Below are positions 1 through 39,677 of a DNA stretch of 39,677 bases, piece after piece. The DNA comes from a virus. The stretch covers positions 1 through 39,677 of the IMG/VR virus record IMGVR_UViG_3300023180_000144. The stretch is one strand, 5' to 3'. Both the position numbers and the translations under genes were made by a program. Numbering within the stretch: position 1 is the first letter of the stretch; the number at the start of each line of letters is the position of its first letter. The notes beneath the pieces were generated by a model. That model searched no databases, had not been told where the DNA came from, and saw only the letters and a list, made by a program, of their open reading frames with translations.

Positions 1-1
1 G

Positions 2-928
2 TATGCTGACTCCCGCTCCCAGGGTGGTAAGATGGTGTCTGGTGACTCCAAGCAATCGGGTGCTGAATACACCCATGGTCGCAGAGTCAAGGCAGCAAAC
101 CCTGGTATGCAACCTGACGTGGGTGGTAAGACCAAGCCCAAGTCGCAAGGTAAGATGGATCGTGGCACCCGTGCCGATCTTGACTACCGCAAAGCAAACC
201 TCAAAAAGAAAGCTAACGAAGAGTTTGATGTCTGGTTTGAAGAGGTCCTGAGTGACCCTGACTTTGACACTCTTTCGTTTGAAGAATTGCATGACCTGTG
301 TGTCGAAGCACTCCTTGAGTTGGATGGAGAAGTGCTGACCGAGGCACTGGAAATGATCGATGGCACGGACCTTCTGGTTGAGCGTGTGGATCCTAAGGAG
401 ACCCAGCGCCGCAGAGACCAGGCCAAAGATCGCCTTGCTACTGGCGCCGCTATGAAGCGTGCTGCCGATAAGTCTGCTTCGGGTGGATCTTCCCCCTCCC
501 GTAGCGAGCGCCTGAAGGGTGCCCTTAAGACCGCTGCATCTGCAGTCCGTAAGGGTATCGTTGGTGCTGCTAAACTTGCTGGCAAGGCAGCAGGTCATGC
601 TAAGAATCTTGCAAAGGACAGCGCCTCTGCTGCCAAAGATGGTTACAAGTCCACCCAGAGCGACGGTGGGTCTTCTTCCAGTGGTAGCGAAGGTGGTAGC
701 AGCGAGCCTGCTAAACCCTCTGGTCCTTCTGCACCTTCAGGAGCACAGAAGTCTGGTGACTCTTCTAAGAATAAGGGTCCTGGTCTCGCTAGCAAACTGA
801 AGAAAGGACTGAAGAAAGCAGTCGGTGTTGGATCCCGTGCAGTTAGCAAGGCAAGCGGTTACGTTGCTAAGCGTCTGGGTGAGGAATCTAAATACGACTG
901 GCGTAAAGAGATGATGGGGGAAGAGTGA
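2..928 (+). CDS. Lys/Ala/Ser-rich phage protein, 5' truncated
   Basis: The reading frame is open from the first full codon at base 2 to a TGA, so the true start lies upstream of the window; an internal ATG at 32 is not needed. The visible 308 residues have a polar start, an acidic helical segment (about residues 70-125, rich in Glu, Asp and Leu), and a long basic Ala/Lys/Ser/Gly-rich half with repeated KLAGKA-like and SGGSS-like stretches, ending in a short charged tail. I do not recognise a catalytic domain. Composition and position before other virion-type genes suggest a structural or DNA-associated protein, but this is inference. The next gene begins within a few bases of its stop. Confidence 0.8.
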   Translation, partial: YADSRSQGGKMVSGDSKQSGAEYTHGRRVKAANPGMQPDVGGKTKPKSQGKMDRGTRADLDYRKANLKKKANEEFDVWFEEVLSDPDFDTLSFEELHDLCVEALLELDGEVLTEALEMIDGTDLLVERVDPKETQRRRDQAKDRLATGAAMKRAADKSASGGSSPSRSERLKGALKTAASAVRKGIVGAAKLAGKAAGHAKNLAKDSASAAKDGYKSTQSDGGSSSSGSEGGSSEPAKPSGPSAPSGAQKSGDSSKNKGPGLASKLKKGLKKAVGVGSRAVSKASGYVAKRLGEESKYDWRKEMMGEE

Positions 929-930
929 TA

Positions 931-1302
931 ATGGATAGAGAGAAGACGACACTTAAAACTGTCAAGAAAAAAGGTATCACTATCAACCCAAAAAAGGAAG
1001 ATCTCATGAAAGAAAGTTTTAGAAGTAGTATTTCTTCGGAAATTGAAAGTCTTAAAGAGGCTGCCAAGAAGAAAGCAAAAGAAAAGAAAACCAAAGAGCC
1101 TCGTTGGCAGGACTCTGATGGTGATGGTAAATGGTATGAGCCTGGTGAGGACGTTGCGGTGAAGAAGGAAGAAACTACCATCGATACCAGTGAAGCAACT
1201 AGACTTGCTGAGCAGCGTCTGAGACAGCGTATGATCCAACAAACCCAGGATCATGATCGCTACATGTCTGGTCTCAGTGCAGAAGACTACGATTCTCTAT
1301 AA
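931..1302 (+). CDS. Conserved charged protein with a DSDGDGKWYEPG motif
   Basis: A 123-residue charged protein. The first half is Lys-rich (runs of KKK, KEKK) and predicted helical; residues about 69-80 carry DSDGDGKWYEPG, an Asp/Gly loop that resembles a calcium-binding loop and that I associate with cyanophage proteins; the C-terminus is Gln/Arg-rich. ATG 931 is preferred because the purine run GGGGGAAGAG lies just upstream; a GTG at 925 overlapping the previous stop would add two residues. It probably shares a transcript with the upstream Lys-rich protein. Function unknown; a virion role is a guess. Confidence 0.75.
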   Translation: MDREKTTLKTVKKKGITINPKKEDLMKESFRSSISSEIESLKEAAKKKAKEKKTKEPRWQDSDGDGKWYEPGEDVAVKKEETTIDTSEATRLAEQRLRQRMIQQTQDHDRYMSGLSAEDYDSL

Positions 1303-1305
1303 ATA
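1298..1305 (+). promoter_or_regulatory. T4-type late promoter TATAAATA
   Basis: An exact TATAAATA, the late-promoter core of T4-like phages. It overlaps the TAA stop (1300-1302) of the gene upstream and lies 27 nt before the ATG at 1332. No start-site data are available. Confidence 0.7.
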
Positions 1306-1331
1306 GCTGAGCCCAATATTGGATTCAGATC

Positions 1332-1535
1332 ATGGTCTCTTTTCTTCTTCCCCTTGCATACAAGGTGGTCGATGCCGCTGTTGCAAAGATCCCCGATGAC
1401 GCAGAGCTCGGTGAGAAACTCATCGAATTGTGCCTGCTGATTGTAGGTAAGGCAGTCAAACTAACTAAAACCACTGCTGACGACGAGCTCTTTGACAAAG
1501 TGAAAGAGGCACTCATCGCTAGAGAAGAGGGTTGA
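1332..1535 (+). CDS. Small conserved helical protein, 67 aa
   Basis: A 67-residue protein with a hydrophobic helical first half (FLLPLAYKVVDAAVAKIP, then a Leu/Ile/Val-rich segment LIELCLLIVGKAV at about 30-42) and a charged amphipathic end. It sits alone between a late promoter that overlaps the previous stop and a strong terminator, so it is a single-gene late unit. The hydrophobic segments are too short and interrupted for a confident membrane call. I do not recognise a family; a small virion or membrane-associated protein is possible. Confidence 0.7.
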   Translation: MVSFLLPLAYKVVDAAVAKIPDDAELGEKLIELCLLIVGKAVKLTKTTADDELFDKVKEALIAREEG

Positions 1536-1542
1536 TACATTT

Positions 1543-1562
1543 GGGGTCGAAAGACCCCTTTT
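1543..1562 (+). terminator. Rho-independent terminator
   Basis: A perfect GGGGTC stem with a GAAA tetraloop and GACCCC return arm, followed by TTTT. It closes the 67-aa gene and is followed at once by a late promoter. Confidence 0.85.
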
Positions 1563-1563
1563 G

Positions 1564-1571
1564 TATAAATA
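1564..1571 (+). promoter_or_regulatory. T4-type late promoter TATAAATA
   Basis: An exact TATAAATA directly after the terminator and 38 nt upstream of the ATG at 1610. The terminator-promoter arrangement isolates the following virion-type gene as its own late unit. Confidence 0.8.
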
Positions 1572-1609
1572 AGATTAGAAACACCCACGCATTATTGGAG
1601 TAAGGAAAC

Positions 1610-2230
1610 ATGTCTCTTTACGGGAGAACTGACTCAAACGCAAACAAAACTCAAGCAGGTCTTGCCCGTGGTAACGGCGCTGGGTCCGCTACCGAGACTA
1701 TCGTATTCATTGATGCTACCGAAGCAGGTCTAGACGAGAATAAGTCTCGTGGCATCAGCAGCCCTGGTTGGTGGGCATATCGCACCTACACCGACCACGC
1801 AGGCAATACACGCCATAAGGCAGAGCAACTCGCCTTTATCTCTAACCCCGACGGCACTGAGACTCAGGCTGACGACACCATCGCAGCAGATGCAGCATCG
1901 GCAGTCATCATCGACACCCAACCCGCTGCTTCTACATCCGCTTCTGGTGCTGGCACCTTCACTGTTGCCACCAGCACGACTGGCACACCTGGCACCCTCA
2001 CCTATCAGTGGCAACGTCAGACCGCCAGCGCTACTACACGTTGGGTCAACATTGCTGCCGACACAGACACAGGCATCACTTATGCAGACTTCACGACAGC
2101 AACTCTTGCTTACAGTGCTCTCGCTGACGACTCTCTAGATGGCTACAAGTATAGAGTCAAGATTACATCGACTGGTGGCACGGAAGAAGTGATCTCTGAT
2201 GGTGTTGCAACTGTGACCTTCGGCACCTGA
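1610..2230 (+). CDS. Virion-type protein with Ig-like domain
   Basis: A 206-residue protein. Residues 1-90 form a globular region (SLYGRTDSNANKTQ start, GWWAYRTYTDHAGNTRHK). After a Thr/Ala/Ser-rich linker (about 90-125), the C-terminal third reads like an Ig/PKD-type beta-sandwich, with the typical core YQWQRQ (about 129-134) and a later YKYRVKITSTGG strand. No signal peptide. A good ribosome site (GGAG, 1597-1600) precedes ATG 1610. Ig-like folds are common on phage capsids and tails, and it has its own late promoter, so an abundant virion surface protein such as a head decoration is the likely role. This is inference; no direct homologue is named. Confidence 0.8.
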   Translation: MSLYGRTDSNANKTQAGLARGNGAGSATETIVFIDATEAGLDENKSRGISSPGWWAYRTYTDHAGNTRHKAEQLAFISNPDGTETQADDTIAADAASAVIIDTQPAASTSASGAGTFTVATSTTGTPGTLTYQWQRQTASATTRWVNIAADTDTGITYADFTTATLAYSALADDSLDGYKYRVKITSTGGTEEVISDGVATVTFGT

Positions 2231-2256
2231 TACATATAGTATCGACATCATAATGT

Positions 2257-2628
2257 ATGCACTTTGAGAGTCTTTCCGAAAAGAATCATCTCCTGTTTGC
2301 TATAAAACACTACAGTAACCCTCAGTCGGTTACTGTAGATGATTTTATGGAGGACATGAAGAAATTCAAATACCTCAAGAGGTTACTCAAGAGGTATCTA
2401 AAGACGGGGACTCTCAGGACCAACTTGATTATCAATCACATCATCGTATTGTTTAATGTGTTTGGTGAGGCAACTATTCCGTTGCTCATGTATAAACTTG
2501 AGAGGGAATACTGGTCGCTTCTTAAGACCTTTCTGATATATTTGGATAGGTATCCAGAATTGAATCAAGGATCTCTCAAGCAAGTGGATATCGATATGGA
2601 AGTTTATGACATCTTGGTTAGTTTATGA
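2257..2628 (+). CDS. Conserved T4-like cyanophage protein, 123 aa
   Basis: A mostly helical 123-residue protein with motifs such as LLFAIKHYSNPQ near the N-terminus, a basic KYLKRLLKRYLK stretch (about 38-49) and LIINHIIVLFNVFGEATIPLL in the middle. I recognise the layout as a conserved protein of T4-like cyanophages but know no function. It starts a run of genes linked by stop/start overlaps (with 2625, 3017 and 3439) leading into the primase, so a role near replication is possible. No late-promoter motif lies in the 26-nt gap before it. Confidence 0.75.
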   Translation: MHFESLSEKNHLLFAIKHYSNPQSVTVDDFMEDMKKFKYLKRLLKRYLKTGTLRTNLIINHIIVLFNVFGEATIPLLMYKLEREYWSLLKTFLIYLDRYPELNQGSLKQVDIDMEVYDILVSL

Positions 2629-3017
2629 ATGAAGATGCACCCACAATGAGCGTAGGGACTGGAGGTTTCAGCGGTAGTGCTGCTGCCACAGGTCCTGTTG
2701 CAGGTTTTGATCCTCTGCTTGGCAAAGGTAGGAAGGTCAAGAAGAGAAAGTTTAAGCCAAAGGGTCACGTTATTACTAACGTAGGCATCGGTGAGTCGTA
2801 TCAGAATAAAGATGCAGGAGTATTGCCTTTCCTAGTTACCTATGATGGACAGCAACTGTATGTCCTCTATGGTAAGTCGCCCTCTGAAATTATGATTGAG
2901 CTCAGGAAAATCTATAGACCTGAGAATCATAAGCACATCAAGGTTACCCGTCTTTATCCCAACCAAGTCATTAAATTTTATTGGGATAAACGTCAAAGAG
3001 CAATGGGTATCGACTGA
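2625..3017 (+). CDS. Conserved phage protein, 130 aa, unknown function
   Basis: The ATG overlaps the previous stop as ATGA, implying translational coupling. The first 35 residues are Gly/Ala/Ser-rich and probably disordered; a basic patch GRKVKKRKFKPKG follows, then a compact domain (about 60-130) containing LPFLVTYDGQQLYVLYGKSP and a Lys/Arg-rich C-terminus. There is no signal peptide or membrane segment. I do not recognise a family. The basic patch would suit nucleic-acid contact, which fits its place just upstream of the primase gene, but that is speculation. Confidence 0.7.
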   Translation: MNEDAPTMSVGTGGFSGSAAATGPVAGFDPLLGKGRKVKKRKFKPKGHVITNVGIGESYQNKDAGVLPFLVTYDGQQLYVLYGKSPSEIMIELRKIYRPENHKHIKVTRLYPNQVIKFYWDKRQRAMGID

Positions 3018-3442
3018 TGTTTGGTCTTGCCAAATTAGAAGTATTGCAATCTAAACTTGACATTTACGAGGATCTCTCTAAAGAGATGCTTGATAAGTTA
3101 GAGCGTGCTGTTGGCACCATCTCAGAGAATAGTAACAAGGTTGCTATCATCTTAGAGCGTCATGAGAATAGACTTGACGAAGGTGATAAAGCAAACCAGG
3201 CAATCATCAAGATGATCAACGATCATCAGAAGTATGATGAGAAAATGTTTGAAAGAATCACCGAGAGGTTTAGTGAAGTAGAAAAAAAGATTGACGATCT
3301 GTATAAGTTTAGATGGATAGCTGTGGGGATTGGCGTTGCTGCTGTTGTCATCCTCAAAGCACCAGATGTTTTCGGAAACTTCTTGACTCCCAAGGCAAAC
3401 ACTGCTAGCATGACTCCAGTAGAGATCCATCGATCCGTATGA
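3017..3442 (+). CDS. Coiled-coil protein with C-terminal membrane segment
   Basis: A 141-residue protein. Residues about 5-95 have the heptad pattern and charge of a long coiled coil (Leu/Ile at a/d positions, many Glu/Lys). Residues about 98-114 (WIAVGIGVAAVVILKAP) form one hydrophobic segment, placing the protein in or at the inner membrane with a short tail. Its ATG overlaps the previous TGA and its end overlaps the primase start by 4 nt. Function unknown; the architecture could suit a membrane anchor or spanin/holin-like part, but no lysis gene lies next to it, and the context is replication. Confidence 0.7.
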   Translation: MFGLAKLEVLQSKLDIYEDLSKEMLDKLERAVGTISENSNKVAIILERHENRLDEGDKANQAIIKMINDHQKYDEKMFERITERFSEVEKKIDDLYKFRWIAVGIGVAAVVILKAPDVFGNFLTPKANTASMTPVEIHRSV

Positions 3443-4419
3443 GTTTTGTCGATACCCGTTTCATCGAGAAGGCGGGCATTAGACTGGAGCGATTCAAGCA
3501 TCAAGGGGGGACCTACAACTGTAGGTGTCCTTACTGCGGTGACTCGCAAAAGCAGAAGTCTAAAGCACGAGGATATTTCTTTCCTAGGAATGCCGATTAC
3601 TTTTACAAGTGCCACAACTGTGGGATATCTAAGTCTGTACATCGTTTCCTAAAGGACCATGCACCTGATCTCTATGCAGAATACCTGCTTGAGAAGTATC
3701 GAAAACCTATACGTCCTAAAGAGAAACCTCTCGACCTCTCGGCAAGACCAAAGTTTGCTAAAAAGGTATCAGGTCTAACACCTATTAGTGAGCTAAATAC
3801 TGGACACCCTGCCAGAGAATTCTTAGAGAAGAGACAGATCCCAGAGGAATCGTTTGCTTCTCTTTTTTACACTGACCGTTTCAAACGGTGGGTCAACTCT
3901 CAACTACCAAACTACATCGAGAATCTACAGAATGACAGACCTCGTATTATTATTCCTTTGATTGATGAGACTGGTAGATGGTTTGGTGTCCAAGGTAGGT
4001 CTCTTGCCCCAAAGTCAAACCTACGATATGTTACAATACTATTTGACAAGGATCGACCTAAACTATATGGTATTGACAGAGTAAATTCTGATGAGGAAGT
4101 TTATGTCACAGAAGGACCCTTTGACTCCCATTTCCTTGTCAACGCTATTGCTATGTGTGGTAGCGATGTTGACCTTAGCGGTTATGATCATAGATTCATA
4201 TTCGTCTTCGACAACGAACCGCGATCGAGAGAGATCGTCTCTAAGATATCTAAGACCATCGACCAGGGACACAAGGTGGTAATCTTCCCCAAAGAAATTA
4301 AGGAGAAAGACCTTAACGATATGGTCCTGGCAGGGAGAGACGTAAAGTCAATCGTCAAAGATAATACCTATCAAGGTATGGAAGCAAAAGTTAAACTGAC
4401 ATTTTGGAAAAAGGTATGA
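3439..4419 (+). CDS. 61: DNA primase (T4 gp61-like)
   Basis: A 326-residue DnaG-like primase that makes RNA primers for lagging-strand synthesis and works with the gp41 helicase in T4. An N-terminal zinc ribbon is visible as C30-x2-C33 (CPYC) and C58-x2-C61 (CHNC). A TOPRIM core follows, with the conserved Glu in EEVYVTEGPFDSHF (about 217-230) and the acidic FVFDNEP motif (about 255-261). The length is close to T4 gp61 (about 340). It overlaps the coiled-coil gene upstream and the nrdA start downstream, placing primer synthesis and dNTP supply in one transcript. The helicase gp41 is not in the window. Confidence 0.93.
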   Translation: MSFVDTRFIEKAGIRLERFKHQGGTYNCRCPYCGDSQKQKSKARGYFFPRNADYFYKCHNCGISKSVHRFLKDHAPDLYAEYLLEKYRKPIRPKEKPLDLSARPKFAKKVSGLTPISELNTGHPAREFLEKRQIPEESFASLFYTDRFKRWVNSQLPNYIENLQNDRPRIIIPLIDETGRWFGVQGRSLAPKSNLRYVTILFDKDRPKLYGIDRVNSDEEVYVTEGPFDSHFLVNAIAMCGSDVDLSGYDHRFIFVFDNEPRSREIVSKISKTIDQGHKVVIFPKEIKEKDLNDMVLAGRDVKSIVKDNTYQGMEAKVKLTFWKKV

Positions 4420-6719
4420 GTGCGATTAGCGTTGTAAAAAGAGACGGGACTGTAGAAGGTCTCGATCTGGATAAGATTCACACCATGGTTGAGCACGCTT
4501 GTCGTGGTCTCAGTGGTGTTTCTGAATCACAAGTGGAGATGAATGCTAATCTCCAATTCTTTGATGGTATTAAAACTGAAGACATTCAAGAGATCCTTAT
4601 TCGATCTGCAAACGATCTGATCACACTCGACGCACCTAACTATCAGTTTGTTGCTGCTCGCCTGCTGCTGTTTGGACTACGCAAGCAGGTATATATGGAT
4701 CACCCCGACAATGCACCCAGTCTCTACACTCATTTGATTCGTTGTGTGGAGTGGGCTGTCTACGATGCTGAATTGCTGAATGCATACACCGAAGAAGAGT
4801 GGAATACGATCGGTAGTTTCATTGATACTGAGCGTGACTTTCTGTTTACATATGCAGGATTGCGTCAAGTCGTAGATAAATATTTGGTGCAGGATCGTAG
4901 CAGTGGTCATGTCTATGAGACGCCACAGCAGATGTATATCATGATTGCTGCAACCCTCTTCCAACAATATCCTAAGGAGACCCGTCTCGATTATGTCAGA
5001 CGATACTACGACGCAATCTCAAAGCACCTCCTCAACATCCCAACACCGATTATGGGAGGAGTCAGGACGCCACTTAGACAGTTTGCTAGTTGTGTCCTTG
5101 TTGATATTGATGACACCCTCGATAGCATCTTTAGCAGCGATATGGCTATTGGTCACTACGTTGCTCAAAGGGCGGGCATCGGCATCAACGCAGGTAGAAT
5201 CCGTGGCATCAACAGTAAAATCAGAGGTGGAGAAGTTCAACACACAGGTGTTATCCCTTTCCTTAAAAAATTTGAAGCGACTGTCCGCTGCTGCACTCAA
5301 AATGGCATACGAGGCGGAAGTGCGACTGTCCACTTCCCAATCTGGCACCAAGAAATAGAGGACATCATTGTACTTAAAAACAATAAAGGGACGGAAGATA
5401 ACCGTGTCCGAAAGTTGGACTACAGTATCCAAATTAGCAAGATCTTCTACGAGAGATTCATCTCGAATTCACACATTACTCTCTTCAGTCCGCACGACGT
5501 GCCAGGTTTGTATGAATCTTTTGGCACTCCTGATTTTGATAAACTTTACATGGCTTACGAGGGTGATCCAGACATTCCTCAGAAGGCTGTCCCCGCTCAA
5601 GAGTTGATCTTGGATCTCCTGAAGGAGAGAGCAGAGACTGGTCGTCTCTACCTTATGAATATCGACCACTGCAACTCCCACTCCTCCTTCAAAGATAAGG
5701 TCAACATGTCCAACCTGTGTCAGGAGATCACTCTCCCCACAGATCCTATTGATCATATCGATGATGATGGTGGTGAGATTGCTCTGTGCATCCTGTCTGC
5801 TATCAACGTAGGAAAGATCAAGAAGATTGAAGACCTTGAGAATCTCACTGACCTTGCTGTCCGTGGTCTCGATGAGTTGATTGACTATCAGGATTATCCT
5901 GTTGCTGCTGCACGACGTAGCACCTATGCTCGTCGCTCCCTTGGCATCGGTTTCATCGGTCTGGCACACTACCTTGCTAAACTGGGTCATCATTATGATG
6001 ATGCACCTGCATTGACTGAGGTCCATAAACTCACTGAGGCATTCCAGTATGGTCTTCTAAGGGCGTCCAACCAACTTGCTAGGGAGAAGGGTGCCTGCGA
6101 TGCATTTAATCGCACTAAGTATGCTGATGGCATTCTGCCAATCGATACATACAAGAAGGAAGTTGATGAGTTGGTAGCACCTGCATATTTCTATGATTGG
6201 GATAGTCTTAGAGCATCTATCTTGGAGCACGGTCTCAGAAACAGCACACTGTCCGCACAGATGCCATCGGAGAGTAGCTCCGTTGTGTCAAACGCAACCA
6301 ATGGAATCGAGCCCCCTAGAGACTACTTGTCCATTAAGAAGTCAAAGAAGGGTCCGCTCAAGCAGATTGTCCCCCAGTATAATTCTCTCAGGAATAACTA
6401 CACCCTTCTCTGGGATATGGTCTCTAATGAGGGTTATATTAAGATCGTCGCCGTGATGCAGAAATTCTTTGACCAGGCAATCAGTGGTAACTGGTCTTAC
6501 AATCCAGAGAATTACCCCAATAACGAAGTCCCTATGCAAGTAATTGCAACTGACTTTTTGAATACATACAAATACGGTTGGAAGACATCCTATTATCAGA
6601 ATACATACGACCAAAAGTCTGACGCTGATGGTATCAATGAAAAGGAGCAAAGGTTGAGAGACCTTCTCGCTGAGATTGAATCGTCAGATGAAGAAGCATG
6701 TGATGCTTGCAATGTCTAG
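4416..6719 (+). CDS. nrdA: Ribonucleotide reductase class Ia, large subunit
   Basis: NrdA (767 aa) reduces ribonucleoside diphosphates with NrdB, supplying dNTPs for phage DNA. An ATP-cone-like start (VVKRDGTVEGLDLDKI) is followed by the catalytic barrel. The redox Cys pair is visible in QFASCVLVD (about residue 225) and GEIALCILS (about 457), the thiyl-radical Cys and Glu in MSNLCQEI (about 434-436), and the C-terminal shuttle Cys pair in EEACDACNV. Start: ATG 4416 overlaps the primase stop as ATGA; an upstream in-frame TTG at 4404 is less likely. Followed by a 55-aa ORF and nrdB. All key residues are present, so it should be active. Confidence 0.96.
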   Translation: MSAISVVKRDGTVEGLDLDKIHTMVEHACRGLSGVSESQVEMNANLQFFDGIKTEDIQEILIRSANDLITLDAPNYQFVAARLLLFGLRKQVYMDHPDNAPSLYTHLIRCVEWAVYDAELLNAYTEEEWNTIGSFIDTERDFLFTYAGLRQVVDKYLVQDRSSGHVYETPQQMYIMIAATLFQQYPKETRLDYVRRYYDAISKHLLNIPTPIMGGVRTPLRQFASCVLVDIDDTLDSIFSSDMAIGHYVAQRAGIGINAGRIRGINSKIRGGEVQHTGVIPFLKKFEATVRCCTQNGIRGGSATVHFPIWHQEIEDIIVLKNNKGTEDNRVRKLDYSIQISKIFYERFISNSHITLFSPHDVPGLYESFGTPDFDKLYMAYEGDPDIPQKAVPAQELILDLLKERAETGRLYLMNIDHCNSHSSFKDKVNMSNLCQEITLPTDPIDHIDDDGGEIALCILSAINVGKIKKIEDLENLTDLAVRGLDELIDYQDYPVAAARRSTYARRSLGIGFIGLAHYLAKLGHHYDDAPALTEVHKLTEAFQYGLLRASNQLAREKGACDAFNRTKYADGILPIDTYKKEVDELVAPAYFYDWDSLRASILEHGLRNSTLSAQMPSESSSVVSNATNGIEPPRDYLSIKKSKKGPLKQIVPQYNSLRNNYTLLWDMVSNEGYIKIVAVMQKFFDQAISGNWSYNPENYPNNEVPMQVIATDFLNTYKYGWKTSYYQNTYDQKSDADGINEKEQRLRDLLAEIESSDEEACDACNV

Positions 6720-6879
6720 ACAAGTCACGATTACATTATGCAAAGAGCTCCAAGAGGAATTTGATTCCTACTTGGAGTGTTGTAGGTCCTTGGGGGTAAC
6801 CCCACGGATCAATTCTTTTTTATTTTATGAGGCAAACTACGGCACTAATGGGAGCACAGATGGGAGTAACGGTATTTAA
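6712..6879 (+). CDS. Small ribbon-helix-helix-like protein between nrdA and nrdB
   Basis: A 55-residue ORF whose ATG lies 8 nt inside nrdA and whose end overlaps the nrdB start by 20 nt. The sequence begins SRQVTITLCKELQEEF, a short alternating strand followed by an amphipathic helix, then LGVTPRINSFLFYEAN, a turn and second helix. That order matches the Arc/MetJ ribbon-helix-helix fold of small DNA-binding repressors. Recognition is by pattern only. The position suggests local regulation of the nrd genes, or simply a small ORF that couples translation of nrdA to nrdB. Confidence 0.55.
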   Translation: MSRQVTITLCKELQEEFDSYLECCRSLGVTPRINSFLFYEANYGTNGSTDGSNGI

Positions 6880-7996
6880 CGACAAGAAAGTCAACACCAA
6901 GAAACAACCTATGTTTTTTGGAGCACCCCTAGGGATGCAGCGTTATGATGAATATAAGTATCCTGACTTTGATAAGTTGACTCAGACTCAACTGGGATAC
7001 TTCTGGAGACCTGAAGAGGTTTCCCTGCAGAAGGATCGTGCAGACTATAAAACTCTCAACGATCAGCAGAAGCATATCTATACTTCCAATCTGAAGTATC
7101 AAATTCTCCTGGACTCTGTGCAAGGTCGTGGACCTGGCATGGCATTCTCTCCTTACTGCTCACTGCCTGAATTGGAAGGTGCCATGGGTGTCTGGGAATT
7201 CATGGAGCAAATCCACTCACGATCCTATACACACATCATTAAGAATGTGTATGCAGATCCTAGCGAAGTGTTTGACACCGTGCTAGATGACGATAAAATA
7301 TTGGCAAGGGCAAAGTCAGTATGCAAAGCATACAATGACTTCCTGGCTGAAGCGAATGAGTGGGCTGCTGGTAATATGTGGCAGCACAATCTTGATGGCG
7401 TCCCTGCTGCTCAAGACACTCTTCGTGAAGTAAAACGTAAACTCTACCTTGCTGTAGCCAATGTCAACATTCTCGAAGGCATCAGATTTTATGTCTCATT
7501 CGCTTGCTCGTTTGCGTTTGGTGAGCTCAAACTTATGGAAGGATCCGCTAAAATTATCTCTCTCATCGCCAGAGACGAAAGCCAGCATCTTGTCCTTACT
7601 CAAAAGATCCTCAAGAAGTGGGCGGAAGGAGACGACCCCGTGATGCAAGAGATTGCAGAAGAGGAAAAGGAGACAGTCAAACAGATGTTTGTCAGTGCTG
7701 TTAATGAAGAGAAGGAATGGGCAAACTATCTCTTCTCCAAGGGCAGCATGATTGGTCTTAATGAAAGACTCCTCTCACACTATGTTGAATACATTGCTAA
7801 CCGACGCATGAAGTCGATCGGTCTCAAACCGATCTTCGATGTCCCCATGTCTAACAATCCACTGCCCTGGACAGAGCACTGGTTGAATAGTAAGGGTCAG
7901 CAGAATGCACCTCAGGAAACTGAAATTGAATCTTATGTTATTGGAGGTATCAAACAGGATGTCGGATCGCAAACATTTGCAGGATTTTCACTTTGA
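6860..7996 (+). CDS. nrdB: Ribonucleotide reductase class Ia, small subunit
   Basis: NrdB (378 aa) houses the diiron-tyrosyl radical used by NrdA. With the start at ATG 6860, ligands fall almost exactly at the E. coli positions: Asp in LLDSVQG (85), Glu116 and His119 in MEQIHSRSY, radical Tyr123, a later Glu in EGIRFYVS and the Glu-x-x-His pair in ARDESQHL. GGGAG at 6850-6854, 5 nt before ATG 6860, decides the start; upstream in-frame ATGs at 6827 and 6848 would only add an unconserved leader. The end overlaps the next ORF by 38 nt. It should be functional and pair with nrdA. Confidence 0.96.
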   Translation: MGVTVFNDKKVNTKKQPMFFGAPLGMQRYDEYKYPDFDKLTQTQLGYFWRPEEVSLQKDRADYKTLNDQQKHIYTSNLKYQILLDSVQGRGPGMAFSPYCSLPELEGAMGVWEFMEQIHSRSYTHIIKNVYADPSEVFDTVLDDDKILARAKSVCKAYNDFLAEANEWAAGNMWQHNLDGVPAAQDTLREVKRKLYLAVANVNILEGIRFYVSFACSFAFGELKLMEGSAKIISLIARDESQHLVLTQKILKKWAEGDDPVMQEIAEEEKETVKQMFVSAVNEEKEWANYLFSKGSMIGLNERLLSHYVEYIANRRMKSIGLKPIFDVPMSNNPLPWTEHWLNSKGQQNAPQETEIESYVIGGIKQDVGSQTFAGFSL

Positions 7997-8396
7997 GTTT
8001 GAGACTCGCTGGGGCGGTGTCCCCAGTGAAGTCCAGAAGTTTGAATGGTGGGCTGAAAAACAAAAGCAACCCATCAAATTTGTGTGTCAGCATTTCCTGA
8101 TACCATGGTATGCTAAGTGGTGGCTAGATCAAAAGGTTGAGAGAGAAATGATCTCTGTTGATAAGCAGGCAGAAGAAATAAAGAAGCAATGGAAAGAGGA
8201 GGAATACCAACCAGTGATTGTATCCACACCATCCGAAGTAGATGGACTAGACGAATTGTATCTTTCATATGACTCAGACCCCAAGACAAATTATCCCGAC
8301 CCAGATCAATGGTATCAAGGCCCACTTGAAGTTTTTGAAGTCCCTGAAGAAGGAACTGATGGAAGACAAAGTATCCCCGACCCGTGGGAGAGATAA
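7959..8396 (+). CDS. Conserved hypothetical, Trp-rich, 145 aa
   Basis: A 145-residue acidic protein starting at ATG 7959 inside the 3' end of nrdB. Notable are the aromatic clusters FEFETRWGG, FEWWAEKQKQP and IPWYAKWWLDQKVE in the first half, then a Pro/Asp-rich tail (SDPKTNYPDPDQWYQGP). No signal peptide or membrane span. I do not recognise a family. Position directly after nrdB suggests the same middle-type transcript. ATG 7905 would lengthen it inside nrdB but the extra residues look like out-of-frame nrdB sequence. Confidence 0.65.
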   Translation: MSDRKHLQDFHFEFETRWGGVPSEVQKFEWWAEKQKQPIKFVCQHFLIPWYAKWWLDQKVEREMISVDKQAEEIKKQWKEEEYQPVIVSTPSEVDGLDELYLSYDSDPKTNYPDPDQWYQGPLEVFEVPEEGTDGRQSIPDPWER

Positions 8397-8469
8397 GAAG
8401 AGGTTATCTCAGTCCGAGTATCTAAAAAGCGTTACGAATAATACCAAAAAAAGGAAGAAAAAACGCTAA
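8359..8469 (+). CDS. Small basic peptide, 36 aa
   Basis: A short ORF starting inside the previous gene (overlap 38 nt) and ending in a strongly basic tail rich in Lys and Arg (NNTKKRKKKR). The RLSQSEYLKSVT segment looks like real coding sequence rather than noise. The upstream run AAGAAGGAACTG gives a purine-rich site before ATG 8359. It could bind nucleic acid; function unknown. Its TAA stop lies inside the CTAAATA late-type motif at 8466. Confidence 0.45.
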   Translation: MEDKVSPTRGRDKKRLSQSEYLKSVTNNTKKRKKKR

Positions 8470-8472
8470 ATA
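8466..8472 (+). promoter_or_regulatory. Late-promoter-like CTAAATA
   Basis: A CTAAATA heptamer, a variant of the T4 TATAAATA core, overlapping the TAA stop at 8467-8469. The adjacent extended -10 promoter at 8477 is a stronger candidate, so this one may be incidental. Confidence 0.4.
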
Positions 8473-8476
8473 GATA

Positions 8477-8485
8477 TGCTATAAT
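8477..8485 (+). promoter_or_regulatory. Extended -10 sigma-70 promoter
   Basis: TGC followed by a perfect TATAAT gives an extended -10 element (TGN-TATAAT); no TTGACA-like -35 is visible. A start 6-7 nt downstream of the -10 would fall at about 8492, exactly at the first base of the riboswitch-like P1 stem at 8493, which supports both calls. Confidence 0.65.
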
Positions 8486-8492
8486 GCATATA

Positions 8493-8562
8493 CGTTCATC
8501 CCATTCGCTATTCGCAAATGGCGAATGAGACGCAAGTAAGTCGCGGAACGGAGCGTTCATCC
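8493..8562 (+). promoter_or_regulatory. Candidate glutamine riboswitch (glnA/Downstream-peptide class)
   Basis: The order of elements matches my memory of the glutamine-riboswitch family of cyanobacteria and cyanophages: CGTTCATCC (8493-8501), a P2 hairpin CATTCGC/GCGAATG (8502-8508, 8521-8527), a GACGCAAGTAAG E-loop-like segment (8529-8540), and GGAACG (8545-8550) closing P1 with the 5' CGTTC. The P3 stem of the family consensus appears reduced, so it is a degenerate or variant member. A second CGTTCATCC at 8554-8562 can pair with the same GAACG to form GAACG-GAG-CGTTC, enclosing part of the GGAG ribosome-binding site just before ATG 8564. Downstream is a 59-aa peptide, as the class name implies. 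Confidence 0.6.
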
Positions 8563-8563
8563 T

Positions 8564-8743
8564 ATGTTATCATTGGCACTCATCTTTTTTAGTCATGTCC
8601 CAGTGGAGAATTATCTTCGCTGTGAAGACTACGAATGGTTGAAGCAAGGATTGGAAGAGACAACTCTTTTCACTCCCTTTGAGAAGTCTGATATTCTCAT
8701 CCACTGGATGAATCATACAGACCCTCACTGCTTTGATAAGTAG
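8564..8743 (+). CDS. Small peptide under the riboswitch-like leader, 59 aa
   Basis: A 59-residue protein with a hydrophobic start (MLSLALIFFSHVPVE) that could be a short signal or membrane anchor, two Cys (in LRCEDYEW and HCFDK) and a body rich in Glu, Leu and Trp. I associate this pattern with a small cyanophage family in which a signal-like start precedes a CxDYxWLK segment, but know no function. GGAG at 8550-8553 is the likely ribosome site and lies in the switch region. If the leader is a glutamine sensor, this peptide would be made according to host nitrogen status. Confidence 0.7.
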   Translation: MLSLALIFFSHVPVENYLRCEDYEWLKQGLEETTLFTPFEKSDILIHWMNHTDPHCFDK

Positions 8744-8769
8744 GACGCAAACGACTGAAGGAACGGGAG
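8744..8769 (+). promoter_or_regulatory. Second, partial riboswitch-like element
   Basis: GACGCAA (8744-8750) and ACTGAAGGAACG (8754-8765) closely resemble the 3' half of glutamine-riboswitch RNAs, but the 5' CGTTC partner for P1 is not seen upstream. It precedes the DUF4278-like gene. It may be a decayed duplicate of the 8493 element. Confidence 0.35.
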
Positions 8770-8801
8770 TTAATTCACCCTAGTATTTCAGGAGACCTAC
8801 A

Positions 8802-8966
8802 ATGAACACACTCAACCTCATCCGTGAGAAGATCGAGAAGGCATCACGTCTTCACGATGCACAAATTCATATGACATCTTATCGCGGTGTCCAATATGAG
8901 TGCAAGCAAGGTGCAGAAGAAATTCATGGCACTTTCTGCTATCGCGGGCATACTTACAACAAGTGA
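8802..8966 (+). CDS. DUF4278-like small protein, 54 aa
   Basis: A 54-residue protein with the pattern YRGVQYEC and later GTFCYRGHTY, typical of the short DUF4278 family found in cyanobacteria and cyanophages, in which a YRGxxY motif is repeated. No known biochemical role. The start is well supported by AGGAG at 8790-8794, 7 nt before the ATG. It ends just before a strong terminator, so it closes the unit that begins at the extended -10 promoter at 8477. Confidence 0.75.
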   Translation: MNTLNLIREKIEKASRLHDAQIHMTSYRGVQYECKQGAEEIHGTFCYRGHTYNK

Positions 8967-8971
8967 TAAAG

Positions 8972-8992
8972 AGGACCTTCGGGTCCTTTTTT
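8972..8992 (+). terminator. Rho-independent terminator
   Basis: AGGACC-TTCG-GGTCCT hairpin with a UUCG-type tetraloop and a T run. It ends the small-peptide unit ahead of talC. Confidence 0.88.
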
Positions 8993-8997
8993 ATTAT

Positions 8998-9004
8998 CTA
9001 AATA
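8998..9004 (+). promoter_or_regulatory. Late-promoter-like CTAAATA upstream of talC
   Basis: CTAAATA directly after the terminator and 24 nt before the talC ATG, an arrangement like the terminator-promoter pair at 1543-1571. The overlapping TATTAT could instead act as a sigma-70 -10. Confidence 0.5.
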
Positions 9005-9028
9005 CTTACGCCTTCACATAGAGGAGTC

Positions 9029-9694
9029 ATGAAACTGTTTCTCGATTGCTCAGATGTAGATCTGATACACGATGCAGTGAGCTCTGGTTTAATTGATGGC
9101 GTTACTACGAATCCATCTCTGATGTTAAAGTCAGGTGTGGATCCGAAAGATGCTATCCTTCAGATATCACAGATGTTTGGATGGACTGCATCGGTCAGCG
9201 CAGAGGTGGTTGGTGAGACCGCTGATGAAATGCTTGACATGGCTGATGATTATATCGAATTGCATCCCAACGTCACAATCAAACTTCCCATGTCACATGA
9301 GGGTTTGGTTGCTTGTAAAGAGTTATCCGACGATGGTATCAGCACTAACGTCACACTTATTTTCTCACCTGCTCAAGCGATCCTTGCTGCAAAAGCAGGG
9401 GCAACGTATGTCTCACCCTTTGTAGGTAGAGTCGATGACAATTCCTTTGATGGTCTTGGACTGATCAAGGAGATTGCAGACATCTACAGACTACATGAGG
9501 TGAAGACTGAGATTCTTGCTGCTTCAATTAGAAGTGTGAGAGATGTCTCCAAAGCATTTGCTATGGGGGCTGACATTTGCACCATTCCACCTATAGTGTT
9601 TGAGAGTATGTATCGTCATGTGCTCACAGACAAGGGTCTAGATACCTTTAACAAGGACTGGAAAACACTACAAGACAAATTAGGAGGTGTGTAA
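9029..9694 (+). CDS. talC: Transaldolase
   Basis: A 221-residue transaldolase of the small FSA/TalC type. It transfers a dihydroxyacetone unit between sugar phosphates in the pentose phosphate pathway. Visible motifs are FLDCSDVDLI at the start, GVTTNPSLM (about 24-32), the Schiff-base Lys85 in VTIKLP, and the ISTNVTLIFSPAQAILAAKAGA and SPFVGRVDD strands that complete the barrel. Length is normal for the family. GAGGAG precedes the ATG. Cyanophage talC is known to push host carbon flux from the Calvin cycle to the pentose phosphate pathway, making NADPH and ribose for nucleotide synthesis, which fits nrdA/nrdB nearby. Confidence 0.96.
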   Translation: MKLFLDCSDVDLIHDAVSSGLIDGVTTNPSLMLKSGVDPKDAILQISQMFGWTASVSAEVVGETADEMLDMADDYIELHPNVTIKLPMSHEGLVACKELSDDGISTNVTLIFSPAQAILAAKAGATYVSPFVGRVDDNSFDGLGLIKEIADIYRLHEVKTEILAASIRSVRDVSKAFAMGADICTIPPIVFESMYRHVLTDKGLDTFNKDWKTLQDKLGGV

Positions 9695-9858
9695 TGAATT
9701 ATCAAAAGGTAAAACTTATCGCACACAATCTGAGGTTGTTGGCAGAGAGTCTGGAGGATGCCATAAAGGAAGATCCCGACTCATATACATCACCCTATGC
9801 ACCCAGGACTAGACTGGGGTATCAGATGGAGGATGACGACGACGGTTATGCCGATTAA
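9694..9858 (+). CDS. Small hypothetical, 54 aa
   Basis: Its ATG shares one base with the talC TAA stop, so translation is probably coupled. The first 30 residues form an amphipathic helix (KVKLIAHNLRLLAESLEDAIKE); the rest is Pro/Tyr/Asp-rich and ends in an acidic run (MEDDDDGYAD). GGAGGTGTG upstream is a good ribosome site. No recognised family. It overlaps the next ORF by 11 nt. Confidence 0.65.
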   Translation: MNYQKVKLIAHNLRLLAESLEDAIKEDPDSYTSPYAPRTRLGYQMEDDDDGYAD

Positions 9859-10069
9859 ACCACAGTGGAATATAGATCCAGAGTCCCCTATACCAATTCT
9901 GACTTTGATATCAGAAATGGAGGGGGCTTGTGTCTATCTGGGTGCCCTGGTAGGCACCGAGCATGAAGACTATAAGTATATAAGAGCAGCGTGTGATCGC
10001 TGGTACAAGGTATACTTCAAAAAGAAGAAAGAGTATGAAGCCACAAAGCGCGAAAGGGAAGGGACGTAG
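9848..10069 (+). CDS. Small hypothetical, 73 aa
   Basis: A 73-residue protein with a Pro-rich start (MPIKPQWNIDPESPIP), a hydrophobic middle (TLISEMEGACVYLGALVG) and a very basic helical end (FKKKKEYEATKREREGT). ATG 9833 is an in-frame alternative, but GGAGG then touches the start codon, so 9848 is chosen with little confidence. The 3' end overlaps the nuclease gene by 35 nt. Function unknown. Confidence 0.6.
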   Translation: MPIKPQWNIDPESPIPILTLISEMEGACVYLGALVGTEHEDYKYIRAACDRWYKVYFKKKKEYEATKREREGT

Positions 10070-10367
10070 ATTCCAACAGTGGGTGAGAGATATGCTCATT
10101 GAGCATAGAGATATTCATCCTGAGGACATCGAGTCTCGTAGCATGGGTGCTGGTGGGGAAGATTTGATCATGGCAAGAGATGCCAGAAGAAAGTTTCCTT
10201 TCAGTATTGAATGTAAGAATGTGGAGAGATTGAATGTGTATGAAGCATATGATCAGGCATGTGCCAATGCTGGTGACCATACACCCATTCTCTTCATGAA
10301 AAAGAATAGGAAGAAACCACTTGTCGTGGTCGATGCTGAGTGGTTTATCAAGCACTTCACCCCTTGA
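10035..10367 (+). CDS. PD-(D/E)XK nuclease, resolvase-like
   Basis: A 110-residue protein with the core of the PD-(D/E)XK fold: basic helix GKGRRFQQWVRDML near the N-terminus, the SMGAGGEDLI motif (Glu42, Asp43), then FSIECKNVE with the catalytic E59-C-K61, followed by an AYDQAC helix and a final LVVVDAEWFIKHF strand-helix. The layout resembles small phage Holliday-junction resolvases and Hjc-like nucleases; the substrate is not shown by the sequence. ATG 10035 is chosen because the motif numbering and length fit; ATG 9993 would lie inside the previous gene. Its TGA stop is nested in a -35 promoter hexamer. Confidence 0.82.
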   Translation: MKPQSAKGKGRRFQQWVRDMLIEHRDIHPEDIESRSMGAGGEDLIMARDARRKFPFSIECKNVERLNVYEAYDQACANAGDHTPILFMKKNRKKPLVVVDAEWFIKHFTP

Positions 10368-10392
10368 CTTCGGATCCAACCTCCTATATACT
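10364..10392 (+). promoter_or_regulatory. Sigma-70-type promoter, -35 over a stop codon
   Basis: TTGACT (10364-10369), a 17-nt spacer and TATACT (10387-10392). The TGA stop of the nuclease gene is bases 2-4 of the -35. It drives the 44-aa ORF and probably the oxygenase cassette. Confidence 0.75.
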
Positions 10393-10421
10393 TTGCTGGT
10401 AACGGAGAGGGGTCCTTAATC

Positions 10422-10556
10422 ATGTTTGAAGACACCGATGTGTTTGCTGAATCATTTGAGTATCTTGTAGATCTGCTTCACGAAATGGTGGATGCAGGTA
10501 ACTATGGTGGTGCTGAGGTAGTTGCTCAGCGTATTCGTGAGATGCAAGAAGTATGA
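10422..10556 (+). CDS. Small acidic helical protein, 44 aa
   Basis: A 44-residue acidic protein that reads as two amphipathic helices (FAESFEYLVDLLHEMVDAG and GGAEVVAQRIREMQ) joined by a Gly turn. It is the first gene after the sigma-70 promoter, with GGAGAGGGG upstream as a strong ribosome site, and overlaps the start of the first oxygenase as ATGA. No known family; a two-helix dimer or small adaptor is plausible. Confidence 0.65.
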   Translation: MFEDTDVFAESFEYLVDLLHEMVDAGNYGGAEVVAQRIREMQEV

Positions 10557-11125
10557 TGGAGTTTCCTTTCCGAGTCCCAATCTGCACTTATCAGATTGAT
10601 GACTGGGACAATGTAAAGAAAGAGATACAGTTGCCAGAGTTGACTAACGGTCACCTGGAGCAGGGTCAAGAAGTCTACACTGACTTCTTTGAGCATGACT
10701 ATGCTGGAGTATTGCCACCCTATGCAGATGATGTCTTCAGAATTGCTGCTGTCCCCATAAATAAGTTTAGGAAGAGTGGATGTCTTGGTAAGAGACATCA
10801 AATGGAAATCTCATCAATGTGGTTTGAGACACAGAGAGCATCGCACAAGCATAGAGTCCACAACCATGGACAATATGGGTGGTCTTGCGTCTTATACTAC
10901 GACTTCGATCCCAACATCCACACACCTACAACATTTTACTCACCGTTTCACGACTTCCTCGACGGCAACATGATGTCCTATGTGCCACCCGTCGGAGAGG
11001 GAAGCATCGTGTTTTTTCCTGCTGCTTTGCACCATGAAGCACTACCCAATAGATCGGAAGTCCCCAGGACAATCATTTCATTTAACATCAAAGGACATGT
11101 GGACAAAACTAAAGCAGTGATATGA
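10553..11125 (+). CDS. 2OG-Fe(II) oxygenase-like protein 1
   Basis: A 190-residue protein of the phage 2-oxoglutarate/Fe(II) oxygenase type (double-stranded beta-helix). The SMWFETQRASHKHRVHNHGQ region holds the His-rich first ligand motif (HNHG), the following WSCVLYYDF strand is the usual core strand, and SIVFFPAALHHEALPN plus PRTIISFN gives the distal His and the conserved Arg for 2-oxoglutarate. Such enzymes hydroxylate proteins, nucleotides or small molecules; the substrate is unknown. ATG 10556 is an equal start. It overlaps the next oxygenase by 4 nt. Confidence 0.78.
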   Translation: MMEFPFRVPICTYQIDDWDNVKKEIQLPELTNGHLEQGQEVYTDFFEHDYAGVLPPYADDVFRIAAVPINKFRKSGCLGKRHQMEISSMWFETQRASHKHRVHNHGQYGWSCVLYYDFDPNIHTPTTFYSPFHDFLDGNMMSYVPPVGEGSIVFFPAALHHEALPNRSEVPRTIISFNIKGHVDKTKAVI

Positions 11126-11751
11126 AATTCTTTACTGGTGATGACTTCCGATTGAATCCCGACATGACATATGTCGTTGAGACTATCCATGGTCGCCCAG
11201 TTGTATTCGTAGATAACGTTTACAAGAATCCAGATAGGGTTGCCGAATATCTAGAGTGCTGCCCTATCCTGTCACATAAACCACAAGATCCCACCAAGGG
11301 TAATGGAAAAGATTTCTACGACGGCAGACAATGCATCACCGAAGCATATGATTCTAGGTGGTTTGAGGTGCATCAGCAGGTCGCTGCGTTGATGGGCATC
11401 TACAACTATCACTTCGATGGTGGTTGCATGTTTAACATCACTGTGTTAAAGTCTTCTCCCAAGGGTCACTGGTTTCCCCATACAGATCCTAACTGCATCA
11501 ATGCTATTGTTTATCTCAACAAGTGTAACGACTATGGTCCTGGCACATCTTTCTACAACTCTTTCAACTATCATGGTAAGGGAGAGCACTATGATCCTTG
11601 GGTAACTGAAGCAGATGAATCACATTGCATTCTCGATAGATACAACTGTGGTGTCTTCTTTGAGGGTGACATCTACCACTCCATGAGACTGGTAGGTAAT
11701 ACCTTTGTTGATAGACCACGATTCTCCGAAGTCCATTTTCTAAATTACTGA
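11122..11751 (+). CDS. 2OG-Fe(II) oxygenase-like protein 2 (DUF6445-like)
   Basis: A 209-residue protein. The core motif is GHWFPHTDPNCINAIVYLN, giving His-x-Asp as the first two iron ligands, followed by GPGTSFYNSF. A distal His in GDIYHSMRLVG and Arg in DRPRFSEVHFLNY complete the expected set. The HTDP-NAIVYLN-GTSFY pattern is what I recall for DUF6445-type oxygenases. The ATG overlaps the previous gene's TGA as ATGA. It is followed one base later by a tRNA gene, an unusually tight junction. Confidence 0.78.
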   Translation: MKFFTGDDFRLNPDMTYVVETIHGRPVVFVDNVYKNPDRVAEYLECCPILSHKPQDPTKGNGKDFYDGRQCITEAYDSRWFEVHQQVAALMGIYNYHFDGGCMFNITVLKSSPKGHWFPHTDPNCINAIVYLNKCNDYGPGTSFYNSFNYHGKGEHYDPWVTEADESHCILDRYNCGVFFEGDIYHSMRLVGNTFVDRPRFSEVHFLNY

Positions 11752-11752
11752 T

Positions 11753-11825
11753 GGGACAGTAGCTCAGCGGATAGAGCAACTGCCTTCTAAGCAGTCGGTC
11801 GTAGGTTCGATCCCTACCTGTCTCG
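11753..11825 (+). tRNA. tRNA-Arg (anticodon TCT)
   Basis: A 73-nt cloverleaf: acceptor GGGACAG paired with CTGTCTC (one G-T pair), D arm with AGCTCAGCGG, anticodon stem CTGCC... in CTGCCTTCTAAGCAG with TCT at the centre of the loop, and a T arm GTAGGTTCGATCCCTAC. Discriminator G; CCA is not encoded. TCT reads AGA (and AGG), codons that are frequent in the phage genes here. It lies between two oxygenase-cassette genes. Confidence 0.95.
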
Positions 11826-11871
11826 CTTCCTGCTTAACAGCAGGACCCCAACAGAAGATACGGAGAGGAGT

Positions 11872-12090
11872 ATGACTCTTAGGAATCGTTTTGCTAACTG
11901 CATTGATATCTTGAAGTCCGCAGTAAATGGTGAGGTTGCACTAGACACAGAGCATCCAGCATTGTTTACACAACTCTGTCGTTTTTATAGCGATAAGAGT
12001 CCTCGTCACGTCCATTTTTGGGGCGTTGATGTCGAAGAGGATTATGCTATCCTCATCGATAATATGACCACTGATTTGTTGTATGGATGA
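11872..12090 (+). CDS. Small hypothetical, 72 aa
   Basis: A 72-residue protein starting after GGAGAGGAG, an excellent ribosome site. It has an N-terminal helix (RNRFANCIDILKSAVNG) and a C-terminal strand-rich part (HVHFWGVDVEEDYAILIDNMTTDLLYG). A CCTGCT-TAAC-AGCAGG hairpin without a T run lies between it and the tRNA (11829-11844) and may mark tRNA 3' processing. Overlaps the cupin gene by 8 nt. Family unknown. Confidence 0.65.
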   Translation: MTLRNRFANCIDILKSAVNGEVALDTEHPALFTQLCRFYSDKSPRHVHFWGVDVEEDYAILIDNMTTDLLYG

Positions 12091-12586
12091 TACCAAATAT
12101 ATTGTATACAGAGATGCGTTTCCCAAGCACGCTCAAGTGCCCTGGGATGCTATTCTAATGTATGTGAATTCAACACTGAATGATCCCACTGGCAAGTGTT
12201 ATATCATTAGCGAGGGGGGTCCTCCATCCTACATGTCATATTGGAGACGAGGGAGTCCTGCTCCCCCGTCTTTTACTATGGCAAGGAAAGAATTTGAAGA
12301 GTTTGCTGGACATGAATGTGAAAACATGGATGTCTATGTCTCTTACTTTTCTCCTGCTGATACTTTCGGTAGGCATATGGATGAAGAAGATGTGTTAATC
12401 ATTGGGGTAAAGGGTCGGACCTCCTATAGATTTGATTCTAACCCATGTGAAACTTGTTTATCTGACATCGTGGTCATTGGACCTGGGGATGCCTTATACA
12501 TACCGAAAGGCGTGTTTCATGAGGCATCACCTAAGTCCCCCAGAGCAATCATGTCTTACCGAATTGATAGGCCATTAGATGACTGA
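12083..12586 (+). CDS. Cupin / JmjC-like oxygenase-type protein
   Basis: A 167-residue single-domain beta-barrel protein. FGRHMDEEDVLIIGVKG gives His-x-Asp, as in metal-binding cupins and JmjC-like hydroxylases; VVIGPGDALYIPKGVFHEASPKSPRAIMSYRI is the canonical second cupin motif with the distal His and an Arg. A Pro-rich loop (GGPPSYMSYWRRGSPAPPS) precedes the core. Likely iron-dependent, possibly 2-oxoglutarate-dependent; substrate unknown. It overlaps the genes on both sides (8 nt each), so it is part of the oxygenase cassette. Confidence 0.75.
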   Translation: MDDTKYIVYRDAFPKHAQVPWDAILMYVNSTLNDPTGKCYIISEGGPPSYMSYWRRGSPAPPSFTMARKEFEEFAGHECENMDVYVSYFSPADTFGRHMDEEDVLIIGVKGRTSYRFDSNPCETCLSDIVVIGPGDALYIPKGVFHEASPKSPRAIMSYRIDRPLDD

Positions 12587-13187
12587 AGAGATCACCACAT
12601 ACAAAGGAAAGTTTTGCACCAAAGAGTCTGACTTTATTTGGGGTGACTTCATTTCAAATGAGGCAGTGGAAGAAATTGTTAACTTCTACAGGCATCAACA
12701 ATTCCTGCCTTATATTGACGGTCAACTGATGGAGGAAGGAGTTGTAAAGACTAACAAAGAGTTTAAGGACTCTCGGGATCTCCACGTCCCTTTTCAAGTT
12801 GCTGTGAAGCACTGTGAGAAGTATCTAGTGGAGTTGCAGGGAGTCCTTAACAAATACATGGACCGCTTCCCATTCTGTGAGTTATCTGACTTCAGAATCG
12901 TTGAGCCGATGAGCATTCAATGGTATCCTAAGGGAGGTGGTTTCAAACTATGGCATACTGAGAGGTCAAACTGTCTTCCTAGTAATGTCTATAGGCACCT
13001 AGTCTTTATGACTTACCTAAACGATGTGCCCGATGGTGGCACAGAGTGGTTTCATCAAGACAAGTATGTCCCTGCTCAGAAGGGATATACTGTGATATGG
13101 CCTTCCGATTGGACGCACTTTCATCGTGGTAGAGTGTCCCATAGTCAAGAGAAGATCATTATCACTGGTTGGTTTACTTTTACCTAG
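12579..13187 (+). CDS. 2OG-Fe(II) oxygenase-like protein 3 (prolyl-4-hydroxylase-like)
   Basis: A 202-residue protein with the prolyl-4-hydroxylase layout: IQWYPKGGGFKLWHTERSN supplies the first His and acidic ligand (HTE), RHLVFMTYLNDVPDGGTEWFHQDKY is the classic core strand with GGTE, and GYTVIWPSDWTHFHRGRVSHSQEKIIITGWF contains the distal His and a basic residue for 2-oxoglutarate. This is the clearest oxygenase in the cassette. Cyanophage members have no assigned substrate; protein or nucleotide hydroxylation are both possible. No signal peptide, so cytoplasmic. Confidence 0.85.
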   Translation: MTEEITTYKGKFCTKESDFIWGDFISNEAVEEIVNFYRHQQFLPYIDGQLMEEGVVKTNKEFKDSRDLHVPFQVAVKHCEKYLVELQGVLNKYMDRFPFCELSDFRIVEPMSIQWYPKGGGFKLWHTERSNCLPSNVYRHLVFMTYLNDVPDGGTEWFHQDKYVPAQKGYTVIWPSDWTHFHRGRVSHSQEKIIITGWFTFT

Positions 13188-13195
13188 AGGACGAT

Positions 13196-13366
13196 ATGGA
13201 TTCCCAAGACGACAAATGGAATAGGGGCTTGGACCTCTTCATCGAGTCGGTGCTCAAGCCCGACGTTGAGTTGAGGCAGTGTGCCCACAACCAAGAGTGC
13301 TACCACGAGCTGATGTATATCAGAAGTTTTGTGCTAGACTACCTGGGCACTCTGAGGCGTCAATGA
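13196..13366 (+). CDS. Small hypothetical, 56 aa
   Basis: A 56-residue acidic helical protein. Two Cys (QCAHNQECYHE) sit with two His in a cluster that could bind a metal. AGAGGACGAT precedes ATG 13196. An in-frame start at 13169 lies inside the previous gene and is less likely. Its stop overlaps the next ATG as ATGA. Family unknown. Confidence 0.65.
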   Translation: MDSQDDKWNRGLDLFIESVLKPDVELRQCAHNQECYHELMYIRSFVLDYLGTLRRQ

Positions 13367-13614
13367 AAAAACCTACTGTCCTTCTTGAGCGTTTCCCCTA
13401 TCGCTACGTTGAGGTCGGCACCATTGAATTGAATGGTATGCCTGACTATCGAATCCAGAAAGTAGACTCTTACACTGGCAAGTATCGTGACATGTATCTG
13501 TGTGACAATGCCATGCAGATGGATACAGCGATGACTGACTTTGAATATACTAAGTGGTTGGACCCAGACATGGTGCCCTGCTACATTAAAGACGATGTTG
13601 TTTCTAGTAATTGA
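13363..13614 (+). CDS. Hypothetical, 83 aa
   Basis: An 83-residue protein starting at an ATGA overlap. It begins with a basic strand-rich segment (KKPTVLLERFPYRYVEVGTIELNG) and contains DYRIQKVDSYTGKYRDMYLCDNAMQMD. Not recognised. The compact alpha/beta look and absence of a signal or membrane segment suggest a cytoplasmic protein. Downstream in the oxygenase cassette transcript. Confidence 0.65.
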   Translation: MKKPTVLLERFPYRYVEVGTIELNGMPDYRIQKVDSYTGKYRDMYLCDNAMQMDTAMTDFEYTKWLDPDMVPCYIKDDVVSSN

Positions 13615-13616
13615 TT

Positions 13617-13895
13617 ATGTCTCAATACGCAAATGAGTATCATGATGCAGTGACTGCCTTGAAGAAGGCACTCCAGTGGGCACTCGACAACGACGAGGAT
13701 GAAAATCTCCAAGGAGAATTGTGGCGTCACTATCAAGGCATGAAGTCTATCTCTAAGTCTAAGAGTCTTGTAGAGAGTTTTAACGTTGACCCTGGCATCT
13801 TTGGTGCTGCTCAACCTGTAGACTGGAATGTCTATGGTGATGGATCATACACTCCCAGGGACATCGGTGCTGATGTCATAACATTCAGTGCTTGA
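13617..13895 (+). CDS. Hypothetical, 92 aa
   Basis: A 92-residue protein. The first 60 residues are helical and charged (EYHDAVTALKKALQWALDNDEDENLQGELW); the tail is Gly/Pro-rich (NVDPGIFGAAQPVDWNVYGDGSYTPRD). It begins two bases after the previous stop. Its TGA stop forms part of the -35 hexamer of the hli promoter. I do not recognise a family. Confidence 0.65.
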   Translation: MSQYANEYHDAVTALKKALQWALDNDEDENLQGELWRHYQGMKSISKSKSLVESFNVDPGIFGAAQPVDWNVYGDGSYTPRDIGADVITFSA

Positions 13896-13920
13896 CAAAC
13901 ATAAAGAAATGCTATATATT
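13892..13920 (+). promoter_or_regulatory. Sigma-70-type promoter for hli, -35 over a stop codon
   Basis: A perfect TTGACA (13892-13897), 17-nt spacer and TATATT (13915-13920). The previous gene's TGA is bases 2-4 of the -35. The predicted start lies about 22 nt before the hli ATG, so host RNA polymerase could read it early. Confidence 0.85.
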
Positions 13921-13948
13921 GTAACAGAAGTTTACAAAGGCATTTCCA

Positions 13949-14152
13949 ATGACTGTTACCACAAACGAGCATGGGCAAATGAATATGTTTGCCAAAGAGC
14001 CCCCGATGGTTATCGAAGACTATCATTCTAAGGGTTTGCTGACTCCCCAAGAGGGTATCGAGCGTTACAACGGTCGTTGGGCTATGATGGGTATCATTTC
14101 TGGTTTCCTTTCGTATGCAATCACGGGTAAGTTTTTCTTCGGTATCTTCTGA
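13949..14152 (+). CDS. hli: High-light-inducible protein (Hli)
   Basis: A 67-residue single-helix chlorophyll-binding protein of the CAB/ELIP/HLIP type. The signature EGIERYNGRWAMMGIISG (about 36-53) holds the conserved Glu, Asn and Arg that bind chlorophyll within the membrane helix. A polar 30-residue N-terminal extension is typical of the longer cyanophage form. Hli proteins bind to photosystem II assembly intermediates in thylakoids and quench excess excitation; phage copies are thought to protect photosynthesis during infection. It begins the photosynthesis region and has its own strong promoter. Confidence 0.95.
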   Translation: MTVTTNEHGQMNMFAKEPPMVIEDYHSKGLLTPQEGIERYNGRWAMMGIISGFLSYAITGKFFFGIF

Positions 14153-14226
14153 TGTTACTCACAGCAACGATATTGGTAGTAACCTTTATTGGTGCTGCCT
14201 TACTTACCCCTGATAAAGATGACTGA
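14152..14226 (+). CDS. Very small membrane peptide, 24 aa
   Basis: A 24-residue ORF whose ATG shares a base with the hli TGA. It is almost entirely one hydrophobic helix (LLTATILVVTFIGAALLT) followed by PDKDD, the size and form of a low-molecular-weight photosystem or cytochrome b6f subunit, though I cannot match it to a named one. It overlaps the next tiny ORF by 8 nt. Coding status rests on the overlaps and composition. Confidence 0.5.
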   Translation: MLLTATILVVTFIGAALLTPDKDD

Positions 14227-14305
14227 AGCACTCTTCACACTTACAAGCATTTCATTCTTTGTCCTGCTTGGTTATTCTATCGAAAAACTTTCGGAGACTT
14301 ACTAA
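14219..14305 (+). CDS. Very small membrane peptide, 28 aa
   Basis: A 28-residue ORF overlapping the previous one. One hydrophobic helix (ALFTLTSISFFVLLGYSI) with a charged C-terminus (EKLSETY). It ends 1 nt before the second hli gene. It looks like a single-span thylakoid subunit in size and charge distribution. No named family is matched. Confidence 0.5.
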   Translation: MTEALFTLTSISFFVLLGYSIEKLSETY

Positions 14306-14306
14306 C

Positions 14307-14417
14307 ATGTTTAATGAGAAAGCAGAAAAACTGAATGGTCGTGCAGCAATGATTGGTTTCGTTGCAGCAGTTGGATCTTATCTGGCAACTGGTCAGGTCA
14401 TCCCTGGACTCTGGTAA
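14307..14417 (+). CDS. hli: Short high-light-inducible protein (Hli)
   Basis: A 36-residue minimal Hli: EKAEKLNGRAAMIGFVAAVGSYLATGQ includes the conserved Glu, Asn-Gly-Arg and the helix-packing small residues. It lacks the N-terminal extension of the first copy, the common short form in cyanophages. Thylakoid membrane, chlorophyll binding and photoprotection as for the other copy. It is one base after the 28-aa peptide, so all four genes from 13949 probably share a transcript. Confidence 0.93.
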   Translation: MFNEKAEKLNGRAAMIGFVAAVGSYLATGQVIPGLW

Positions 14418-14443
14418 TATATACTACAAGACATTCTTAAATT

Positions 14444-14983
14444 ATGATTTCACTACCTGAAGTTGATTTCGTCTTTGTGCGTCAGAAAGACTGCAAAGAC
14501 AAGGACTGTCGCTTTGAGACAGTCAATTCCCTGGACCTCTGGGGAAAGGGTCGGCATGTTATCTTTGCCCTCCCTGGTGCATTCACTCCTACCTGCACAC
14601 AATTCCAACTACCCTCCTACGAAGCGTCTTATGATGCTCTCGTTGGTCAGGGCAAGTGTGATAGTGTGTCTTGCATCTCTGTCAACGATGGATTTGTAAT
14701 GAATGCATGGAAGCAAGAGTTGGGAATCGAGAAAGTCCAACTCGTGCCTGATGGTAATGGCATGTTTACTGGTCTTATGAATATGCTAGTGACCAAGAAT
14801 AATCTTGGTTTCGGTCTTCGCTCCTGGCGTTATGCTGCTGTGATTGAAGATGGTGTAGTCCTTAAGATCTTTGAAGAGCCTGGTAAGATTGATGACTGTG
14901 AGGATGATCCTTACGAAGTCTCTTACCCTGAGAATGTCCTGATGTATTTGGACGAGCTCAATAATGCCAACCTACAGGCTTGA
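14444..14983 (+). CDS. Peroxiredoxin (Prx5 type)
   Basis: A 179-residue thiol peroxidase. PGAFTPTCT (44-52) is the Prx5 active-site motif with peroxidatic Cys51 and its Thr/Pro partners; SVNDGFVMNAW and the distal Arg in GLRSWRYAAVI complete the site. Further Cys residues (KDCKDKDC, GKCDSVSC, DDCEDD) are present. It reduces hydrogen peroxide or alkyl peroxides, probably using a glutaredoxin; a phage glutaredoxin is encoded at 25031. Placement between hli and psbA suggests protection from photosynthesis-derived peroxide. No strong ribosome site is seen. Confidence 0.92.
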   Translation: MISLPEVDFVFVRQKDCKDKDCRFETVNSLDLWGKGRHVIFALPGAFTPTCTQFQLPSYEASYDALVGQGKCDSVSCISVNDGFVMNAWKQELGIEKVQLVPDGNGMFTGLMNMLVTKNNLGFGLRSWRYAAVIEDGVVLKIFEEPGKIDDCEDDPYEVSYPENVLMYLDELNNANLQA

Positions 14984-15140
14984 ATGTAACTTCGATGGGG
15001 AGTCTTGGACTCCCCTTAATAATTATCGGAATCTCTCACTTGAAAAAGCACAGTTTCTTGTGAAATTAGGTGAGTTTTTTAATGAAACTCATGCTAGACT
15101 TGCAACCCATCCTATGAGGATTGTCGAAGAAGATGATTGA
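14964..15140 (+). CDS. Small hypothetical, 58 aa
   Basis: A 58-residue ORF overlapping the peroxiredoxin 3' end by 20 nt and the next gene by 8 nt. It starts with a polar strand (PTYRLECNFDGESWTPLNN) and continues with an amphipathic helix (SLEKAQFLVKLGEFFNETHARL). The nested overlaps on both sides suggest translational coupling. Function not known. Confidence 0.6.
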   Translation: MPTYRLECNFDGESWTPLNNYRNLSLEKAQFLVKLGEFFNETHARLATHPMRIVEEDD

Positions 15141-15435
15141 TGACTGGCGTTACAATGATGGCAACATGATGGCGAGACAGTTTGTACTCAATGCCTTCAT
15201 TCATAACAACATGGACCTCTCTAAGAATGTCTATGAGTTTTGCCACAACTATGTGTCGGAAGGACGCTTTCAACAGCACCTTGAAGACATGAAGACTGGT
15301 GAGGCAGCAATCACTGTTGATTGGGAGAAGAAGATGCATCGGGAAGTCCTGGATGCATACAGCGACTATCTCAAGTCAGCACCAGCACCTGAGCACGTTT
15401 TGATTCCACTCGATGATCTGGCACAAGATGGTTGA
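15133..15435 (+). CDS. Hypothetical, 100 aa
   Basis: A 100-residue, mostly helical protein (WRYNDGNMMARQFVLNAFIHNN, KKMHREVLDAYSDYLKS) with no signal or membrane segment. ATG 15133 overlaps the previous gene; a TTG at 15121 is a possible longer start. Its TGA stop lies inside the -35 hexamer of the psbA promoter. I do not recognise a family. Confidence 0.65.
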   Translation: MIDDWRYNDGNMMARQFVLNAFIHNNMDLSKNVYEFCHNYVSEGRFQQHLEDMKTGEAAITVDWEKKMHREVLDAYSDYLKSAPAPEHVLIPLDDLAQDG

Positions 15436-15460
15436 CAGGGGTGGGGATCCAAGGTATTAT
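15432..15460 (+). promoter_or_regulatory. Sigma-70-type promoter for psbA, -35 over a stop codon
   Basis: A perfect TTGACA (15432-15437), 17-nt spacer and TATTAT (15455-15460). The previous gene's TGA is bases 2-4 of the -35. The predicted start at about 15467 leaves a leader near 170 nt before psbA. Confidence 0.85.
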
Positions 15461-15466
15461 ATATAA

Positions 15467-15634
15467 GTCAACGGGTTACGAAATGTTTCATTTCACAACA
15501 CCTTTGTTACATCCCTGCCGCTTGACCGAGACTAGGCAGGGTTACCAATCCGTCTCTCATATCCCGAGGCGAGGGGTCTTGGGAAATAGTAACTCCACCA
15601 TGTCCCTGATGGTCTTACTTCTAAGTACATAACA
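15467..15634 (+). promoter_or_regulatory. Structured psbA 5' leader
   Basis: About 168 nt without a convincing gene. It can form three hairpins: CCCTGCC/GGCAGGG (15513-15519 with 15535-15541), TCCCGAG/CTTGGGA (15562-15568 with 15578-15584, one G-T pair) and ACCAT/ATGGT (15597-15601 with 15609-15613). No Shine-Dalgarno sequence is visible before ATG 15635. PhotoRC RNA motifs are known upstream of psbA in cyanobacteria and cyanophages; I cannot tell whether this matches one. Confidence 0.5.
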
Positions 15635-16717
15635 ATGGCTTCATCTACACTTTCACAAAAACAGAATACATCTCAATGGGAACAGTTTTGTAATTGGGTC
15701 ACTAGCACCGACAACCGCCTCTATGTGGGTTGGTTTGGTGTCCTGATGATTCCCTGCCTCCTGGCTGCTACAACCTGTTTCATCATTGCCTTCGTTGGTG
15801 CTCCCCCTGTGGACATTGACGGTATCCGTGAACCTGTCGCTGGATCACTCCTCTATGGCAACAACATCATCTCTGGGGCAGTCGTCCCCTCGTCCAACGC
15901 AATCGGACTCCACTTCTATCCCATCTGGGAAGCAGCAAGTCTCGACGAATGGCTCTACAACGGTGGACCCTTCCAACTCGTCGTCTTCCACTTCCTCATC
16001 GGTATCTATGCTTACATGGGACGCGAATGGGAACTTAGTTACCGACTAGGGATGCGCCCCTGGATCTGCGTTGCTTACAGCGCACCCGTCGCTGCTGCAT
16101 CTGCTGTCTTCCTGGTTTATCCTTTCGGTCAAGGTTCTTTCTCTGATGCGATGCCTCTTGGTATCTCTGGCACCTTCAACTACATGCTTGTCTTCCAAGC
16201 AGAGCACAACATCCTGATGCACCCCTTCCACATGCTCGGCGTCGCTGGCGTCTTCGGTGGATCCCTCTTCTCTGCCATGCACGGTAGTCTGGTTACCTCT
16301 TCTCTGGTCCGTGAGACCACCGAGAATGAGTCCCAAAACTATGGTTACAAGTTTGGTCAAGAAGAAGAGACCTACAACATCGTTGCTGCTCATGGTTACT
16401 TCGGTCGCCTGATCTTCCAATACGCTTCCTTCAACAACTCCCGCTCGCTGCACTTCTTCCTGGCAGCATGGCCCGTCGTTGGCATCTGGTTTACTGCTCT
16501 GGGCGTTAGCACCATGGCATTCAACCTGAATGGTTTCAACTTCAACCAGTCCGTCATTGATGGTCAGGGTCGTGTGATCAACACTTGGGCAGATGTGCTC
16601 AACCGCGCTGGTCTGGGTATGGAAGTGATGCACGAGCGTAATGCTCACAACTTCCCTCTTGACCTCGCTGCTGCTGAGTCCACTCCTGTGGCACTGACTG
16701 CACCCGCGATCGGTTGA
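15635..16717 (+). CDS. psbA: Photosystem II D1 protein
   Basis: A full-length 360-residue D1, the photosystem II reaction-centre subunit that turns over fastest in light. Five membrane helices, the [14 protein letters not shown] helix with the chlorophyll/iron His, the [17 protein letters not shown] quinone region and the [14 protein letters not shown]-terminus with manganese ligands and the processing site are all intact. The residue at the position equal to D1-130 is Glu (GREWELSY, 131 here because of a one-residue longer N-terminus), the high-light isoform. No intron. It is C-rich at third positions compared with flanking phage genes. It has its own promoter and terminator. Confidence 0.99.
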
Positions 16718-16728
16718 TACTAGGATTC

Positions 16729-16749
16729 CTAATAAACGACGTTTATTAG
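16729..16749 (+). other. Perfect inverted repeat after psbA
   Basis: CTAATAAAC and GTTTATTAG around a 3-nt loop form a perfect 9-bp A/T-rich stem between the psbA stop and the terminator. It may protect the psbA mRNA 3' end. Confidence 0.6.
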
Positions 16750-16759
16750 AAAAACAACT

Positions 16760-16787
16760 AAGGGACCTTCGGGTCCCTTTTCTTTTC
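16760..16787 (+). terminator. Rho-independent terminator of psbA
   Basis: AAGGGACC-TTCG-GGTCCCTT hairpin with a T-rich tail (TTTTCTTTT). It shares its core with the terminator at 8972. Confidence 0.9.
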
Positions 16788-16892
16788 TCCTACAATGTAA
16801 AGTTATGATAACTTCGGAGACACCTTACAAACTTGCCGAGATCATTCAGGATACTTGGCCACAACTATTCTACTTACGAAAGGAAAACAACA

Positions 16893-17948
16893 ATGGTAGC
16901 AAGCACACTAAGTCCCCCGAGGAGGGGGTGGTTCGATGTCCTTGACGACTGGCTTAAAAGGGACCGTTTCGTTTTTGTTGGCTGGTCTGGACTTCTTCTT
17001 TTTCCCACTGCTTATCTTGCTATTGGGGGTTGGCTTACTGGGACTACTTTCGTCACGAGTTGGTATACTCACGGACTTGCGAGTTCCTATCTTGAGGGTG
17101 CAAACTTTCTTACTGCGGCAGTTTCTACTCCAGCAGACGCTATGGGTCATTCTCTTCTGCTTCTATGGGGTCCTGAGTCTCAAGGGGACTTCATCAGGTG
17201 GTGCCAACTTGGGGGACTCTGGACTTTTGTGGCGCTCCACGGAGCCTTCGCTCTTATAGGTTTCATGCTTAGGCAGTTTGAAATCTCACGTCTTGTCGGT
17301 ATTCGTCCTTACAATGCTATTGCGTTTTCTGGTCCCATCGCTGTTTTTGTCAGCGTGTTTCTTCTCTACCCCCTGGGTCAGTCATCATGGTTTTTCGCTC
17401 CGTCCTTTGGGGTGGCAGCAATCTTTCGATTCCTACTCTTCCTTCAAGGATTCCACAACTGGACGTTGAATCCATTTCACATGATGGGTGTGGCAGGTAT
17501 CCTGGGTGGCGCCTTGCTTTCTGCGATTCATGGTGTTACAGTAGAGAATACTTTGTATGAAGACGGTGACCAAGCAAACACTTTCAAGGCGTTTGATACT
17601 ACTCAAGAGGAAGAGACATATTCTATGGTCACGGCTAACCGTTTCTGGTCGCAGATTTTTGGCATCGCGTTCAGCAATAAGCGTTGGTTGCATTTCTTTA
17701 TGCTTTTTGTTCCTGTCATGGGTCTTTGGGTCAGTAGTCTGGGGATCATTGGTCTTGCTCTTAATCTTAGGGCTTATGATTTCGTAAGTCAGGAAGTTAG
17801 AGCAGCAGAGGATCCTGAGTTTGAAACCTTCTACACGAAAAACATTCTTCTGAATGAAGGTCTTCGTGCCTGGATGGCACCAGTGGATCAACCACATGAA
17901 AACTTTGTATTCCCAGAAGAAGTATTGCCACGAGGCAACGCTCTGTGA
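16893..17948 (+). CDS. psbD: Photosystem II D2 protein
   Basis: A 351-residue D2, the partner of D1 in the reaction centre. The start [24 protein letters not shown], the [21 protein letters not shown] helix with chlorophyll and iron His ligands, and the [20 protein letters not shown] end match cyanobacterial D2 over the full length. ATG 16893 gives the normal length, with GAAAGGAAAA upstream; an in-frame ATG at 16833 would add 20 unusual residues. Third positions are richer in T than in psbA, so the two genes may have different histories. The 105-nt gap after the psbA terminator shows no clear promoter. Confidence 0.98.
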
Positions 17949-17954
17949 TATACT

Positions 17955-17979
17955 GAGGGTCTTAAGACCCTCTTTTTTT
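17955..17979 (+). terminator. Rho-independent terminator of psbD
   Basis: GAGGGTC-TTAA-GACCCTC, a perfect palindromic stem, followed by seven T. It separates the photosynthesis region from the next block. Confidence 0.92.
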
Positions 17980-17990
17980 ATGCCTAACTA

Positions 17991-18233
17991 ATGTATAGTT
18001 TCTGGATCCACTTGGTTGCATTCTTCCAAGTTGTCGTTATGAATTGCATTCAACCAGTCAACTGGAAGTATTGCTATCGAGTTGACCAGTGGTTGATTCC
18101 AGATCTCGTAGAAGGTTATGAGATCTGGTCAGGTAAAACACATCCATATCAAAATGAAAAGGACTATCTAAATGAAATCAATTCTGGCAGCACTTCTAGT
18201 GACGGCATCGATGACAGCATCGGCGTCCGCTGA
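17991..18233 (+). CDS. Small hypothetical, 80 aa, possible membrane start
   Basis: An 80-residue ORF with a hydrophobic beginning (YSFWIHLVAFFQVVV) and a body rich in Trp and Tyr (NWKYCYRVDQWLIPDLVEGYEIW). The last 20 codons overlap the signal peptide of the next gene in another frame and look unselected (Ser/Gly/Asp-rich). No ribosome site is clear at ATG 17991; ATG 18039 is an alternative. Moderately likely to be real. Confidence 0.5.
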   Translation: MYSFWIHLVAFFQVVVMNCIQPVNWKYCYRVDQWLIPDLVEGYEIWSGKTHPYQNEKDYLNEINSGSTSSDGIDDSIGVR

Positions 18234-18837
18234 GCCCAATATCAAGGGATACAATACCTATGACGCAATGGGTTGTATGATTCTTCGTGAATGTAAGAGT
18301 GGCGTCAAACAAGTTTTTAGTATGTTAGACATCTCATCTGAGTATGATCCCGAGGATTATATGGCAGTGACACAAGAGTTTAACAACATGATGATGTCGC
18401 TCAGTCAAGTTGGTGTGAAAGTATTCCTTGCCGACAGTAAGTATTTCCCTGTTGGACATCGTGGTGTTTATCACACTGTGAGTAACAACTTCTATCTCAA
18501 TCGAAAATACATGAATCGTCCTGGTGTATTGATGACAGTGATGCGTCATGAAGGATGGCACGCTGCACAAGACTGTATGGCAGGCACTATCGAGAATAGT
18601 ATGATTGCTATCATCAAACCTGAAGAGGATGTGCCTATGCTGTGGCGTGCGATGGTAGAGCGCTCCTATCCTCCTTCAGCAGTCCCCTGGGAAGCAGAAG
18701 CAACCTGGGCAGGTAAGACTGAAGGTATGACTATGGAAGCACTCGACGCATGTGCAAATGGTGATATGTGGGAAGTCTATCCTCCCACCCCTTTGACTAA
18801 AGCATGGTTAAAAGAAGAAGGTTTTATCAAGGAGTGA
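18172..18837 (+). CDS. Exported HExxH metallopeptidase-like protein
   Basis: A 221-residue protein with a signal peptide (KSILAALLVTASMTASASA, cleavage after ASA at about residue 20). HEGWH at 126-130 matches the HExxH zincin motif, within the helix VLMTVMRHEGWHAAQDC; a downstream Glu in VPWEAEATWAG could be the third zinc ligand. Cys residues (GCMILREC, QDCMAG, DACANG) may form disulfides in the periplasm. AAGGA precedes the ATG. Exported, so it could act on the host envelope or be packaged. The motif alone does not prove peptidase activity. Confidence 0.75.
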   Translation: MKSILAALLVTASMTASASAEPNIKGYNTYDAMGCMILRECKSGVKQVFSMLDISSEYDPEDYMAVTQEFNNMMMSLSQVGVKVFLADSKYFPVGHRGVYHTVSNNFYLNRKYMNRPGVLMTVMRHEGWHAAQDCMAGTIENSMIAIIKPEEDVPMLWRAMVERSYPPSAVPWEAEATWAGKTEGMTMEALDACANGDMWEVYPPTPLTKAWLKEEGFIKE

Positions 18838-18839
18838 GT

Positions 18840-19025
18840 ATGTACGAATCACTAAACTGTTTTGAGGAAGCACTTAAACACTTCGGCACTCGTGTGGAGA
18901 TGATCACTGCTATGGAGATGGCAAAGAAGATCTCACCTGAAGATGCATATCAGATGATCAAGGGGGAGATGAAGGAAGTCAAGGCGTGTAGAAAGAAGTT
19001 TAATAAAGGAGGAGAGTGTCAATAA
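18840..19025 (+). CDS. Small basic helical protein, 61 aa
   Basis: A 61-residue protein made of helical segments (LNCFEEALKHFGTRVEMITAMEMAKKIS, EDAYQMIKGEMKEVKACRKKF). AAGGAG is 4 nt before ATG 18840. Its TAA stop lies inside the late-type AATAAATA. Unknown function. Confidence 0.6.
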   Translation: MYESLNCFEEALKHFGTRVEMITAMEMAKKISPEDAYQMIKGEMKEVKACRKKFNKGGECQ

Positions 19026-19028
19026 ATA
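19021..19028 (+). promoter_or_regulatory. Late promoter AATAAATA
   Basis: AATAAATA, one base from the T4 late core and fitting the looser NATAAATA form of cyanophages. It overlaps the TAA at 19023-19025 and lies 22 nt before the 1282-aa structural gene. Confidence 0.6.
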
Positions 19029-19050
19029 ATGGGTAAGCACCAGTAGTTAG

Positions 19051-22000
19051 ATGAGTAATAACGAAAGATGTTATGGTGAAGGTGATGGGGGTGATCTATC
19101 CAATCAACCTAATCCGTTAGACTCACAAAACCCATTTTCAATTACGCCTTACGAGCCTATTCCTCTGTCCACACAGAGTAATAACTTGGATGGGACTGGT
19201 GATGCTCCTCTGCCAGGGGATAGGTGCTACCCTGACGGTCCTCCCCCTGCGAATACACCAGACACCTCTGGAAGGGACTCTAACAACCCTGTAAGACCCA
19301 TTCCCTATACTCCACCCCCACAGGAAGAGGAGATAGACCCTAGAGCGGTTGTCAGGGAGCTTGTGAATCGATGCTATCCTGCTCGGGCTCCTATCTCCGT
19401 GGAGGAAGATGACATTCCTGAGCCCCCTGATGGTATTGTCATCGCAGATCCTCTTAATTTTATTTGCGATTTCTTCCCAGACCTTCCCTTCTGTAAGGAA
19501 TGTGAGGGTCCTAACTGCTTCCCACCCCCATGGGAAATCTCGTTTCCCTCACCTCTCAGTCCTGAGTTTCCTACACTCGGATCCGATGACGAGTGTGCTG
19601 AGGTTGAGCGTCTAATCACTGAAAACCTTGTCGAAGATCTTGGCGATGGTTACTGGAGAAATACTGTAACCAATAAGCAATACTATTGCCCAGATAGACA
19701 TGAGCCAAACACCGATTGGGAAAGGTGTGTCAAGAATACTTTGGATTGTTTGTTTGCACCATACAAAGATGGTGCATGGAAACCTCCTGCACAAGACTGT
19801 ATGACCTTCTATCCTCAGGGATATAATGGTAACGTCACAGAAATTTGTGTTGCTAACTGCTTCCCAGAGCGGGTTGCAATCTATGAATATAAGAAAGGTG
19901 GTGCAGCGTCTCTCGCATTCCAACCAAATGGAGACGGCATCAACGATAGTATGACAGTGACATCCAACTCTGATGGTAGTTGGGATGGATCTAAATTAGA
20001 AAGTGAAGGTGGAAATAAGTATTGGACTAATGGCAATCAGAGGACACAGACCTTCTCCTTTGGAGGTGCCTCTGTGACTATCGTTGCCGATCCCATCGAT
20101 GATAATGGTGAGTGGGATACTGATTGGTGGTCATACTGGTCTGGCACCTTACCTTCTGTTGGCACCGAGCAAAACTTTAGTTTCCCTGGTGACAATGGAA
20201 ATATCACTGTCACTTTGATGGTCACTGATGGTGCAGATGATGCAACTGATAATTCATATGGAAAGGAGTCCACTGCTCCTGCTGGTTACAGTAGGGTTGG
20301 TGATGGTCCTGCTTTCTATCTGCACAAGAATCAAACAGCAGGATCGATTCCTGTCTACAAGTTTTACTCTCAACCCTGGATAGATACATTCCTCACTACC
20401 AACCCAGGTCAACCTGATGGTCCTGGAGATGGTGAAAGGGCAACCATGAATGCTGGCAGCATGGGATTCATTGAGATCCTTGGGTATGCTTACGATGATC
20501 CCGTCAAGATGCTTCCATACCTTGCTGAAGGTGAGAAGGCAGAAGCACTGCATCGTTATTGGAGAGGTAGAAGTGGTGGTGGAAACAACCACAAATATAG
20601 TATCGATGCACAGACATACCAATCTCCCCCCACAAAGGCATCAGGACAGAATTACTATCACATTCCCAATGATATCCACGATGCCCTTCAGATCAAGTGT
20701 GTGCTTGAGAGAGGTGGTGCTGGGTATCAGAATGCTATGGGTGTGTATATTGCTGAGCCTGGTGGTGCTCCTGTGTGGGGTGCCATCATTGAGCCTAGTG
20801 CTACAACTAGCACTGGCATGAAGAAGTTTCGTATCAGTGCAAATATTCTCAAGCAATACAAGAGACATGAGTTGGGTTTCTTCTTGATTCCTGATGGTGG
20901 CAATTTGAATAGTCTTTCCAATGGTCAAGTGGTGTCCTTCTCTTCAATGTCTGATGGGTGGAGGACTTCTGGTATCTCTTCTGCTCAGAGTAACTACACA
21001 CTATTCTCTGATTCAAGACTCAACCCTGCAGATTCTTCAAGAGGTGGCAGCAGACAATTTAGTAAGTGGGTTGGCAACAACTTCCAGTATTGGGAAGATC
21101 TTATTGGTGGTGACAATGACTTCGATGACATGAAGTTTTGGCACGAGCTCAACTGGCACGGTCAAACATACAAGTATGAAGGAGTCCAGTGTCAGGTCTG
21201 GAGAGATGCTGGTCCTAGCCCAATTAAAGTCCCCATCAAACAGAAAGGTCCATGCGACACACGTCTTTTTGATAAGCAGTTTCAGGACATTCAACTCACC
21301 AGATCTGAGTGTGGTCCAGAGGTCTTCTCAGTTGACCCAGATGCCACCGAGATGAAGATCGAGTGTGGTAAATGCAATGGTGACTATACATTTGAAGTAA
21401 ATAGGACTCAGACAATTAAAGTCTTGAATTCTGGATCATTCTCTATTAGAAGTTTTGGTGGTGTTGTTGGTGGCATTGCTGGTGACTGCATTGTTGCTAG
21501 GTTTAGACTTAGAATCAACAGCAACGTTGTCTGGGACGCAAACATCATCATGGAAGAATGGCCACAGATTGGTGCCAAGATGCACAGTGGTATTGATTCT
21601 TTCTCAGTTAGTGAGGGCGATCAGGTTGAGCTCAGAATCATGAGCATCACTCAGGGTCCTTTTGCTGGTGGTGTGTCACCTAAGATGGCAATCTTTGATG
21701 AATCTACTCAACTATTTGAGGGATCGATCACTGTTAGGTTGATGACAACTGCTGGTGATACCGCTCAGATTCCTATTACATATCAACAGGGCAAGAAAGA
21801 CAGCACTCCTACTGCAGGTAGAATCCAAGGTTTGAAGATGCAGATGGGTGTCTTGACTGGTGAGGATGGTAGAAATGGTGGTGACATCCGTTGGAATATG
21901 TCAGACATGTATACTGTGCTCAGTAATTCCAATCTCTATGACACAGATGCTAACTATGCCGCCAAACTAACATGGTCGCAGAGAATGTTTGGTCAGAATA

Positions 22001-22899
22001 GGGGATGGGATTACTCAACAGGTAGTAGATATGGTGCTTACATTGATTCCTATGGCATCAATAATGGTGATGTGAAACAACATTTCAATAAACTGGTAAC
22101 CCAGGATCTATTCAAAGACGGTAGGACTGGTAGGCATAAGATTGATGTGCAACTTGCATCCACTGCAACTGTTAATCACATTCAATCTCCACATCACTAC
22201 GCTAGACTCTCAAGATATTCTGACAATGCTACTCTGTGGTGGGATGAGGCTGCTACAAAGTATGGTAGTAGCACAACCAACAATGAAATTCTCAATGATC
22301 TTTTCGATGGCATAGGCCAGAATAATGTGTTTGAGAATTATGAGCCTGGATACTTTATCCAAGACTATTATCTTGTGGATCCAGACCAGAAGGATCCAAT
22401 CGATCTATCTTATACTGCAAAGATTCGTGTTGGCATTACCTTCTATCCATACTCCGATGGGTTTGGTCAGACAGAATTTGGTAGAGCTAGACGCAGGACA
22501 AACATGTATGCTATTATTGAATTGCTTGAAGTCCTAAACCCTGGTTATGGTTACAGCGATGGTCAAGAGTTTACTCTGAAATGGCCATTAGACTTTGAGA
22601 AGAAGGAAAGGGAATGGGCTGAGCAGTCCACAACAGCACAGATTGTTAACGATACCTTCTCTCCATTCCATCCTAAGTATAATAAACCAAATACATATGG
22701 TGCATCTTCTTATGAGATCCCTGAAGAGATTGGTATTCCATATGAATACCAGAATAAATATCAAGACAGGGGCAAGAGTCCTATCAGGAATGCTCTCTAC
22801 CAAGAGTCACACAACAAGCATTCTATGATCTGGTATTATCGTAGGTCAGATCCCAAAAATCATATCCATTTCAAAGTAAGAGTGAGTGACGTATCATGA
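19051..22899 (+). CDS. Large virion-type protein with DUF4114-like segment
   Basis: A 1282-residue protein. Residues 1-150 are Pro/Asp/Cys-rich with repeated RCYP-type motifs. A Cys-rich part follows, and PNGDGIND (about 290) is an Asp/Asn calcium-type loop. Residues about 605-697 (LGFFLIPDGG to DLIGGDNDFDDMKFW) match my memory of DUF4114, seen in secreted cyanobacterial proteins with the GGDxDFxD signature. The C-terminal third has many Tyr, Gly and Asn. No signal peptide. A late promoter and this size and composition point to a tail-fibre, adhesin or other surface virion protein. Host-binding is inference. Its stop overlaps the next ATG. Confidence 0.8.
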   Translation: MSNNERCYGEGDGGDLSNQPNPLDSQNPFSITPYEPIPLSTQSNNLDGTGDAPLPGDRCYPDGPPPANTPDTSGRDSNNPVRPIPYTPPPQEEEIDPRAVVRELVNRCYPARAPISVEEDDIPEPPDGIVIADPLNFICDFFPDLPFCKECEGPNCFPPPWEISFPSPLSPEFPTLGSDDECAEVERLITENLVEDLGDGYWRNTVTNKQYYCPDRHEPNTDWERCVKNTLDCLFAPYKDGAWKPPAQDCMTFYPQGYNGNVTEICVANCFPERVAIYEYKKGGAASLAFQPNGDGINDSMTVTSNSDGSWDGSKLESEGGNKYWTNGNQRTQTFSFGGASVTIVADPIDDNGEWDTDWWSYWSGTLPSVGTEQNFSFPGDNGNITVTLMVTDGADDATDNSYGKESTAPAGYSRVGDGPAFYLHKNQTAGSIPVYKFYSQPWIDTFLTTNPGQPDGPGDGERATMNAGSMGFIEILGYAYDDPVKMLPYLAEGEKAEALHRYWRGRSGGGNNHKYSIDAQTYQSPPTKASGQNYYHIPNDIHDALQIKCVLERGGAGYQNAMGVYIAEPGGAPVWGAIIEPSATTSTGMKKFRISANILKQYKRHELGFFLIPDGGNLNSLSNGQVVSFSSMSDGWRTSGISSAQSNYTLFSDSRLNPADSSRGGSRQFSKWVGNNFQYWEDLIGGDNDFDDMKFWHELNWHGQTYKYEGVQCQVWRDAGPSPIKVPIKQKGPCDTRLFDKQFQDIQLTRSECGPEVFSVDPDATEMKIECGKCNGDYTFEVNRTQTIKVLNSGSFSIRSFGGVVGGIAGDCIVARFRLRINSNVVWDANIIMEEWPQIGAKMHSGIDSFSVSEGDQVELRIMSITQGPFAGGVSPKMAIFDESTQLFEGSITVRLMTTAGDTAQIPITYQQGKKDSTPTAGRIQGLKMQMGVLTGEDGRNGGDIRWNMSDMYTVLSNSNLYDTDANYAAKLTWSQRMFGQNRGWDYSTGSRYGAYIDSYGINNGDVKQHFNKLVTQDLFKDGRTGRHKIDVQLASTATVNHIQSPHHYARLSRYSDNATLWWDEAATKYGSSTTNNEILNDLFDGIGQNNVFENYEPGYFIQDYYLVDPDQKDPIDLSYTAKIRVGITFYPYSDGFGQTEFGRARRRTNMYAIIELLEVLNPGYGYSDGQEFTLKWPLDFEKKEREWAEQSTTAQIVNDTFSPFHPKYNKPNTYGASSYEIPEEIGIPYEYQNKYQDRGKSPIRNALYQESHNKHSMIWYYRRSDPKNHIHFKVRVSDVS

Positions 22900-23276
22900 G
22901 TGAAGGTTTCGGTGATCCTATTGTCCCTGGTCGTGCTAAACGACACGAGACTTGGGCAGAAAGAAGTCTGGAGAAGTCTTCTAAAGAGTTGAAAATGCTT
23001 CGTAAGGTCATTGAGGAATACAAGGACGATCCTAAGGGTCGTGCAAAGATGCTCAAGCGCATGAAGAAGTATTGGAATAGCAATGTTGCTACAATTAAAA
23101 ACCTAGACTACAAACCCAAGGGTGATGAGTTTTGGGCAAAGGTTGAGCAGGAAGTTGCAGATCAACGACAAGAGGTTGAAGAAAGTCTTGCAGCAGAGAA
23201 TGCTCCTCCCGAGCCGATTGCTATGAAAGAAGAGGACATGACTGCAATCAGGGAGTATCTGCAGGCACCAGAATGA
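22896..23276 (+). CDS. Conserved charged helical protein, 126 aa
   Basis: A 126-residue, highly charged helical protein (ERSLEKSSKELKMLRKVIEEYKDD, KAKMLKRMKKYWN) starting with MSEGFGDPIVPG. It is coupled to the large structural gene (ATGA) and to the halogenase-like gene (ATGA). It could be a chaperone or accessory for the large protein, by analogy with fibre-chaperone gene pairs, but no family is recognised. Confidence 0.7.
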   Translation: MSEGFGDPIVPGRAKRHETWAERSLEKSSKELKMLRKVIEEYKDDPKGRAKMLKRMKKYWNSNVATIKNLDYKPKGDEFWAKVEQEVADQRQEVEESLAAENAPPEPIAMKEEDMTAIREYLQAPE

Positions 23277-24415
23277 AAGTCGCTGTAATTGGCAAGGGGT
23301 CGTCTGGTTTAATAACGACCATGAATCTACTTGCCTACGGCATTGCTGTTGATGTATACTTCGATCCGAAGACACCACAGTTGCCTGTGGGCGAGTCCAC
23401 CACACCACAATTCCCAGACCTGATTGAGTCTGTCCTTGGAGTTACCAGGGAGGAGTTAGTCAATCGTGGTCTGGCATCCATGAAAAGAGGTATCGAATTT
23501 GATGGATGGGGTAAGACTGGTTGTGTGTTTACTCATGAATTCATCTTCTCAGATGCTATTCACTTCTTCACAAAGGATCTCAACCCTTTCCTAGTAGATA
23601 GATTGCAGGAAAAGGGTGTGAGGTTTATCCCTGAGATGGTGAGGGACCCGTCCTTACTCTTCGATTCATATGATTTCGTTATCAACTGTGCTGGTTTCGA
23701 TTCCAAATTCAGAATCCCTATCAAGTTGCCAACGGTCAACTCTGTGCTATACTACACAGAGGAATTGAATGAAGAGGTCCTTGACCCAAACTTCACCAAT
23801 CACCTTGCCCATGAGTATGGGTGGAAGTTTACTCTTCCATTTCCAGAATTGGGTATCTGTCGCAGTGGATACCTGTTTAACAGGAAGCACGTTGTCGAAG
23901 CAGTGGCAGCAGCCAGTTGCCCTCCTGATGCAAACGTGCTACACTGGACACCATCATACTCCCCAAGTATGATCCTGTCCGACAAGTTGGCTCTGAATGG
24001 TAATGCGTTGCTATTCTTTGAGCCACTTCAGGCACTATCGCTTTTTCATTATGACTATTTTGCCAAGAGAATCATTGCCTATCTATGGAATGGATCTCGT
24101 AGTGAGGTGTCAAAAGCGAATGCCAACCTGGCATATCGTAGGGCGGTAGCATCTTATGAAGACGCTCTTGCTTTCCATTATCAATATGGATCGCAGCACA
24201 AGAGTCAATTCTGGACAGACATCGTAGCATACTCCCAGCAAAGAGTTGCATCTAGATGGTGGAATTCTCCTCCACTTATCCAAGAAGCATATCAGGTATG
24301 GAAGAATAATAGGAATTCTCCTGAGGTCAATGATGCTGACTTCTTCTATGCCCCAGATCACACAGAGATCTTTGGCATCACCTGTATGTGGCAACTCTTG
24401 ATGGGTTTAACCTAA
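23273..24415 (+). CDS. Tryptophan-halogenase-like flavoprotein
   Basis: A 380-residue FAD enzyme of the tryptophan halogenase superfamily. FAD-binding G7-K-G9-S-S-G12 opens the protein; G40-E-S-T-T-P matches the halogenase GES motif; MKRGIEFDGW (70-79) aligns with the region bearing the catalytic Lys (Lys71 here). The usual WxWxIP motif appears changed to GWKFTLPF (about 181-188), so halogenation is uncertain. Halogenases need reduced FAD from a separate reductase, and none is seen here. It is shorter than PrnA-type enzymes (about 500-540). Coupled to the upstream virion-type genes by ATGA overlaps. Confidence 0.82.
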   Translation: MKVAVIGKGSSGLITTMNLLAYGIAVDVYFDPKTPQLPVGESTTPQFPDLIESVLGVTREELVNRGLASMKRGIEFDGWGKTGCVFTHEFIFSDAIHFFTKDLNPFLVDRLQEKGVRFIPEMVRDPSLLFDSYDFVINCAGFDSKFRIPIKLPTVNSVLYYTEELNEEVLDPNFTNHLAHEYGWKFTLPFPELGICRSGYLFNRKHVVEAVAAASCPPDANVLHWTPSYSPSMILSDKLALNGNALLFFEPLQALSLFHYDYFAKRIIAYLWNGSRSEVSKANANLAYRRAVASYEDALAFHYQYGSQHKSQFWTDIVAYSQQRVASRWWNSPPLIQEAYQVWKNNRNSPEVNDADFFYAPDHTEIFGITCMWQLLMGLT

Positions 24416-24446
24416 CTAAAGTTGTAAAACTTTATATATAGTTAGG
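24411..24446 (+). other. Large inverted repeat after the halogenase gene
   Basis: CCTAACTA (24411-24418) pairs with TAGTTAGG (24439-24446), with an inner AAGTT/AACTT pairing. It includes the TAA stop and lacks a T run, so it is more likely an mRNA-end structure than a full terminator. A GTAACGTTAC palindrome follows at 24446-24455. Confidence 0.5.
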
Positions 24447-24500
24447 TAACGTTACAAATACCATTGATGGGTGGTCCCTCAACTACTCGGACCAATTCTA

Positions 24501-24509
24501 TGGTATACT
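24501..24509 (+). promoter_or_regulatory. Extended -10 promoter for the outer-membrane-like protein
   Basis: TGG-TATACT, an extended -10 with no -35 seen. The transcript would begin near 24516 and include two hairpins: GGTCGG/CCGACC (24518-24523 with 24535-24540) and TGCGG/CCGCA (24548-24552 with 24562-24566). Confidence 0.6.
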
Positions 24510-24589
24510 ACACAAGCGGTCGGGAAAGTCGAATCCGACCCATCATCTGCGGGTAACCATTCCGCAAGTAAATTTTCGAGGAAACACAA

Positions 24590-24961
24590 ATGATCAAATC
24601 TTTCATCGCTGCAGCAGCTGCTGCTCCCCTGTTCGCTGGTGCTGCTATGGCAGGTCCCTATGTGAATGTGGAAGCTAACAGCGGTTTCACTGGCGCTAAC
24701 TACACTGGCACTTCGATCGACAACCACGTTGGTTATGAAGGTGCTCTGGGCGAGTCTGCTTCTTACTACGTCCAAGCTGGTGCTACCGTCAAGCTCCCCG
24801 ATGCTGGTGCTTCTGACTGGGTGCCTTCGGGTAAGGCAGGTCTGGGCGTTGCTCTGACCGATGACCTCGGCGCATACGGCGAAGTCTCCTTCGTTGGTTC
24901 TGGCGTTGCTGGTGTTGACCGTGGTTACGGCACCAAATTCGGTCTGAAGTATTCCTTCTGA
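24590..24961 (+). CDS. Small outer-membrane-barrel-like protein
   Basis: A 123-residue protein with a signal peptide (MIKSFIAAAAAAPLFAGAAMA, cleavage after AMA at about 21). The mature part alternates polar and hydrophobic residues (YVQAGATVKLPD, AGLGVALTDDLGAYGEVSFVGSG) and ends in GLKYSF with a terminal Phe, the C-terminal signature that outer-membrane beta-barrels use for insertion. Its C/G-rich third positions resemble highly expressed psbA. GAGGAAA precedes the ATG. It has its own promoter, leader and terminator. It may modify the host outer membrane during infection; function not established. Confidence 0.78.
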   Translation: MIKSFIAAAAAAPLFAGAAMAGPYVNVEANSGFTGANYTGTSIDNHVGYEGALGESASYYVQAGATVKLPDAGASDWVPSGKAGLGVALTDDLGAYGEVSFVGSGVAGVDRGYGTKFGLKYSF

Positions 24962-24987
24962 TAAGAGCGAATATATAAAAGACAATG

Positions 24988-25013
24988 GGGGACCTGAGAT
25001 GGTCCCCTTTTTT
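24988..25013 (+). terminator. Rho-independent terminator
   Basis: GGGGACC-TGAGAT-GGTCCCC hairpin with a TTTTTT tail, closing the outer-membrane-like gene. Confidence 0.9.
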
Positions 25014-25030
25014 ATTCTTTATCTAAACCC

Positions 25031-25282
25031 ATGGCAAAAACACCTGGAAACACTGCGATCTATACAAGACCTGGATGTCCCTATTGCACCAAGATTAAAG
25101 AGGTGTATAATATGAATGGTTGGGGATACGCTGAGTATGTTTTGAATACCAACTTCACCCGAGACCAATTCTATGCAGAGTTTGGTCAACGTGCTACCTT
25201 CCCACAAGTGGTGGTGGCAGGAAGAAAACTCGGTGGATGCACCGACACTGTTAAGTATCTGAGGGAAAACAAGTATCTGTGA
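25031..25282 (+). CDS. nrdC: Glutaredoxin
   Basis: An 83-residue glutaredoxin. CPYC at 16-19 is the redox site, RATFPQVVVAGRKLGGC contains the conserved cis-Pro and the GG-C substrate-binding part. The name nrdC follows T4 usage. It reduces disulfides, in particular the C-terminal Cys pair of phage NrdA, and could support the Prx5-type peroxiredoxin at 14444. It begins 17 nt after the terminator tail; no clear promoter is visible. Its stop overlaps the next gene. Confidence 0.93.
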   Translation: MAKTPGNTAIYTRPGCPYCTKIKEVYNMNGWGYAEYVLNTNFTRDQFYAEFGQRATFPQVVVAGRKLGGCTDTVKYLRENKYL

Positions 25283-25662
25283 TGGCAGCAACAAACACCC
25301 ACGAATTATATGAGTTGGTCGATCGTGCGATTGACGAAGCATTTGCTAACGACCGCTACATCTTCAAGATGTATGAGTATTTGAAGTTGGGTAAGTGGAC
25401 TCGACGAGAAACCTCTGAGTTTATTGAGTCGAATACTGCCGCACGATTAAGTGATCTTGTCCTGGACCTGGAGACATACATAAAAGGAAAAGACAAACTT
25501 CTTAAAGAAGCCTACGGTCACATTCCCAAACCAAAGGCCAAGAAGTTAAAGACTTACTTCTATGCTATGCTAGAAGACTCCTGGAAGTATGCTGCAGAGC
25601 GTAAACCAGGACGCAAACCAGGCACCAAAAACAAGAGACCTTCCGTCAGGAAGACTAAATAG
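25282..25662 (+). CDS. Conserved phage protein with AT-hook-like tail
   Basis: A 126-residue basic protein with a helical body (ELYELVDRAIDEAFANDRYIF, WTRRETSEFIESN) and a Lys/Arg/Pro-rich tail including RKPGRKPGTKNKRP, which resembles an AT-hook (GRKPG). ATG 25282 is preferred to GTG 25279. Coupled to glutaredoxin. DNA or RNA binding is likely from the tail; no family is named. Confidence 0.7.
   Translation: MAATNTHELYELVDRAIDEAFANDRYIFKMYEYLKLGKWTRRETSEFIESNTAARLSDLVLDLETYIKGKDKLLKEAYGHIPKPKAKKLKTYFYAMLEDSWKYAAERKPGRKPGTKNKRPSVRKTK
25655..25661 (+). promoter_or_regulatory. Late-promoter-like CTAAATA
   Basis: CTAAATA, 29 nt before ATG 25691. It overlaps the TAG stop of the upstream gene (25660-25662). 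Confidence 0.5.
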
Positions 25663-25690
25663 TTTCGATTGGAGTAATTAGGAGGCAACT

Positions 25691-25921
25691 ATGCAGGATC
25701 TTTCCTTTCTTTATATTGCCTTCTTCCTCACGATTGGCAGCTTTTTTATAGGATTCTTGGTGTCTTGGAATGTCAAAGATGTATTTGACATTTGGATTGC
25801 TAAGGCGGACTATGCAGCCATCAAAATGCATCCTGAGATGTATGAGGATGGAGAGTTAACTGATGAGCAACTCCTTTATTTGCGAATCGATAACGATGTA
25901 TTTGATGACGAGGATGATTGA
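25691..25921 (+). CDS. Small membrane protein, 76 aa
   Basis: A 76-residue inner-membrane protein: residues about 5-26 (SFLYIAFFLTIGSFFIGFLVSW) form one span, followed by an acidic cytoplasmic or periplasmic tail ending DNDVFDDEDD. AGGAGG 6 nt before the ATG is an excellent ribosome site. Overlaps the next ATG by one base. Not recognised by family. Confidence 0.72.
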   Translation: MQDLSFLYIAFFLTIGSFFIGFLVSWNVKDVFDIWIAKADYAAIKMHPEMYEDGELTDEQLLYLRIDNDVFDDEDD

Positions 25922-26358
25922 TGAGACTTATGATTTCTGAGGTGCTACAAAAAGCACACAATGCGAAGACAAAACAAGAGAAGATTAAGATCCTTCAGGA
26001 AAACAGTAGCCCTGCCCTGAAGACTATCTTCATTATGAATTATGATGATTCACTGAAGCCTCGGGTGCCCCTCGGTGAGGACGTGCCTTTCACTCCCAAC
26101 GAAGCACCTCAGGGGACTGAGCATACTGTGTTGGAGACCCAGGCAAACAAACTCTATTACTACTACAAGGGTGGTGCTGATAACCTTCCTCAGATGAAGG
26201 TTGAGAGTATGTTTATCCAAACTCTTGAAGGTCTTCATCAAGATGAGGCACAAGTCCTCATCAAGTGTATCAATAAGACTCTTGGCAAACGCTATCGCAT
26301 CACTAAAGCAGTGGTCGCTGAGGCGTTTCCTGAGATTCAATGGGGGAATCGGGGATGA
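25921..26358 (+). CDS. Conserved T4-like phage protein (DUF6433-like)
   Basis: A 145-residue protein whose pattern (RLMISEVLQKAHNAKTKQEKI, ALKTIFIMNYDD, VPFTPNEAPQGTEHT, LFIQTLEGLH-type segment, AVVAEAFPEIQWG) matches a family widespread in T4-like cyanophages and other marine myoviruses, which I believe is DUF6433. Helical, cytoplasmic, no catalytic motif. Function unknown. ATG 25921 overlaps the previous TGA. Confidence 0.8.
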   Translation: MRLMISEVLQKAHNAKTKQEKIKILQENSSPALKTIFIMNYDDSLKPRVPLGEDVPFTPNEAPQGTEHTVLETQANKLYYYYKGGADNLPQMKVESMFIQTLEGLHQDEAQVLIKCINKTLGKRYRITKAVVAEAFPEIQWGNRG

Positions 26359-26624
26359 GTGTTTACTTTGACCCGAGAACTAAGGTTGAGCAGGTCACTG
26401 TTGAGAATGCTGATCAAGTAATTGAAAAACTTCAAGAGCAAGAGAAGATTGCTCTTGGACAGAAAGTTATTACAGGTTTGGCACGACTCTTTATCAGTCC
26501 TGTAGTCCTTATGTTATTCTGGAATTGGATTATGCCTGGACTCTTTGGTCTGGCAACCATCGGATACCTGAAAGCATTCGGTCTTGTTGTAATGTCCTCC
26601 ATACTTTTCTCTCGTAATGACTAA
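26355..26624 (+). CDS. Small membrane protein, 89 aa
   Basis: An 89-residue protein with a charged helical first half (VEQVTVENADQVIEKLQEQEK) and two hydrophobic segments (LARLFISPVVLMLFWNWIMP and GLATIGYLKAFGLVVMSSILF). Starts at an ATGA overlap (26355) and its end overlaps thyX by 8 nt. It may be a two-span inner-membrane protein. Family unknown. Confidence 0.7.
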   Translation: MSVYFDPRTKVEQVTVENADQVIEKLQEQEKIALGQKVITGLARLFISPVVLMLFWNWIMPGLFGLATIGYLKAFGLVVMSSILFSRND

Positions 26625-27360
26625 ACCTTTTGATAATGTTGAAGTAGCATCACCCAAAGTCTGTCTCGTGTCTGTTACCCCAGATGCTGAGAAGACTATG
26701 GGTTATGTTGCTCGTGTTTCTAACCCCAACAACCAAGAAAATCCAAAGGTTGCGGGTCTTTTATCCTATTGCATCCAACACGGGCATTGGAGCGTCTTTG
26801 AGCAGGCGCATATGACGCTTGAGATCAATACCACCAGAGGTATCGCAGCTCAAATTTTGCGTCACCGTAGTTTCACATATCAAGAGTTCTCTCAACGGTA
26901 TGCTGATACTAATCTGCTCTCCGCCACTATCCCTGTCCCAGATCTTCGGTCGCAAGACACTAAGAATCGTCAGAATTCTATCGATGATATTGAGGATGTA
27001 GAGAAAGCATTCTTCCAAGGTCGTATCGCTCAGTATTTTGCTGAAGGTATGGATCTTTACAATGAAATGCTCTCTCGTGGAATTGCAAAAGAGTGTGCTC
27101 GTTTTGTGCTTCCTTTGGCAACGCCCACCAAAATTTACATGACGGGATCAGTGCGTTCATGGATTCATTATATCAATCTGAGATCTGCTAACGGCACTCA
27201 GAAGGAGCACATGGACATTGCAGAGTTGTGCAAGCAACATTTCATCTGCCAGTTTCCAACTGTCTCTAAGGCGCTTGAGTGGTGTCCTGAGGGTGATTGT
27301 GGATGCTCTCATCATCTGGACGATTGCAACTGCTTACAACCATCATTGAGGATCGACTAA
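26617..27360 (+). CDS. thyX: Flavin-dependent thymidylate synthase
   Basis: ThyX (247 aa) makes dTMP from dUMP with FAD and methylenetetrahydrofolate. The signature RHRSFTYQEFSQRY (82-95) carries the RHR motif and active-site Ser92. HWSVFEQAHMTLEI and the substrate-binding RSWIHYINLRSANGTQKEHMDIA region are also intact. The Cys/His-rich end (WCPEGDCGCSHHLDDCNC) is unusual and could bind a metal. It overlaps the upstream membrane gene and ends at the start of the next ORF, consistent with a nucleotide-metabolism operon. Confidence 0.96.
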   Translation: MTKPFDNVEVASPKVCLVSVTPDAEKTMGYVARVSNPNNQENPKVAGLLSYCIQHGHWSVFEQAHMTLEINTTRGIAAQILRHRSFTYQEFSQRYADTNLLSATIPVPDLRSQDTKNRQNSIDDIEDVEKAFFQGRIAQYFAEGMDLYNEMLSRGIAKECARFVLPLATPTKIYMTGSVRSWIHYINLRSANGTQKEHMDIAELCKQHFICQFPTVSKALEWCPEGDCGCSHHLDDCNCLQPSLRID

Positions 27361-27590
27361 TGCCTACTTACCCCGTGCTAAATAAGGTCACAGGAGAGAA
27401 ACAAACTCTCCACATGACCATGAAAGAATACTCAACCTGGAGGGAGGAAAATCCTGACTGGGATCGTGACTGGATGGAGGGAGTTGGAGGCACTACCTAC
27501 GGCAAACCTAAGCAGTCCGATGGATTCAAAGAAGTGATGCAAAAGATTCAATCCGAGCACCCACGAGCAAACCTTAGTAATTACACATAA
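27360..27590 (+). CDS. Small conserved phage protein, 76 aa
   Basis: A 76-residue protein starting MPTYPVLNKVTGEKQTLHMTMKEY, a pattern that resembles small phage FmdB/zinc-ribbon-like proteins (MPxYxFxxxxTGExxxxxMSxxEY) but without Cys. WREENPDWDRDW and a basic/polar tail follow. ATG 27360 shares one base with the thyX stop, and its stop shares a base with phoH. Function unknown. Confidence 0.68.
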   Translation: MPTYPVLNKVTGEKQTLHMTMKEYSTWREENPDWDRDWMEGVGGTTYGKPKQSDGFKEVMQKIQSEHPRANLSNYT

Positions 27591-28339
27591 TGCCAAGAGC
27601 AAAGAAGACCATGCCAAATATGAATGGTATGACTGCTAAGCAGATGCGACGGAAGAAACCAATCAACCTTGAGCATCTTAAGACCATTGAGCCTTTGACT
27701 GATAATCAGAGTGTTGTATGGGAAGCCTTTGCAAAGGGACAAAACTTGGTCTTACACGGTGCTGCTGGCACTGGTAAGACCTTTATTAGTTTGTACCTTG
27801 CACTACAAGAGTGCCTCAACCCTTCTTCTCCATATGAGAAGGTCTATATGATTCGATCCCTGGTGCCAACCAGAGAGATTGGATTCCTTCCTGGAGATCA
27901 CGAAGATAAATCCAACCTTTACCAAATTCCTTACAAGAATATGGTAAAATATATGTTTCAGATGCCTGACGAGTCTTCCTTTGAAGCACTCTATGCAAAT
28001 CTAAGAGCACAAGAAACCATTGGTTTCTGGTCTACCTCTTTTGTCCGTGGTGTTACTATGGATGATTGCATTGTCATTGTGGACGAATTCTCCAACCTCA
28101 ATTTCCATGAGCTTGACTCAATGATTACCAGGGTTGGTGAGAATTGTCGCATCATTTTCTCAGGTGATTACTTCCAGTCTGACTTGCAAAAGAATTGGGA
28201 GCGTGATGGAGTCCTAGACTTCATGAAGATTCTCAAGAATATGCCTTCCTTTACTAGCGTAGAGTTTGGTATCGAAGACATTGTTAGATCTGGTCTTGTC
28301 AAAGAGTATCTGATTAGTAAAATCGGTCTAGGTTTTTAA
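27590..28339 (+). CDS. phoH: PhoH-like ATPase
   Basis: A 249-residue P-loop ATPase of the PhoH family. Walker A GAAGTGKT (57-64), the MIRSLVPTREIGFLPGDHEDK segment typical of PhoH, Walker B CIVIVDEFSN, and sensor IIFSGDYFQSDL are all present. PhoH is conserved in cyanophages; it was named from a phosphate-starvation gene and is probably linked to RNA metabolism, but its phage role is not settled. Coupled upstream by a TAATG overlap. Confidence 0.95.
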   Translation: MPRAKKTMPNMNGMTAKQMRRKKPINLEHLKTIEPLTDNQSVVWEAFAKGQNLVLHGAAGTGKTFISLYLALQECLNPSSPYEKVYMIRSLVPTREIGFLPGDHEDKSNLYQIPYKNMVKYMFQMPDESSFEALYANLRAQETIGFWSTSFVRGVTMDDCIVIVDEFSNLNFHELDSMITRVGENCRIIFSGDYFQSDLQKNWERDGVLDFMKILKNMPSFTSVEFGIEDIVRSGLVKEYLISKIGLGF

Positions 28340-28345
28340 TTCGTT

Positions 28346-29035
28346 ATGTTTAATCATGTTGGTCCACCCGTTGAGATTCCTGAATTGGAATCACGGACAC
28401 TCACCCAGGGTCGCTTCTATAAATTAGGAGAGTCCTGGGTGCCTTCTGTTACTACTGTTATTGGACACCAATCCAAGCAAGGCATTCTTGATTGGCAAAA
28501 GCGTGTTGGATACTCTGAGGCAGAGAAGATTCGCACTGCTGCTTCTTGGAGAGGCACAAAATTTCACAACTTAGTTGAGATGTATCTTCGTAATGAACAC
28601 ACAGAAATGTACAAAAGGTCTAAGAAGCCTGAGGAAGGCCAAGGTCTTACCAACTACCTTTTTAGGGCTGCTCGTAAGGATCTCGATCGTATTTCTGACA
28701 TTAACCTTCTTGAAGCCCCTCTTTATAGCGCTAATCTATCTCTTGCTGGTCGTGTTGACTGCCTTGCTAAGTTTGATGGTGAGTTAGCAGTCATTGACTT
28801 TAAGACGACGAAGGAATTGAAAAAGATTAAATACCTAGAGAATTACTTCGTCCAGTGCTCTGCATATGCATACATGTATTACGAGCACACAGGTATTGAA
28901 GTTGATAAACTTGTCACCATCTCTGTTTCAGAGTCTGGTGAAATGCAAGTTGAGCAACGCTATAACAAAGCTGATTATGTAAACACCTTGGTCGATTACA
29001 TCAAGGAGTATCGTGAGTATGTCAAGACCCTATGA
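28346..29035 (+). CDS. PD-(D/E)XK exonuclease (RecB/Cas4-like)
   Basis: A 229-residue nuclease. WRGTKFHNLVEMYL (69-82) has the His that precedes the core, LAGRVDCLAKFDGELAVIDFKTTKE holds D138 and the D151-F-K153 catalytic pair, and Q170-CSAY is the QxxxY motif of the RecB/AddB/Cas4 group. Cyanophage homologues are often called exonuclease. It may process DNA ends in recombination or degrade host DNA. Six bases after phoH; overlaps the next gene by 4 nt. Confidence 0.88.
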   Translation: MFNHVGPPVEIPELESRTLTQGRFYKLGESWVPSVTTVIGHQSKQGILDWQKRVGYSEAEKIRTAASWRGTKFHNLVEMYLRNEHTEMYKRSKKPEEGQGLTNYLFRAARKDLDRISDINLLEAPLYSANLSLAGRVDCLAKFDGELAVIDFKTTKELKKIKYLENYFVQCSAYAYMYYEHTGIEVDKLVTISVSESGEMQVEQRYNKADYVNTLVDYIKEYREYVKTL

Positions 29036-29664
29036 AAGATACATTCCTAGGTATACCCTTCTACCGATTCTACTATCCTGGTGATGTGGAGTATGTTGCT
29101 GATGAAATGTCCAAGTTGGAATGGATTCGCAACGATACAAATTATATCTGGGGTGGCATCAAACAGAATGCTAGAGGACAAGACATGCACAATCTTCCTC
29201 AATTCAAAGATCTATTTGACTGGATCAACCAATGTCTTGAGGAAGTCCGACAAGATTTAGCACCACATGCAGAGAAGATGACTCTGGTTTCTTCTTGGGC
29301 AAACAAGAATGATCCTGGTGACTATTTCTTTGACCACACACATCCAAACTGTTTCCTATCAAGTAACTACTACGCAACTGGACACGCTGAGGATAAGACT
29401 GTGTGGTTGTATCCCAACCCTTACTATTCTGCAACGAATATTAGTCCATTCGGTGACTACACTGACTTCAAGTATCATCTTACACATGAAGAGCCTACTG
29501 AGCCTGGAAAATATATTATCTTTCCACCTACAATTAGGCACTATGCACAACCTAACACATCAAACATGCCACGAATGACCATTGCAGCTAACGCTTTTCC
29601 GTCAGGTCTGATAGAATCTGGTGGTGTCTCCAGAATGAGACTGGAGGTGCTTCCCAATGGATGA
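29032..29664 (+). CDS. 2OG-Fe(II) oxygenase-like protein 4
   Basis: A 210-residue oxygenase. DHTHPNCFLSSNYYATG contains the first ligand set (HTH), KYIIFPPTIRHYAQPN the distal His, and PRMTIAANAFPSG the Arg for 2-oxoglutarate. The YY-FPP-RH-N pattern is the one used by many T4-like cyanophage oxygenases. It lies far from the other four, between an exonuclease and gp33. Substrate unknown. Confidence 0.84.
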   Translation: MKDTFLGIPFYRFYYPGDVEYVADEMSKLEWIRNDTNYIWGGIKQNARGQDMHNLPQFKDLFDWINQCLEEVRQDLAPHAEKMTLVSSWANKNDPGDYFFDHTHPNCFLSSNYYATGHAEDKTVWLYPNPYYSATNISPFGDYTDFKYHLTHEEPTEPGKYIIFPPTIRHYAQPNTSNMPRMTIAANAFPSGLIESGGVSRMRLEVLPNG

Positions 29665-29902
29665 GATCGAAAAGGAGTTTATGACGCAAGGTAAGTTTAC
29701 TTCACTGGTTGAAAACTTGGTGAAGGATAGTGGCGGTCTCTTGAATTACATTGAGGCAGTGACAACTATTTGTGAGGAGTATGAGATTGAGATTGAGATC
29801 GTCAATAAACTGATCTCTCGACCTCTCAAGGATAAAATTAAATGGGATGCACAGAAACTCAATTATGTAAAACGCACAAGTAGAGGAGTATTGCCCCTGT
29901 GA
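29657..29902 (+). CDS. 33: Late transcription co-activator gp33
   Basis: An 81-residue protein matching cyanophage gp33, which in T4 links the gp55 late sigma and RNA polymerase to the gp45 sliding clamp. The conserved end LISRPLKDKIKWDAQKLNYV (about 52-71) and the YIEAVTTICEEYEIEIE helix are characteristic. It overlaps the oxygenase upstream by 8 nt and the DUF1825-like gene by 4 nt. gp55 and gp45 lie outside the window. Its presence agrees with the TATAAATA late promoters. Confidence 0.86.
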   Translation: MDEIEKEFMTQGKFTSLVENLVKDSGGLLNYIEAVTTICEEYEIEIEIVNKLISRPLKDKIKWDAQKLNYVKRTSRGVLPL

Positions 29903-30249
29903 CTGATAGTTTTTTTCAAACAGAGCAGGTGAAGCAGGAGATGGAGGACATCCAATCCTGTTACACAGATCTACTCAAGATGTCCGCTGGTCTGAAGGAC
30001 TTTAACCCTCAGCAGAAGCGAGATCATATTGAGAAGACATTAGAATTGATTGCCAAACAAAAGGTATTCTATGCTCGCCTTGCCCTTGCCTCTCATGAGC
30101 CAGGGTCTGAGGAGAGCGTTTCCTTTGTTAAGGATAGAGTGGATCATATGTCCCAGGTATACAGTGGTGGAATGAATCTGATGCAGATTCTTGACATGAT
30201 GGAAGAGAAGTTGCGAGGGTGGAGGAAAGAATTAGATGCCGAATCCTAA
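29899..30249 (+). CDS. DUF1825-like protein
   Basis: A 116-residue helical protein resembling DUF1825, a family shared by cyanobacteria and cyanophages: SFFQTEQVKQEMEDIQSCYTD, the LIAKQKVFYARLALAS helix and a C-terminal MDMMEEKLRGWRKELD-like helix. It starts at a GTG that overlaps the gp33 TGA, so translation is probably coupled to gp33. Function unknown in both hosts and phages. Confidence 0.78.
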   Translation: MTDSFFQTEQVKQEMEDIQSCYTDLLKMSAGLKDFNPQQKRDHIEKTLELIAKQKVFYARLALASHEPGSEESVSFVKDRVDHMSQVYSGGMNLMQILDMMEEKLRGWRKELDAES

Positions 30250-30388
30250 CGCTCTCTATGAGGACATGGAGAAACTCAACGATCTATATGACGAGCTCTG
30301 CTGGGACCCAGACGACGACCTTCAATTCCTCCATGACGGGGAGAAGGTCCTGATCGTAAACCGCACACGGTCCCTTGACAACGCCTAA
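30236..30388 (+). CDS. Small acidic protein, 50 aa
   Basis: A 50-residue acidic protein (LYEDMEKLNDLYDELCWDPDDDLQFLHDGEK) starting 14 nt inside the DUF1825-like gene. Helical start, then an Asp-rich loop. Its TAA is inside the CTAAATA motif upstream of gp32. Unknown function. Confidence 0.62.
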   Translation: MPNPNALYEDMEKLNDLYDELCWDPDDDLQFLHDGEKVLIVNRTRSLDNA

Positions 30389-30391
30389 ATA
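30385..30391 (+). promoter_or_regulatory. Late-promoter-like CTAAATA upstream of gp32
   Basis: CTAAATA overlapping the TAA stop at 30386-30388, 60 nt before the gp32 ATG. The nearby TTGACA at 30375 has no good -10 at normal spacing, so the late-type motif is preferred. Confidence 0.5.
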
Positions 30392-30451
30392 CTGTGCCAT
30401 CATTACATGGTGGCAAACAAACCACACACATCAAATACGGAGAATACAAAC

Positions 30452-31348
30452 ATGTCTTTCGCATCACTGAAGAAGTCCTCTGGATCTTCCTTTGCTAAAC
30501 TGACTAAAGAGATCGAGAAACTTTCTAAACCTGCTGGTGCTAACGTTGACGAGCGTTTCTGGAAACCCACTCTGGATAAGAGTGGTAACGGTTATGCCGT
30601 CATTCGCTTCCTGCCCGAACCTGACGGTGAAGACTTCCCCTGGGTGCAAGTCTGGAGTCACGCATTCCAAGGTCCTGGTGGATGGTATATTGAAAACAGT
30701 CTGACGACTCTGAATCAGAAGGATCCTGTGTCCGATCTGAATCGTGAGTTGTGGAATAGCGGCACTGATTCCGACAAGGAAATCGCTCGTAAGCAGAAGC
30801 GTAAACTGTCCTACTACAGCAACATCTACGTTGTTAAGGACGAGATGAATCCTGAGAATGAAGGTAAAGTCTTCCTCTATAAGTATGGCAAGCGGATCTA
30901 TGACAAGATCAAGGCAGCAGCACAACCTGAGTTTGAAGACGAGACCCCGATCAACCCCTTCGACCTGTGGCAGGGTGCAGATTTCCGTCTGAAGATCTGC
31001 AAGGTTGCTGGTTACTGGAATTATGATAAGTCTTCCTTTGCAAACCCTTCCACCCTTCGTGGTTTCGACGACGAGCAACTGGAAGAAGTCTGGAAGCAGT
31101 GCCACTCTCTGAAGGCATTCAATGCTCAAGATCAATTCAAGACCTATGAGCAACTGGAGAAGCGCCTCAGCGAGGTCCTGAAGACCCCTCAACGTGTCGG
31201 TAACGTGCTTGATGAGGAGTTTGAGGACGAAGAGGAAACTGTCACAGCACCCCCCACTCGTGGGTTTGGTAGTCGTGTAGAATCATTGAAGGAAGAGAGC
31301 GATGATGTCGATCTGTCCTACTTTGAGCGTCTTGCTACGGAGGACTGA
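30452..31348 (+). CDS. 32: Single-stranded DNA-binding protein gp32
   Basis: A 298-residue homologue of T4 gp32 (301 aa), which coats single-stranded DNA in replication, recombination and repair. A basic N-terminus (SFASLKKSSGSSFAKL), an OB-fold core with many aromatics (GYAVIRFLPEPDGEDFPWVQVWSH, WGAD-like and KVAGYWNYDKSSF segments) and an acidic C-terminal tail (EEFEDEEETV to SYFERLATED) are all seen. ATG 30452 is chosen because it gives the usual start; ATG 30407 would add 15 unusual residues. It is C-rich at third positions, fitting high expression. Confidence 0.95.
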   Translation: MSFASLKKSSGSSFAKLTKEIEKLSKPAGANVDERFWKPTLDKSGNGYAVIRFLPEPDGEDFPWVQVWSHAFQGPGGWYIENSLTTLNQKDPVSDLNRELWNSGTDSDKEIARKQKRKLSYYSNIYVVKDEMNPENEGKVFLYKYGKRIYDKIKAAAQPEFEDETPINPFDLWQGADFRLKICKVAGYWNYDKSSFANPSTLRGFDDEQLEEVWKQCHSLKAFNAQDQFKTYEQLEKRLSEVLKTPQRVGNVLDEEFEDEEETVTAPPTRGFGSRVESLKEESDDVDLSYFERLATED

Positions 31349-31350
31349 TA

Positions 31351-31530
31351 ATGACAAAGGTCGTTGCCATTTCCTACACAAGTCAAGAGGCAGATAAGAT
31401 TCTGGCAATGGAGTCTTATCTCATGGACCACTACGGATACAACCGATCTCAGTTACATAAACAACTGATTCGAGCTGCATACAATGAGGTCCAACAGTCA
31501 GAATTCCTCAAGCAAGGTCACCTAAAATGA
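31351..31530 (+). CDS. Small ribbon-helix-helix-like protein, 59 aa
   Basis: A 59-residue protein directly after gp32. VVAISYTSQEADKILAMESYL followed by YGYNRSQLHKQLIRAAYNEV has the strand-helix-turn-helix order of ribbon-helix-helix DNA-binding proteins. It overlaps the His-rich gene by 4 nt. A regulator role is inference. Confidence 0.58.
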   Translation: MTKVVAISYTSQEADKILAMESYLMDHYGYNRSQLHKQLIRAAYNEVQQSEFLKQGHLK

Positions 31531-31916
31531 AACTCCCCAACTGGCAGCATCATTCTAAGAAAGAAGCAAAGCGCACCCTGAAACCTCAGGCACTGCGCCA
31601 AGCGAAGAAGCGTCGTGCTGCCCTGAAAGCAAAACTACTTGCCTCTTCGGTGCTGCTAGTTGGGGTTGCCTCACCTGCTCAAGCAGTGACTTGGGGAGAG
31701 TTTTGGGAACCATTCACGGGCAATCACCACCATCATGTAGAGCACCACCATCACTACGAAGCACCAAGAAAGTGCAAAAGAGAAGTGAAAATCCGAGAGT
31801 GGGTGCCTGGATACTATGACGGGTCATACACCCACGAAGGTGGACCCCATTACATCCCTGGAAGATACAGGACACGCAGACATGTTAGGTGGGTCCCATG
31901 CAGTAGAGTCTTCTGA
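31527..31916 (+). CDS. Exported His-rich protein, 129 aa
   Basis: A 129-residue protein. A long basic N-region (to about residue 37) precedes a hydrophobic stretch LLASSVLLVGVASPAQA (about 37-53) that looks like a signal peptide with an AQA cleavage site. The mature part carries HHHHVEHHHH (67-76), suitable for metal binding, then two Cys, and a YIPGRYRTRRHVRWVPC tail. The His-rich run is not a cloning tag in this natural context. Probably periplasmic; it could bind copper, nickel or zinc. It ends before a bidirectional terminator. Confidence 0.72.
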   Translation: MKLPNWQHHSKKEAKRTLKPQALRQAKKRRAALKAKLLASSVLLVGVASPAQAVTWGEFWEPFTGNHHHHVEHHHHYEAPRKCKREVKIREWVPGYYDGSYTHEGGPHYIPGRYRTRRHVRWVPCSRVF

Positions 31917-31942
31917 AAACAAAATTGACTTTTGATTTACAG

Positions 31943-31974
31943 ATACCCCGAAAAAAAATTCGGGGTATTTTTTT
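31943..31974 (+). terminator. Bidirectional terminator between converging genes
   Basis: ATACCCCGAA and TTCGGGGTAT around A6 form a 10-bp stem with T-run on one side and A-run on the other. It can end + strand transcripts from gp32 and minus-strand transcripts from gp53. Confidence 0.88.
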
Positions 31975-31995
31975 GTCCCCAGGGTTTTTTAGAAA

Positions 31996-32913
31996 TCAGT
32001 AGCCGTCAGTATTGGTCTGAGTGTTGCCTGCATTTGTCGCAGATTGGTTAGTAGCAGCATCAGTCGATGTAAGCGTAAATGACCCAGAAGAAGAGAATGG
32101 GTCAAGAGTGCCACTACCAGTAGATGTCGTAAATCCAGTAACAGGACCCGTATTCGCTGTATACTCTCTATTGGTAAATTGTTGATTACCCAAAAACTCG
32201 ATAGATGGAGTTTTTCCAATATCTGTAGAATATTGCTTTTTGGTAGAAGTGAAGTTTTCTTCGACAACTTTGTATGTTGTCTTCACACCCGTTTCTTCGT
32301 CAACTTCATCACCAGGCAGATATGTGACAAGATTGAAGAATTCCTCTTTGAAGTCATTGAGGTAGTCTTTCTTCAAAACGTAAATAACACGCTTTCTCTC
32401 GTTTTCCAGCATTTCATGCTCATAGTAAGAAATGGGTCTAATTAACTCACTCCTAGGCACCTGAGATCCGTCTGGTTTGAAGAAAGTGAAGGTATCTGAG
32501 ACTTCTAGGTCTCCTGGCAAAACAACCTTACCATTCAGTTTTTGCTCAACAGTGACATAATGGTGGATACCGCCTAATTGAGTATCTGAGGTAAAATTGT
32601 ATTTTCTCTTAACAATCTCATACAACTCAACTTCAGTGACTGGCCAGTCATTGTAAATATTGATGATATTGTTAGATAGCAGGATAACCCAGTCATATTT
32701 GGTTGACCCATAAAATTTTTGACTGAGTTGATCGGGTCTTTCACCATTTTTGATGTAATACTTCTCAAAACCAAGAACGATGTCAGTTAGGTCATCTCTG
32801 ATTTTGACCCTTCTGAAGAGATTCTTAGCACGGACATAAGGGGATTCACTATCTGATCGGAAACCCGTCTTCCTAATATTAACGTCAGGAAGATACTGAA
32901 AGTATCTACTCAT
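31996..32913 (-). CDS. 53: Baseplate wedge protein gp53
   Basis: A 305-residue protein matching T4-like gp53, which joins wedges into the baseplate. The conserved core (FRRVKIRDDLTDIVLGFEKYYI, GERPDQLSQKFYGSTKYDWVILLSNNI and NDWPVTEVELYE) is in the first 110 residues. The protein is longer than T4 gp53 (196 aa): about 190 residues follow, ending in a Ser/Thr/Gly/Asn-rich tail of low complexity. Its start overlaps the gp48 stop by 4 nt on the minus strand, so both are in one operon. The extra C-terminal part may be exposed on the baseplate. Confidence 0.88.
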   Translation of the reverse strand: MSRYFQYLPDVNIRKTGFRSDSESPYVRAKNLFRRVKIRDDLTDIVLGFEKYYIKNGERPDQLSQKFYGSTKYDWVILLSNNIINIYNDWPVTEVELYEIVKRKYNFTSDTQLGGIHHYVTVEQKLNGKVVLPGDLEVSDTFTFFKPDGSQVPRSELIRPISYYEHEMLENERKRVIYVLKKDYLNDFKEEFFNLVTYLPGDEVDEETGVKTTYKVVEENFTSTKKQYSTDIGKTPSIEFLGNQQFTNREYTANTGPVTGFTTSTGSGTLDPFSSSGSFTLTSTDAATNQSATNAGNTQTNTDGY

Positions 32914-33968
32914 TTCGATTCCTCCCCAGAGCTAGTTTCCGTTTTCTCCTCATCCTTAGACTCTTCGTCTCCTTCTCCCTCACTACCAGGAATCTTCAGG
33001 TCTTCAAAGTTAAACTCACCATCAGAGTTATACTTGAAGTTTGGATCGTAATCATTCTTAGTGAGCAGAGCGGTCTCTGCAAATGTAAGGGATACATTAT
33101 ACGAAACAGGACCATAGTCAGCAGTCCTATCTCCACCAAAACTCATCAAACTTGCATAATTTCCATCTGGGGCATAGTCGATTGACATGTCCTTAAGGAC
33201 AAGTTTTGTTGGGAATTTCATGAGAGCAGCAAGACTTGCCGCCTTTCCTTTTGGAGCTTTGATTAGTTCTTCATTCCCACCTTTGTCAACATATCTGACG
33301 ATTGACAGTCTGAAGAAGTCTGGAATAGTCAACCATTGACCATTCTCAGAGCTCCTTCCTGGCAGCATTGCCACTCTAAGTGTTTGGATGATATCTTGAA
33401 TTGTCTTTACGTCTGATGCATTGCGTGGCACCAACTTCATGTTGAAGTTATGGGTCCTATAATTCATACCCTCAAAGGTAGTCTCCTCGTATGGGTTGAA
33501 GACTCTCTTTTGAGTTAATGCAGAGAGACTGTTAGCGCTCAGGTTTGATTGACCCCCAGTAGCACCCACAACAGCGTTGATGGCATCAGATCCCATCTTG
33601 AAACCCAGTTGTGCTTTACCTGCCTGTGCTGCTGCTTGCACTCTACCTTCAAATCCTTCGCCAATACCCTCAGACACAGCACCGATTGCCTGACTACCCA
33701 CACCACCCAGTCTCTGATTGGTGTAGTTTGCACTGTATTGCTCTGCAAGTTTGTTAGGCAGATATAAATAAATTGTCTTTGCTATTGTATTAGCGGAGTC
33801 TCCACCCCCAACGTTATTGTACGGGTTGCTCTGTTGACTATCGTAGATATCCATCTTAAGATAGTCAATAACAGTTGTCGGATAGGATTGACCTTTTTTG
33901 ATCTTTCCTCTCATTTCTGATACTGTAGCACCCTCTGGCTTGGACCTTGGGAAGATTAAGAGAGTCAT
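32910..33968 (-). CDS. 48: Baseplate tail-tube cap protein gp48
   Basis: A 352-residue protein close in size to T4 gp48 (364), which caps the baseplate hub and starts tail-tube growth. Features are LLIFPRSKPEG at the start, a Gly/Ala-rich middle (about 95-150), and the tube-like domain with RVFNPYEETTFEGMNYRTHNFNMKLVPR and a Y-x-V-S-L-T-F-A strand near the end, then a Glu/Ser/Asp-rich tail. Head-to-head with gp4 with only 3 nt between the start codons. A TATAAATA motif on the minus strand lies 69 nt upstream, inside gp4. Confidence 0.87.
   Translation of the reverse strand: MTLLIFPRSKPEGATVSEMRGKIKKGQSYPTTVIDYLKMDIYDSQQSNPYNNVGGGDSANTIAKTIYLYLPNKLAEQYSANYTNQRLGGVGSQAIGAVSEGIGEGFEGRVQAAAQAGKAQLGFKMGSDAINAVVGATGGQSNLSANSLSALTQKRVFNPYEETTFEGMNYRTHNFNMKLVPRNASDVKTIQDIIQTLRVAMLPGRSSENGQWLTIPDFFRLSIVRYVDKGGNEELIKAPKGKAASLAALMKFPTKLVLKDMSIDYAPDGNYASLMSFGGDRTADYGPVSYNVSLTFAETALLTKNDYDPNFKYNSDGEFNFEDLKIPGSEGEGDEESKDEEKTETSSGEESK
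33763..33770 (+). promoter_or_regulatory. Late promoter TATAAATA inside gp48, for gp4
   Basis: An exact TATAAATA on the + strand within the antisense of gp48, about 200 nt upstream of the gp4 ATG. It is the nearest late motif for the gp4 operon. Confidence 0.55.
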
Positions 33969-33971
33969 ATC

Positions 33972-34406
33972 ATGAGTTACTCTGGACGTTACAGACCTTC
34001 AAATCCGTCAAAATATAAGGGAGATCCTACAAATATTATTTATAGAAGTTTGTGGGAAAGAAAATTCATGGTCTGGTGTGATAAAAATGAAAACATTCTT
34101 GAGTGGGGTAGTGAAGAAATTGTCATCCCCTACGTTTCTCCTGTTGACGGTAGGGTCCATCGCTATTTTCCAGACTTTTACATCAGAGCACGGACCAGGA
34201 CTGGAGGGATTGCGAAGTTCATTATCGAGATTAAACCAGCGAAGCAGACTGTTGCCCCGAAGAAGCAACGTAGAGTCACTAAAAAATACTTGACAGAAGT
34301 CAAGACCTATGCTGTCAATGATGCGAAGTGGAAGGCAGCAAAGGAATTCTGTGATGATAGAAAGATGCAATTTCTCATCCTCACAGAAAAAGAATTAAAG
34401 GTATGA
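33972..34406 (+). CDS. 4: Head completion protein gp4
   Basis: A 144-residue protein matching T4 gp4 (also called gp50/65; 150 aa), needed to finish filled heads before tail joining. It has a TnsA-like PD-(D/E)XK core: YRSLWERKFMVWCD (Glu29), RYFPDFYI (Asp68) and FIIEIKPAK (Glu86, Lys88). The catalytic residues are all present, suggesting that it could cut DNA. ATG 33972 is 3 nt from the gp48 start on the other strand. It overlaps the next gene by 4 nt. Confidence 0.88.
   Translation: MSYSGRYRPSNPSKYKGDPTNIIYRSLWERKFMVWCDKNENILEWGSEEIVIPYVSPVDGRVHRYFPDFYIRARTRTGGIAKFIIEIKPAKQTVAPKKQRRVTKKYLTEVKTYAVNDAKWKAAKEFCDDRKMQFLILTEKELKV
34037..34044 (-). promoter_or_regulatory. Late promoter TATAAATA inside gp4, for gp48-gp53
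   Basis: TATTTATA on the + strand reads TATAAATA on the minus strand, 69 nt upstream of the gp48 start and inside gp4. It would drive the minus-strand gp48-gp53 operon. Confidence 0.6.
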
Positions 34407-34882
34407 CACTATTCAAAGACGTAAAAGATCTTGCTGGAGGTAAGAAGAAGTCAAAAGATTGGTATCGTAATCAGGTGAGATATGGTGCAGATCCGTTTGA
34501 TGGTAGATTCACTCCTGGGAAAATCATCATGTTTAATTATTCTGCTGCTACTCCGAATCTTCCCTTTTACGACTCAAATCCACTGATCATCATTACCAAA
34601 TCAAATATGAATGATGGTCAGTTTGAAGGTGGAAATATACATTACTTAAGACCCACTAGAAGAAAGGATGTGGGTGATTTGTGGTATCAAACAGGCACAA
34701 GGTATTATCCTAAGGTCTGTCACCATAAATACTTTATGTCTAATGCTAGTGGAATTGTCCAATTCAGCACAAAAGACTTTGAAAACTATGTGCCATTGCC
34801 ATTAGAGCAATTCATTTTGAGAAAACCAACAATAGGACTCAATCTACCAGTCCCAAGCAACGTAATCTGGAGTCGCCTCTAA
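34403..34882 (+). CDS. Conserved virion-associated protein, 159 aa
   Basis: A 159-residue protein. The N-terminal part is basic (KDLAGGKKKSKDWYRNQVRYG), then FTPGKIIMFNYSAATPNLPFYDSNPLIII and the GGNIHYLRPTRR segment, a pattern I associate with a conserved family in T4-like cyanophages and related myoviruses found among head and tail genes. I cannot assign a T4 name. It is coupled to gp4 (ATGA) and followed directly by the tail-tube-like gene. Confidence 0.75.
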   Translation: MTLFKDVKDLAGGKKKSKDWYRNQVRYGADPFDGRFTPGKIIMFNYSAATPNLPFYDSNPLIIITKSNMNDGQFEGGNIHYLRPTRRKDVGDLWYQTGTRYYPKVCHHKYFMSNASGIVQFSTKDFENYVPLPLEQFILRKPTIGLNLPVPSNVIWSRL

Positions 34883-35659
34883 ATGACCATCTACAATCCT
34901 AATGATTTTGGTAAATTTTCAGATCTAATACGCTCAGGCGACAAGGAGCCTTCGCGCTCAAACCTATATGAGATTCAGATCCAACCACCTGCAGCAATGT
35001 TTAACCCAAAAGGGGGTATCCTTGGGATCGAAGGTCTTTCTGAAGACGAGTATATAAGAACTCAGCGTGATTATTATGAATACATGAATTACTTTGCTGA
35101 TAGTGTTACTGTCCCTGGTAGAAGATTGACTGTCGGCACAGTTAGAGATGTTGGTGCAATGCGTAGATTTGCCACAGACACCACCTTCTCTGAAATGCAA
35201 ATTTCATTCCTCGTCACTAAGGATTACTGGCATAGAAAGTTTTTTGAGCGTTGGATGAATTATGCAGCATCTGACTCTGAGAATAGAGTAGCATTCTACG
35301 ATGAATATATTTCTCAGATTATTATTAGAAAGTGGGAGTTGGCGTCCAACTATGTTGCAGAAACCAGATACAAGAAAGATACTTATACGTCTCGCTTAAA
35401 TGCAGTTACTGGTGCATGGACTCTCTTCGGTGCCTTCCCGTTTGACATGTCTGCTATTCAACTGAGCAATGGTCCGACAGATATTATGAAGTTAGATATC
35501 TCATTCTACTATGAGAGATATAGATTTGATACTGTCGATACTAAGAAAATGTTTAGAGGGACTGAAAGAGATCGTAAGGTCAATATGCAAAACGAAGCGA
35601 TCCTACAGTCACTTAGCATCGATCCCGCGCTCACAGATATCGCTTCTATTGGTATCTAA
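34883..35659 (+). CDS. Tail-tube-fold baseplate protein (gp54 candidate)
   Basis: A 258-residue protein with tail-tube-like features: LYEIQIQPP at the start, FADSVTVPGRRLTVGTVRDVGAMRRFATDTTFSEMQISFLVTKD, then a region with WMNYAASDSENRVAFYDEY and the ending strand DIMKLDISFYYERYRF. This order is what gp19 tube and gp54/gp48 initiator proteins share. Together with gp48 in this module the best guess is gp54, the tail-tube initiator; another tube-related protein is possible. Its TAA stop is inside a late-type motif. Confidence 0.68.
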   Translation: MTIYNPNDFGKFSDLIRSGDKEPSRSNLYEIQIQPPAAMFNPKGGILGIEGLSEDEYIRTQRDYYEYMNYFADSVTVPGRRLTVGTVRDVGAMRRFATDTTFSEMQISFLVTKDYWHRKFFERWMNYAASDSENRVAFYDEYISQIIIRKWELASNYVAETRYKKDTYTSRLNAVTGAWTLFGAFPFDMSAIQLSNGPTDIMKLDISFYYERYRFDTVDTKKMFRGTERDRKVNMQNEAILQSLSIDPALTDIASIGI

Positions 35660-35662
35660 ATA
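35656..35662 (+). promoter_or_regulatory. Late-promoter-like CTAAATA upstream of gp26
   Basis: CTAAATA overlapping the TAA stop (35657-35659) of the tail-tube-like gene, 24 nt before the gp26 ATG at 35687. Confidence 0.5.
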
Positions 35663-35686
35663 GAAATAACATAATGGTGATTTATT

Positions 35687-36397
35687 ATGCCTTTACCCAA
35701 ACTTGCTCTCCCTGAATATGACTTGGAGATGCCCCTAACTGGTCGAAAGGTCACTTACAGACCCTTCCTGGTTAAAGAAGAAAAACTCCTCTATCTCGCT
35801 ATGGAATCTCAGAATGAGAAGGAGATGATCAAAGCAGTCAAGACTATTATTAAGAATTGCACCAACCTCCAAGAAAGGGAAGTTGACGGTCTTGCAACCT
35901 TTGAAGTTGAATACATCTTCCTCCGTATTCGTGGTAAAGCAGTTGGAGAGGTTAGTGAATTTAAGGTAACTTGTCCAGATGATGAAGTAACTCAAGTCGA
36001 TGTCCAAGTGCCTCTTCAAGAGGTCACTATTGAAGTTCCTGATGATCATGACACTAAAATCATGTTTGATAAAAACGTTGGCGTGGTCATGAAGTATCCT
36101 TCTCTGGATGTCTTCGTTAGTCAAAACATGAAAGAGGATGAGGTCGGTATTGACGACATCTTTGAGCTTGCAGCAACTTGTATTGCTCAAGCATTTGATG
36201 AAGATGAAACCTACGATAACTTCACCAAGAAAGAAGCGATTGATTTCCTGGAGCAACTTAACTCCGATCAGTTTGCTAAGGTCCAAAAATTCTTTGAGAC
36301 TATGCCCAAACTGAAATATACGATGACAGTCCGCAACCCCAAGACCAAGAAAGATAATGAAATCGTATTTGAGGGACTAGCAGCTTTTTTCGCATAA
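35687..36397 (+). CDS. 26: Baseplate hub assembly protein gp26
   Basis: A 236-residue protein similar in size to T4 gp26 (208), which is needed for baseplate hub assembly. Start LPKLALPEYDLEMPLTGRKVTYRPFLVKEEKLLYLAMES is typical of this family. Alternating strand and helix follow (VTCPDDEV, GVVMKYPSLDVF) and the end is KYTMTVRNPKTKKDNEIVFEGLAAFFA. Six codons before the stop the sequence enters a T-rich slippery site; a -1 shift there continues into gp51. The following very long protein looks like a tape measure, so gp26 may be the short form of a tape-measure chaperone pair. Confidence 0.86.
   Translation: MPLPKLALPEYDLEMPLTGRKVTYRPFLVKEEKLLYLAMESQNEKEMIKAVKTIIKNCTNLQEREVDGLATFEVEYIFLRIRGKAVGEVSEFKVTCPDDEVTQVDVQVPLQEVTIEVPDDHDTKIMFDKNVGVVMKYPSLDVFVSQNMKEDEVGIDDIFELAATCIAQAFDEDETYDNFTKKEAIDFLEQLNSDQFAKVQKFFETMPKLKYTMTVRNPKTKKDNEIVFEGLAAFFA
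36385..36391 (+). other. -1 frameshift slippery heptamer T TTT TTC
   Basis: In the gp26 frame the codons are GCT TTT TTC GCA TAA, so T TTT TTC is in the X XXY YYZ register and stops within two codons. After a -1 shift the frame reads TTT TTT CGC and stays open to 36594 through the gp51 residues. Confidence 0.6.
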
Positions 36398-36594
36398 GTC
36401 TGCTGCATGACAATCTTGAAAATTATTACAAGACCAACTTTGCTCTAATGCAGCACCACAAATATTCTCTAACCGAGTTAGAGAATATGATTCCGTGGGA
36501 GAGGGATGTGTATGTGAATCTACTTCTTGCCTTCCTGCAGGAAGAAGAGAGAAGGCGTAATGCCGACAAGAACTCAAACAGAATGTCACTCTAA
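36391..36594 (+). CDS. 51: gp51-like hub assembly protein, probably made as a gp26-gp51 frameshift product
   Basis: The -1 frame from 36391 to TAA 36594 encodes 67 residues: HDNLENYYKTNFALMQHHKYSLTELENMIPWERDVYVNLLL in overlapping stretches, then a charged tail. This resembles cyanophage gp51. The first ATG in this frame is 36448, inside the conserved segment, and no ATG, GTG or TTG lies before it, so independent initiation would lose the first part. I therefore call a -1 frameshift fusion from gp26 (GT form) with the ATG 36448 product as an alternative. The stop shares a base with the next ATG. Confidence 0.65.
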   Translation, partial: RISLLHDNLENYYKTNFALMQHHKYSLTELENMIPWERDVYVNLLLAFLQEEERRRNADKNSNRMSL

Positions 36595-39500
36595 TGTCAA
36601 AAATTAGGTCATACTTAACAGTTAAACCATTCAAAGCAGAGACTAAAGTTGGTCAAAACTTTAATGGTCTGCGCTTGTCGGTAAATCGCCTTGGGAGCAC
36701 AACCCAGGGCATTGGCAAGAGTATCGAATCAATGCATACTCTTCTCAAGTTTCAGAATGAGTTTCTAATAGAGAATAACACATATACTATTGAAACAGAT
36801 AAGAAGCGTGTTAAGAATAAGAAGGTCCTCAAGTCCAAGTTAAAGTTAGAAGAGAAAAAGAATACACAAAAGAGTAGAAGAGATGCTGCAGCGAAGCAGG
36901 CAGTAGATAGAGGCAAAGAAAACGCAGGAAAGGTAGAGAATAAAAAGAAAGAGTTAAAACCAGTCAAGACATTTCTTGAGAAGATCGCAGGATTCTTTAG
37001 CACAGTAATTAGTGCGTTTTTGGTATTTGGTGGTCTTGACTACATCTCAAAAAACGCTGATAAGATAGTTAAGGTAGCAAAGCTATTCTTTACGATAGCA
37101 AAGTTTGCCTACAAGTTAACTAAGATAGGTGTGTTCGCTGTCATGGACGGACTCACCAACATGTTTGGTGACTACTCTGTTAATGGCATCAATGAGAATG
37201 GCATTAAAAGAAAGTTTCGCTTCATGTTTGGATTCATCCAACTCACTGGAGGGTTACTTGCTCTGAGGTATATCACTGGACCTTGGAGAATCCTTACTGA
37301 CCTTAACTTCCTTATTGGAGCATTCAGAGGAGTTTCAGAAGGCAATCAACAGATTGCATTACAAGAAGATCGCATGAAGGGTGGGTATTTCGATGCCCAG
37401 ACTGGCAAATTCATATCCAAAGATGAATATAATGTCATGCGAAAGGCTGCCCGCAAGTCGGGCAATCTTGATGCGTTTGATCAAAGAATCAAACCAAATT
37501 CCACCATGGGTGGCATCAAGAATGGCATGGTTAGACGTGGCAGCAGTGCTGTCAAGGGTCTTGGTGGTAGGATAAGTGGTAAATTAGGTGGTCCTGGCGG
37601 CGTCTTGTCTGCTGTAGGGTCTGTTGCTGGTGGTATTGGTAGAATTGCAGAAGGAGATAGACCAGGGGAAGAGAAAGGCACAGCAGTAGGTGCTGGTGTA
37701 GGTAAAGCGATTGGTGGTATTGCTGGTGCTGCTGCAGGCACAGCGCTGCTTGCACCATTCTTGGGACCATTTGCCCCCATGGTCGGTGGATTTATTGGTG
37801 ACTTCCTGGGTGAGTTTATCGGTGGTCAGATTGGACCCCTGATTGAGCCCATCTTTGGACCCCTCAAACGATGGTTTGGGATGGCAATGGAGGTCATGAA
37901 GGCGGTCTTCGAGCCCCTGTTGAAAGAGATTGGACCATTCTTTGAGGCATTCTTTGGTGTCCTAGGTAAACTGGTTGACTTCATTGTCAAGTGCATATCC
38001 CCTATCATGAAGTTTGTGGGGATGGTGCTTGGTGGTGCCATTCAGATTATTATTAAGACATTAACATTTACATTCAACTTAATTAAGAATATCATTGCAT
38101 TCTCGTTGAATCCTGTTGGATTTGCCTGGAATGTGATTAGAGGTGCAGATCCTGGAAAGGATGTTGACCTGAAGAAAGCAGCACAACAGAAAGAAGCACA
38201 ACAGAAACCAAACGTACAGCAATTTGCTCGTGGTGGTAAGGTAACAGTCCCAGATCTACTTCCACCCAAGATGATGATTGGTGGTGGTCTGCAAATGGCA
38301 GCTACAATGGGGATGGCGAATCCGACTAAGACATTTGATTTAGTTGGTCAGGGTCTCATTGGAGCTTTGTCTGCTGGCGTCAACATGTTTGGATTTGTTG
38401 GTGATGATGTTAGAAGGCACATTTCTGCAGATCTCAACAGACTTCAATCGGAGTTTGGTGGTCAACAGAATGTTGGCACAAATGGTGCTCCATTAGGGAC
38501 TTTGAACAGGGTTAGCGATACTGGTGTAGATCCTAGCGGTGCAGAGAAAGAGAGTGGGAAAAAAGCATCCAAGATTGCTGCACTCCTTGGTCCTGGTCGT
38601 GGACTGCTTGGATTATTAAAGGATGCAATTAAAGCAGAGAAAACTAGGCGAGGTGAAGGGGGCCATTCTGGCACCCCTAGTGGCATCTCTAGTAGCAGTA
38701 GCTCGGGAGATGGATCTGACAATCTTGGGGGGCCGCTTCCATCGGGAAGCGTAGTTGATAAGGGCGCTGGCATCGCCAGAAAATTGATGAGCTCTCTGGG
38801 ATTGAATGCTGGTGCAGCCGCTGGTATGCCTGGCAACTTCGTCGCTGAGTCTAGTCTATTGCCGAATGTTAGAGAGGGTGGTGGCACAGGACATTCTTGG
38901 CCTGCAGGTAGACGTGCTGTACCAGCAGGATATGGATGGGCGCAATGGAGTTTTAGCAGACACGATACGTTTGTAAACAAATTTTTGGGTGGATTTGGTG
39001 GTCCTGGTGGCGCAAGTACAAAAGTTGCCACGGATGAAGATAACTATAAGATGTTGATGTATGAATTGAAAAAACCTGGAGGGGGGTTCTCACCAGCCCA
39101 CAGAGCAAGAGAAGGGATGCGCCAAGTTAGAAGCTTGGAGGACTATAAAAAGATCACGGATCCCGTGGAAGCAGCAAGGGCATTCAGGACATCCTGGGAA
39201 AGAGCGAATGAGGCTCTTGCTCACGATAGTGTCAGAATACAAAATGCAAAAGCAATCTATGAAAAGATTAAATCGGTCGGTGGTTTAGTCGAATTTGCAA
39301 AAGGTGGTAAGTTAAAAGACCAAGGACTCGCAGCTAAGACAAAGCATAAGGTAAGATCTAATGATGGCGCCCCTTCAGAGAATAGGATTGCATTCTCAGC
39401 AAAAGATGCAGAAAAGATGATGTTTGCTGCAGGTGGTGCAGTTAGACCTGCTGGACAACCTGGAAACAAAATGTTTATTCACTGGGTTGCTAGTGGATAT

Positions 39501-39677
39501 ACTTACAAAGGGCATGGATTCTATCACTCTATTGTCCAAGGTGATGGATCTGTTTATCAAGCACACCCATACAGTCAAAAACAAGGTGTTGGTCATACAC
39601 ACTTAAGAACCAGTCAGGGTATTGGTATTAGTGCTGCATGTTTGGGTGGTGGCAGTCCATCTAATTTCGGAAGTTTT
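36594..39677 (+). CDS. Giant tape-measure-like tail protein with lysozyme- and amidase-like segments (3' truncated)
   Basis: The frame runs 1028 codons to the window edge. Residues 1-130 are basic and coiled (KKVLKSKLKLEEKKNTQKSRR). Hydrophobic helices (about 132-155, 160-180) and Gly/Ala-rich spans (322-412) resemble tape-measure proteins. Residues about 744-885 contain GNFVAESSLLPN, GYGWAQWSFSRHD, the pattern of phage tail-lysozyme domains (catalytic Glu, GxAQWxxxR). From about 955, FIHWVASGYTYKGHGFYHSIVQGDGSVYQAH and GVGHTHLRTSQGIGIS match an amidase/peptidoglycan-recognition fold with HW, YH, HT motifs. Likely spans the tail tube and cuts cell wall at DNA entry. The 3' end is outside the window. 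Confidence 0.8.
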   Translation, partial: MSKIRSYLTVKPFKAETKVGQNFNGLRLSVNRLGSTTQGIGKSIESMHTLLKFQNEFLIENNTYTIETDKKRVKNKKVLKSKLKLEEKKNTQKSRRDAAAKQAVDRGKENAGKVENKKKELKPVKTFLEKIAGFFSTVISAFLVFGGLDYISKNADKIVKVAKLFFTIAKFAYKLTKIGVFAVMDGLTNMFGDYSVNGINENGIKRKFRFMFGFIQLTGGLLALRYITGPWRILTDLNFLIGAFRGVSEGNQQIALQEDRMKGGYFDAQTGKFISKDEYNVMRKAARKSGNLDAFDQRIKPNSTMGGIKNGMVRRGSSAVKGLGGRISGKLGGPGGVLSAVGSVAGGIGRIAEGDRPGEEKGTAVGAGVGKAIGGIAGAAAGTALLAPFLGPFAPMVGGFIGDFLGEFIGGQIGPLIEPIFGPLKRWFGMAMEVMKAVFEPLLKEIGPFFEAFFGVLGKLVDFIVKCISPIMKFVGMVLGGAIQIIIKTLTFTFNLIKNIIAFSLNPVGFAWNVIRGADPGKDVDLKKAAQQKEAQQKPNVQQFARGGKVTVPDLLPPKMMIGGGLQMAATMGMANPTKTFDLVGQGLIGALSAGVNMFGFVGDDVRRHISADLNRLQSEFGGQQNVGTNGAPLGTLNRVSDTGVDPSGAEKESGKKASKIAALLGPGRGLLGLLKDAIKAEKTRRGEGGHSGTPSGISSSSSSGDGSDNLGGPLPSGSVVDKGAGIARKLMSSLGLNAGAAAGMPGNFVAESSLLPNVREGGGTGHSWPAGRRAVPAGYGWAQWSFSRHDTFVNKFLGGFGGPGGASTKVATDEDNYKMLMYELKKPGGGFSPAHRAREGMRQVRSLEDYKKITDPVEAARAFRTSWERANEALAHDSVRIQNAKAIYEKIKSVGGLVEFAKGGKLKDQGLAAKTKHKVRSNDGAPSENRIAFSAKDAEKMMFAAGGAVRPAGQPGNKMFIHWVASGYTYKGHGFYHSIVQGDGSVYQAHPYSQKQGVGHTHLRTSQGIGISAACLGGGSPSNFGSF

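Follow-up and report, generated by a model that had tools for sequence, protein, structure and literature searches.

The window analysed here is the whole of a 39,677-nucleotide viral stretch (IMG/VR record IMGVR_UViG_3300023180_000144, positions 1 to 39,677). One region of it carries promoter-like elements, a structured leader, a small open reading frame (ORF), a second half-element and a gene for a DUF4278-like protein (Table 1). An earlier note on this DNA had read the leader as a glutamine-riboswitch-like element placed ahead of the ORF, and all of the letters it described were found where it had placed them. These include the extended -10 element TGCTATAAT (8477-8485), GAACG (8546-8550), the GAG loop (8551-8553), the ATG (8564) and a duplicated CGTTCATCC (8493-8501 and 8554-8562), which has only these two exact copies in the whole window. 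GAACG is able to pair with either CGTTC. The second half-element, GACGCAAACGACTGAAGGAACG, is absent from that note and lies directly 3' of the ORF at 8744-8765. A frame common to both halves, GACGCAA...GGAACG, occurs twice, against 0.02 occurrences expected by chance.

Table 1. Features of the locus, with pairings as predicted for the glutamine-bound fold
Feature	Position	Strand	Remarks
CTAAATA	8466-8472	+	cyanophage late-promoter-like box (putative function)
TATAAT	8480-8485	+	extended -10, preceded by TGC; predicted transcript start about 8492
P1 5' strand, CGUUC	8493-8497	+	pairs with 8761-8765; invariant in aligned relatives
P2 hairpin	8499-8508/8521-8530	+	one C-A mismatch; loop holds another ORF in some relatives
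J2/3 and loop E 5' side, CGCAAGUA	8531-8538	+	loop E strand is 8535-8538
Linchpin nucleotide C8533	8533		G23 in type 1; the neighbouring G8532 is the G22 equivalent
P3 5' strand, AGUCG	8539-8543	+	pairs with 8752-8756 across the ORF
P4 hairpin, GAACG-GAG-CGUUC	8546-8558	+	over the ORF's ribosome-site-like GGAG; inside the P3 loop
P5 5' strand, UCCUA	8560-8564	+	A8564, with which the start codon begins, is paired
Embedded ORF	8564-8743	+	59 aa (MLSLALIFFSHV...HTDPHCFDK), stop UAG
P5 3' strand, UAGGA	8741-8745	+	contains the stop codon UAG; pairs with 8560-8564
J5/3 CGCAAA and P3 3' strand CGACU	8746-8756	+	P3 strand is 8752-8756
Loop E 3' side, P1 3' strand, linchpin G8766	8757-8766	+	GAA 8757-8759; GAACG 8761-8765
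UUUCAGGAG	8786-8794	+	includes AGGAG 8790-8794, the ribosome site of the downstream gene; pairs with CUGAAG 8755-8760 in the alternative fold
Downstream gene	8802-8966	+	54 aa, DUF4278-like (YRG motifs)

The promoter-like elements recur in related phages. CTAAATA or ATAAATA lies at -35 to -27 from CGTTCA in about 70 of 163 listed relatives, and a TATAAT with at least five of its six letters lies at -16 to -13 from CGTTCA in most of the listed relatives. In the window, TATAAT forms the loop of an inverted repeat (8474-8479/8486-8491, ATATGC/GCATAT). The letters of this repeat differ between phages while the palindrome is kept, with stems of at least 6 in 55% of 161 relatives versus 5% of shuffles. 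Since CTAAATA lies upstream of the repeat, late transcripts would start with this hairpin (8474-8491).

Conservation of the second CGTTCATCC in other cyanophages had been proposed as a check on the riboswitch reading, and we found it to be conserved. Matches to a 43-nt stretch that includes it (8527-8569) come from at least 419 records of cyanophages; in 302 of these the identity is 95% or higher. The transaldolase gene directly following is merely 60-80% identical in nearly all its matches, and by this contrast the conservation of 8527-8569 exceeds chance. The stretch 8746-8756 is also conserved, although in the window it lies beyond the ORF's stop codon. In many relatives the second half-element can be read as coding, ending in DAND-stop. 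We rejected protein coding as the sole cause of its conservation because the class to which the window belongs has a stop codon ahead of the second half-element, and because, in L038 and L057, a change of GAC to GAU within it is accompanied by the matching G-to-A change in the first half. A scan of a genome collection gave mostly chance matches and two real copies only among the matches listed: L317 and L270, the latter a contig of 7 kb assigned to a Prochlorococcus bin.

We compared the two halves across at least 213 distinct copies in which both could be aligned, nearly all of them viral, among the matches listed. In the 120 viral loci that were read, the loop E strand AGUA occurs in the first half without its partner GAA, and the second half has the reverse. 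AGUCG (8539-8543), which follows AGUA, is the exact complement of CGACU (8752-8756), which precedes GAA. The complementary half loops and this complementarity point to one type-1 glutamine aptamer split around the ORF. Comparison across the relatives shows a predicted fold in which P1, P2, loop E, P3 and the linchpin pair join 8493-8543 with 8752-8766, with P3 spanning the ORF. The same comparison shows a putative three-way junction inside P3, composed of P4 over the ORF's ribosome site and P5 closing on the start codon. P3 had appeared reduced in the earlier note. It is not reduced; its 3' strand lies 208 nt downstream.

Most helices of this fold vary in a compensated manner. P3 changes across the ORF as AGUCG/CGACU, AAUCG/CGAUU, AGUCA/UGACU, GGAAGG/CCUUCC, AGUUG/CAACU and GGUUAACG/CGUUAAUU, and position 8 of its long form is U-A, G-C or A-U. 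P5 has 89 distinct versions among ORF-bearing copies, 96% of which are paired over 5 bp, versus 35-57% when the strands are slid. P2 occurs as 91 distinct short helices, 93% paired over 5 bp versus 38-54% slid. P4 changes between GAACG/CGTTC, CAACG/CGTTG and AAACG/CGTTT, with the outer CGTTC and GAACG constant. P1 gives no covariation because its letters never vary. Loop E reads AAA in 39 of 213 listed relatives. In 16 diverse copies, typed with arm loops and ORFs shortened, 93.2% of cells were paired, versus 78.6% in shuffles and no more than 50% in slid registers; both sides had changed in 17 pairs, a level reached by 0 of 500 shuffles. One of the scan patterns fixed some P4 letters and none of P3 or P5, and another fixed no P4 letters. 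Because the sequences share ancestry, the counts do not represent independent events, yet P2, P3 and P5 each occur in several different compensated versions. In these alignments P2, P3, P4, P5 and the linchpin covary, and P3, P5 and the linchpin do so across the ORF.

The linchpin pair distinguishes between alternative arrangements of the aptamer. Paired through the far GAACG (8761-8765), it is kept in 212 of the 213 listed copies (99.5%), as C-G in 177 and G-C in 35, with a single C-A. One-piece viral glnA aptamers show the same swap (100 G-C and 21 C-G among the matches listed). With the near GAACG as the partner of P1, the linchpin is kept in about 84% of copies and fails in 16%. The earlier note had taken this near P1 (8493-8497/8546-8550) as the ligand-bound helix of an aptamer consisting of 8493-8550 alone, in which glutamine would expose the ORF's ribosome site and switch the ORF on. 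The pairing is present in the letters and in the unconstrained minimum-free-energy (MFE) fold, and the repeat it uses is conserved. The linchpin would nevertheless be mismatched in nearly the whole G-C subgroup (32 G-G), the near half lacks loop E, the GGAG is not conserved and the Rfam score is below threshold. We consider this model very improbable. As the linchpin needs the far GAACG and the near GAACG covaries with 8554-8558, the P4 hairpin over the ORF's ribosome site is best taken as part of the aptamer fold.

Calculated energies of the window RNA are -94.3 kcal/mol for the free fold, -88.4 for the nested fold described above and -85.9 for a fold into two tandem aptamers, with loop E, the linchpin and the ligand uncounted. 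The energy model thereby prefers another fold, with near P1, by about 6 kcal/mol. The presence of near P1 in the unconstrained MFE fits a ligand-free state without proving it, and near P1 is more likely the ligand-free pairing.

Two tandem aptamers (8493-8550 and 8554-8765) could also fold independently, in which case the ORF would occupy the P2 loop of the second. There is precedent for tandem glnA RNAs (PMC2864571), the first half has a weak match of 16.1 bits in the window, and the inner half alone scores above the Glutamine cut-off in L123 (38.1 bits) and L132 (35.5 bits), so that a tandem-like fold is possible as an alternative state. Against this arrangement, the linchpin is kept in 83.6% for either half versus 99.5% for the nested fold, and P3 and P4 covary in the nested register. 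Neither half has a loop E and linchpin of its own, the first lacking GAA and the second AGUA; instead, the halves complement each other. We regard independent tandem aptamers as improbable. Both the near-P1 aptamer and the tandem fold were rejected on the linchpin, loop E and the covariation of P3 and P4. The nested architecture probably arose from a tandem aptamer pair with exchanged strands and ORFs in the apical loops. In one relative (L043), the first half is intact to P4, the second CGTTCATCC is missing and the second half lies 288 nt away, an arrangement that looks partly deleted or recombined.

We examined family membership with Rfam. At threshold, only a tRNA and a PhotoRC-II RNA were found in the whole window, and no glutamine riboswitch. 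The tRNA-Arg (TCT) at 11753-11826 is the window's only tRNA, and the PhotoRC-II RNA (15501-15597, 54.7 bits) lies ahead of psbA at 15635. A covariance-model search had been suggested as a check on the family assignment, and at 8490-8557 it fell short, with Glutamine-II at 17.1 bits (cut-off 33), several pairs being marked non-standard, and Glutamine at 16.1 bits (cut-off 35), a match fitted to the near half. Presumably the 208-nt insert with its ORF interrupts the Glutamine model. Four relatives without the ORF exceed the Glutamine cut-off (L090, 41.5 bits; L080, 41.4; L140 and L147, both 43.6), with matches that run end to end over the P3 insert. Another ORF-less copy, L089, gave no Glutamine match above threshold. 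Compared with glutamine-I (RF01739), the window has P1 CGUUC/GAACG and P2 joined by UC...GA, loop E AGUA/GAA directly flanking the covarying P3, and the long-range linchpin pair, which is swapped to C8533-G8766. A DUF4278 gene lies downstream, though its Pfam score in the window is below cut-off. The short-hairpin P3 of RF01739 was not found, as P3 here encloses P4, P5 and the ORF.

The ligand-contact letters were compared with published structures. The contact sites reported for glutamine are C1-G59, G2-C58 and G22 (PMC6698751), and C1, G2, G22, C58 and G59 are all present, at 8493, 8494, 8532, 8764 and 8765. The linchpin pair of the type-1 aptamer is G23-C60 (PMC11477058), and the long-range pair of glutamine-II is C19:G41 (PMC6698751). 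The sole core change in the window is G23 to C, which is compensated by C60 to G and gives the pair type of glutamine-II. DUF4278 is a protein class mainly associated with glutamine riboswitches (PMC6316151), and glutamine riboswitches have been noted in cyanophages before (PMC9964418, PMC9602691). The retained contact letters, the compensated core change and the DUF4278 neighbour make L-glutamine the likely ligand. The alteration of the linchpin from G-C to C-G would also suit an RNA structure, conserved in the leader and between the genes, that governs the translation of two small genes and does not sense glutamine. We give this little chance, since all published contact letters are kept, the linchpin change is compensated as in glutamine-II, the DUF4278 linkage holds and ORF-less forms match Rfam. 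The earlier assignment to the glutamine riboswitches stands, whereas the extent and wiring proposed with it do not: the RNA has three times that length, and its strands pair in another arrangement. On the strength of sequence comparison, we think it probable that T4-like cyanophages carry here a composite riboswitch of the type-1 glutamine class, with a small gene lying between the two halves of a single aptamer.

The embedded ORF belongs to PHROG 13397 (E = 1.6e-44), a family without assigned function, and evolves under purifying selection, typical pairs having a dN/dS of about 0.2. Its protein is modelled as a two-helix hairpin (pLDDT 84) in which cysteines 20 and 56 are conserved. Pfam and a PDB fold search assigned it no function, and its best matches in a viral structure library are uncharacterised small proteins, mostly from cyanophages. 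The ORF's GGAG is not conserved in relatives, the loop reading GAG in 77 and GAT in 57 of 213 listed copies, and we rejected a ribosome-site role for GGAG 8550-8553 on this basis.

Other copies carry ORFs in either arm. P5 is ORF-sized in 157 of the 213 listed copies; both arms are so in 31 and neither in 24. The interval between the P2 strands exceeds 100 nt in 50 of 213, and most of these hold an ORF whose start codon belongs to the closing helix, as in UCUUAUGG/CCAUAAGA. The ORF family found in P5 of the window is found in P2 in L144, and in L373 an aptamer in one piece carries an ORF in its P2. Among cultured phages, Syn9 has gp196 in P2 and gp197 in P5, followed by gp198 (DUF4278-like), while S-RSM4 and Syn1 have the P5 form.

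These inserts could be passengers of a real aptamer, whose closing helices just keep it foldable while glutamine controls the DUF4278 gene only. The class of the downstream gene is unchanged whether ORFs are in P2, in P5, in both or in neither, loop length varies, and any large insert needs a closing helix. Two features speak against a passenger: the start codon is nearly always 3-5 nt after CGUUCA, in or at the closing helix, and the stop codon frequently falls within the aptamer core, as UGA in P3/loop E. We consider the passenger explanation unlikely, though it keeps an appreciable chance.

The gene downstream of the second half-element is conserved in kind. Its product matches PF14105 with E = 4e-4 (21.1 bits, below the 25.3 cut-off), and a YRG (DUF4278-like) protein comes next in 192 of the 196 listed relatives that have a downstream ORF. 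In L008, the ORF directly after the second half-element encodes a protein that resembles an HNH endonuclease by eye, rather than the usual DUF4278 protein. In S-RSM4, the DUF4278-like gene (FM207411.1 SRSM4_011, L538:1774-1938) carries the GenBank note 'similar to Peptidase M23', which is probably a misannotation. An extra element is present between P1 and the downstream ribosome site in 24 of 213 listed relatives, including L062, L097, L152, L174 and Syn9 (L537:1714-1745). It consists of ACGGATC, a variable short hairpin and AAGG (for example ACGGATCC-AGCGAAAGCT-GAGAAGGTTAA), and Rfam listed nothing there in L025 and L057, which both have it.

We found candidate switching helices that involve the ribosome site of the downstream gene. 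CUGAAG (8755-8760), which comprises the end of P3, loop E and one base more, can pair with UUUCAG (8786-8791), whose AG begins the AGGAG of the DUF4278 gene. This helix is present in the window's unconstrained MFE. Among the listed relatives of the C-G group, a helix of at least five Watson-Crick pairs occurs in 49%, versus 8% of shuffles. Where the equivalent of 8757 is A, all 20 partners are U and none is C (Fisher p = 1.5e-6, phylogeny ignored). The G-C group lacks this helix and has CUCUUUA/UAAGGAG, which starts exactly at the linchpin nucleotide; its Shine-Dalgarno (SD) site is paired at 0.91 versus 0.64 for shuffles. When just the stretch after P1 was folded, the downstream ribosome site of the C-G group was no more paired than in shuffles. 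An anti-SD hairpin right after P1 was accordingly set aside for the window's subgroup, being clear in the G-C subgroup only. Given these alternative helices, each group has a plausible OFF helix that would be broken by the ligand-bound fold, which suggests that the DUF4278 gene is under an ON switch.

These features can be combined into a mechanism, which we state conditionally. Without glutamine, CUGAAG would pair with UUUCAG and cover part of the DUF4278 ribosome site, while CGUUC at 8493 would pair with the near GAACG. A ribosome ending translation of the ORF would sit on the 3' half of the aptamer and keep the aptamer unfolded. Glutamine would draw the two halves together and free the DUF4278 ribosome site, in keeping with host type-1 and type-2 glutamine riboswitches, which are reported as ON switches (PMC6316151). 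The bound fold would also lock P4 and P5 and may thereby shut off the enclosed ORF, so that the glutamine level would decide whether the DUF4278 protein or the enclosed small protein is made. We tentatively propose, as a possibility rated somewhat below even, that the aptamer arms are small-gene cassettes whose start (and often stop) codons are paired in the bound fold, turning the enclosed gene off and the next gene on in a two-output, mutually exclusive glutamine circuit.

We compared the element with known RNAs. It shares with glutamine-I (glnA, RF01739) P1, P2, loop E, the linchpin pair, the contact letters, a DUF4278 target and, probably, a translational ON switch. It differs in that an ORF divides the aptamer, P3 opens into a three-way junction with two additional helices, the linchpin is C-G rather than G-C, and the start codon of the enclosed ORF is paired in the fold. 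Glutamine-II (Downstream-peptide, RF01704) has in common with it the CGUUCA, CGCA and GGAACGG words, a C-G long-range pair and a small-protein neighbour, and works as two separate strands (PMC6698751), but the split aptamer has loop E and P3 instead of a pseudoknot with a 3' P2 helix. Tandem glnA riboswitches, the likely ancestor, also have two CGUUCA and two GGAACG units in a row; here the strands are exchanged, outer with outer and inner with inner, giving one complete aptamer only. Group I introns carry homing-endonuclease ORFs in peripheral loops and likewise place a protein gene in a loop of a folded functional RNA. The present element, in contrast, does not splice, would sense a metabolite and has the start and stop codons of its ORF within the closing helix.

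The literature that we searched described no gene enclosed in a riboswitch aptamer and no DUF4278 protein in cyanophages. To our knowledge, no described riboswitch contains a complete protein gene inside its aptamer, and we know of no sensor arm closed by a gene's own start and stop codons. If confirmed, the element would represent a new way of building a riboswitch. It shows a natural linchpin swap between the type-1 and type-2 forms of glutamine riboswitches. At least 419 records of cyanophages contain its core, some of them from cultured isolates (Syn9, for example), and it may explain rows of tiny conserved phage genes with near-identical leaders. If the element is confirmed, the virus would probably use it to adjust a protein akin to nitrogen regulators of the host. 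It suggests how a phage might sense the nitrogen state of its host and respond by way of a protein with kinship to the N-terminal part of a glutamine synthetase inactivating factor.

Follow-up and report, generated by a model that had tools for sequence, protein, structure and literature searches.

A conserved T_TTT_TTC heptamer at the gp26/gp51 junction of T4-like phages and the probable expression of a tail assembly chaperone pair by −1 frameshifting

Architecture of the gp26/gp51 locus

The window (the whole stretch of viral DNA analysed, 39,677 nucleotides) carries a gp26 gene, a gp51-type extension in its −1 frame and a large ORF that follows directly. The features of this region, with the basis for each, are:

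35687..36397, + strand: gp26, the predicted short tail assembly chaperone (TAC-N), 0-frame product of 236 aa (PF12322, phrog_150, AlphaFold2 model)
36371..36374, + strand: GAGG, Shine-Dalgarno (SD)-like, candidate −1 stimulator, ending 10 nt before the heptamer (excess over synonymous shuffles)
36385..36391, + strand: slippery heptamer T_TTT_TTC (sequence, conservation in related loci)
36391..36594, + strand: gp51 (TAC-C), −1 frame extension of 67 codons from CGC 36391, with TAA at 36592-36594 (phrog_634, phrog_150)
36401..36408, + strand: hairpin 5′ arm TGCTGCAT, about 9 nt after the heptamer (RNA fold, pair counts in the window's own group, A3)
36414..36433, + strand: hairpin inner stem, TCTTG 36414-36418 with CAAGA 36429-36433 (RNA fold, pair counts)
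36448..36455, + strand: hairpin 3′ arm ATGCAGCA, which includes the first in-frame ATG (RNA fold, pair counts)
36594..39677, + strand: large ORF, truncated at the window end and carrying a tail lysozyme domain, candidate tape measure (PF18013, phrog_90, weak hits to tape-measure profiles)

The heptamer is in −1 register at the 3′ end of gp26, the 0-frame of which ends GAG GGA CTA GCA GCT TTT TTC GCA TAA (stop codon 36395-36397), so that one sense codon separates the heptamer from the stop. A preliminary description of this DNA had the slip site in the correct register, but began it at 36383, which is the first base of the GCT codon. Its count of 68 open −1 codons is reproduced from TTT 36388 to 36591; the frame as a whole is open over 36373-36594, with TGA 36370-36372 as its upstream stop. 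As was also described, gp51 has no start of its own upstream of 36448, where the earliest ATG, GTG or TTG of the −1 frame (an ATG) lies within the conserved part of gp51. No transcription terminator was found at the gp26/gp51 junction.

gp26 is a full-length member of PF12322 (E=1.4e-64; profile positions 2-219 of 219). In a profile search, phrog_150 was matched by gp26 at positions 5-232 and by the −1 frame at 232-276, the −1 product picking up the profile exactly at the end point of gp26; the −1 product also matches phrog_634 (E=1e-29). The predicted gp26-gp51 fusion (TAC-NC) is 302 aa long, with the junction EGLAAFF/RISLLHDN. For the window's phage, the predicted junction peptide is DNEIVFEGLAAFFR, then ISLLHDNLENYYK, and that predicted for the 0-frame end of gp26 is DNEIVFEGLAAFFA.

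The AlphaFold2 model of gp26 has a pLDDT of 87.9. Among solved structures, model residues 1-96 match best to 3fgx (Z 8.1), followed by 2ob9, the tail assembly chaperone of HK97 (Z 7.8), and 3klu, which is YqbN (Z 7.2); a clearly unrelated structure first appears at Z 5.0. The predicted N-terminal domain thus resembles the tail assembly chaperone fold, a match that is supportive but short of conclusive because the Z values are middling; the gp26 profile found no match among PDB sequences. For the gp51 part, a small helical domain, a fold search in BFVD gave a best E of 0.6.

The ATG of the large ORF (36594-36596) overlaps the gp51 stop, an arrangement shared by most relatives. The ORF had been described as tape-measure-like; its position, size and weak profile hits suggest this role, whereas homology to T4 gp29 is not claimed, since hhalign comparisons of the downstream ORFs with gp29 returned probabilities of 1-4%, i.e. 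no detectable homology. Within the ORF, residues 728-891 are a tail lysozyme domain (PF18013), and a second stretch, near residues 925-1021, is endolysin-like. Upstream of gp26, an ORF at 34883-35659 matches the tail tube protein families PF23849 and phrog_45 and probably encodes a second tail-tube-like protein, as in KVP40; the gp4 head-closure homologue (33972-34406) matches the TnsA-like endonuclease family PF08722.

Conservation of the heptamer and its flanking elements

Relatives of gp26 are present in 618 phage records and relatives of gp51 in 548. Several scans, covering viral contigs and selected phage records, supplied the related loci; the 260 counted are those in which the gp26 stop could be located, and these were thinned to 123 representatives with <85% nucleotide identity. 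T TTT TTY stands in register at 258 of the 260 (252 TTTTTTC, 6 TTTTTTT), with exactly one codon between heptamer and gp26 stop at 256 loci. The heptamer and open −1 frame, which the preliminary description proposed seeking at this junction in other cyanomyoviruses, are conserved there, and the heptamer is kept in the distant T4-like phages KVP40, Aeh1, Marzo, Melnitz, OspM_OC and phiM7. The same junction pattern occurs in T4-like phages of Methylophilales, Sinorhizobium, Ochrobactrum, Vibrio (KVP40), Aeromonas (Aeh1) and Stenotrophomonas. The two loci that depart from the heptamer belong to Vibrio phage K476 and to a T-even gp51 gene.

Codon choice at the site is strongly constrained. The codon preceding the Phe pair ends in T in 122/123 representatives irrespective of the amino acid encoded (AGT, TCT, GCT, AAT, GAT, GGT), compared with a T-ending share of 32-81% for those same amino acids elsewhere, and TTT is the first Phe codon in 122/123 versus 66% elsewhere. 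Among 110 diverse cyanophage-type genes, both Phe codons of the heptamer show zero synonymous change, the gene-wide minimum. The −1 ORF spans 58-71 codons across all representatives. The slip-site pattern is far beyond chance.

Aeromonas phage Aeh1 (L088:4714-4890) contains an intact but unannotated gp51-type −1 ORF after T_TTT_TTC; gp51 is likewise unannotated in S-SSM4 and ACG-2014d. In Vibrio phage K476 (L091:4690-4910), gp26 and a −1 ORF of gp51 length are joined by a TAATG overlap without the heptamer, which suggests translational coupling, a third strategy.

Upstream of the heptamer, GAGG or GGAGG ends at exactly the spacing seen in the window (10 nt) in 80/123 representatives. A motif of this kind 8-12 nt upstream is found in 85/122, against 36.5 ± 4.9 expected from synonymous codon shuffles, and is missing in about half of the deep lineages. 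The 10-nt spacing falls inside the 9-14 nt range given for SD elements that stimulate −1 frameshifting (PMC5009743), and this internal element is a probable −1 stimulator.

Downstream, where the preliminary description saw no strong hairpin, the window contains a perfect 8-bp stem (36401-36408/36448-36455) around the 5-bp inner stem. Across 122 relatives, the stretch right after the heptamer is the most structured of the region profiled: the mean folding z-score reaches its minimum (−2.17) in the 60-nt window starting 2 nt past the heptamer, whereas most of the region gives values of about −0.3. The architecture differs by clade: the window has 8 bp with an inner 5 bp, the S-PM2 clade has 12-17 bp, and many others have 5 bp and a loop of four bases. 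Hairpins are weak (−4 to −9 kcal/mol) in one subclade, L027 to L055, of the group to which the window belongs. RNAalifold found no single consensus RNA structure across all 122 representatives, structure being visible only within individual clades and as a drop in folding energy at this position.

In the window's own group, 97.9% of cells are paired in the outer helix, and the compensatory change, at one pair in six sequences, is within the shuffle range. Compensatory changes occur at three of the five pairs in a 40-sequence set (A4), which was partly hand-chosen, partly after the hairpin had been seen, and at one pair in each of the other two sets (S-PM2 and the window's group). The covariation score lies above all shuffles for the 40-sequence set and above nearly all for the S-PM2 set. 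We consider this clade-specific hairpin, too, a probable −1 stimulator.

The T4 counterparts and the function of the pair

In T4, genes 26 and 51 are divergent neighbours. Both products match PF12322 over its full length, and they are paralogues by hhalign (E 8.6e-16). T4 gp51 covers phrog_150 from 13 to 280 and, in addition, phrog_634, and so consists of a gp26-like part plus the gp51 domain; T4 therefore has one gene for the short form and another for the long form. T4 gp26 corresponds end to end to the 0-frame product described here and T4 gp51 to the frameshift product, whereas the T-even gene 26 has lost both the heptamer and the −1 extension. The earlier suggestion that gp26/gp51 is the G/GT equivalent of T4-like phages is supported, with the qualification that T4 itself uses no frameshift and has two paralogous genes. 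T4 gp28 (L087:10349-10879), whose gene immediately precedes that of the tape measure gp29, may be a third paralogue of gp26 that has diverged greatly: T4 gp26 hits the gp28 profile phrog_1140 with an E of 9e-4, and gp28/gp26 hhalign probabilities are 23.6% and 1%.

Both annotation and genetic work on T4 assign 26 and 51 to assembly of the hub (PMC3004832), from which it might be argued that the frameshifted pair serves the baseplate hub, as hub subunit and hub assembly catalyst, rather than chaperoning the tape measure; the same 2010 review of T4 gives gp51 as essential and of unknown function. We regard a hub role as unlikely, as gp51 is absent from the T4 particle and both proteins are listed as chaperones (PMC3004832), the predicted fold of gp26 resembles tail assembly chaperones, and short and long forms of one gene ahead of a large tail gene constitute the chaperone pattern. 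Chaperoning of gp29 would, moreover, itself mimic a hub defect, because gp29 is a hub component.

Production of gp51 and relation to known frameshift systems

A programmed −1 slip at T_TTT_TTC very probably yields TAC-NC besides TAC-N, in the manner of G/GT. As in G/GT-type pairs, the second ORF is conserved in the −1 frame, continuous and devoid of initiation signals of its own.

We think it very unlikely that gp51 is instead a separate protein, made by termination-reinitiation or from its own start just past the gp26 stop, with the heptamer incidental. An ATG does lie five codons into the −1 frame in 58/122 representatives, several phages have gp51 annotated on its own in databases, and K476 has its TAATG overlap in place of the heptamer. 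In 22/122 representatives, the window included, there is, however, no ATG, GTG or TTG before codon 16 of the −1 ORF, and an SD 5-15 nt upstream accompanies only 1/100 of the upstream gp51 candidate starts, compared with 56/120 gp26 starts; gp51 is thus not generally made by independent initiation. The conserved −1 residues begin at the slip codons (FFR) rather than at an ATG, and separate synthesis would leave the lack of synonymous change at the heptamer unexplained.

Slippage of RNA polymerase, rather than the ribosome, on the run of six or seven T is still less credible: long runs of A or T are known to cause such slippage, with runs of 9 mentioned (PMC5009743), whereas 252/260 loci have just six T followed by C, and the codon phase, SD spacing and hairpin suit ribosomal slippage, transcriptional slippage needing none of them.

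For the favoured ribosomal −1 slip, we infer the following scheme from the comparative data, including the occurrence and efficiency of slippage, the stimulatory roles and the chaperone function. The majority of ribosomes would stop at the gp26 TAA and release the short chaperone, TAC-N. A minority would be restrained from behind, where the internal GAGG pairs with 16S rRNA, and from ahead by the mRNA hairpin, such that the two tRNA-Phe could slip one base back on T_TTT_TTC; these ribosomes would then read on in the −1 frame to give the 302-residue TAC-NC. Together, TAC-N and TAC-NC may coat the putative tape-measure protein encoded by the next gene and recruit tail-tube subunits, as lambda gpG and gpGT do.

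The heptamer of lambda gpG/gpGT is G GGA AAG, unlike the T_TTT_TTC found here. Lambda makes its short and long forms through a −1 slip close to where the first gene ends, ahead of the gene for the tape measure (PMC5009743), which is the pattern predicted here; the account of lambda in that review describes no SD or hairpin stimulator. In these elements the junction resembles E. coli dnaX, which combines an internal upstream SD, a slippery heptamer and a downstream stem-loop. An SD-like element 9-14 nt upstream and a stem-loop a few nucleotides downstream are both present here, the hairpin varying in architecture by clade and being weak in some. dnaX differs in its heptamer (A_AAA_AAG) and in that slippage, at about 50%, gives a shorter product (PMC5009743), as opposed to the longer product predicted here.

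A 2016 review (PMC5009743) still gave T4 as the exception. Vladimirov, Gautam & Davidson (Virology 2022, 566:9-15), as cited in PMC12846349, reported poly-T slip sites in T4-like TAC-N genes and, as cited in PMC10885494, that some T4-like phages have one short gene and one fused long gene. As far as these citing accounts describe them, the T4-like TAC-N/TAC-NC of that study belong to the same gene family as the gp26/gp51 of the window, and so the core of the present finding is already known. Neither an internal SD nor downstream hairpins are mentioned in the two accounts (PMC12846349, PMC10885494); the SD element and the shifting hairpins around the slip site are possibly a new layer.

On balance, we lean towards the view that most cyanophage-type T4-like viruses carry a dnaX-type cassette (internal SD, T_TTT_TTC and hairpin), in which the hairpin has been repeatedly rewired between clades while keeping its position, and that T-evens dropped the cassette after gene duplication. 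If the hairpin has indeed been rewired yet kept in position, the ratio of short to long chaperone would be under tuned selection. The comparison supports an evolutionary switch between frameshifting, as in most T4-like groups, and the duplicated gene of the T-evens, and it provides natural variants of the probable slip-site stimulators with which the maintenance of a fixed protein ratio can be studied.
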